From positions 1 to 33,771 of the IMG/VR virus record IMGVR_UViG_3300030430_003383: a DNA stretch of 33,771 nucleotides; one strand, written 5' to 3'. Positions 1-33,771 of the stretch are shown here, piece after piece. This DNA comes from a virus. The notes beneath the pieces were generated by a model, which did no database searches, had not been told where the DNA came from, and was given only the letters and a program-made list of their open reading frames with translations. The first letter of the stretch is position 1. Every line of letters begins with the position of its first letter. The position numbers and the translations under genes were made by a program.

Positions 1-264
1 GAGTTTGCCGCGATGCGGGCAGCACGGATTGCTGGTACTGATACTAAGTATATCGTCTGGTTCGAACTGCTGGAAACTGGCAAGATGGTAGAGATGGATG
101 CTGAGAGTGAGGAGCATGCTCGGCTGCTGATCGACACTTTCATGGATGGTAAGGAATACACTTACAACACTGCCAGTTTTCGGAAAGTACGGGAAGATGG
201 CACTCTGTTAAAGTGTGAAGATATCATCGACCGAGATATGGATTATACGGATTGGGATTTGTAA
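1..264 (+). CDS. Hypothetical protein, probably 5'-partial
   Basis: The reading frame is open from the first base and ends at TAA 262-264. The first in-frame ATG is at 13, but no ribosome binding site is visible in the 12 bases before it, so the gene probably begins left of the window. The visible part is about 87 residues, acidic, with a run of helix-forming residues (EEHARLLIDTF) and an acidic tail rich in Asp. I recognise no family. It is followed after one base by a small membrane protein gene, in the tightly packed style of the region. Confidence 0.6.
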   Translation, partial: EFAAMRAARIAGTDTKYIVWFELLETGKMVEMDAESEEHARLLIDTFMDGKEYTYNTASFRKVREDGTLLKCEDIIDRDMDYTDWDL

Positions 265-265
265 A

Positions 266-391
266 ATGGGTGGAATTATCGCTTTTGCTTTGGGTTGTGG
301 CGTAACCTATATCGTAATGACTAATCCTGAGATTGGTTATCAGGTTGGTGATATGTTGTCAGCAGTTGGTGGTACATTGAAAGGTAAGTAA
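266..391 (+). CDS. Small putative membrane protein (41 aa)
   Basis: The ATG at 266 starts one base after the upstream stop, and the frame ends at TAA 389-391. The product has a hydrophobic, glycine-rich N-terminal segment (MGGIIAFALGCGVTYIVM) that could span the membrane once, followed by a short polar tail ending in Lys. Length and composition fit the many small membrane proteins of T4-like phages, but no family is recognised. The next gene starts two bases later, so it is probably co-transcribed with its neighbours. Confidence 0.5.
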   Translation: MGGIIAFALGCGVTYIVMTNPEIGYQVGDMLSAVGGTLKGK

Positions 392-392
392 G

Positions 393-545
393 ATGGAACA
401 GCAATTAGAATTAGAAGAGTACATCAAGCAACTTGAGCATGAGCGTCTTCGTGTTGAGTTGTCCGATGACTTTGCTTATACCAATGGAAAGATTAAATAT
501 ATCGACAATCTATTGCGTGAGGCAAAGGAGAAACTTCGTGACTAA
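393..545 (+). CDS. Small helical hypothetical protein (50 aa)
   Basis: The ATG at 393 follows an AAGGTAAGTAAG stretch, and the frame ends at TAA 543-545. The product is strongly charged and predicted helical throughout (repeated Glu, Leu, Lys and Arg), a likely short coiled coil. It overlaps the next gene by 8 bases, which supports translational coupling. No known family is recognised. It is short, but the fit between its neighbours and the lack of any other frame filling this stretch support it being real. Confidence 0.5.
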   Translation: MEQQLELEEYIKQLEHERLRVELSDDFAYTNGKIKYIDNLLREAKEKLRD

Positions 546-732
546 ATACGTTGTGAAGCCGAACTACAACGGCACAGATAAACGCAGCTTTGATGATCCC
601 AAGGCTGCGATTAAGTATTATCAGGACTATGCTTTTAGATACGTCAAAGGTTATGCTAAGATGATTGGTACAACTGATGAAAAACTTGAGGAGATGCAAT
701 GGATCGGGAAGTTGGAGATCGTAGATGATTGA
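538..732 (+). CDS. Hypothetical protein, GTG start (64 aa)
   Basis: I chose the GTG at 538 over the ATG at 433. It has a good AAAGGAGA ribosome binding site 5-8 bases upstream, and starting at 433 would overlap the previous gene almost entirely. The product contains an aromatic/charged stretch (KAAIKYYQDYAFRYVKGYAKM) and is probably a small helical protein with a beta N-terminus. No family is recognised. It overlaps the following aldolase-like gene by 8 bases. Confidence 0.55.
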   Translation: MTKYVVKPNYNGTDKRSFDDPKAAIKYYQDYAFRYVKGYAKMIGTTDEKLEEMQWIGKLEIVDD

Positions 733-1357
733 AACATGCTCTGAGATTATGGCGCATGCCTACAATCTAAACATGATTACTGCACGAGATGGTAATGTCT
801 CTGTGCGATGGGAGTCTCAACCATATTGGTTTATCACTCCCGCCAATGTGCGTAAGCAACACCTGCAACCAGCAATGTGGAAGAAGATTTCTGTGTCACG
901 CTACGAGAACGGTGATCCAATTATTCTTGACTACACACCTATGAGCGAGAGTCTTATTCCTAGTAGTGAATATCCGCTTCATAGTCGATTACAAGAAGTG
1001 TTGCCAGAGGGTGTTGATAATCGTGTGGTGATGCATCTACATCCTACCTACACCACTGCCGCACTGCATCGTGGTATTCGTCTTGAATATCTTGTTGATG
1101 ATTTTCCTGAGTTGGGTTTTCATACCAAAGTCGCTCCAAGTGTACCTGATGTTCCTGCAAAATCCAAACAGCTCGGTGATATCTGTCATAGACATTTAGA
1201 GCTTGACACCGAAGGTAGCGTGAAATATGATATCGTAGGAATTAAAGGTCATGGTGTAGTCTCGATCGCTGAGACGCCATGGCGAGCGTTTGAACACATT
1301 GAACGATTAGAACATATCTGCAAAATTGTTCTGGTAAGCGGAGTGCGAGATGTCTAG
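725..1357 (+). CDS. Class II aldolase/adducin-family protein
   Basis: This 210-residue protein matches the zinc-dependent class II aldolase fold (FucA/AraD/adducin N-terminal type) over its full length. Visible landmarks are P79-S-S-E82, where family enzymes carry the catalytic Glu, the metal ligands H104 and H106 in MHLHPTYTTA, and the third ligand H176 in GHGVVSIA. The family either cleaves or epimerises phosphorylated sugars using Zn2+; the substrate here cannot be told. A GGAG site precedes the ATG at 725, and the gene overlaps both neighbours. With all three His and the Glu retained it is probably an active metal-dependent lyase or epimerase rather than an adducin-like relic. It is unusual beside phage late genes and may be an auxiliary metabolic gene. 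Confidence 0.8.
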   Translation: MIETCSEIMAHAYNLNMITARDGNVSVRWESQPYWFITPANVRKQHLQPAMWKKISVSRYENGDPIILDYTPMSESLIPSSEYPLHSRLQEVLPEGVDNRVVMHLHPTYTTAALHRGIRLEYLVDDFPELGFHTKVAPSVPDVPAKSKQLGDICHRHLELDTEGSVKYDIVGIKGHGVVSIAETPWRAFEHIERLEHICKIVLVSGVRDV

Positions 1358-1517
1358 CAAGATTGAAGTTCCTCTAAGTGACTTAGAGTATATGATTGTA
1401 TCGGATATGCTTGAAGATGGTATCGAATTATCATTTGAACCTTACACGTTCGAAAAGGGACAACGGAAAAAACTGATTGATAATTGGTGGAAGCCTCGTC
1501 TTGAAGAACGACCGTAA
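1350..1517 (+). CDS. Small hypothetical protein (55 aa)
   Basis: The ATG at 1350 lies inside the end of the aldolase gene (8-base overlap), and the frame ends at TAA 1515-1517. The product starts SSKIEVPLSDLEYMIVSDML and ends in a Trp-Trp-Lys-Pro segment, with an acidic, helical middle. No family is recognised. It fills the gap between the aldolase and deaminase-like genes and overlaps the latter slightly, as expected of a coupled phage operon. Confidence 0.55.
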   Translation: MSSKIEVPLSDLEYMIVSDMLEDGIELSFEPYTFEKGQRKKLIDNWWKPRLEERP

Positions 1518-1935
1518 CATATCTACACTCAATGAACTGGCTGCTATGGCAAGGGACTTGTCTCCCGTTGCCAGCAGTCGTATTTTTGCTTCTCTTTATT
1601 ATAAGAACAAACCTATCTCATATGGTTACAATCATATGAAGTCTCATCCATTTCAAGCACATTGGGCTAAGAACGACGATGCGATCTACTGGCATGCCGA
1701 AACCCATGCCATATGGAATGCGTTGCGTATCTGTGATGAGGACGATCTAAAAAAGATGACTTTATATGTGTCAAGGGCAAGGCGACCAGAGAATGGTAAT
1801 CCAAAACAATGGATATGGGGTAATAGTCGTCCGTGTGAGGGGTGTATGTCTTGTTTGACTAAATACAATATAAAACGAGTAGTCTACACGCTAGACGACA
1901 TAGGCGAATACGGAGTCATCAATGGGAATTTTTAA
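1501..1935 (+). CDS. Cytidine/dCMP deaminase-superfamily protein
   Basis: The protein carries the zinc-dependent deaminase signature. H65-A-E67 (WHAETHAIWNAL) provides one zinc ligand and the proton-shuttling Glu, and P111-C112-E-G-C115 provides the two Cys ligands. It is about 144 residues, typical of the fold. No ATG serves as a convincing start. I used the TTG at 1501, which has GGTGGAAG at a suitable distance; an upstream in-frame TTG at 1477 is the alternative. Family members deaminate dCMP, cytidine, guanine or modified bases. The long insert between the two motifs (ARRPENGNPKQWIWGNSR) is not typical of T4 dCMP deaminase, so the substrate is open. It overlaps the next gene by 14 bases. 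Confidence 0.7.
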   Translation: MKNDRNISTLNELAAMARDLSPVASSRIFASLYYKNKPISYGYNHMKSHPFQAHWAKNDDAIYWHAETHAIWNALRICDEDDLKKMTLYVSRARRPENGNPKQWIWGNSRPCEGCMSCLTKYNIKRVVYTLDDIGEYGVINGNF

Positions 1936-2710
1936 ACAATATCTAACAGAGACTGTTGGTGCTGGTGGATTAGCATACGAGCTTAAAGTTCACACAGCTA
2001 TGAAAAAAGCTAATATTTCTGGATTAAATGTTGGAGATAAACCAGGCGCTGGATTTTCGAATCAAGGTGCTGGGGATATTGAAGCATCATATAAAGGTAA
2101 AGCGTTTAACATTGAAATTAAAGCAAGTCCAAGAGATCAGATGGGTGGAACTTCTTTTAGATATACGATGGATGGACAAAGGTTTACGCCTGTTAAGGAG
2201 ATGGACCCAGAAGATTTAGATTTATTCATGGCTGTTGCTAAAGAGCAAGCAGTTCATATTGATAATTACATTAAGGCATTGAGAAAAATTGAACCTGTAG
2301 AGTTTCATAAAACACAGAGTGGTGTGCCTATTAAAGCATCTAAAGATGCTAGAGAAGAGCTAAAGAAAAATGGCTTGATAACTAAAATTAATAGAAATAT
2401 TAAAACATCTACCTCTTTTATCATAAAACACTATAATAAAAAAGGCGTTTATTATATACAGATAGGCAAAGCAGGACTCTTTTACATGGGTAAAAATCCA
2501 CTAAAATTAGATGTCCCTGAACTTAAAGGTGAAATACAAGTAGAATTTAATTTAAGGTATGGTGGTGGAAAATTATCTTTTCCAACAGATCCACCTACAC
2601 CAGCTAGATCGGCTGGGCTAAGACTACAAGGTAGACTAATCACGAAAGGAAAATCTCCATACAGTTTAGATAATGTTGAAGATATTAAAAAGTTGTTTGG
2701 TGTAGAATGA
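1922..2710 (+). CDS. Putative capsid-targeted PD-(D/E)XK nuclease-like protein
   Basis: The 262-residue product shows a restriction-endonuclease-like core: E20 in an early helix, D52 in GAGDIEAS, and E65-I-K67 in FNIEIKAS, that is D-x12-E-x-K. Known PD-(D/E)XK enzymes bind Mg2+ with these residues. The extreme N-terminus (MGIFKQYLTE) resembles T4 capsid-targeting peptides, with L8-T-E10 fitting the gp21 protease rule (Leu/Ile)-x-Glu. The start at 1922 has GGAG six bases upstream. The gene overlaps the next by ATGA. The rest is lysine-rich with beta-rich C-terminal sequence that I do not recognise. Nuclease activity and packaging are inferences; a structural role is possible. Confidence 0.5.
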   Translation: MGIFKQYLTETVGAGGLAYELKVHTAMKKANISGLNVGDKPGAGFSNQGAGDIEASYKGKAFNIEIKASPRDQMGGTSFRYTMDGQRFTPVKEMDPEDLDLFMAVAKEQAVHIDNYIKALRKIEPVEFHKTQSGVPIKASKDAREELKKNGLITKINRNIKTSTSFIIKHYNKKGVYYIQIGKAGLFYMGKNPLKLDVPELKGEIQVEFNLRYGGGKLSFPTDPPTPARSAGLRLQGRLITKGKSPYSLDNVEDIKKLFGVE

Positions 2711-3936
2711 TACAACAAATCTTAACAGAAGCTAAGGAGGGCAAAAATGTCCATCTTGAACACATTGAAGACATGGTGTTCAATGAAGGTGTTACTGGCA
2801 CTCGTAATGCTATCTTATTTCTTCGCAGTATTCGTGATATGCTATCTGGAAATTCTTCCAGAAGCGTTAATATTACCACTAAATGGGATGGGGCTCCCGC
2901 AATCTTCGCTGGGATTGATCCTGCCGATGGGGCTTTTTTTGTAGCAAAGAAAGGTCTCTTTAACGCTGATCCTCAGATGTACAAGACTGAGGACGATATT
3001 AAGACAAAACTATCTGGAGAGCTACAAGCTAAGTTTCTTGTGGCTCTCCGTGAGTTCAAAAAGCTCGGCATCAAGTCTGGTGTATACCAAGGCGACTTGA
3101 TGTTCACTAAGGCTGATTTATCGAAAGAGAAAATTAAAGATCAAGACTATCTTACATTTCAGCCTAATACTATAGTATATGCTGTTCCTGCCTCTTCGCC
3201 TCTTGCAAAGAAGATTCGCAATGCCAGCATTGGTGTCGTGTGGCATACCACATATACAGGTAAGACCATTCAAGATATGAAAGCCTCTTTTGGTAAGGGT
3301 ATTATCAATAAGATGAATTCAGTGCCATCTGTATGGATGGACGATGCCACTTATAAAGACGTAAGGGGAACAGCTACGTTTACAAAAGAAGAGACAGCAA
3401 ATCTTACTGCTTTACTTTCACAAGCTGGTAAGATATTCTCTAAGTTACCAGCTAAAGCATTAAATGATATAGCAGGGAAAGAAGAGTTTCTAATTCGTTT
3501 AAAAGCGTTCAATAATACTAAGGTTAGGAAGGGTAAGTCTATTACTAGCGCCAGGAAACATGTATCTGAATTAATTAAATATTTTAAAGAGCATTATGAG
3601 AAAGAAGCCGATAAACGTAAAAGCGATAAAGGTAAACAATCTCAGCTTGATAAAATGAAAAATCTCATGACTTACTTTGATAATCACAGTAAAGATTTAG
3701 TAAAGATTTATGAGATTGTAATGCTTCTTACATCAGCTAAAGGTATGATTGTTCGAAAGTTAAATCAAGCTGGCTCTATACCTACCTTTTTAAGAACCAC
3801 CTCTGGGTTTCGTGTTACAGATCAAGAGGGTTACGTTGCTATTGATAAAGTTGGCGGCGCTATTAAACTTGTTGATCGTATGGAGTTCAGTCGAGCAAAC
3901 TTTTCTGCAGATGTTATTAAAGGTTGGCAAAGGTAA
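2707..3936 (+). CDS. Ligase-fold (covalent nucleotidyltransferase-like) phage protein
   Basis: The 409-residue protein contains motifs laid out as in DNA/RNA ligases and capping enzymes. Motif I is K59-W-D-G62 (NITTKWDGAPAIF), where Lys would form the AMP adduct. A motif III-like GVYQGDLMF lies at 125-133, with Asp in place of the usual Glu. Near the C-terminus are motif IV-like E374-G-Y-V and motif V-like IKLVDR with K387. The gap between III and IV is unusually long and filled with lysine-rich helices (about 220-350). The N-terminus MIQQILTEA has L6-T-E8, a possible prohead-protease site as in the preceding protein. It may act on nucleic acid ends or modify proteins; activity is unproven. 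I associate this family with T4-like marine phages but know no assigned function. Confidence 0.55.
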   Translation: MIQQILTEAKEGKNVHLEHIEDMVFNEGVTGTRNAILFLRSIRDMLSGNSSRSVNITTKWDGAPAIFAGIDPADGAFFVAKKGLFNADPQMYKTEDDIKTKLSGELQAKFLVALREFKKLGIKSGVYQGDLMFTKADLSKEKIKDQDYLTFQPNTIVYAVPASSPLAKKIRNASIGVVWHTTYTGKTIQDMKASFGKGIINKMNSVPSVWMDDATYKDVRGTATFTKEETANLTALLSQAGKIFSKLPAKALNDIAGKEEFLIRLKAFNNTKVRKGKSITSARKHVSELIKYFKEHYEKEADKRKSDKGKQSQLDKMKNLMTYFDNHSKDLVKIYEIVMLLTSAKGMIVRKLNQAGSIPTFLRTTSGFRVTDQEGYVAIDKVGGAIKLVDRMEFSRANFSADVIKGWQR

Positions 3937-3940
3937 ATAT

Positions 3941-3948
3941 TATAAATA
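3941..3948 (+). promoter_or_regulatory. T4-type late promoter (TATAAATA)
   Basis: An exact TATAAATA lies in the short intergenic gap, 39 bases before the ATG at 3988. T4-like phages read their virion genes from this -10 element with the gp55 sigma factor and gp45 clamp, with no -35 element. Its position in one of the few real gaps and in front of a virion-type gene supports function. Confidence 0.8.
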
Positions 3949-3987
3949 AACTTACAGTTAGTCTAAGGAAAACCTGGTAAGGATAAA

Positions 3988-6948
3988 ATGAGTAAAACCG
4001 TCTTCGCCTTCGGGCGTATGAATCCCCCAACAATCGGTCACGAAAAGTTAGTCGCTAAACTAGAGAGCGAAGCGAAGCGCCGTGGCGCTATGCCTCATTT
4101 ATATCTAAGCCATTCTCAAAATCCTAAAAAAGATCCTCTGCCATATAACACAAAGATTGCAATCGCTCGTAAAGCGTTTGGTAAGATGGTAACCAAATCA
4201 TCTTCCAAAAATATTATCCAGATTCTACAAGAGCTAGAAAAGATGGGTCACACTGAGGTGGCTCTCATCGCTGGTAGTGATCGTGTACCAGAATTTAAAT
4301 CTCTCCTGAACAAGTATAATGGTAAAGAATATAATTTCAAAAAGATTGAAGTTATATCTGCAGGTGAACGTGACCCTGACTCTGAGGGTGTGTCAGGTAT
4401 GTCTGCTTCGAAGCTGCGTGCACTAGCTAAAGAAGGTGACTATGATGCATTCGCTAAAGGTATGCCTTCTAAACTAAGAGATGCAGATAAGAAAAAAGTT
4501 TATGATTCTATTCGATCTGCTATGGAGAGTTTTATTCTAGGTGAAGCACCAAGGATTCCTAGAAAAAAAGGTCAACCAGCAGGATCTGATAAGCACTCTG
4601 ATCTTTATACAGACGAAAATCCAGAAGGTACAATTCATGGATTGAAGTTTGCGACAGAGAAAGACGCAGAGGCTAGTGTTGCAAAAATCAAATCATCTGA
4701 TAGAACACATGCACATAAAATCCAGGCAGCAATTGCCATGGAACAACGTGCAAAAGTTGCTGGTAAAAAAGCAGCAGCGGCTGTTTATCGTTCATTTATT
4801 AATGATATGAAAAAGAAAACAAAAGAGATGAATAAAGAGGCAATTAAAATGACCGAAGAAATTATAACCGAGGATTTAGATCCAACTGATGAAGAATTAG
4901 ATGAAATTTTAGATGGATTGGACGACGAATTATCTTGGGAGTGGGAAGAAGAGCAACTAGATCTTGAATTAGAGGAGGATCGACAGCCATTAACGCTCGC
5001 TCAACGTATGAAAAGAAAAATTTTGATGAAGAGATTAGCTCCTCAGATTCAAAGAAAAAGAAAGATTAAAATGCGCCGGAAAGCTGGTAAAGAAGATTTA
5101 AAAAAACGAGCTAGGAAAGCAGCTATCTTATTATTAAAGAAAAAAGTAGCTGGTCAAAAAGGTGCAGATTACAAATCATTATCTCCAACTGAAAAGATTG
5201 GGATTGATAAAAGAGTGCAGAAAAAATTAGGTGCTGTTGATAAATTAGCTAAGAGACTAATGCCTAAGATGATTAAGAAAGAGACTGAGAGGGTTAAAGC
5301 TATGAGGTCAGGGAAAACTAATGAGGCGTTTGAGATGTTATTTGAGAAACCAAAGGTTTCTCAAGATCCAGATGTTGATGAGCGTCCTGGTTCTCAACCA
5401 AAAAAATATTTTTCTGGAGTTCGAAGAAAAAGTAAAGAGGCTAGAGCGAAACATTTTGAACGTGGCACTAAAATGGATGATGATAATCCAGCAGCATATA
5501 AACCTGCTCCTGGTGATGCTGGTGCAAAGACTAAACCATCCAAGCATACCAAAAAGTTTAAGCAGATGTTTGGAGAGGATATTAACGAAGCGTTTGAAAG
5601 GATTATGACTGGCCTTGATGAAGCGGCTGAATATCTAGAAGAAAAGCAAATTGATGCACTCAAGAAGAAGTCAGAGAAGACTGGCATTCCATATGGTATT
5701 CTAAAACAAGTTTACAATCGTGGTATGGCAGCATGGCGCACAGGTCATCGCCCTGGTACAACACCACAACAGTGGGCGTTTGCTCGTGTCAACTCATTTG
5801 CCACTAAATCAAAAGGCACATGGGGTGGTGCAGATAAAGACCTCGCTGCTAAAGCTCGTGGTTCTATGAAGAAAGAAGAAGTCAGTGAAGCAGATCCATG
5901 TTGGGATGGTTATACGCAAGTTGGCATGAAAAAGGGTGCTGGTGGTAAGATGGTCCCTAACTGCGTACCAGAAGAAGTCGAGGTCGAAGAAAAGGTAGAG
6001 TTTGAAAAAGACAAAGAGTTTTCTAATCTTCGTAAGCCTAAAAAAACTACAAAATTTGAGTTAGACAAGGAACTCCGTAAAAAATCTAAAAGAGAGGCAG
6101 TATCGCCAGCACAACAGGCTGCTATTGCAATCGCTAAGAAAAAGTCTGGTAAGTATGATGATGAAGGTAAAAGGATCGAAGAAGGTTCAGATATTTTACA
6201 GAGCCCACGTGATGGTATTCGTTTAATTGTTCGCAAGCATACAGATGGTAAGCGATATGTTCTGAAAATGATGACTCAAAATAAACCAGGTGAGCCAAAG
6301 ATTCTATCAAAGAAAGATGCTGAAAAACAAATCTCTGCGCTCAAGCGTCTGGGTTGGAAGAAGGCAACTAATGAAGAGGGTGGTGCTGGAGAAGAGGGCA
6401 CATACGAGTTAGTTAGAAAGTATAAAAAAGATACTCCTATGCAAGAGAGTGATGCCGTGAACGATTTAAAAAAAGATCATGATAAGGAGAAAGAAAGATT
6501 AAAAGACAAACATGATCGTGAGATGGATAATGCAAGATTACGTGATACAAGATCTAAAAATATGGATGAGGAGTTTGAAAGTCTTTTCGAAGAACCTTGC
6601 TGTGATGATTGCTTAGATGAGGATTATGGTTGGACAGAAGAAACAGATCTTGTTGTAATTAACGAGGCGGAGGCTGAATATCAAGGTCGTAAAGTGAAGT
6701 TAAATAATCCAACACGTTCTGACAATCCAAAGAAGAAAACAATGGTATACGTCAAGAATGATAAAGGAAATGTTGTCAAAGTTTATTTTGGCGATCCTAA
6801 TATGTCTATTAAACGTGATGACCCAGAAAGAAGGAAAAATTTTAGAGCTCGACACAACTGTGATAATCCTGGGCCTAAATGGAAGCCTAGATATTGGTCG
6901 TGTAAGTTCTGGAGTAGCAAAAAAGTATCGGACCTAATGAAAGGTTAA
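3988..6948 (+). CDS. HxGH nucleotidylyltransferase domain fused to virion modules
   Basis: Residues 1-180 form a HIGH-superfamily nucleotidylyltransferase of the NadM/phosphopantetheine type: GRMNPPTIGH with T15-I-G-H18, GSDRV at 96-100 and GMSASKLR at 137-144 (the ISxxxxR-like motif). Members transfer AMP or CMP to NMN, pantetheine phosphate or similar. The remaining 800 residues are highly charged, with modules at about 215-280 (THAHKIQAAIAMEQRA), 566-622 (GIPYGILKQVYNRGMAAWR) and 898-986 (FGDPNMSIKRDDPERR, RHNCDNPGPKW) that I recall from cyanophage-type virion proteins. (Leu/Ile)-x-Glu sequences sit between modules (184-186, 293-295, 451-453, 543-545, 866-868, 891-893), possible prohead-protease cuts. 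AAGGA precedes the ATG. It is preceded by a late promoter. Confidence 0.7.
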   Translation: MSKTVFAFGRMNPPTIGHEKLVAKLESEAKRRGAMPHLYLSHSQNPKKDPLPYNTKIAIARKAFGKMVTKSSSKNIIQILQELEKMGHTEVALIAGSDRVPEFKSLLNKYNGKEYNFKKIEVISAGERDPDSEGVSGMSASKLRALAKEGDYDAFAKGMPSKLRDADKKKVYDSIRSAMESFILGEAPRIPRKKGQPAGSDKHSDLYTDENPEGTIHGLKFATEKDAEASVAKIKSSDRTHAHKIQAAIAMEQRAKVAGKKAAAAVYRSFINDMKKKTKEMNKEAIKMTEEIITEDLDPTDEELDEILDGLDDELSWEWEEEQLDLELEEDRQPLTLAQRMKRKILMKRLAPQIQRKRKIKMRRKAGKEDLKKRARKAAILLLKKKVAGQKGADYKSLSPTEKIGIDKRVQKKLGAVDKLAKRLMPKMIKKETERVKAMRSGKTNEAFEMLFEKPKVSQDPDVDERPGSQPKKYFSGVRRKSKEARAKHFERGTKMDDDNPAAYKPAPGDAGAKTKPSKHTKKFKQMFGEDINEAFERIMTGLDEAAEYLEEKQIDALKKKSEKTGIPYGILKQVYNRGMAAWRTGHRPGTTPQQWAFARVNSFATKSKGTWGGADKDLAAKARGSMKKEEVSEADPCWDGYTQVGMKKGAGGKMVPNCVPEEVEVEEKVEFEKDKEFSNLRKPKKTTKFELDKELRKKSKREAVSPAQQAAIAIAKKKSGKYDDEGKRIEEGSDILQSPRDGIRLIVRKHTDGKRYVLKMMTQNKPGEPKILSKKDAEKQISALKRLGWKKATNEEGGAGEEGTYELVRKYKKDTPMQESDAVNDLKKDHDKEKERLKDKHDREMDNARLRDTRSKNMDEEFESLFEEPCCDDCLDEDYGWTEETDLVVINEAEAEYQGRKVKLNNPTRSDNPKKKTMVYVKNDKGNVVKVYFGDPNMSIKRDDPERRKNFRARHNCDNPGPKWKPRYWSCKFWSSKKVSDLMKG

Positions 6949-6955
6949 ATCCTTT

Positions 6956-6963
6956 TATAAATA
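6956..6963 (+). promoter_or_regulatory. T4-type late promoter (TATAAATA)
   Basis: A second exact TATAAATA lies in the 42-base gap, 27 bases before the ATG at 6991. It is spaced like the one at 3941 and again precedes a virion-type gene. Two perfect copies in the only two gaps of the late block argue against chance. Confidence 0.8.
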
Positions 6964-6990
6964 TAACAAATTCTAATAAAGAGGAACAAA

Positions 6991-8370
6991 ATGTCAAACT
7001 TATTTAATAAACCAGATAACCTTGTTGATATGGTCCGTCAAATTATTTCTGGCGAACCAATCGAAGAGAAGAAGAAAGAAGAAGAACTTGATCCTGTTGG
7101 TAAAGAGGACGATGATGTAGATAATGACGGTGATGTTGATTCTTCTGACAAATATTTGAAGAAGCGTCGTAAGGCAATCTCAAAGGCTTTGAATGAGAAA
7201 GAGCCAAAGAAGAAAATCAATGCTTCTCATTGTGAAGAAGTCGAACTAGGTGAAAACTATAGAAAAGCTGCTCTCAAAGGTATTGGTGCTGAAACAGCAA
7301 ACAGTATAAAAGTTGGCACAGGTGTTGATTACTATAGTCCAAAAGACGGTAGTAAGCACATGGGCAAGATTACCAGAATGGATAAGAATGGATACGAGGT
7401 TAAAGATGATAAGACTGGTAAGACTTTTAAGTTTAAGTATTATTCTAAAGATGCAATGAAAGAGGAGACTCTTGACGAGGCTGAGCACGAGGACGGTGAC
7501 GGTGAGAAAATGACCGACGCTCAGAAAAAAGATATGGATGGCGACGGCGATAAAGAAAAAGCTGAAAAGAAGAAAAAGAAGAAAAAAGATGATGAGGATG
7601 GATCTGAAGAAAAACCTGATAAGGTCGATACAGAACCTGAGAAAGACGATATGAAGACAATGATGTCCGAGCGTGAGATGACAGATAAAGAGAAAGCCAA
7701 ACTCGACAAACTAAAGAAGAAGTACGAGGGCGGTGAGATGCATAAGTCAATGAAAGATCAGTATGGTGAAAAGGCTGATGCAGTTTTCTATGGCAAGCTA
7801 ACTAAAATGGCAATGGGTGAAGAAATCGATTTCAACGAATCTAAGTATAATAAGGATGCTGTAGATAAGGCGATCAAACGTGATCCTCGTATTAAAGGTA
7901 AAGAGGCTAAGATGATTCATCGCCTTTTGAAAGGTCGTACAGGTAAAAAAGAAGAAACTGATCTTGGCGAAGATGATCAAGAGCTTGGTAAAATTTCTAA
8001 GGAGCTAGATGGTGCATCAAAGATGCATAAAGGCCAAGCTGATAGAATCAGAAAAATGCTCAAAAAAGATGATGTGAAAGAAGCTAATGATGAAGAAAAC
8101 GACACTAATCTTATTATGCAACTTCGTAAAGCAGTTTCTTTGCGTGGTAATAAAGTAAAGTTTGGAGATGGTAAATCAGTTGTTGTCTCTGATAAAGATG
8201 CACAGAAGTTTATGGGTATGTTCAGCAAACTCAAGAAGCCCGTTGAAAAAGAAATGCTAATGAAGAGTGCTGCTAAGAGTCATAAACACTTTATGAATGC
8301 TCTTGCTGGCAAAGTAGAAAAACCAAAATCAGGTGGATTAGATTTACCAAAAATGAAATCGGAGAAGTAA
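6991..8370 (+). CDS. Acidic/lysine-rich virion-type protein with EF-hand-like loops
   Basis: This 459-residue protein is extremely charged. It holds two calcium-loop-like segments. Residues 42-53 (DVDNDGDVDSSD) match the dockerin/EF-hand pattern with Asp at loop positions 1, 3, 5, 9 and 12 and Gly at 6. Residues 181-192 (DMDGDGDKEKAE) have Asp at 1, 3, 5 and 7, Gly at 6 and Glu at 12. Between them lies a small beta-rich stretch (GKITRMDKNGYEVKDDKTGK), and a poly-lysine/Asp segment follows at about 185-215. The C-terminal part includes KHFMNALAGKV. Composition and late-promoter control suggest a scaffold, prohead core or tail-associated role, but no T4 homologue is recognised. GAGGAA precedes the start. 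Confidence 0.6.
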   Translation: MSNLFNKPDNLVDMVRQIISGEPIEEKKKEEELDPVGKEDDDVDNDGDVDSSDKYLKKRRKAISKALNEKEPKKKINASHCEEVELGENYRKAALKGIGAETANSIKVGTGVDYYSPKDGSKHMGKITRMDKNGYEVKDDKTGKTFKFKYYSKDAMKEETLDEAEHEDGDGEKMTDAQKKDMDGDGDKEKAEKKKKKKKDDEDGSEEKPDKVDTEPEKDDMKTMMSEREMTDKEKAKLDKLKKKYEGGEMHKSMKDQYGEKADAVFYGKLTKMAMGEEIDFNESKYNKDAVDKAIKRDPRIKGKEAKMIHRLLKGRTGKKEETDLGEDDQELGKISKELDGASKMHKGQADRIRKMLKKDDVKEANDEENDTNLIMQLRKAVSLRGNKVKFGDGKSVVVSDKDAQKFMGMFSKLKKPVEKEMLMKSAAKSHKHFMNALAGKVEKPKSGGLDLPKMKSEK

Positions 8371-8373
8371 AAC

Positions 8374-8601
8374 ATGAAAACTTATGATGAATTGATGAAA
8401 CTAACAAAGTTACAGTTAGAAGAATATGGCAGAACTCTTGGTGTAGAGTTAGACAGGAGAAAAAAGAAAGATTCTCTAGTCACACTTCTAATTGATATTC
8501 AAGAGTTATGTAAACCTAAAAAAGAGGAACCTCCTCGTGTTGAGGAGGAAAGTAGGGAGAGTTGTGGATTCTTTGCATGGCTCGACCGATTATTTTCGTA
8601 A
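8374..8601 (+). CDS. Small protein with SAP-like helix-turn-helix
   Basis: The 75-residue product begins with a helix-extended-helix pattern (LTKLQLEEYGRTLGVELDRR then KKDSLVTLLIDI) resembling SAP or Rho N-terminal nucleic-acid-binding motifs, followed by a Pro/Glu linker and an aromatic tail (CGFFAWLDRLFS). DNA binding is only suggested. The gene starts three bases after the preceding virion gene. A perfect 7-base inverted repeat (CCTCCTC/GAGGAGG, 8530-8548) lies in the linker and has no following T-run, so it is more likely coding coincidence than a terminator. Confidence 0.55.
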   Translation: MKTYDELMKLTKLQLEEYGRTLGVELDRRKKKDSLVTLLIDIQELCKPKKEEPPRVEEESRESCGFFAWLDRLFS

Positions 8602-8643
8602 TGCCGAGTAGTGGGCAACCCATGAAAAGAGAAAGGAAAACAA

Positions 8644-9363
8644 ATGTCAACTTGGGGTTTCGATCACGAAGATACAACTAGTGCTTCTGGCACAGATGCA
8701 GCAGAAGGTTTAAAAAGAGGTCAGCAGCCTTTTTCATCTGCCGACAGCATGGCATCTAAGCGTAATGTTATTGGTACATCGCTTGGTTGGGTTCGTCGTA
8801 CTAATTACACAGACACACACGGTAACGCTCGTAAGAAAGAAGAGATTCTTGTAGCAGCACATCCTGGTGGTGGTTCTAACAGCTACGCTGATATGATCCA
8901 TCTTGGCAATCCAGATATTGCTCAAATATTTGTTACATTGAATGCTAATAACGTAGTCTCAGCTAATACGTCTGCTGTTGTACATGTAGTATTTAACCAA
9001 CCTGTAAAAGTTAAGCCATCTTCAAATGTTATGAGCATTGCTGTTGCTAACACAGCAGGTGGCAACAATATTAACGCTTATCTGCTTGCTCAAGGTCCAG
9101 CTGGTAATACAGGTATCAATGCTAACAATACGTTGATCTTTACTACACCAGCCATTCAAGGTGGTACTGGTTCAGCTAAAGGTACATACAAAGTAGAGGC
9201 ACAAGCAATCACTGTTGCTGGTGGTGGCAATCCAATCTACAATCCAGAGATTGGTGTTGTTGCTTCAGCCAACTTAACTATTGTTGGTGCTGTATCAAAC
9301 AACATGCTAGATGGTGTTGGCACAAAGATTACATCTTTCCAAGTCAGCCCAGAAGGTGTATAA
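8644..9363 (+). CDS. Phage virion structural protein
   Basis: The 239-residue protein has no charged tracts and is rich in Asn, Ala, Val, Gly and Thr, in alternating beta patterns such as SANLTIVGAVSNN. This is the usual composition of virion beta-sandwich proteins. The N-terminus (MSTWGFDHED) and the GWVRRTNYTDTHGNARKKEE segment resemble conserved marine-phage structural proteins as I recall them, but I cannot assign a T4 gene number. GAAAGGAAAA precedes the ATG. It lies in the late block and is followed 11 bases later by a tail-fibre-like gene. Confidence 0.6.
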   Translation: MSTWGFDHEDTTSASGTDAAEGLKRGQQPFSSADSMASKRNVIGTSLGWVRRTNYTDTHGNARKKEEILVAAHPGGGSNSYADMIHLGNPDIAQIFVTLNANNVVSANTSAVVHVVFNQPVKVKPSSNVMSIAVANTAGGNNINAYLLAQGPAGNTGINANNTLIFTTPAIQGGTGSAKGTYKVEAQAITVAGGGNPIYNPEIGVVASANLTIVGAVSNNMLDGVGTKITSFQVSPEGV

Positions 9364-9374
9364 GGATTTAACAA

Positions 9375-9818
9375 ATGGCAGATAAGAAGGTAACACAACT
9401 TACAACATTAGCAACACCAAATGATGAAGACCTTCTTCTATTGGTCGATGATCCTAATGGAACACCAGTAAGCAAAAAGATTGATGTAAAAACATTCTTT
9501 GGTAGCATTCCATCGAATACATCTATTACAGGAACTATGACAGTTTCTGGTAATGGTACGTTCTCTGGTAGCAATACAGTGTTCTCATCTAATGTTGTAG
9601 TTACAGGTACAATGAGACCATCAAGTTTCATTGTAAATGCTAACAAACTAACTATCAACACAAGCATTACTCCATCTACGAATAATGCAACTACTGAGTT
9701 AGGCGCACCTACTTCAGATAGACCTCACGACGGAACATTCTTCTGGGATGCGGACTATATATATGTAGCGGTGTCGAACACAGTAATTAAACGTGCAGCA
9801 CTAAGTACGTTTACATAA
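9375..9818 (+). CDS. Tail-fibre/structural protein, beta-rich
   Basis: The first 45 residues (KKVTQLTTLATPNDEDLLLL, then VDDPNGTPVSKKI) match the short N-terminal module often seen at the head of phage fibre or decoration proteins. Repeated Ser/Thr/Gly/Asn beta strands follow (TGTMTVSGNGTFSGSNT), typical of trimeric beta-helices. The C-terminus (PHDGTFFWDADYIYVAVS) resembles the closing part of phage fibre subunits. At 147 residues it is much shorter than a complete long fibre, so it may be a small fibre, collar or decoration protein. No adhesin domain is visible. Confidence 0.6.
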   Translation: MADKKVTQLTTLATPNDEDLLLLVDDPNGTPVSKKIDVKTFFGSIPSNTSITGTMTVSGNGTFSGSNTVFSSNVVVTGTMRPSSFIVNANKLTINTSITPSTNNATTELGAPTSDRPHDGTFFWDADYIYVAVSNTVIKRAALSTFT

Positions 9819-9831
9819 GAAGGGGTAGGAG

Positions 9832-10515
9832 ATGACCTGGCTTGTTGTATCACTATTATTAACGTTACCTTTGTTGGTAACGTGGTCTTACAGAGGCGGG
9901 TCAATCCCTGGTCAACAGAGTTGGGGGTTCGTGGGTAAATCACGTCCCCTTACTCTCCTTTCTACTCCTGTATTCATCGCCCTATCTTCGTGGGCAGTTT
10001 TACATCCATTCAATATGCATGAGTGGTTATTGTTTGGAGCTGGCATTGTGTTGTTCTTTGCTGCACAGACTCCTGGGTGGGGCGCACAGATGGATCTTGG
10101 CAGACATTGGAGTAAAGATGATGAATGGGGATATCAAATTAGAGATTGGATCTTTGGTAAAGAGAAACCATTACTTGATGAAAATGGAAATCAAATGACA
10201 CGTGATGGTAAGCTGATGATTATTGGTAATCATAAAAGAGACTTATGTGGGTTGTATATGCGAATGGCATGGTTTATTCTTCCGGCCATCGCTTGGTACT
10301 TTGTACATCCACTACTAGCACTGGTTCCACTATCTATGTTATTGTCACCCATGATCTGGAATCACGAATATAAAAACATTATTAAAAAAGGTAAACATCC
10401 ATCAGACGTTGTTCCGTTTGGTGGAGTGATTGGTCACTCTTGGGTAGAGTTTTACATTGGTGTTATGTTAATGATTGTAACAGCAGCGGTGAATACTCTA
10501 ATTTATATGACATGA
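9832..10515 (+). CDS. Multi-pass membrane protein, unknown function
   Basis: The 227-residue product has about five hydrophobic segments: near residues 2-18, 40-58, 66-80, 140-175 (possibly two) and 205-225. A polar loop (GRHWSKDDEWGYQIRDWIFG and downstream) lies between them. Conserved-looking Trp, His and Gly residues (TPGWGAQMDLGRHW, NHKRDLCGLYMRMAWF, GHSWVEF) suggest a folded membrane domain rather than a random small holin. No family is recognised. GGGGTAGGAG precedes the ATG. It overlaps the next gene by ATGA. A perfect hairpin lies just inside its start (listed separately). Confidence 0.6.
   Translation: MTWLVVSLLLTLPLLVTWSYRGGSIPGQQSWGFVGKSRPLTLLSTPVFIALSSWAVLHPFNMHEWLLFGAGIVLFFAAQTPGWGAQMDLGRHWSKDDEWGYQIRDWIFGKEKPLLDENGNQMTRDGKLMIIGNHKRDLCGLYMRMAWFILPAIAWYFVHPLLALVPLSMLLSPMIWNHEYKNIIKKGKHPSDVVPFGGVIGHSWVEFYIGVMLMIVTAAVNTLIYMT
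9862..9883 (+). repeat. Perfect 8-bp inverted repeat near a start codon
   Basis: ACGTTACC (9862-9869), a six-base loop and GGTAACGT (9876-9883) form a perfect stem beginning 30 bases inside the membrane protein gene. No T-run follows, so it is not a terminator. It might slow early elongation or bind protein, or might be chance. Confidence 0.4.
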
Positions 10516-10892
10516 TATTAACTGAAGATAACTTAGAGTTATTTGCTGCTAAGTGTTATATTAATAATAATTGCATTGATATTGATGAGTTCAAAGAGGA
10601 TTTTAGTCGACTTAAATATATCAAGAGATTAGTAAAAAGGTATGAGGTATACGGCGAATTAAGAGAAAGATTAATAATTAATCATTTAGTAATCATGTAT
10701 AATGTGTTTGAAGGTAAAGGTTGTACCAGGATGATATTTTATAAAATGCGTAAATCATTACCAGTTATTACACCGTTTCTTTTATTGCTCAAAAGGTTGC
10801 CCAAAGAAGTATTGAACGAAGATAATAAAGTTATTTACACAACAGATATTGTTATGGATCAAGATGTGATAACAGCACTAAGGAAAATTTAA
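10512..10892 (+). CDS. Conserved T4-like phage protein, unknown function
   Basis: I start this gene at ATG 10512, which overlaps the previous stop as ATGA; the longer frame from 10440 would run deep into the membrane protein gene. The 126-residue product has the pattern MILTEDNLELFAAKCYINN, DEFKEDFSRLKYIKRLVKRY, RLIINHLVIMYNVF and PFLLLLKRLPKEV, which I recognise as a small protein found widely in T4-like cyanophages. Its role is not known to me. It is helical and soluble, and is translated in a coupled run with the next gene (TAATG junction). Confidence 0.65.
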   Translation: MILTEDNLELFAAKCYINNNCIDIDEFKEDFSRLKYIKRLVKRYEVYGELRERLIINHLVIMYNVFEGKGCTRMIFYKMRKSLPVITPFLLLLKRLPKEVLNEDNKVIYTTDIVMDQDVITALRKI

Positions 10893-11413
10893 TGGGTCAG
10901 GTAGTAGACTTATTTCTAGTTTATCAGTTTATCAAGAGGTTGTCTACTCCTTTTGAGAATACTAAAGCATATGAACTAGGACTCATAGATGACAAAGGTA
11001 AACGATTAAAAAAAGCATCTACTCGTGACGAGAAAAATGCTATGACTTACTACGATCGCCTTATCTTTAATTTAAAAAGACTTATTGCAAAAGCTGGCAT
11101 TCAGTCAAGATTTGTGACATTCGCTGCTGCTTTGTTTTTATTAAAAGAAGAACAAAGTAATGTAAAGCGAAAAGAGGAAGTAACAGAAAAAGAGTTGATG
11201 TTATTCAAGGAGCAGAATATGTCAACAATTAAAGATTTGGTGGAACTTACAGAAGAAGCTCCTGCAAATGCTGTCGGTACAGGAAATATTGCTGGTGCAG
11301 GTCCGGGTGAAGATCCACCAATTAGTATGAGAGTTTTGAAGAGACATCGAAATAAAAATAAACAACAAGCTAATACTGTTGGTCGAAAAGAATTTCATCA
11401 AATGAGGAGGTAA
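10892..11413 (+). CDS. Conserved T4-like phage protein, virion-associated type
   Basis: The 173-residue protein begins MGQVVDLFLVYQFIKRLSTP, followed by KAYELGLIDDKGKRLKKAST and YYDRLIFNLKRLIAKAG. I recall this conserved N-terminal region from T4-like marine phages, always next to the upstream small protein. The C-terminal third is a flexible, Gly/Ala/Pro-rich tail (NAVGTGNIAGAGPGEDPP) with a basic end. No enzymatic motif is seen. The start overlaps the preceding stop as TAATG. Confidence 0.6.
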   Translation: MGQVVDLFLVYQFIKRLSTPFENTKAYELGLIDDKGKRLKKASTRDEKNAMTYYDRLIFNLKRLIAKAGIQSRFVTFAAALFLLKEEQSNVKRKEEVTEKELMLFKEQNMSTIKDLVELTEEAPANAVGTGNIAGAGPGEDPPISMRVLKRHRNKNKQQANTVGRKEFHQMRR

Positions 11414-11415
11414 AA

Positions 11416-11571
11416 ATGGTTGCATGGTTAGCAGGTCATGTAGATTGGTTCTGGCTGGTAGTTGGTCTACTAGTTGGTTGGAATCTCATGAAACAACCAA
11501 AGTGGGTAGCAGATCTACTAGGTTGGTCTTGGGCTAAAGTTACATCGTTCATTCCAAAAGCGCCTAAGTAA
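11416..11571 (+). CDS. Small membrane protein beside lysis genes (51 aa)
   Basis: ATG 11416 follows GAGGAGG at a good distance, and the stop TAA 11569-11571 overlaps the endolysin ATG. The product has one hydrophobic Trp-rich segment (WFWLVVGLLVGWNLM) followed by a second, weaker one (WVADLLGWSWAKVTSFI) and a short basic end. Size and position just before an endolysin suggest an accessory lysis protein or holin/antiholin partner, but a 3-TM holin gene follows, so this role is only a guess. Confidence 0.6.
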   Translation: MVAWLAGHVDWFWLVVGLLVGWNLMKQPKWVADLLGWSWAKVTSFIPKAPK

Positions 11572-12104
11572 TGGCTGTTTCGGTAGAACATATTATTAAA
11601 GAGATTATTCGTCGTGAGGGTGGATATGTAAATCATCCTAATGATAGAGGTGGTCCTACGAAGTATGGCGTCACACAGAGAACACTCTCGAGATATCTAA
11701 AGCGGGACGCCTCTATCGAAGATGTAAAGCATATGACTGAAGAAACAGCGTATGAAATCTATGAGCGAGACTATTACGAAGGTCCACGTATAAACACTCT
11801 TCCAGGCGCTCTACAGCCGATTGTAACAGATGCCTCTGTATTATATGGGCCCAGGCGTGCAATTAAATTTGTACAACAGATTGTCAATGAGGCAGGATTT
11901 GGGCCTTGTACTGTTGATGGTATCCTCGGCCCTAATACCAGAAAACAAATCAAAGCAGCTCATACCAAGATGGGTAAGTTTCTCATCAACGCATATGTAG
12001 AAGAACGTATTGAGTTCTGTGAACGTATCGTACACAATAATCCTTCACAGTCGGTCTTTCTCAAGGGTTGGACCAATCGTGCTAACGAATTCAGAGTGAG
12101 GTAA
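11571..12104 (+). CDS. GH108-family endolysin (N-acetylmuramidase)
   Basis: This 177-residue enzyme would hydrolyse the glycan of peptidoglycan to release progeny. The N-terminal GH108 signature is plain: R15-E16-G-G-Y (REGGYVNHPNDRGG) with E16 the expected catalytic acid, then PTKYGVTQRTL. The C-terminal half (VLYGPRRAIKFVQQIVNEAG, then DGILGPNTRKQI) matches the PG_binding_3 domain that normally accompanies GH108. There is no signal peptide, so export depends on a holin. It starts on the previous stop (TAATG) without an obvious ribosome binding site, suggesting translational coupling, and is followed immediately by the holin gene. Confidence 0.9.
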   Translation: MAVSVEHIIKEIIRREGGYVNHPNDRGGPTKYGVTQRTLSRYLKRDASIEDVKHMTEETAYEIYERDYYEGPRINTLPGALQPIVTDASVLYGPRRAIKFVQQIVNEAGFGPCTVDGILGPNTRKQIKAAHTKMGKFLINAYVEERIEFCERIVHNNPSQSVFLKGWTNRANEFRVR

Positions 12105-12106
12105 TC

Positions 12107-12754
12107 ATGTTAGGTAGTTTAGTATCAAGTGGCCTTGGTAGTATTCTAGGTGGTGCAAACAACTTAGCAAAAACTGTTTTCGGTGATCAAGCAGCAAAAG
12201 AAGCTGCTATTCACAAAGAGCAGATGGAATTACAAAAGGGTTATCAAGCCGAGTTTCTTGCACCTGAGAAACATGGTTGGTTCAATCAACTAGTCGATGG
12301 TGCTAATCGTCTGGTGCGACCATTGTTTACATATGGCATCGTCGCACTCTTCGTATGGGCGTGTGTTGATCCAGTTGAGTTCACTATGACCGTACAAGCA
12401 CTAGGCGTCATTCCTGAATTACTATGGTATATTATGATGACTATCATTGGCTTCTGGTTTGGTGGTCGTCTTCTCGAAAAGGCACCCATGCGTGTCAGTA
12501 AAAAAGAGATGACAGCAGCGAAGACTGTTGCTAAAGAGATTGCTGAAGAGAGAGATTTGTGGGAAGATAAATATGAGCAAGTCGATAAAGACATTCCTAA
12601 AACGTCTACAAATAAAGTTGTAGCGGAGTGGCAAGAGAAGTCAAATAAAAAGACTTCCACTAAATCATCTACGAAACCTAAACCAGCAGCAAAGAAATTT
12701 CTTGGCGTGACTGTTAAAGAGGTGGATGAGGACGATTTCCAAGATGAGCGATAA
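12107..12754 (+). CDS. 3-TM holin family protein (GTA holin type)
   Basis: Residues 50-121 match the GTA-type 3-TM holin family: FLAPEKHGWFNQLVDGANRL, RPLFTYGIVALFVWACVDP and ELLWYIMMTIIGFWFGGR, with transmembrane segments near 72-88 and 104-119 and an amphipathic N-terminus. At 215 residues it is longer than usual because of a charged Lys/Ser/Thr-rich cytoplasmic tail (about 125-215) containing TKSSTKPKPAAKK. It would form the membrane lesion that lets the adjacent endolysin reach the wall. GTGAGGTAATC precedes the ATG. It overlaps the next gene. Confidence 0.85.
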   Translation: MLGSLVSSGLGSILGGANNLAKTVFGDQAAKEAAIHKEQMELQKGYQAEFLAPEKHGWFNQLVDGANRLVRPLFTYGIVALFVWACVDPVEFTMTVQALGVIPELLWYIMMTIIGFWFGGRLLEKAPMRVSKKEMTAAKTVAKEIAEERDLWEDKYEQVDKDIPKTSTNKVVAEWQEKSNKKTSTKSSTKPKPAAKKFLGVTVKEVDEDDFQDER

Positions 12755-13157
12755 AGATCTCGCTACTGATGTTAAAATTATTCAGAATGATCTAAATTCT
12801 TTTCAGAATATTTTAGATCGTTTTGATACTACTATCAATAAACTTACTGATGTAAGTAACACTCTTAACAAACTTATTGCTGTCCAAGAGTCACGAATAG
12901 ATACGCAAGAAAAGTCTATCGAAATCGTACACAAGAGAATTAGCGATATGAAAGAAGAGTTACACGAAGAGATGGCTGGTCATTATCAGACCATTCTAGA
13001 TGAACTAAAAGAAATGAAAGAAGCGCAGCAGAGACACGCTGAAGAAATGTCTAGTCGTGTCTCTAATCTAGAGAAGTGGCGTTATGCTGTCATGGGAGCC
13101 GGTATCGTTGTTGGTTTCTTATTAGCTGAATCTACTATATGGGATAAATTATTTTAA
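12744..13157 (+). CDS. Coiled-coil, tail-anchored membrane protein of lysis cassette
   Basis: The 137-residue product (ATG 12744; an in-frame ATG at 12726 lies deeper in the holin gene) is heptad-rich helix from about residue 5 to 108 and ends with one transmembrane helix (AVMGAGIVVGFLLAE, about 113-127) and a short tail. The layout resembles hemolysin XhlA-type proteins that accompany phage lysis genes; sequence homology is not certain. It overlaps the holin gene by 11 bases and is the last gene before the terminator at 13188, so it closes the late unit. Confidence 0.6.
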   Translation: MSDKDLATDVKIIQNDLNSFQNILDRFDTTINKLTDVSNTLNKLIAVQESRIDTQEKSIEIVHKRISDMKEELHEEMAGHYQTILDELKEMKEAQQRHAEEMSSRVSNLEKWRYAVMGAGIVVGFLLAESTIWDKLF

Positions 13158-13187
13158 AACCCAACATAGAAAATGTAAAACCTAGTC

Positions 13188-13230
13188 AAGTCTCTGTCAA
13201 GTAAAAAAAGTTCTTGTCAGAGACTTTTTT
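13188..13230 (+). terminator. Rho-independent terminator closing the late block
   Basis: AAGTCTCTG.CAAG (13188-13201) pairs with CTTG.CAGAGACTT (13213-13226), with one T-T mismatch, an 11-base loop and a run of six T (13225-13230). It sits 30 bases after the lysis gene stop. It should end transcription of the late genes. Confidence 0.85.
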
Positions 13231-13242
13231 ATGATATATGAT
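13214..13242 (+). promoter_or_regulatory. Sigma70-like promoter overlapping the terminator
   Basis: TTGTCA (13214-13219), a 17-base spacer and TATGAT (13237-13242) form a near-consensus host-sigma promoter 23 bases before the primase ATG. The -35 box lies in the 3' arm of the terminator stem and the T-run lies in the spacer. It would start early transcription of the replication genes. Confidence 0.75.
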
Positions 13243-13264
13243 GATTGTTTGACTGGAGGTGAAT

Positions 13265-14272
13265 ATGATTTGGATAGATACTAAGTATGCTAATTTATTA
13301 TCGGTAAAACTTGAACGTTATAATGTTAAGAGTCACAATCCTTTCTTAGCTAATTTCCGTTGCCCCATCTGTGGCGATAGTCAAAAGAGTAAGACTAAAG
13401 CACGTGGTTATCTACTAACTCATAAGAGTGGGTTGGTAATGAAATGTCATAACTGTAATGCTTCTATGAGGTTTGATAAGTTTATTGAATATGTAGACGA
13501 ACCATTGTATCGTCAATATAGACTTGAAAAATTTACAGGAAAATCAAATAAAAAAGAGTTAAAACAAAAGTTTAATTTCTCTCCTCAAGATAAAATAATT
13601 GAAAACAAAACCTTAAACGATATTATAGAATCAGTTGATAATTTAGAACAAAACCACCCTGCAGTTCAGTACTGTCTAAGTAGAAAACTTCCATCTTATA
13701 AATTATCTTACATCTATCATATAGATGATGTCTCAAAAATTGCCTCGGTTTTACCAGAGTATAGGGACAAGATCACAACTGACGAACCAAGACTTGTTCT
13801 CCCATTTTACGATAGGGAGAACAATCTCGTTGGCCTCACTATGAGAGCCATTGATAATAGTCGTTTGCGCTACCTGACGGTTCGGGTTGATGATACTAAG
13901 CCAATGATTTACGGATACGATCAGGTTAATTTATCTGAACGTATTATATGTGTTGAAGGACCAATAGATAGTTTGTTCCTACCTAATGCTGTTGCCGTTG
14001 GAGGTAGTGATATGAATAAAGCTATTGATCTATTACCTGACGATACTATTTTCGTGTTTGATAATCAGCCACGAAACAAACAGATTTGTTCTCTTATGAA
14101 CAAGGTTATAAACAAAAATCGGTCAGTTTGTATTTGGCCAAATGCTATGATGGGGAAGGATATTAATGATATGGTAAAGCTAGGTTATAAAGATGTTCCA
14201 GGCATTATACATAATAATACCTTTTCTGGCCTTGAAGCGAAAGCACAACTATCACTATGGAGAAAATGTTGA
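13265..14272 (+). CDS. 61: DNA primase, T4 gp61 type
   Basis: The 335-residue protein has the primase layout. An N-terminal zinc-binding domain carries C33-x2-C36 and C61-x2-C64 (CPICGD and CHNCN). A TOPRIM catalytic domain has E231 in ICVEGPIDSLFLP and an acidic D266-N-Q (FVFDNQPR). Length is close to T4 gp61, which makes RNA primers with the gp41 helicase at the fork. I chose ATG 13265 because GGAGG lies five bases before it; an in-frame GTG at 13259 is possible. It is the first gene behind the 13214 promoter and overlaps thyX by 16 bases. Confidence 0.85.
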   Translation: MIWIDTKYANLLSVKLERYNVKSHNPFLANFRCPICGDSQKSKTKARGYLLTHKSGLVMKCHNCNASMRFDKFIEYVDEPLYRQYRLEKFTGKSNKKELKQKFNFSPQDKIIENKTLNDIIESVDNLEQNHPAVQYCLSRKLPSYKLSYIYHIDDVSKIASVLPEYRDKITTDEPRLVLPFYDRENNLVGLTMRAIDNSRLRYLTVRVDDTKPMIYGYDQVNLSERIICVEGPIDSLFLPNAVAVGGSDMNKAIDLLPDDTIFVFDNQPRNKQICSLMNKVINKNRSVCIWPNAMMGKDINDMVKLGYKDVPGIIHNNTFSGLEAKAQLSLWRKC

Positions 14273-14931
14273 AATATTTTGAACCAAAAACCAGACTTAT
14301 CTCAATTACAAAACCTGTTATCGAAGATTTAGAAACTGCTGAAGAGCTGATTGCTTTCACAGCAAGAGTTTCTAATCCTGGTAATCAGTTGAATAATGAG
14401 ACCGCACACAAGTTACTTAGATATTGTATCAAACATGCACATTGGTCAATTTTTGAGATGGTAGATGCCACGATAGAGATTGAATGTCCACGAGACATCG
14501 GCCGGCAGATTTTACGGCATCGCACATTTACCTTTCAAGAGTTTAGTCAGCGATATGCTGAAGCAGAAGAATACACATGGAGGGAGCCAAGATTACAAGA
14601 CGAGAAGAACAGACAGAATAGTCTGGAAGGTGTAGATAAAGATACACGAGACGCATGGCAGCTTATTCAAACTAATGCTCTTATCCAAGCAAAGAAAGAT
14701 TATAAGTGGGCGCTAGGAATGGGCATAGCAAAAGAAGTTGCAAGAACCATCTTGCCAGAGGGTCTTACTATGTCAAGAATGTACATGAAGGGATCATTAC
14801 GTTCTTGGATTCATTATTGTGACCTTCGTTCTGGTCATGGTACGCAAAAAGAACATATGTTAATCGCACAAGATTGTTGGAAGCTCATCGCCAATAAGTT
14901 TCCATCAGTAGTACAAGCAGTAAAGGAATAA
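14257..14931 (+). CDS. thyX: Flavin-dependent thymidylate synthase
   Basis: ThyX methylates dUMP to dTMP using FAD, NADPH and methylene-tetrahydrofolate. The signature RHR-x7-S-x-R is exact: R87-H-R89 then S97-Q-R99 (RHRTFTFQEFSQR). Other family features include HWSIFEM and the C-terminal SLRSWIHYCDLR. Length (224 residues) is normal. The ATG at 14257 lacks a clear ribosome binding site; ATG 14266 is an alternative start. It overlaps primase and leads into the ribonucleotide reductase gene, forming a deoxynucleotide supply unit. Confidence 0.93.
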   Translation: MEKMLKYFEPKTRLISITKPVIEDLETAEELIAFTARVSNPGNQLNNETAHKLLRYCIKHAHWSIFEMVDATIEIECPRDIGRQILRHRTFTFQEFSQRYAEAEEYTWREPRLQDEKNRQNSLEGVDKDTRDAWQLIQTNALIQAKKDYKWALGMGIAKEVARTILPEGLTMSRMYMKGSLRSWIHYCDLRSGHGTQKEHMLIAQDCWKLIANKFPSVVQAVKE

Positions 14932-14936
14932 TAAAA

Positions 14937-16865
14937 ATGGCAAATTCATCCAATCATCTACCTACAGAATATCAACAGTTCATTCACCTTTCACGCTACT
15001 CTCGATTTTTATGGGAGGAGGGTCGCCGTGAAACTTGGACTGAGACTGTATCAAGATATTTTGACTTCTTCAAAGAAGACTTAATGGAAAAACATAATTA
15101 CGATTTACCGGACTCTGATAGAAATGAGTTAGAAGAAGCTGTACTAGATTTGAAAGTAATGCCATCTATGAGATGTTTGATGACTGCTGGACCTGCTTTG
15201 AAAAAAGAAAACATCGCTGGCTATAACTGCTCTTATCTCGCTATCGACCGTGTTCAGGCATTTGATGAGTTGTTGTACATTCTTATGAACGGTACTGGTG
15301 TTGGCTTCTCTGTTGAGCGTCAGTTTGTAACTAAACTACCTGTTGTTGCTGAAGACTTCAATGACACAGAAACCACAATTACCGTAGCAGACTCTAAGAT
15401 TGGTTGGGCAAAGGCATTGAAAGAGTTGCTTGCTCTTCTATGGCAAGGTCAGGTACCACAATGGGATATGTCAAAGGTTCGTCCTGCCGGCGCACCACTC
15501 AAGACATTTGGTGGTCGTGCTTCTGGTCCAGGCCCATTAGAAGACTTATTCAAGTTCGCAGTCAAAATCTTTCAAGGTGCTGCTGGTCGTAAGCTATCAT
15601 CATTAGAGTGCCATGATCTTGTGTGTAAGATTGCTGAGATCGTTGTTGTTGGTGGCGTTCGTCGCTCTGCTCTTATCTCACTATCAAATCTATCAGATGA
15701 TCGTATGCGTGATGCTAAAGCAGGTCAGTGGTGGGAGCACAACACACAGCGTGCATTGTCTAACAACTCAGCTTGCTACACAGAGCGTCCAGACATTGGC
15801 ATCTTCATGGATGAGTGGAAGTCTCTCTATGACTCTAAGTCAGGCGAGCGTGGTTTATTCAATCGTGCATCTGCTAAGAAGCAGGTAGAGAAAACAGGTC
15901 GCCGTGAAGTCGATCATGAGTTTGGCACCAATCCATGCTCTGAGATTATTCTACGTGACCGAGAGTTCTGTAACCTATCAGAAGTCGTTATTCGTGCTAC
16001 TGATAGTGTCGAGTCACTAAAAGAAAAAGTTCGTCTGGCTACTATTCTTGGTACGTTTCAGTCTATTCTTACTAACTTCAAGTATCTCTCTAAGAAATGG
16101 AATGAAAACTGTACTGAAGAACGTTTGTTAGGTGTATCACTCACAGGTATTATGGATAACGATTTGACGAATGGTCGCCGTGGTTTAGAAGAAACCGCAA
16201 AAGTTTTGGAGGAACTAAAGAGTGTTGCTGTTGAAACAAATAAAGAGTGGGCTGCTAAGATTGGTATCCCACAGAGTGCCTCGGTCACTTGTGTTAAACC
16301 TAGTGGAACTGTTTCTCAACTTACTGATGCTGCCTCTGGCATTCATGCTAGACATAATCCATATTATGTACGAACGGTTAGAGGCGATAAGAAAGACCCT
16401 CTCGCAATTATGATGGCCGATATGGGCTTCCCATGCGAAGATGATGTTATGAAGCCAGATCATACTTTGGTGTTCTCATTCCCCATGAAGTCACCAGATC
16501 AGGCTGTGTTTCGCACAGACATGACTGCTATTGAGCAGTTAGAGTTGTGGAAAGTCTATCAAGATGCCTGGTGTGAACACAAACCATCTGTCACTATCTC
16601 TGTCAAAGAAGACGAGTGGATGGACGTTGGTGCATGGTGCTATAAATATTTTGACTATATGAGTGGTGTATCATTCTTGCCATTTAGCGATCATACATAT
16701 AGACAAGCACCATATCAAGATTGTTCTGAAGACGAGTATCAGAAACTACTTGGTGAGATGCCAAAAAACGTTGATTGGTCTTTACTATCTAATTACGAAT
16801 CAACAGACCTAACTCTCGGCGCACAAGAAATGGCTTGTGCTGCTGGTGGGTGCGAGATTGTTTAA
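14937..16865 (+). CDS. nrdJ: Class II (adenosylcobalamin) ribonucleotide reductase
   Basis: This 642-residue enzyme matches the monomeric ribonucleoside-triphosphate reductase type. C98 (GYNCSYLA) and C345 (FCNLSEV) would be the redox pair, and N332-P-C334-S-E336 carries the thiyl-radical Cys and catalytic Glu. The 11-residue spacing from C334 to C345 equals C408-C419 of the Lactobacillus enzyme. The C-terminal C634/C639 pair (ACAAGGCEIV) has the five-residue spacing of its shuttle cysteines. It reduces ribonucleotides using vitamin B12, so it needs cobalamin from the host. Classic T4 carries a class I enzyme instead. The start lies five bases after thyX, and its TAA overlaps the next ATG. 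Confidence 0.88.
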   Translation: MANSSNHLPTEYQQFIHLSRYSRFLWEEGRRETWTETVSRYFDFFKEDLMEKHNYDLPDSDRNELEEAVLDLKVMPSMRCLMTAGPALKKENIAGYNCSYLAIDRVQAFDELLYILMNGTGVGFSVERQFVTKLPVVAEDFNDTETTITVADSKIGWAKALKELLALLWQGQVPQWDMSKVRPAGAPLKTFGGRASGPGPLEDLFKFAVKIFQGAAGRKLSSLECHDLVCKIAEIVVVGGVRRSALISLSNLSDDRMRDAKAGQWWEHNTQRALSNNSACYTERPDIGIFMDEWKSLYDSKSGERGLFNRASAKKQVEKTGRREVDHEFGTNPCSEIILRDREFCNLSEVVIRATDSVESLKEKVRLATILGTFQSILTNFKYLSKKWNENCTEERLLGVSLTGIMDNDLTNGRRGLEETAKVLEELKSVAVETNKEWAAKIGIPQSASVTCVKPSGTVSQLTDAASGIHARHNPYYVRTVRGDKKDPLAIMMADMGFPCEDDVMKPDHTLVFSFPMKSPDQAVFRTDMTAIEQLELWKVYQDAWCEHKPSVTISVKEDEWMDVGAWCYKYFDYMSGVSFLPFSDHTYRQAPYQDCSEDEYQKLLGEMPKNVDWSLLSNYESTDLTLGAQEMACAAGGCEIV

Positions 16866-17059
16866 TGTCTTCCCCTTGTCAGTCAATTTGTACCTTATCA
16901 GATTGCGGAACATTCTGTGTAGGATGTTTCCGTAATCTTGATGAGATTTCTGGTTGGATGACGTATACTAAACAACAAAGAAAAGAGATTGCTGTCAAAC
17001 TAAAAACAAGACGTAAAATCTTTCTAGAAGGAGCAAAGGATGGCAGCAGAAACATTTAG
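16865..17059 (+). CDS. DUF1289-family small zinc-binding-type protein
   Basis: The 64-residue product has the DUF1289 signature: S3-P-C5-x3-C9, C18-x2-C21 and the following LDEISGW, then an Arg/Lys-rich helix (KQQRKEIAVKLKTRR). C14 is an extra Cys. The family is common in proteobacteria, usually as a small unstudied protein; the four Cys probably bind zinc or a cluster. The ATG at 16865 overlaps the reductase stop as TAATG, so it is probably co-translated with it. A bacterial origin is likely. Confidence 0.8.
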   Translation: MSSPCQSICTLSDCGTFCVGCFRNLDEISGWMTYTKQQRKEIAVKLKTRRKIFLEGAKDGSRNI

Positions 17060-17207
17060 TTGCATTGAGTGTGGTTCTGAATTTGACATTATACATAATG
17101 AGAAAGGTTCTATTGAGTTCTGTCCATTTTGTGGAGAAGAACTCATGACAGAAGAAGAGCTTGATGAGTGGCGTGAAGAAATGTGGGATGAGGATGAAGA
17201 GGAATAA
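17040..17207 (+). CDS. Small zinc-ribbon protein (55 aa)
   Basis: ATG 17040 follows GAAGGAGCAAAGG, and the frame ends at TAA 17205-17207. The product has two Cys pairs (CIEC at 8-11 and CPFC at 28-31), a classic minimal zinc ribbon, followed by a very acidic tail (Glu/Asp). Such phage proteins may bind nucleic acid or a protein partner. It overlaps the preceding gene by 20 bases and adjoins the next without a gap. Confidence 0.65.
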   Translation: MAAETFSCIECGSEFDIIHNEKGSIEFCPFCGEELMTEEELDEWREEMWDEDEEE

Positions 17208-17624
17208 ATGTACGAGAACCCTTGGACTTACAAGGGCGAGATTTTTGATGAAAGTTTAGTTGACAAGTATTATGGATTCGTTTATAGTATTACTTGCCCA
17301 GATGGTAGAATGTATATAGGTAGAAAGGCGTTTTGGTTCATGCGTAAGTTACGTGGAGCCAAACGCCGTTCTAAAATAGAAAGTGACTGGCGCAAGTATT
17401 ATGGCTCTAGTGAGATTGTCAAAGAGATGGTCAAAGAACTAGGCCCAGATAATTTCAAGCGTGAGATACTTTCATTACATATTACTAAAGGCGAAATGAA
17501 TTATACAGAGGTCAAGGAGCAGTTTCAGAGAAACGTCCTTGAGTCTGAAGACTATATAAATGATAATATCAATGGTAAGTATTTTAAATCGAGAGTTTCA
17601 AAATGGACGGAAGTAATAACGTAA
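17208..17624 (+). CDS. GIY-YIG-like putative endonuclease
   Basis: The 138-residue protein has GFVYSITCPDGRMYIGRKAF, which fits the paired strands of the GIY-YIG fold (here F-V-Y and Y-I-G), with a basic helix after it (KLRGAKRRSK) and WRKYYGSSE, as in Seg/I-TevI-type nucleases. The E in ESEDYINDNINGKYF could be the metal-binding Glu. Known T4-like phages carry such proteins as free-standing homing or repair nucleases. There is no DNA-binding extension, so a homing role is uncertain. It starts directly after the previous stop. Confidence 0.6.
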   Translation: MYENPWTYKGEIFDESLVDKYYGFVYSITCPDGRMYIGRKAFWFMRKLRGAKRRSKIESDWRKYYGSSEIVKEMVKELGPDNFKREILSLHITKGEMNYTEVKEQFQRNVLESEDYINDNINGKYFKSRVSKWTEVIT

Positions 17625-17827
17625 TTGATTTTGTCAAAGAGAAAGAACGCAAAGAAGCAATCGAATGGGTTGCTCGACAGTTTGCTGAAGCAGACGAAAA
17701 TATTAGATTCGATATAGAGTTCACAAAAATAGATCAGTATGATCATAGTAAAAATTATACAACTTTTTTAGCGAAAACAAAAGATGACAATGACAATGAC
17801 GATGATGAACCAAAGGGAGCTGCGTGA
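17603..17827 (+). CDS. Hypothetical acidic protein (74 aa)
   Basis: The ATG at 17603 lies 22 bases inside the GIY-YIG-like gene, and the stop overlaps the next start as TGATG. The product starts with a charged helix (VIDFVKEKERKEAIEWVARQ), has a short beta-like centre and ends in an Asp-rich tail (DDNDNDDDEPKGAA). No family is recognised. It fills the interval between two recognised genes with tight junctions on both sides. Confidence 0.55.
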   Translation: MDGSNNVIDFVKEKERKEAIEWVARQFAEADENIRFDIEFTKIDQYDHSKNYTTFLAKTKDDNDNDDDEPKGAA

Positions 17828-18441
17828 TGGCTAGTGAAGATGTAAGGATTCAACAGAAATCTGTAGTAAGGTGGAAGTTACATAATGGTATAAAAGAACC
17901 TATGCGTTATGATTATAAGCTAGATGAAAATTCAATAGTGTATGATCTTGGTGGATATAAAGGTGACTGGGCTGCTGAGATCAATAAGAAATTTAATTGT
18001 AAAGTTTTAGTATTAGAGCCATTTCCAAAATGGTTCAATCATTGTAAAACAAGATTTGCCGATAATCCTAAAATTGAAGTATATTGCGTAGGAGCTAGTG
18101 ATCGGTTTGAGCAAGCTACTATGAGTGATGGTAATCAAGGTGGTTCAATCCATTTAGGTGGAGATGAGACTATTGAGTTAGTAGACTTTGCAAAGTTTTC
18201 CGAAGGCCGCCAAGATAAGATTGATTTGATTAAAGTTAATATTGAAGGTGAAGAGTTTCCTGTTCTTGATACCTTGTATAAAAATAATATGCTTTCTAAG
18301 ATCAAGGATCTACAGATTCAAACTCATCCTTTTGTTAAACAAGCTCGTATCAAATATATGACCATGGATTACCAGCTGAATACTACACACAAGAAAACAT
18401 ATTTCTATCCATGGATTTGGGAAAACTGGACTTTGAGGTAA
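17827..18441 (+). CDS. FkbM-family methyltransferase
   Basis: The 204-residue protein has the SAM-binding motif D40-L-G-G-Y-K-G (VYDLGGYKGDWAAEI), E64 at the end of strand 2 (LVLEPFPKWF) and the FkbM hallmark LIKVNIEGEEFPVLDTL near residue 140. FkbM enzymes O-methylate sugars or natural products, often in glycan clusters. I chose ATG 17827 (GGGAG seven bases upstream) over GTG 17824. It opens the sugar-modification block and is followed two bases later by a PhyH-type oxygenase. Confidence 0.85.
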   Translation: MASEDVRIQQKSVVRWKLHNGIKEPMRYDYKLDENSIVYDLGGYKGDWAAEINKKFNCKVLVLEPFPKWFNHCKTRFADNPKIEVYCVGASDRFEQATMSDGNQGGSIHLGGDETIELVDFAKFSEGRQDKIDLIKVNIEGEEFPVLDTLYKNNMLSKIKDLQIQTHPFVKQARIKYMTMDYQLNTTHKKTYFYPWIWENWTLR

Positions 18442-18443
18442 TA

Positions 18444-19427
18444 ATGTATTCTGATTTTGTAAACCGTAATGACTTATTTGATCTGCTTGAGAACCGTGGT
18501 GATTATAACCAGTTAAATATGGACGACCTTGAAACACAAGCAGGTGCGTCTGATATTAATCATAAAGAGTTCGTGAAAGTATGTCAAAAGATATTTCCTT
18601 TTGATAAAAACCCTTGGATCTATACAAATCACAAAGCGTTGAATAGACCACCGTTCAATGAGATGTATCCAACATCTCGTGGGCTTCATGCCTTTCGTCG
18701 TTACTTTTCTCAGATGGCTCATCAACATCGTGCGAAAGATGGTAATGATCAGTTTGATAAGGTAGGATTAGTTGTCTTCGAGAAGTTTGCACCAGCACGT
18801 TGGTTAAAAGCTGCTAGAGAGGAGATCGAAGCATTTCCGATTGGTGTAAATAAACAACCATTCAATATTCTCACTCAAAACAAAGATGTCTCTCCTACTC
18901 TTAATAAAATCTCTGAGAGAACTTATAAACATATTGTTAAGTGCTTGGGTGGTGAGACTGATGAGATTCGAGCTAAGTTCTTAGAGAATACCTTTGCTCA
19001 GAGAGTACACAACAAGCCTGATGATAACGATCATCAAAAGTTAGCACACGTTGACACATTCTTTCCAGCTATCAAATGGTGGTGGTTTCCTGATGAGGTC
19101 AAGTTAGAACACGGACCGTTTCACTATGCAAAAGGTAGTTGTTATCCAACTGATACATATCTTGACTGGATTTATCAAGAATCTATGAATGTAATAGAGG
19201 ATAAGTATGAAAAGTGGAAAGGTAAAGATCATATGGAAGGCTCTTATCGTGCAAGTGAAGAAGAGCTTATTGCTATGAACTTTGAGCTTGAGCCCATTAC
19301 AGTAAAAGCTAATACATTAGTGATTGCTAATGTTGCTGGTTTCCATAGTCGTGGTCAAGTTAAGAAAGAATATATAAGAAGTGCTATCCACGGAAGCATT
19401 CGTATCGAAAAACCCTTTGAGTGGTGA
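18444..19427 (+). CDS. PhyH-type Fe(II)/2-oxoglutarate dioxygenase
   Basis: The 327-residue protein carries the facial triad of PhyH-type oxygenases: H202-x-D204 (AHVDTFFP) and H301 (AGFHSRGQ). It also has HGPFHYAKGS (223-232), a family hallmark, and R303 or R312 to bind oxoglutarate. These enzymes hydroxylate small molecules or sugars using O2 and 2-oxoglutarate. GAGG lies six bases before ATG 18444, and an upstream in-frame ATG at 18411 is rejected because it overlaps the FkbM gene. Marine T4-like phages often carry 2OG oxygenases, usually of unknown substrate. Here, between a methyltransferase and a cupin, a sugar or cell-surface substrate is a fair guess. Confidence 0.82.
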   Translation: MYSDFVNRNDLFDLLENRGDYNQLNMDDLETQAGASDINHKEFVKVCQKIFPFDKNPWIYTNHKALNRPPFNEMYPTSRGLHAFRRYFSQMAHQHRAKDGNDQFDKVGLVVFEKFAPARWLKAAREEIEAFPIGVNKQPFNILTQNKDVSPTLNKISERTYKHIVKCLGGETDEIRAKFLENTFAQRVHNKPDDNDHQKLAHVDTFFPAIKWWWFPDEVKLEHGPFHYAKGSCYPTDTYLDWIYQESMNVIEDKYEKWKGKDHMEGSYRASEEELIAMNFELEPITVKANTLVIANVAGFHSRGQVKKEYIRSAIHGSIRIEKPFEW

Positions 19428-19428
19428 T

Positions 19429-19842
19429 ATGATTGAGATTAGATCAAAGATTAATAATCGTCTACTTCACATGGTGTATCGTTGGGAAGATTTAAAGGAA
19501 CAACGTGAAGATGTAGCGCCAGAGAATCAATTCATTCAAGTATCTGCTCTAGACCTGAAGAAAGATAAAACGTTTAAACCACATCGACATATCTGGAAAC
19601 CTGCACCTCGTGATAGAGTAGTAGCACAGGAGTCTTGGTGTGTCATGAGTGGTAAAGTCTTGGCTCACTTCTATGATTTAAATGATAAATTATTAGAAAC
19701 TGTAGAATTGAACGAAGGTGATATCTCTCTAACATTTGAAGGTGGTCATACTTATACTATTTTAGAAGATGCTCGTGTATACGAATATAAAACTGGTCCA
19801 TATGAAGGCCAAGAGAAAGATAAAGTATTTTTAGATGGCTAA
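19429..19842 (+). CDS. Cupin-fold protein (WbuC-like)
   Basis: The 137-residue product is a single-domain cupin. FKPHRHIWKPAPRDRV supplies a His-rich first motif (H54 and H56), and FEGGHTYTILED supplies the second His. Cupins of the WbuC type are found in O-antigen and capsule clusters, but their reaction is not clear. I use ATG 19429, one base after the oxygenase stop; the longer frame at 19381 overlaps that gene. It overlaps the next gene by 8 bases. Confidence 0.75.
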   Translation: MIEIRSKINNRLLHMVYRWEDLKEQREDVAPENQFIQVSALDLKKDKTFKPHRHIWKPAPRDRVVAQESWCVMSGKVLAHFYDLNDKLLETVELNEGDISLTFEGGHTYTILEDARVYEYKTGPYEGQEKDKVFLDG

Positions 19843-20500
19843 TTACCATATCAGAGGTGGGTTGGGTACACAGATTATTTCTGTAATGATGGCATATGCC
19901 ATGGCTATAGAAAACAAAGAGACTGTGGATACTCTTTACTTTAATTATGGTAATTACTTTAACCCTCTGACAAAAGATATTAATATCTGGTTTATTGATG
20001 ATGTGCTTTACTTTAAAACCAAAAAACCCGAAGTAGTTTCTATCGTAGGTCAAGGTAAGGTTGATATATCAAGTACAAATAATATCGAGTTACTCGCAAA
20101 GAATATTGAAGAAGTAAGAAAGAATCTACGACCTAGATTATATTTTCAAACACGTAAGACCTTACTTCATATGAGAGGATTAGATCGTGCTCTCGTTAGT
20201 CCTGACACTTACCAAAAGTTTCAACAGAACGAGAGACCAGATTTAGTATTAACTGATGATGATAAGTTAGAAGGGCAGACTGGCGATCCTATAAAAGATT
20301 GGCGAAAGGTTCTAACGGCTCGTCGTGTTATCGGAGGATATTCTAATTACACTATCTCTTGTGCTTTATTGAATCCTAAACAAACGCTAGAGATTATTGG
20401 TAAAGAATATTCATGGGGCGGCGACGACAAGTTGTGGGGAGCTGTTAATAAATTAGTTGACTGCTTCTCTAATATAAGGTATTATAATGAGAGTAGGTGA
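19835..20500 (+). CDS. GT11-like (fucosyltransferase-type) glycosyltransferase
   Basis: The N-terminus Y4-H-I-R-G-G-L-G-T-Q resembles the GGLGNQ opening of alpha-1,2-fucosyltransferases. H112-M-R-G-L-D117 resembles the HxRRGD motif that binds GDP-sugar. Near the end, VIGGYSNYTISCALL looks like the acceptor-side Ser motif of the GT-B fold. At 221 residues it is shorter than typical GT11 (about 290). Together with Gmd three genes on, a GDP-6-deoxysugar donor is plausible. The match is by motif only, so the donor and linkage are open. Confidence 0.55.
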   Translation: MANYHIRGGLGTQIISVMMAYAMAIENKETVDTLYFNYGNYFNPLTKDINIWFIDDVLYFKTKKPEVVSIVGQGKVDISSTNNIELLAKNIEEVRKNLRPRLYFQTRKTLLHMRGLDRALVSPDTYQKFQQNERPDLVLTDDDKLEGQTGDPIKDWRKVLTARRVIGGYSNYTISCALLNPKQTLEIIGKEYSWGGDDKLWGAVNKLVDCFSNIRYYNESR

Positions 20501-21014
20501 TGATGTAATTATATCTGAGTTCTCTGAGATCAGGTATAAAGACAAAGTAATTATTGGTAAACATAACGCTATTGACTTTGGATTTGTTTGTAGTACACAA
20601 TTGACGATTGGGAACTTCTGTCACATTTCGCCACATGTTTCTATTATTGGTGGGAAGGCAGCAAGTTTTATTATGCATGATTTTTGTTTCCTATCATCAG
20701 GTGCAAGAATTGTATGCGCTACAGAGAAATTTAGAGGTGATGGCCTTATTGGTCCAATGATCCCTGAAGAATATAAAGATATCGTTTTAAATAAAGAAGT
20801 GATGATGGACAAACATTGTGGGGTGCTAACTAACGCTGTAGTCCTTCCCGGTGTTACAATGGCTGAAGGCTCAATATTAGGAGCTAACTCGCTTTTAAAA
20901 GAAGATACAGAGCCTTGGACTATATACGCTGGTAATCCTGCTGTACCTATTAAGAAAAGAAGGTACGGTACGATTAAACAGTATGAAAGGGAGATTTATG
21001 AGCGATACTATTGA
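20487..21014 (+). CDS. Left-handed beta-helix (hexapeptide) acyltransferase
   Basis: The 175-residue protein is made of hexapeptide-repeat turns (VIIGKHNAIDFG, LTIGNFCHISPHVSIIGG, VVLPGVTMAEGSILGANSL) and ends with WTIYAGNPAVPIKKRR, the usual end of galactoside/maltose-type O-acetyltransferases and of sugar N-acyltransferases. Such trimers move acetyl from acetyl-CoA to a sugar hydroxyl or amine. It overlaps the GT11-like gene by 14 bases and the aminotransferase-like gene by 17. Being next to an aminotransferase favours N-acylation of the new amino sugar, as in perosamine synthesis. Confidence 0.82.
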   Translation: MRVGDDVIISEFSEIRYKDKVIIGKHNAIDFGFVCSTQLTIGNFCHISPHVSIIGGKAASFIMHDFCFLSSGARIVCATEKFRGDGLIGPMIPEEYKDIVLNKEVMMDKHCGVLTNAVVLPGVTMAEGSILGANSLLKEDTEPWTIYAGNPAVPIKKRRYGTIKQYEREIYERYY

Positions 21015-21726
21015 ATATGATGCTTGGCCTATCGGCAAGCTACCGAAAGAGTTTCAGAGACCTGAATTAGATCAAGTTAAAGAGCTGGGTTATCACTGGG
21101 CAGACCCACGAGATATTATTGACACTTTCGAAAAGAAGGTGGCAAGATTCGCTGGTTCTAAGTATGCAGTATCGATTGATTGTGATAGTCACGCCATTTT
21201 CTTAGCGTTGATTTTAACTAAGAAAAAGATAGCAGACTCAAAGAGTCATGTAGTTTATCCAGACATTAAGATTCCACGACATACATATGTATCAGTACCA
21301 CAGCAAATTATTCACGCTGGGTTCAAGGTAGAATTTACAGATGAGAAGTGGCACGGTGTATATAAGCTAGACCCATATGATATCACAGATGGTGCTGTTC
21401 GGTGGACAAAAGGTATGTATGAAGGTGGCTTACACTGTGTTTCGTTTCAAATCAAAAAACGTATACCGATTGGTCGGGGTGGTATGATTTTACTTGACGA
21501 CAAAGAGGATTATGAGTATCTTAAAAAGATTAGATATGATGGGCGTGATTTAGACGGTCCATATGATGACGATCCATTTGAGCATTTAGGGTGGCACTAT
21601 TATATGACGCCAGAAGATGCTGCTCGTGGTATCATTCTCATGGATCAAGTACCAGAAGAAAATGAAGATTACGCTGGATGGGAGAATTATCCAGACGTAT
21701 CGAAAGCGAGGTTTTTACAAAAATGA
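20998..21726 (+). CDS. Short DegT/DnrJ-type PLP aminotransferase
   Basis: ATG 20998 has AAAGGGAGA upstream. The 242-residue protein matches sugar aminotransferases (AHBA_syn/DegT). It opens with FEKKVARFAGSKYAVSIDC. D131 (ITDGAVRW) would bind the pyridine N of PLP, and S149-F-Q-I-K-K154 (SFQIKKRIPIGRGGMILLDD) carries the Schiff-base Lys at the canonical +5 spacing from Ser, here K154. Normal family members are about 370 residues; here the small C-terminal domain is largely missing or compressed, and Gmd begins at once by ATGA overlap, so this is the family form used, not a frameshift. Substrate is probably a 4-keto sugar nucleotide. Confidence 0.65.
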   Translation: MSDTIEYDAWPIGKLPKEFQRPELDQVKELGYHWADPRDIIDTFEKKVARFAGSKYAVSIDCDSHAIFLALILTKKKIADSKSHVVYPDIKIPRHTYVSVPQQIIHAGFKVEFTDEKWHGVYKLDPYDITDGAVRWTKGMYEGGLHCVSFQIKKRIPIGRGGMILLDDKEDYEYLKKIRYDGRDLDGPYDDDPFEHLGWHYYMTPEDAARGIILMDQVPEENEDYAGWENYPDVSKARFLQK

Positions 21727-22688
21727 AAAAAGCATTGATTACGGGTATCTCAGGGCAAGACGGAAGCTATTTAACTGAGTACCTACTTGACCTTGGATAT
21801 GAAGTCCATGGAATTGTACGTCGACATAGTGTTGCCGAAGATCAAAGCACACGATTAAAAGATACTAATGATAGTATCACTACACATTATGGTGATTTAC
21901 TAGACGAACACTCACTCTATAGTATCGTAGCAGCAATCCAACCCGATGAAATTTATAATCTGGCAGCGATGAGTCAGGTTCGAATCAGCACTGATATTCC
22001 AGCATTTACTCTGAAAACGAATGCATTGGGTGTTTTGAACATGCTAGAGGTTTGTCGTACTGTTGCACCAGAGGCAAAGTTCTACCAAGCATCTTCAAGT
22101 GAGATGTTTGGCAACTCTGTAGATGATGATGGTATGCAGCGTATGACGACACCTATGAACCCTGTCAGCCCATATGGGTGTGCGAAAGTTCTAGGATATA
22201 ACTTGACAAGACACTATCGCAACGCTTATAATCTACATGCTTGCAATGGCATTTTATTCAATCATGAGTCGCCTCGTCGTGGCACTAACTTTGTGACAAA
22301 TAAGGTTGTTAAGAATGCTGTACTTATTAAGAAGGGGTATCTCGAAAAACTAGAGATGGGTAACATGGACAGTAGTCGTGATTGGGGTCACAGTTATGAC
22401 TATGTTCGTGCTATGCATAAAATTATCAACTACGAAGAAGCATCAGACTTTATCGTATCCACTGGTGAGACACATACGGTTCGTGATATGTGTGATTATG
22501 TGTTCACACAACTTGGCATGAACTATCAAGAGCACGTGGTACAGAACCCTAAGTATATGCGACCAGAAGAGTTAAAGTATCTCTGCGGTGACTCAACAAG
22601 AACGAGACAGGTGCTTGATTGGCAGCCTACATATACATTCGAGACAATGCTAGATGAAATGATTGAACACTGGATGGGAGAGATTTAA
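21723..22688 (+). CDS. gmd: GDP-mannose 4,6-dehydratase
   Basis: Gmd converts GDP-mannose to GDP-4-keto-6-deoxymannose. The 321-residue protein has the NAD(P)-binding G8-I-S-G-Q-D-G14 (ITGISGQDGSYLTEYLL), catalytic S126-E127 (ASSSEMFGNS), Y151-x3-K155 (SPYGCAKVLGY), and Gmd hallmarks FNHESPRRGTNFVTNK and WGHSYDYVRAM. It is slightly shorter than bacterial Gmd (about 345-370), all in the C-terminal part. I use ATG 21723, which overlaps the aminotransferase stop. It is the clearest anchor of the sugar block. Confidence 0.92.
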   Translation: MKKALITGISGQDGSYLTEYLLDLGYEVHGIVRRHSVAEDQSTRLKDTNDSITTHYGDLLDEHSLYSIVAAIQPDEIYNLAAMSQVRISTDIPAFTLKTNALGVLNMLEVCRTVAPEAKFYQASSSEMFGNSVDDDGMQRMTTPMNPVSPYGCAKVLGYNLTRHYRNAYNLHACNGILFNHESPRRGTNFVTNKVVKNAVLIKKGYLEKLEMGNMDSSRDWGHSYDYVRAMHKIINYEEASDFIVSTGETHTVRDMCDYVFTQLGMNYQEHVVQNPKYMRPEELKYLCGDSTRTRQVLDWQPTYTFETMLDEMIEHWMGEI

Positions 22689-23365
22689 TGATTGGTAATC
22701 ATAATAATAGAACATGGTTTGACCGAGGTGCACTACGATACATGCGTAATCAATATGGCGTAGATACTATGATTGACATCGGCTGCGGTACGAAGAGTCA
22801 AACTAAAACTGCACTATCTATTGGATATAGTGAGGCAGTTGCTATCGACGGCGATGAAACTATTCAACCTGATATTTTGATTGACTTTAACAGGAAGCGC
22901 CTTAAACTAGACAAAGACTACGACCTTGCTTGGTGTGTAGAGGTTCTTCCTTACATCGACGAGAAAAAACTTCGTAACTTGAAGGATGCTTTTTTGAGAT
23001 GTAAGTATGTAATCGCTACTGCTACTATTTGGTCTAATAAAGAATATCCAAACAACAATAAACGCCAGTGGTATCTTGACAAGTTTAAGTCTTGGGGGTT
23101 AGAATATGATGATGATATTTACAAAGAGATTGTGGAGCATTCGCTGATGGATCGTAAGAATCATGAATCTGGTAACTATACTTGGTTAGAGCGCACAGGC
23201 ATGTTTTTCAAGAATCCTAAGTTCTTTGGAGAAACTGTTCAGCCCGTTGATGATGAGATTGAATTACTTGATATTGATGATGAGATTAAAGTAATGGCTG
23301 ATCCTGCGTTTGAAGCATCTGAAAGTCCTCAAGAGAAAATGGAAGATGGAGGTACTTTCGGATGA
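22688..23365 (+). CDS. Class I SAM-dependent methyltransferase
   Basis: The 225-residue protein contains M28-I-D30-I-G-C-G (DTMIDIGCGTKSQTK), the SAM-binding loop, and AIDGDET as the second acidic contact, followed by a Rossmann-like pattern (YDLAWCVEVLPYIDEK). The C-terminus has an acidic extension (DDEIELLDIDDEIKVMAD). It might methylate a sugar, lipid or small metabolite; the neighbours favour a sugar. TAATG joins it to Gmd, and the next gene overlaps its stop. Confidence 0.7.
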   Translation: MIGNHNNRTWFDRGALRYMRNQYGVDTMIDIGCGTKSQTKTALSIGYSEAVAIDGDETIQPDILIDFNRKRLKLDKDYDLAWCVEVLPYIDEKKLRNLKDAFLRCKYVIATATIWSNKEYPNNNKRQWYLDKFKSWGLEYDDDIYKEIVEHSLMDRKNHESGNYTWLERTGMFFKNPKFFGETVQPVDDEIELLDIDDEIKVMADPAFEASESPQEKMEDGGTFG

Positions 23366-24171
23366 GTGATAGGGTGAAGTTGTTTGTCGGGTGCTGTAGT
23401 AACGGCGAAGATGCCGAGTCAATGGCTGTTCTTGAGTATTCCGTCAAAAAGAATAGCAGTCTCCCCGTTGACATTACTTGGATGATGCAGACACACGATG
23501 AGACTTCACCCTATTATGGGTGGGCCACGGAAACCTGGGCTACTCCCTTCTCAGGTTTCCGTTGGTCCTTACCTGAAGTTTGTGGGTATAAGGGTAGAGC
23601 AATCTACTGTGATAGTGACTTTATCTGGCTCAGTGATATCGCTAAACTGTGGAATCAAGAGTTTGAGCCTGGTAAGATCGTCATGGCAAAGGGTGGAGAA
23701 AACTCATGGCGCTACTGTTGTTCACTATGGGATTGTGAAGCAGCGGACGGTGTCATGCCACAGTTAGCAATGATTAAAATAACTCCATTTGCTCATCAGT
23801 CTTTGATGAACCAGTTTTCTCAAAATCGTCAGATTGTTCAAGCGTTTGAAGGAAACTGGAACTGTATTGATGGCGAGGACTTGCCACTTGACGAGATTGA
23901 TGCTTTGCATTATAGTGATATGAGTACACAATTTCATCTACCAAAAGCAGTTGCCCGCATGGAAGGCACTGGTATCAAGCATTGGTTTGATGGTACGATG
24001 AAACCACACTGGCGTAAAGACTTACAAGAAGAGTTTGATCGTCAGCTTGTGGAGGCAGAAGAGGCAGGATATAAAGTAGAGAACTATATTCCTACTGGTA
24101 ATGAACTATTCGGTGACTATATTAAGGAATCGCAAAAGCATTATGCCAAAGCACATAAATGGAGTCAGTGA
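23362..24171 (+). CDS. GT-A-type glycosyltransferase (GT8-like)
   Basis: The 269-residue protein has a DxD metal-binding motif, D84-S-D86, in GRAIYCDSDFIWLSDIAKLW, the usual position for GT8-like enzymes. VKLFVGCCSNGED begins the Rossmann-like first strand. There is no transmembrane segment. GT-A enzymes use nucleotide sugars with a divalent metal. The donor is unclear. It overlaps the methyltransferase gene at its start and joins the next glycosyltransferase-like gene as TGATG. Confidence 0.7.
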   Translation: MSDRVKLFVGCCSNGEDAESMAVLEYSVKKNSSLPVDITWMMQTHDETSPYYGWATETWATPFSGFRWSLPEVCGYKGRAIYCDSDFIWLSDIAKLWNQEFEPGKIVMAKGGENSWRYCCSLWDCEAADGVMPQLAMIKITPFAHQSLMNQFSQNRQIVQAFEGNWNCIDGEDLPLDEIDALHYSDMSTQFHLPKAVARMEGTGIKHWFDGTMKPHWRKDLQEEFDRQLVEAEEAGYKVENYIPTGNELFGDYIKESQKHYAKAHKWSQ

Positions 24172-24839
24172 TGAGAAGCTATATCTTTGCAAGTTGTGAT
24201 GAAAAGTACTTTATGGATCATGGCTATCATTTTGCAAGTAGTGCTAACAAACAAGGTGTAAGAGCTTGGATTGATATTATATCTCCCGATCCTTATTCCT
24301 TTCTCAATAAAGTAAAGCTACCATCGTTTGCTAAGATAACATTCACTGAATCTAAAGAAACAGACAGGACATTCTATGCATGTAATCGATTTCTTGTTGC
24401 AAACAAAGTATTACAATCAGCAGACCAAGTTTTAATTACCGACGTCGATTGTTTTCTCAGGAAACCAGTTGACTGGTCTGATTTTGAAGATTGCGACTAT
24501 TCTCTGTATCTCCGTGAGTCTTTACCTGGCACTGTTGGCTGGGAAAAAGAAGGCACAAAGGTTGGTGCCGGAGCTGTATATTTAACTAATAAAGCTATGA
24601 AATTTATTACTGCTGTACAATCATTGATTCAGCAATATGGTTTGACTTGGTTTGTGGATCAAGTAGCACTCTGGCAAGTTCACAAGCACTTTGTTGATAA
24701 TAATATCGACTTACAATTTAAGGAGATGCCATTTAAATACATTGATTGGGAGTTTGGTAGCGATGGTGTAATCTGGACTGGTAAGGGTGCTAGGAAGACA
24801 CAGGCAGATTATCTAGAGGAACGTGAACGTGCGAGTTGA
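24171..24839 (+). CDS. Second GT-A-like glycosyltransferase
   Basis: The 222-residue protein opens with YIFASCDEKYFMDHGYHFAS and carries D91-V-D93 in ADQVLITDVDCFLRKPVDWS, a DxD metal site placed as in GT8-like enzymes. GAGAVYLTNKAMKFITAV is like the acceptor-side region. It differs clearly from the preceding GT, with only the fold motifs shared. GGAG precedes ATG 24171, and the earlier in-frame ATG at 24159 overlaps the previous gene. Confidence 0.6.
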   Translation: MRSYIFASCDEKYFMDHGYHFASSANKQGVRAWIDIISPDPYSFLNKVKLPSFAKITFTESKETDRTFYACNRFLVANKVLQSADQVLITDVDCFLRKPVDWSDFEDCDYSLYLRESLPGTVGWEKEGTKVGAGAVYLTNKAMKFITAVQSLIQQYGLTWFVDQVALWQVHKHFVDNNIDLQFKEMPFKYIDWEFGSDGVIWTGKGARKTQADYLEERERAS

Positions 24840-25854
24840 TATCTACATGCCACGGTTGGATGTGACATTCAAAGAGGGTCCAGTCCCAGAGACCAGAAGT
24901 CCTATTCCACCTATTCGTGAGCATTGGCTAAAGTTTCTACAAGAGTTACAGAATAGGCACCTAGCTCTGAAGCACGAGACTAGAGTCCTTGAAGTACCAC
25001 TGTGGCAGATCACGCCTGATGTAGTAGCTGATAATAGTCAGATGGCAGATATCATTTACATACCACACAAGATGCGTGAGAACTGGTGGTTAGATGAGCG
25101 TGTGCGTTACTATATGCAGATGGTGATTCCCAACATCTTTTCTATCGACACTCATGGCTGGTGTGCTACAAACTCTAACTATCCTATCATGCCACGTGGT
25201 GATGGCAATAGTGGCATCTATGAAATGTTGCGGGCTCGTATCAAAGGCAACATATCAAAGTTCGACCAACCACCTCATCAAGAAACTGATATCAAACCAG
25301 GTTATATCTTCTTTCCCTGTCAGATACCACATGATGAGACAATCAAATATCACAGCGATATAAGTGTTGAGAATGCTCTACGCAATACGATAAGGTATGT
25401 AAACAGTCATAACTCATATACTGCAAAAGATAATCACCTTCAAGTCGTCATCAAAGGTCATCCTGTCAATCCTGGTGCTATGGTAAAGTTGCGTGAGATA
25501 TATGCTGAAGAGATGCATCCTGATAGAGCTATTGGTTCACCGTGCATCTGGGTTGATAATATGAGCATCCACCAACTGATCGAAAATGCTAAAGTTGTTG
25601 TGACAGTAAACAGTGGTGTAGGTTTAGAAGCAATCTTACATGGTAAGTCAGTATTCACATTTGGTCGTGCTGATTATGACTCTGTTACACATAAGGTCTC
25701 TGAAGGACTAGAGCTTCATATGGCAGCAGCCTTACATAAGGCGTATAAAGATTTGAACGAGGAGGATATCTTCATCTATAAGAAGTTCATCGACTCTTGG
25801 TACAATGCCAATTATGATCATGAGAACCCAAGGACATTCGAAAAAATTGTCTAA
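24829..25854 (+). CDS. Capsule-polysaccharide-synthesis-like protein (GT-B type)
   Basis: The 341-residue protein resembles the Capsule_synth/KpsS-type family near its C-terminus: VVIKGHPVNPGAM, CIWVDNMSIHQLIENAKVVV and TVNSGVGLEAILHGKSVFTF, the last being the conserved donor-site turn. Capsule_synth members add Kdo linkers or export polysaccharide. I prefer GTG 24829, with AGAGGA eight bases upstream, over GTG 24823. It overlaps the previous gene by 11 bases and ends as TAATG. It closes the glycan block. Confidence 0.65.
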   Translation: MRVDIYMPRLDVTFKEGPVPETRSPIPPIREHWLKFLQELQNRHLALKHETRVLEVPLWQITPDVVADNSQMADIIYIPHKMRENWWLDERVRYYMQMVIPNIFSIDTHGWCATNSNYPIMPRGDGNSGIYEMLRARIKGNISKFDQPPHQETDIKPGYIFFPCQIPHDETIKYHSDISVENALRNTIRYVNSHNSYTAKDNHLQVVIKGHPVNPGAMVKLREIYAEEMHPDRAIGSPCIWVDNMSIHQLIENAKVVVTVNSGVGLEAILHGKSVFTFGRADYDSVTHKVSEGLELHMAAALHKAYKDLNEEDIFIYKKFIDSWYNANYDHENPRTFEKIV

Positions 25855-26159
25855 TGGAAGTCGTTTCTTTTCATAAAAATTTACCTGATAGTATCGGGCT
25901 ATACCGCTTAACACATTTGACTAAAGATAAAGTCCAAGGTCGATTGGGCTTTGGACCAGAATTGATGGATGATCCAAGTCGTATGCGTTATCGTTGGCAG
26001 TTTTTATATGAGACCAAAGATGCACGTTATAACTGTGGCATCTGGGATTATCGTGGAACAAAACAAGAAGAACTTCTTCGGTTGAAAAAAGATTTCTGGT
26101 TCTATGGGCCTTTGTTCGTGGCTCTTGAACTTTTTGGTAGAGAGAGGGTTGACATCTAA
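25854..26159 (+). CDS. Hypothetical protein, paralogue of the 26244 gene
   Basis: The 101-residue product has no known family. Its centre, RYNCGIWDYRGTKQEELLRL, is clearly similar to WYRCAIWDYKGSHHSGYF in the gene at 26244, and both share the preceding DDPSRMRYRWQF/DDDLEKVVNSWSF pattern. It starts on the capsule-like gene stop (TAATG), and its stop lies 28 bases before a sigma70-like promoter. Probably an ancient tandem duplication. Confidence 0.6.
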   Translation: MEVVSFHKNLPDSIGLYRLTHLTKDKVQGRLGFGPELMDDPSRMRYRWQFLYETKDARYNCGIWDYRGTKQEELLRLKKDFWFYGPLFVALELFGRERVDI

Positions 26160-26187
26160 AAAAATTATATAAAAGCAAAAAAAGTGC

Positions 26188-26216
26188 TTGACATTAGTTC
26201 TCATATAAATTATGAT
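26188..26216 (+). promoter_or_regulatory. Near-consensus sigma70-like promoter
   Basis: TTGACA (26188-26193), a 17-base spacer and TATGAT (26211-26216) match the consensus almost perfectly, in an AT-rich gap. The -10 box is identical to the one at 13237. It would drive the block of small genes from 26244 on, early in infection. Confidence 0.85.
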
Positions 26217-26243
26217 GTGTATATGATGAATGAGGAGATTGAT

Positions 26244-26552
26244 ATGAAATACACGATTGCTGCACCAAAACGCCCAAAGCCTGGTCCTGAAAAGACTGGT
26301 ACCATTTTTGGTATCACTGTTGAAGAGATCACTCGTATTCTTGACATAGCACCTAATGCCGATGACGACCTTGAAAAAGTTGTCAACTCATGGAGCTTCA
26401 ATGCTTTCCCTGATGATGACAAGCCTGGTTGGTATCGGTGTGCTATCTGGGATTACAAAGGTTCACACCACTCGGGTTACTTCTCAACCTACGGTGAACC
26501 TGACGTTTTCAAGTCTCTTTTTGGTGACCGTTATGAGGAGTTGTACGCATGA
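26244..26552 (+). CDS. Hypothetical protein, paralogue of the 25854 gene
   Basis: ATG 26244 has GAGGAG six bases upstream and lies 27 bases after the promoter -10 box; earlier in-frame ATGs at 26223 and 26226 have no such site. The 102-residue product starts MKYTIAAPKRPKPGPEKTG, then GTIFGITVEEITRILD, and carries the shared YRCAIWDYKG core. Function unknown. As first gene behind a strong early promoter it could be an early host-takeover protein. Confidence 0.65.
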   Translation: MKYTIAAPKRPKPGPEKTGTIFGITVEEITRILDIAPNADDDLEKVVNSWSFNAFPDDDKPGWYRCAIWDYKGSHHSGYFSTYGEPDVFKSLFGDRYEELYA

Positions 26553-26716
26553 ATGACCTGATTCGTGATATTGAGTTTCTTCAGGAGGTGATTATCGCCT
26601 TTACTGAAGGTGCCTCCGATGAGAAGCAGATTATGGTTCAAATGATTGAGAACCGTATCGCTAAGATGCAAGGTGAGATTGACCTGTTTGAGATGGAGGC
26701 TGAAAATGCAGCGTAA
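26549..26716 (+). CDS. Small helical hypothetical protein (55 aa)
   Basis: ATG 26549 overlaps the end of the preceding gene (ATGAATG), and the frame ends at TAA 26714-26716. TTATGAGGAG lies upstream. The product is a continuous amphipathic helix pattern (DLIRDIEFLQEVIIAF, then QMIENRIAKMQGEIDLFE) suggesting a short coiled coil. No family is recognised. It overlaps the next gene by 11 bases. Confidence 0.6.
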   Translation: MNDLIRDIEFLQEVIIAFTEGASDEKQIMVQMIENRIAKMQGEIDLFEMEAENAA

Positions 26717-26924
26717 GGGTCGTACTCACAAAGCTGCTATGGCGAGTGGTAGCAACGTAAATATCTGGGACTTGCTTCACTTCTGTGAGCAAGCTGCAGA
26801 TGACTTCAAAGAGATCGGTGAGGAAGATACTGCCTTCTACTTTGATAACATGGCAGATTATCTTCGCAACGGTTTTAATCCTGGTAAGGGTCTTGATAAG
26901 CCTTCCAAGGTTCTGGGGATGTAA
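26706..26924 (+). CDS. Small hypothetical protein (72 aa)
   Basis: ATG 26706 has GGAGG six bases upstream and sits inside the end of the previous gene. The product begins MQRKGRTHKAAMASGSNVNI and then forms helices (WDLLHFCEQAADDFKEIGEE and AFYFDNMADYLRNGFNPG). I recognise no family. Its stop overlaps the next start as TAATG, part of an unbroken chain of coupled small genes. Confidence 0.6.
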   Translation: MQRKGRTHKAAMASGSNVNIWDLLHFCEQAADDFKEIGEEDTAFYFDNMADYLRNGFNPGKGLDKPSKVLGM

Positions 26925-27547
26925 TGACAGAGAAAGTAATCGTAACGGATTGTGATGGCGTACTTCTAAATTGGGAGTACGCTTTTGATATTTGGATGAA
27001 TGAGAAAGGACACTCTAAGGTAGAGGGTTCAGAAACTTCCTACAGTATAGGTGAGCGTTATGGTATCACTGATGCACAAGGAAAGGGTTATATAAAATTA
27101 TTTAATGAGAGTGCGGCGATTGGCTTTCTCCCTGCTCTTCGTGATGCTGCTCATTATGTTAAATTGTTACATGAGAAACATGGCTATGTATTTGATGTAG
27201 TTACAAGTCTTAGTAAGAATCAATATGCTGCTAAGTTGCGTGAGAAGAATCTTAAAAAAGTTTTTGGTAAAAACACTTTCCGTAATATCGTATGTCTCGA
27301 TACAGGCGCAGATAAATATGATCACTTATGGTTAAATTATGCTGGGCTTGAGTACTTTTGGTTAGAAGACAAACCTGAAAATGCAATGGCTGGAAAATTA
27401 GTTGGTATGAAACCAATTATTATTGAGCATGGACATAATATGAATAATGCTGATTTTCCTCTTGCCAAGATGTGGGAAGATGTGTATAATATCATTACTG
27501 ATCCGATACATAAGGCGTATGGAGTTTATGGGAGACATGCTAGATGA
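26924..27547 (+). CDS. HAD-superfamily phosphatase/5'-nucleotidase-like
   Basis: The 207-residue protein begins with the HAD motif I, D9-C-D11-G12 (VIVTDCDGVLLNWEYAF), giving the nucleophile Asp and the acid Asp. A motif II-like VVTSLS and motif IV-like LEDKPENA follow. These enzymes dephosphorylate nucleotides or sugars with Mg2+. The cap region (GITDAQGKGYIKLFNESAAI) is alpha-helical. A role in nucleotide turnover is plausible, but the substrate cannot be read from sequence. Confidence 0.75.
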   Translation: MTEKVIVTDCDGVLLNWEYAFDIWMNEKGHSKVEGSETSYSIGERYGITDAQGKGYIKLFNESAAIGFLPALRDAAHYVKLLHEKHGYVFDVVTSLSKNQYAAKLREKNLKKVFGKNTFRNIVCLDTGADKYDHLWLNYAGLEYFWLEDKPENAMAGKLVGMKPIIIEHGHNMNNADFPLAKMWEDVYNIITDPIHKAYGVYGRHAR

Positions 27548-27738
27548 ATTTAAAAGATATTCTAAAGCAGTTTGAAGATCGTATTATTCAGTTGGAGCAA
27601 GATAACAATGAGCTTTTCGACCGCATTATTGAACTCGAAGACGAACTTTACGGTGAAGAAGATAATGGGATTGAAGATCAAGAAGAAACCGAAGAAGGTG
27701 AAGCGCAAGTAACATATCGTATCATTGGAGGCGATTAA
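27544..27738 (+). CDS. Small coiled-coil protein (64 aa)
   Basis: ATG 27544 overlaps the previous stop (ATGA). The product is a leucine/isoleucine heptad helix (MNLKDILKQFEDRIIQLEQD, then NELFDRIIELEDELYG) followed by a very acidic tail and a final VTYRIIGGD. It probably forms a coiled-coil dimer or binds a partner. No family is recognised. The stop overlaps the next ATG as TAATG. Confidence 0.6.
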   Translation: MNLKDILKQFEDRIIQLEQDNNELFDRIIELEDELYGEEDNGIEDQEETEEGEAQVTYRIIGGD

Positions 27739-28295
27739 TGAATATCTTTGGATTATCAACTAATCCTATTGAATCTGCAGAGATGATGTGTGATAAACAC
27801 ATCGTTAAAATGATAGTTGAGAGTGCACAGCTACTATCCACAGCACATCGAATTGTAGATGGTGTTGAATACTATGATAAAAGTAAAAATAATCGTAGGA
27901 TCAAAAGGTGGAAGCATCCTGATTATTTGTTAGAAAAGACTCTCTATCAGACAGTATCATGGAATCACCCATCTGCTGTATGGGCTCGTAAGAATAATAA
28001 CAATTATAATTGGTTATTTTGTCACTTTGATGCACTATGTCGAGAGTATACGTATAGGTATGGCAAAATTCACTCAACGGAGGAGAGACTTTTAGATGTA
28101 TTGAAAAACCCTCCAACTTCTATTGCAATTGGACCTTTGACACCATTACCACAGGCAATGCCTGATAAGTACAAAGGTGTCTATTATGTCGATGCATATC
28201 GACGCTATTATGTAGGAGATAAAATTGGATTCGCAAAGTGGACCCGCAGAGATGCCCCAGATTGGTGGGGCGATCCCACTTATCAATATCTCTGA
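27738..28295 (+). CDS. Conserved phage protein, HIVKMI family, unknown function
   Basis: The 185-residue protein has the pattern MNIFGLSTNPIESAEMMCDK, then HIVKMIVESAQLLSTAHR, SWNHPSAVWARKNNNNYNW, CREYTYRYGK, PQAMPDKYK and FAKWTRRDAPDWWG. I recognise this layout from many T4-like marine phages and other phages, where it is usually left unassigned. The several invariant His, Trp, Arg and Tyr residues suggest an enzyme rather than a structural protein. No metal-binding or nucleotide motif is obvious. Confidence 0.7.
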   Translation: MNIFGLSTNPIESAEMMCDKHIVKMIVESAQLLSTAHRIVDGVEYYDKSKNNRRIKRWKHPDYLLEKTLYQTVSWNHPSAVWARKNNNNYNWLFCHFDALCREYTYRYGKIHSTEERLLDVLKNPPTSIAIGPLTPLPQAMPDKYKGVYYVDAYRRYYVGDKIGFAKWTRRDAPDWWGDPTYQYL

Positions 28296-28485
28296 ACCAG
28301 AGGTAATACACTGGGTGTACTATAAGCAGGCGCTTTGTCTAATAGAAGCGCCTAATACCATGTGGAGACATGCTCACATTTATTATATGGAGCAGGTGGC
28401 TAAATGGGAACGAAAACTACGAGAGATTAGTAGATTGCGTATTGAGAAACATCTAGATAGTAAGAAAGGAAATGTGAATGGCTAA
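28252..28485 (+). CDS. Hypothetical protein, start uncertain (77 aa)
   Basis: I start this gene at ATG 28252, overlapping the previous gene by 44 bases; a TTG at 28225 is the alternative. Neither has a strong ribosome binding site. The product is Trp/Tyr-rich and helical (EPEVIHWVYYKQALCLIEAP, then YMEQVAKWERKLREISRLR). No family is recognised. The next gene begins 8 bases before its end, as elsewhere in this block. Confidence 0.5.
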   Translation: MPQIGGAIPLINISEPEVIHWVYYKQALCLIEAPNTMWRHAHIYYMEQVAKWERKLREISRLRIEKHLDSKKGNVNG

Positions 28486-28762
28486 AAAGAAGGGTGGTAA
28501 GAGCAGTGGTTTTATTAGTCAGGGCCAGCGTCCTAACGTAAAGCATAATATTTTGAAAGCGGTTCGTCGTGATACCACTGAGTCGGAAAAGATGGTTAAT
28601 ATCATGAATGCTTATTTGCAAGGTCGTAACCCATGGTTGACTGTGCCTAACACTAATACAAACGAAACTAATAAAAAGTTTGTTCGTATTAAAGCAGAGG
28701 ATCTATGGGGCAGTCCGAAGAACCGAGGTTTCCGTATGACAGCAGGAGCAACTAATGAGTAA
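28478..28762 (+). CDS. Hypothetical basic protein (94 aa)
   Basis: ATG 28478 has AAAGGAAATG upstream. The product starts MAKKKGGKSSGFISQGQRPN, is Lys/Arg-rich at the N-terminus and has a helical core (TTESEKMVNIMNAYLQGRNP) and a basic tail (RIKAEDLWGSPKNRGFRM). Small basic phage proteins of this kind may bind nucleic acid, but I see no defined domain. It overlaps the glutaredoxin gene by 8 bases. Confidence 0.6.
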   Translation: MAKKKGGKSSGFISQGQRPNVKHNILKAVRRDTTESEKMVNIMNAYLQGRNPWLTVPNTNTNETNKKFVRIKAEDLWGSPKNRGFRMTAGATNE

Positions 28763-29012
28763 AGACCTTGAAATGTATACTCAAGACGATTGTATCTTTT
28801 GTTTAAAAGCAAAAGAAACAATTAAAAATAATCCTGATATGGGATTTAAAGTTACTGAGTATAATATTCAAAAACACCCTTCCTATAAAGATACTTTGCT
28901 AGAAAGACAACCAGCAGCAAAGACTGTACCGCAAATCTGGATTGCTGGTAAATACATTGGCGGGTATGAAGACTTAGAAGACTATATTATGGAAACCACT
29001 AGTATTGGATAA
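28755..29012 (+). CDS. Glutaredoxin
   Basis: The 85-residue protein is a minimal glutaredoxin: active-site C13-I-F-C16 (DDCIFCLKAK), T57-V-P59 with the cis-Pro (AKTVPQIWIAGKYIGGYEDL) and the glutathione-site G69-G70. It reduces disulfides with glutathione. It could reactivate the class II ribonucleotide reductase encoded at 14937, whose C-terminal Cys pair needs an external thiol reductant. Family match is clear. Confidence 0.9.
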   Translation: MSKDLEMYTQDDCIFCLKAKETIKNNPDMGFKVTEYNIQKHPSYKDTLLERQPAAKTVPQIWIAGKYIGGYEDLEDYIMETTSIG

Positions 29013-29016
29013 AATT

Positions 29017-29313
29017 ATGGAATTACCCCGTGGCACTTTAATTGAATTTTTACAGAAAGACATTGTTGAGGTTGACTTCACTAAAGTAGATGGCGCACCT
29101 CGTAGAATGAATTGTACACTTGACAAAGAACGAATTCCAGTACAGAATATTACATCTGAGTCAAATCGTAAGAAGAACCCTGATGTATTAGTGGTTTGGG
29201 ATTTAGATAAATCAGCATGGAGGTCTTTTCGATTTGACTCTGTAAATCGTTTTGAATCTCATACTTTTAAATGGAACAAAGAAAATGAATTTTTTAAGGG
29301 AAGGGCAATGTAA
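29017..29313 (+). CDS. SH3/Sm-like beta-barrel protein (WYL_2/DUF2693-like)
   Basis: ATG 29017 is preferred to a TTG at 29005. The 98-residue product has the pattern IVEVDFTKVDGAPRRMNCTL, then DVLVVWDLDKSAWRSFRFDS, which I recall from the small phage family described as WYL_2 with an Sm-like SH3 fold. Such proteins may bind nucleic acid or sense a ligand; the role is unknown. The next gene starts on its stop (TAATG). Confidence 0.55.
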   Translation: MELPRGTLIEFLQKDIVEVDFTKVDGAPRRMNCTLDKERIPVQNITSESNRKKNPDVLVVWDLDKSAWRSFRFDSVNRFESHTFKWNKENEFFKGRAM

Positions 29314-29450
29314 TGGCTGAAGAAAAAGATCCTGATTTTCTAGACGAAATCTATAAACCAAAGAAGCATGAGACAGAAGAGTCTGAGATGCTCCAAGTGC
29401 TTCGGACTCTAGCTAACACAGACCCACATTACGTGAAAGGTTACGACTAA
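29313..29450 (+). CDS. Small acidic hypothetical protein (45 aa)
   Basis: ATG 29313 overlaps the preceding stop, and the TAA 29448-29450 overlaps the glycosyltransferase ATG. The product (MAEEKDPDFLDEIYKPKKHE, then ESEMLQVLRTLANTDPHYVK) is acidic with one helix. Too short to assign. The perfect double junction makes it likely to be translated. Confidence 0.55.
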   Translation: MAEEKDPDFLDEIYKPKKHETEESEMLQVLRTLANTDPHYVKGYD

Positions 29451-30442
29451 TGCCCTTGAAGATTTTGGGTGCAGACCAGGCACCTGTGAGTGAATCGCCA
29501 AAGACTGGCGGTATCGAAAAGAACGAAATAAATACTCGTGCAAAAGGCGGCACAGAGTTGATGATGGAGGGTTTGGAGAAGCGCCTACCGAAAGGGCTGC
29601 TCAATGAGTTTCAAATCATTCCTTCTCGTCTTCGTGGTATTGATTCCACTCGCAAGTCTATCCTCTGGTTGCACGATTTGGCGGAAGACCCTGAAGCCAA
29701 ACATCTCTCTGACTCTCGAGGTCGGCAGAGATTCGACAAGCTCGTCTTTGTCAGCCATTGGCAATTTACTACTTACAATAAAGTTCTAGGTGTACCATAC
29801 GGCGAGTCTATCGTCTTGCGTAATGCAATCGAGCCTATTGCCGCTCATGTCAAGCCAAAGGATGGACCCGTTCGATTGATCTATCACACGACACCTCATC
29901 GTGGTCTTGATGTTTTATTAGCTGTGTATAATAAGCTATCAGAAAAGCATAAAGATAAAATTCATTTGGATGTATACTCTTCCTATAAGATTTATGGGAA
30001 TGAAGAGCGGGATCAGCAGTTTGCACAGTTGTTTGATATTTGTAAATCACATGATCATATTACATATCATGGTACAGTATCAAACGAAGAGATTCATAAA
30101 GCATTACAAGAAGCTCATATCTTTGCGTATCCCTCTACCTGGCAAGAGACTTCCTGTATTGCTGCGATTGAGGCTATGTCTGCAGGGTGTGCTGTGGTAT
30201 GTCCCTCCTTGGCTGCTTTGCCTGAAACAACAGGTGGTTTCGCATTGATGTATCCATTTGATGAAGACAAGCAACATCATGCTAATATGTTCTATAACGT
30301 ATTAGAGGGTGCTATTGATCAGTTTTGGGATGAAGAGATGCAGACTAAACTACTACTACAGAAGTTGACTACAGATACATTCTATGACTGGGATCTTCGT
30401 GCTGCTGAATGGAATGGTTTGCTTCGTTCTTTGCTGGACTAA
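29450..30442 (+). CDS. GT4-family glycosyltransferase
   Basis: The 330-residue enzyme has a GT-B fold. Its C-terminal donor domain shows the retaining GT4 signature E233-x7-E241 in FAYPSTWQETSCIAAIEAMS, followed by AGCAVVCPSLAALPET. TTPHRGLDVLLAVYNKL and ITYHGTVSNEEIHKAL are typical of GT4. The N-terminus (KGGTELMMEGLEKRL) is the acceptor domain. It would add a sugar from a nucleotide donor. It is separate from the main glycan block and ends the plus-strand run, directly tail-to-tail with the IscA-like gene. Confidence 0.85.
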   Translation: MPLKILGADQAPVSESPKTGGIEKNEINTRAKGGTELMMEGLEKRLPKGLLNEFQIIPSRLRGIDSTRKSILWLHDLAEDPEAKHLSDSRGRQRFDKLVFVSHWQFTTYNKVLGVPYGESIVLRNAIEPIAAHVKPKDGPVRLIYHTTPHRGLDVLLAVYNKLSEKHKDKIHLDVYSSYKIYGNEERDQQFAQLFDICKSHDHITYHGTVSNEEIHKALQEAHIFAYPSTWQETSCIAAIEAMSAGCAVVCPSLAALPETTGGFALMYPFDEDKQHHANMFYNVLEGAIDQFWDEEMQTKLLLQKLTTDTFYDWDLRAAEWNGLLRSLLD

Positions 30443-30454
30443 TTATACAGCAAA
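30430..30454. repeat. Inverted repeat spanning two convergent stop codons
   Basis: TTTGCTG (30430-30436) pairs with CAGCAAA (30448-30454) around an 11-base loop holding both stop codons (TAATTA, 30440-30445). There is no T-run on either side. It may stall transcripts from both strands or be chance. Confidence 0.4.
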
Positions 30455-30760
30455 ACTCTCCCCACACCCACATTGAGCAGATGCGTTTGGATTTACTACT
30501 TTGAGGTAAGAGCCACCTAGTTCGTTTACATAATCAATCGTACATCCAAGTATGAACATTTCGGCCATGTTGTCTATGACCAAAATATCATCTACCAATG
30601 TGCCCTCATCAGTAGTTTGTGCAAAGTCCCATTTGTATTGAAACCCGCTGCAACCTCCACTTAACACACTCAAATGAATGTACTTAGAGTCATTCGTATG
30701 CAACATATTACTTAGGTAATCTTTTGCATTTTGAGTGATGTTAAGTGGGAAGCTCTGCAT
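30443..30760 (-). CDS. iscA: IscA/HesB-type iron-sulfur carrier
   Basis: The 105-residue protein is an A-type Fe-S carrier. The three conserved Cys are C37 (LSGGCSGFQYKWDF) and C97-G-C99 (AQCGCGESF), the right spacing for the family. A-type carriers accept clusters and pass them to apoproteins. Phage-borne copies are known in T4-like marine phages. It could support host Fe-S enzymes during infection. It overlaps the upstream gene on this strand by one base and is the last gene of the minus-strand unit. Confidence 0.9.
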   Translation of the reverse strand: MQSFPLNITQNAKDYLSNMLHTNDSKYIHLSVLSGGCSGFQYKWDFAQTTDEGTLVDDILVIDNMAEMFILGCTIDYVNELGGSYLKVVNPNASAQCGCGESFAV

Positions 30761-31278
30761 TATTGTGTCAACGCATTCAATGGATTTTTCAAAGTACGAT
30801 TAATTTGTTTATTAATATTATTTTGAAGTTCTTTCATATCTGAGTCTAGTTTACGTCGAGTGAGATCCAGCCTATCTTCAGCATCTTTAATCATATCACG
30901 AGCGTCCTTCTCTGATTCTCTAATCAAAGCTCTGATCTCTCTATCAGTACCAGAGGTTCGTTTATCAATCTTATATATCGTATCTGACTGGCGATTAATT
31001 TCTTCTTTCAGGTCAGTACGAATGTCTCTAGAAATCTCCTGTGCCTCTTTGACAAGAATGACCATATCGTCAATCTTCTCTTCTACCAGAGCGATGCGTT
31101 TATCGAAACCAGACATGTCAGGTGCAGTGTAGGCAACGATCTTTTCTTTCATGTCCATATAATCTTTGTATACCTCGAAACCACCATAGAGTGATCCTAC
31201 GAGTGTGATGAGTGCGGTGGCTACGCCTACCATTTTACCGCCAGTAAATTTAACGCCACCAAATTCTATCTCTGCCAT
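30760..31278 (-). CDS. Membrane-anchored coiled-coil protein
   Basis: The 172-residue protein has one N-terminal transmembrane segment (about 15-34, MVGVATALITLVGSLYGGF) and then a heptad-rich helical region to the end, with regular Asp/Glu/Lys/Arg (about 57-160). Such proteins may tether to the inner membrane or virion. No enzyme motif is seen. It starts 3 bases after the end of the large protein on this strand, so the three minus-strand genes look like one transcript. Confidence 0.6.
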   Translation of the reverse strand: MAEIEFGGVKFTGGKMVGVATALITLVGSLYGGFEVYKDYMDMKEKIVAYTAPDMSGFDKRIALVEEKIDDMVILVKEAQEISRDIRTDLKEEINRQSDTIYKIDKRTSGTDREIRALIRESEKDARDMIKDAEDRLDLTRRKLDSDMKELQNNINKQINRTLKNPLNALTQ

Positions 31279-31281
31279 TTC

Positions 31282-33771
31282 TTAATCCTTGTACTGTGAG
31301 TCTATGAGTGAGTCCATTTGCATATTTTGTGCATCAGTCAATATATCAGCGAATGGGTCTACCATTTGAGGCAAGTCATATATTTGTGTGTCAATATACC
31401 AAGTGGTTCTATCTTTTAATATAGCACTCTGATAATCGCTGAAACCAGCAGTATCAGCAAGTGAAGTCATCAGTGTAAGTCGAGTAGCATCGACTTGAGC
31501 CATACTAACATTTTGATTCTGTAGAACTCGTGTCAAAATCTTTTGAGCAATCTTCTGCTTCATTTCTTGCTTCTTTTGCTCAGTAGTTTTAGTTTTAGTC
31601 TGTTTACTTTCCGCTTTTTGTGTAGTCTTTTGTTGCGAACTTTTAGAATCATTTTTGCTTTCATTGGATGCAGTCTCCTGCTTTTGAGGTTCCGAATCAT
31701 TACTATCTTGTGAACTCTCCTGTTTTGTTTCAGAAGAACTTTCTGGTTCTGACTCCTGTTGTGGTTGTGCCTCTGCTGTCTGCTGCTCTGGCTCAGACTC
31801 CTGTTGTGGTTCTGCAGTCTGTGGTTCTGGTTCTGGTTGAGACTGTTGTGACTCAGGCTCAGAAGATTGTGTTTCTACCTCCACAGACTGTTGTGGCTGC
31901 GCTTCAGTTTCAGTAGTTGCTGGTGCATCGTTTGTTTCTCCAATAACTATATCACCACTTTGCGAGGGCTCCATTGGTTCACTTGGAGCAGCATCAATAT
32001 TAGCCATTTCAGTCACTGCCTCAGACACAGCACTTTGCATATCTTGTGGTCCCCCATCCATTGCTGGCATATCAACCGATGAACTTACATCTGGCATATC
32101 AGTATTAGATGCAAGATTCGGGCCGGTTTCAGCCATTTGTGGCATTTCAGGCATCATTTCTGGCATAGGTTCCATATTTGGCGCTTCCATAGTAGGTGGT
32201 GCCATAGATGTATCACTTGCCATGTCATTTGTAGATACAGGCTGCGGCATTGGTGCGCCCATATCGCTCATCTCAGGTGCCATGTCAATGCTAACAATCT
32301 CAACCTGCACAGAACCAGTGTCATCAATCTTTAGATCAACAGTCATGTTTATGATATCACCAACACCATCTGATACAGCGACTTCAATCGTGTCTAACAT
32401 ATTATCAATATGCTCTTGTGTTACTTCTGGTAGCTCTGGTTCCTCTTCAATTTCAACAATCACGACCTCAGTATCTTCTATGATCTCGGGCAAATCAACC
32501 GTGATCTCTATGATCTCTGTTTCTGGTTCTGGTTCTGGTTCATTCCAATCACCAGCATTATTATTGTTATCACTATTATTGTTATTGTCATGTCCTTGAT
32601 CTTGGTCTTCAATAGTCTCAGTAATCGTTTCGATTATAGTCTCAACTACATCCTCAACTGTCTCTGTAACTGTGTCATCTTCTACATCGTCATCGTCAAC
32701 TGTAGTAATCGCATCATCGGCTGTAGTATCTTCTGTAGTATCAACAACGATTTCAATCTCAATAGTTTCCTCTGTTTCTTCTACAGGTTGTTCAATTACT
32801 ACGTCAGTGGTTTCGGTATCAGTCGTGGTGTCCTCTGTTGTCGTTTCCTCTTCAGTTTCAATAGTGATAGTTGTAGAGGCACTCTCTGTCGCTGTTAGTT
32901 GTGTAGTAATATATTCAGTAACCGTATTTGTAATCTGTTGTTCTATTTGCTGTATGACAGTCTGATACAAGTTATGTGTAATAGTTACACTTGGGTTTTT
33001 AAGAAGTGGACCAAGATAGGTTGGTTGACCATCACCTCTCGTGCCATCACTCAAATCATAGTTGCCTACATCGTATCCATAGCCTTGTATCGTTGCCGTA
33101 GCAGAACTGGTTAGATTATTCTGTGGCACAGTCAATGAAGCAGAATAAGATTGAAAATTTGTAGGTCCATTGTCGATTGTATGAGTCGTGACACTTTGAT
33201 AGCTTTCACTACCATCGGTAACTGTTATAGTCATGGTAAAAGAGTCTGCTGGTCCACCAGTGCTTGAAGTACACTGAAATGTAGTTTGTGTATTAAAACA
33301 ATTTAACATATCAGCTTGTGTGTCAATATCAAAGCCACCCTGCCACTGTTCTTCTGTCATGTAACTATTCAGATTAAACTGTGAGGTCACCGTGCCACCA
33401 TTAGGACCAAATATCAGCATCGTGCCAGATACACTGTCATTCGAGCCATAGTTGTGAACATCACCACTGTACGATGGGTCTATATCCTCTAGAACATTGT
33501 CTGTCGTAGTTGTACCAGATACTTCTCTTGTCTCAACCTGTGTAATCTGAGTTGTGACAACTTCGCTGGTCGTAGCTTCGATAATCTCTTCAACGTATGT
33601 GGTTTCGATAGTCGTAGTTTGCTGGTCGCCAACTGTCGTTACAACAGGGTCGCCATCAGTAGACGTAACTGTGACTTGTGTGATTGTACCACCATTTGGT
33701 CCAGTATCGCCGGGTTGATATTGCTGGTCATATGCTAGAACACTTGAAGAACATAATAGAAGAAAAGCAAA
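31282..33771 (-). CDS. Large low-complexity secreted/virion protein, 5'-partial
   Basis: The frame is open from the stop at 31282 through 33420 (an internal ATG) to the right edge, giving at least 829 residues. The edge reads FAFLLLCSSSVLA then YDQQ, which looks like the end of a signal peptide, so only a few codons are missing. Numbered from the internal Met at 33420: beta-rich sequence to about 160; Thr/Glu/Asp-rich 180-335; Asn run 279-288; Met/Pro-rich 380-480; Gln/Glu/Pro/Ser 500-580; Lys-rich 590-625; and a folded-looking helical end (TRVLQNQNVSMAQVDATRLT). No family is recognised. Large disordered export suggests a surface or injection role. Starting at 33420 instead would leave no signal and is not preferred. 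Confidence 0.7.
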   Translation of the reverse strand, partial: FAFLLLCSSSVLAYDQQYQPGDTGPNGGTITQVTVTSTDGDPVVTTVGDQQTTTIETTYVEEIIEATTSEVVTTQITQVETREVSGTTTTDNVLEDIDPSYSGDVHNYGSNDSVSGTMLIFGPNGGTVTSQFNLNSYMTEEQWQGGFDIDTQADMLNCFNTQTTFQCTSSTGGPADSFTMTITVTDGSESYQSVTTHTIDNGPTNFQSYSASLTVPQNNLTSSATATIQGYGYDVGNYDLSDGTRGDGQPTYLGPLLKNPSVTITHNLYQTVIQQIEQQITNTVTEYITTQLTATESASTTITIETEEETTTEDTTTDTETTDVVIEQPVEETEETIEIEIVVDTTEDTTADDAITTVDDDDVEDDTVTETVEDVVETIIETITETIEDQDQGHDNNNNSDNNNNAGDWNEPEPEPETEIIEITVDLPEIIEDTEVVIVEIEEEPELPEVTQEHIDNMLDTIEVAVSDGVGDIINMTVDLKIDDTGSVQVEIVSIDMAPEMSDMGAPMPQPVSTNDMASDTSMAPPTMEAPNMEPMPEMMPEMPQMAETGPNLASNTDMPDVSSSVDMPAMDGGPQDMQSAVSEAVTEMANIDAAPSEPMEPSQSGDIVIGETNDAPATTETEAQPQQSVEVETQSSEPESQQSQPEPEPQTAEPQQESEPEQQTAEAQPQQESEPESSSETKQESSQDSNDSEPQKQETASNESKNDSKSSQQKTTQKAESKQTKTKTTEQKKQEMKQKIAQKILTRVLQNQNVSMAQVDATRLTLMTSLADTAGFSDYQSAILKDRTTWYIDTQIYDLPQMVDPFADILTDAQNMQMDSLIDSQYKD

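Follow-up and report, generated by a model that had tools for sequence, protein, structure and literature searches.

Predicted capsid-targeting leaders on a nuclease-like protein and a DUF6267 ligase-fold protein of an uncultured marine T4-like virus

Do two neighbouring enzyme-like proteins of an uncultured marine T4-like virus carry signals for packaging into the phage head, and what might they do after entry? The window, by which we mean the whole 33.8-kb virus fragment that was analysed, contains a nuclease-like gene (ORF 1922–2710, + strand, 262 aa) that adjoins a DUF6267 gene (ORF 2707–3936, + strand). The original prediction placed two adjacent reading frames here, with Leu-Thr-Glu at residues 8–10 of the first product and 6–8 of the second, and both points hold: the frames overlap by 4 nt, the translations agree, and the N-termini read MGIFKQYLTE↓TVG and MIQQILTE↓AKE (arrows, predicted cleavage sites). 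Each N-terminal peptide is short, is modelled with low confidence, is probably disordered and has [LI]xE as its last residues.

The domain that follows the first leader (1952–2707, + strand) is likely to be a PD-(D/E)xK nuclease, judging from its conserved residues, its AF2 model (mean pLDDT 82) and a profile match to phrog_26930. Its predicted active-site stretch runs from E20 through D52 to E65-I-K67 (1979–2122, + strand), and all 23 homologues compared, that of P-SSM2 among them, keep E20, D52, E65 and K67 at identities down to 26%. In the model, D52 lies directly before one strand and E65-x-K67 directly after the next; the helix Glu, the D...E-x-K order and this strand placement are all features of PD-(D/E)xK nucleases. 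The protein differs from them in its capsid leader, in having no sequence match and in its weak fold match, the best structural neighbour listed being HhaI endonuclease (Z 4.9, rmsd 5.3, 167 residues). Pfam gave no match and sequence comparison with solved structures nothing meaningful; a Foldseek search with the model returned no significant match. Resolvases and other PD-(D/E)xK families were absent from the matches listed, an absence that excludes nothing. The motif on which a nuclease had originally been proposed was thus found invariant and on the expected strands, whereas the match of the fold to a restriction endonuclease was weak. A DNA-binding protein that shares this fold but is inactive or non-catalytic, and hence no nuclease, would also suit the missing Pfam and solved-structure matches and the weak sole neighbour cited; with all four predicted active-site residues conserved in so divergent a set of 23 sequences, we regard this as unlikely.

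For the second protein (2731–3933, + strand, beyond its leader) modelling and conservation point strongly to a ligase-fold nucleotidyltransferase, as first proposed, and we consider this assignment very probably correct. It matches PF19782 (DUF6267) in Pfam with an E of 5.5e-104 and 348.9 bits against a curated cut-off of 27. Motif I, K59-W60-D61-G62 (2881–2892, + strand), which contains the predicted nucleotidylated lysine, is invariant in 47 of 47 DUF6267 homologues. The homologue alignments likewise show no variation at G129-D130 (candidate motif III; 3091–3096, + strand) or at E374-G375 and K387 (candidate motifs IV and V; 3826–3867, + strand). The order K-x-D-G, E-G, Lys is that of covalent nucleotidyltransferase RNA ligases, and motifs IV and V are 13 residues apart, versus 14 between E312 and K326, which are mutated in Naegleria ligase entries. 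All 50 structural neighbours of the model among the matches listed are RNA or DNA ligases (VIA-align). The best listed is Naegleria RNA ligase (Z 8.4 over 183 residues), and the likeness extends to T. brucei REL1, fungal Trl1 and T4 Rnl2, down to the Z of 7.6 obtained for Rnl2; structure-model alignments left out rows from annotated phage records. Unlike these RNA ligases, the DUF6267 protein has Asp at candidate motif III in place of the Glu found in many ligases, a helical insert of ~125 residues (approximately residues 227–353) preceding candidate motif IV, and a capsid leader. By sequence, it has no meaningful match to any ligase among the solved structures. Our literature search found no paper naming DUF6267, a weak absence given that most subscription journals lay outside its scope.

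Homologues of both families share the leader consensus M-x-x-[FL]-x-x-[FY]-[LI]-x-E. Mapping of the capsid-targeting sequence (CTS) of T4 IPIII assigned targeting to residues 4 and 7 and processing (cleavage) to residues 8 and 10 (PMC9026906), and the consensus agrees with all four mapped positions. We scored N-termini with a matrix trained only on the nuclease-like and DUF6267 families. In the window, a high score is limited to the nuclease-like gene, whose leader (1922–1951, + strand) was held out of training and reached 20.8, with the runner-up at 9.3. This predicted CTS, which would be cut after Glu10, has the T4 determinants F4, Y7, L8 and E10, hydrophobic/aromatic at targeting positions 4 and 7, and its residues 1–11 have pLDDT values below 50. 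The DUF6267 leader of the window (2707–2730, + strand; pLDDT below 50 for residues 1–15) is, as read from its sequence, a shortened and weaker copy of the tag, with 8 residues and a low score of 3.9. Its Glu8 is invariant in the 45 of 45 marine homologues aligned, most DUF6267 homologues have hydrophobic/aromatic residues at positions 4 and 7, and relatives have the complete 10-residue form, for example MKKLSTFITE or MIKLSEYLTE. The closest of these (L039, 76–77% identical) has the full-length leader MIKLSEYLTEAKEGKN. The DUF6267 protein of Methylophilales phage Melnitz-3 EXVC039M likewise starts with a tag, LINFSKYITE↓DKGG.

A bare N-terminal LxE was rejected as too weak a criterion. [LI]xE ending at a given early position is expected by chance in ~1% of ORFs. 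The same triplet is found in LxE-N-(F/Y)-xLFA small proteins, an unrelated family that is not listed in virions and counts as a false positive. The complete 10-residue pattern occurs far more often than chance would give: scores above 12 were obtained for 90 of 1233 ORF starts versus 8 of 6846 internal Met positions, with the two training families excluded, and for 0.15% of shuffled N-termini. In same-residue comparisons at the four key positions, different codons were used in 2340 of 4900 cases. Because these residues vary synonymously, selection acts on the leader peptide, and a DNA-level cause, for example a promoter or ribosome site within the opening codons, is ruled out. Among 30 T4 proteins, the matrix placed ipIII, ipII and ipI in the top three ranks. 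One could instead picture the peptide as an amphipathic docking or regulatory helix that resembles the T4 CTS by convergence, given that the pattern is short and that some raw LxE N-termini belong to the family above, which is not listed in virions. Such convergence would have to account for the agreement at four mapped CTS positions, for the high ranks of T4 internal proteins and virion proteins that the training never included, for leader swaps that end exactly at [LI]xE and for the co-occurrence of gp21 with matching capsid sites, and we consider it very improbable.

Besides the nuclease-like and DUF6267 families, the tag is present on ~24 further sequence groups, the cytidylyl/NMN-adenylyltransferases among them, and three cargo families carry either the 10-residue leader or one of ~30 residues, both ending in [LI]xE. 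Tagged cargo mostly had no match in Pfam, apart from one Zeta_toxin-type kinase and one weak NTP_transf_2; cargo of S-CREM2 matched S-AdoMet_lyase and, weakly, a kinase. Defence-system models gave no match and NCBIfam nothing useful. A 53-member gene cluster upstream of DUF6267 was dropped as a set of nucleases, its members being partly joined by the common long leader. The gp21 protease was found in 11 of 13 genomes checked; a search of the window, a fragment, found none. Related genomes with a tagged DUF6267 gene encode gp21 together with capsid proteins whose cleavage site matches, retaining sequences similar to T4 FLTE↓A, for example FLSE↓A and LFE↓A.

Published virion proteomes link the tag to phage particles. 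Of the 219 proteins of S-CREM2, the four with the highest matrix scores, a cytidylyltransferase (MKNFSSFLTE), ORF13 (MKDLHSFLTE), a kinase (MKRFDAFLTE) and ORF136, all belong to the virion proteins identified by mass spectrometry (p=0.003); the loose leader pattern gave a p of 0.09 in the same phage. Cytidylyl/NMN-adenylyltransferases have been detected in virions of S-SM1, S-SZBM1, S-SCSM1 and S-CREM2, and those of S-SM1 (MKKFSAFLNE), S-SCSM1 (MKSFLQFLKE) and S-SZBM1 (MRFRQFIIE) also have leaders. The published cyanophage reports that we examined give no targeting mechanism for these enzymes, and, among the papers searched, the one that mentions both capsid targeting and cyanophages names cyanophages in its reference list only. 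Authors of two proteome papers raised the possibility that virion enzymes co-purify as contaminants, in which case their association with the tag would be accidental. The repeated detection of a tagged family in four phages, the position of the S-CREM2 proteins at the head of the matrix list and the absence of polymerase, helicase, recombinase and ribonucleotide reductase from the S-CREM2 virion table make this the least probable of the alternatives considered. The virion lists of S-SZBM1 and S-CREM2 do not include the untagged DUF6267 proteins of these phages; we found no virion proteome for a phage with a tagged nuclease or tagged DUF6267 gene. Many virion proteins of the same region have no tag, and the tag is therefore not the sole route into the virion.

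The proposal of T4-style capsid targeting, the tests of which were open to failure, is supported by the CTS residues, the recovery of T4 internal proteins, the enrichment in S-CREM2 virions, the unrelated cargo, the leader swapping and the presence of gp21 with a matching capsid site. On this evidence, the tag is highly likely to be a CTS. Our main reading, to which we assign a probability of roughly 0.78, is that a marine T4-like phage carries both proteins as virion cargo, targeted by the CTS, cut by gp21, ejected with the DNA and active in nucleic-acid processing. The short N-terminal sequence on each protein would bind the prohead core, and the prohead protease gp21 would cut after (Leu/Ile)-x-Glu, so that the mature enzyme stays inside the head. 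The cargo, a predicted nuclease of PD-(D/E)xK type and a nucleotidyltransferase resembling RNA ligases, would then leave the head with the DNA, before any phage gene is expressed. We infer the packaging and cleavage of both proteins, their ejection (by analogy with T4) and their substrates. The likeliest job would be to process nucleic-acid ends and counter defences during the first minutes after entry: the nuclease could cut DNA of the host or of competitors, and the ligase could seal nicks or ends in phage DNA, or in RNA that host defences have cut. This division of labour is tentative.

T4 IPI, IPII, IPIII and Alt have the same type of 10-residue leader, hydrophobic/aromatic at 4 and 7, with Leu/Ile at 8 and Glu at 10, and the T4 internal proteins are likewise variable cargo, with a gp21 homologue and a matching capsid site in the related genomes here. 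The systems differ in cargo, a predicted nuclease and ligase-fold protein here versus small internal proteins and an ADP-ribosyltransferase in T4, and in the second, ~30-residue leader that the marine phages interchange. The leader is absent from some distant homologues, namely the P-SSM2 nuclease and the DUF6267 proteins of S-SM1, S-SZBM1, S-CREM2, S-WAM2 and S-CRM01, so packaging is not essential to the function of either enzyme. These untagged cyanophage forms imply that both can act in the producing cell, and T4 gp22, gp67, gp68 and the protease sit in the prohead core, where most of them are cut. The leader might serve as a core-binding and cleavage signal on proteins that mainly help head assembly or DNA packaging, for example by trimming or sealing DNA, and that are no effectors in the next host. 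In T4, however, leaders of exactly this type belong to the ejected internal proteins; a diverse, exchangeable cargo, which in S-CREM2 extends to a kinase and a member of the S-AdoMet lyase family, fits host take-over better, and the gene slot preceding DUF6267 is hypervariable. We consider an assembly role improbable, and delivery into the next host remains our preferred reading.

If delivery occurs, the leader would point to proteins that act ahead of phage gene transcription. More speculatively, marine T4-like phages may use an exchangeable short or long capsid leader to inject a large, changing enzyme set (nuclease, DUF6267, cytidylyl/NMN-adenylyltransferase, HAD phosphatase-like protein, kinase, S-AdoMet lyase and others), with DUF6267 as an unrecognised virion-delivered ligase family in an entry-time kit. 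DUF6267 would then pair with end-processing enzymes of the variable upstream slot in nucleic-acid processing and repair. More broadly, a leader of this kind would bring abundant ocean phages, and enzyme types new to it, into the T4 internal-protein system. DUF6267 itself gains a likely activity. Cyanophage papers repeatedly find virion enzymes that cannot be classed as cargo or contaminant, and a common leader would offer both a mechanism and a predictive test. The naturally evolved leaders could also be used to load proteins into phage heads.

A pattern match located a T4-type late promoter-like octamer, TATAAATA, at 3941–3948 (+ strand), upstream of the gene at 3988; none was found in the window upstream of 1922 or 2707. 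The gene at 3988–6945 (+ strand) encodes a cytidylyl/NMN-adenylyltransferase-like protein (phrog_3041/395) with a long charged tail and no N-terminal tag; phrog_455, which matches it partially, also covers DUF6267. It shares with the cyanophage virion enzymes of the T4-GC190 family a common neighbourhood, often as the next gene, and tagged copies of that family share the leader; the copy in the window differs in having no leader and a tail of ~800 residues. Further downstream (6991–8367, + strand), an untagged, charged low-complexity protein is likely to be late and head-associated, with TATAAATA at 6956; in P-SSM2 and S-SM1, similar charged proteins come after the cytidyltransferase.

The two neighbouring genes of the original prediction were recovered as ORFs at 1922–2710 (262 aa) and 2707–3936 (409 aa), overlapping by 4 bases, on a record that represents a 33.8-kb fragment of an uncultured virus. 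For both, the nearest annotated relatives are Kyanoviridae, comprising Methylophilales phage Melnitz-3 and marine cyanophages. The second protein matches Pfam family DUF6267 (PF19782, E 5.5e-104), which occurs in 446 phage records, nearly all of them cyanophages. The two genes often adjoin each other: DUF6267 lies ≤2.5 kb downstream of the nuclease gene in 26 of 38 nuclease loci (window counted), and 4 of the remaining loci are truncated. Elsewhere in the window, the minus strand carries a 712-aa ORF without a Pfam or PHROG match (31282–33420) and a small protein judged by eye to resemble an A-type iron-sulphur carrier (30443–30760).

A Pfam search with the first protein gave no match. Residues E20, D52, E65 and K67 are nonetheless invariant in 23 sequences with identity down to 26%, and the predicted model places D52 and E65-x-K67 at the ends of adjoining strands. 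The proposed nuclease-like character is thus upheld by the residues and their placement but less so by structural comparison, in which the best neighbour, HhaI endonuclease, is a weak match (Z 4.9 over 167 residues); a PD-(D/E)xK nuclease is probable. In DUF6267, K59-W-D-G, on which a ligase fold had been proposed, is invariant along with G129-D130, E374-G375 and K387 (n = 47), and a helical block at about residues 227–353 precedes motif IV. All 50 listed structural neighbours of its AlphaFold2 model (mean pLDDT 85.8) are ligases, including Naegleria RNA ligase (Z 8.4), fungal Trl1 (7.8), T. brucei REL1 (7.7), T4 Rnl2 (7.6), T4 Rnl1 (7.0) and human DNA ligase I (about 6.5). A Z of ~8 is not decisive by itself; the ligase assignment is strong because this unanimity and the invariant motif order occur together.

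The T4-style N-termini claimed for both proteins were borne out among homologues. After de-duplication, 93 of 115 have [LI]xE within residues 7–14 of an ATG start, and 75 distinct leaders share the consensus M-x-x-[FL]-x-x-[FY]-[LI]-x-E. This fits T4 IPIII, in which residues 4 and 7 are needed for targeting and 8 and 10 for processing, gp21 cleaving after L/I-x-E (PMC9026906). Both leaders lie outside the confidently folded domain (pLDDT <50 in both models). The DUF6267 leader of the window, MIQQILTE, is a shortened copy of the tag, and its Glu8 is invariant (45/45) while other leader positions vary. A conserved small-protein family (window 10440–10892 and homologues) starts L-(T/N)-E-x-N-(F/Y)-x-L-F-A; it is a source of false positives, since it mimics the LxE part of the tag and its copy in cyanophage S-SCSM1 carries no virion-protein mark.

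The gp21 protease (PF03420) was found in 11 of 13 genomes checked, among them Melnitz-3 and six IMG/VR genomes in which DUF6267 has a leader, five of these leaders ending in [LI]xE and one in VxE. Capsid proteins of these genomes keep the site aligned with T4 FLTE↓A as FLSE↓A, LLGE↓A, LFE↓A or FTE↓A. TATAAATA occurs ≤150 bp upstream of 43/209 tagged genes vs 89/1074 others (related sequences included), counts that offer support rather than proof for late expression of tagged genes.

The nuclease domain of the window, preceded there by MGIFKQYLTE, stands behind MSNLNHYVRQLRPRTESYTPHVDRIQSILTE in homologous loci L014/L015. Both leader types likewise precede the cargo KAEDYEAA (L119 vs L084/L092) and the cargo TVSPDYQS (L111 vs L085); leaders and cargo therefore behave as separate units that meet where cleavage is predicted. 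The second leader is longer (28–35 residues, MSxxxYVRQLRPRNESYVPHVDKVQNLLxE), ends in [LFI]xE and is found on numerous unrelated proteins encoded directly before DUF6267 (L014, 5981–6073; tagged-gene starts in L019, L081, L082, L084, L085, L086, L088, L092, L097, L101, L107 and L110). In T4, the leader of IPI is likewise a longer one, ending in ITE (MKTFKEFTSTTTPVSTITE). Across L039–L118, the slot directly upstream of DUF6267 is hypervariable and often tagged, holding nucleases, a HAD-type protein and many unknowns, much like an internal-protein exchange site.

A position matrix was trained on leaders of the two families only, excluding the window, T4 and the named phages. Among 30 T4 proteins it put ipIII, ipII and ipI in first places. 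With both families set aside, the threshold was exceeded by 7.3% of the ORF starts at these loci; the corresponding rates were 0.12% for internal methionines and 0.15% for shuffled N-termini. These ORFs form about 24 groups; one group consists of just one short ORF, and the largest is held together in part by charged sequence. Cytidylyltransferases are among the proteins so tagged, as are a Zeta_toxin-type kinase and a HAD-type protein that weakly matches a polynucleotide kinase (phrog_415, E 4e-4). In locus L018, two further tagged genes (2986–4077 and 4077–4970) follow the tagged nuclease in DUF6267's place, and one, a second K-x-D-G protein (K-V-D-G), is possibly another ligase-type enzyme.

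The matrix also singled out virion proteins of cyanophages. The S-CREM2 virion proteome comprises 52 detected of 219 annotated proteins (PMC10665884); the top 4 by matrix ranking are all among them (p 0.003, a value that ignores kinship among training genomes), as are 5 of the top 6, and the tagged ones include a cytidylyltransferase, a kinase and an S-AdoMet lyase-family protein. Cytidylyl/NMN-adenylyltransferases detected independently in virions of S-SM1 (PMC3037559), S-SCSM1 (PMC9602691) and S-SZBM1 (PMC9146016) start MKKFSAFLNE, MKSFLQFLKE and MRFRQFIIE, respectively. A protein kinase is reported from S-CRM01 virions, and the kinase gene g130 in the corresponding neighbourhood starts MISFDQFLSE. 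Many virion proteins have no tag. DUF6267 of S-SZBM1 and S-CREM2 (two cases only) lacks a leader and is absent from those phages' virion lists; a virion proteome covering a tagged nuclease or tagged DUF6267 was not found in the literature, which was covered in part.

We propose that the leader would dock the nuclease and DUF6267 enzymes in the prohead core, that gp21 would cut it off, and that the mature enzymes would leave the head together with the DNA. Cargo size should be no obstacle, because T4 delivers beta-galactosidase and further foreign fusions by the leader route (PMC9026906). Known roles of T4 internal proteins include inhibition of a host restriction system (IPI) and a requirement in a particular E. 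coli strain (IPIII). By analogy, we infer post-entry action of the nuclease and ligase, which would fall in the first minutes and be directed at host or competing DNA and at broken DNA or RNA ends. The targeting principle is already known from T4; new, as far as the literature consulted shows, are the cargo types, the assignment of DUF6267 to the ligases, the existence of a second, exchangeable leader, and the ability of the matrix to single out known virion enzymes of cyanophages.

Tag-like peptides were also seen at other positions. S-CREM2 ORF 12 (L137, 7704–10313), a virion protein annotated as Cas9 nuclease but without a Pfam match, has one within a longer N-terminus (KKPLRFASFMAE↓AAV), and S-CRM01 g128 starts similarly. 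The small S-SCSM1 virion protein gp93 (L153, 7627–7836) has a C-terminal one, KRTFKEFLEYIE; for comparison, T4 Alt undergoes C-terminal cleavage. The window cytidylyltransferase gene (3988–6945, 986 aa) encodes a charged low-complexity tail of about 800 aa, including DUF5824, with several internal sites resembling KKFKQMFGE and EEFESLFEE.
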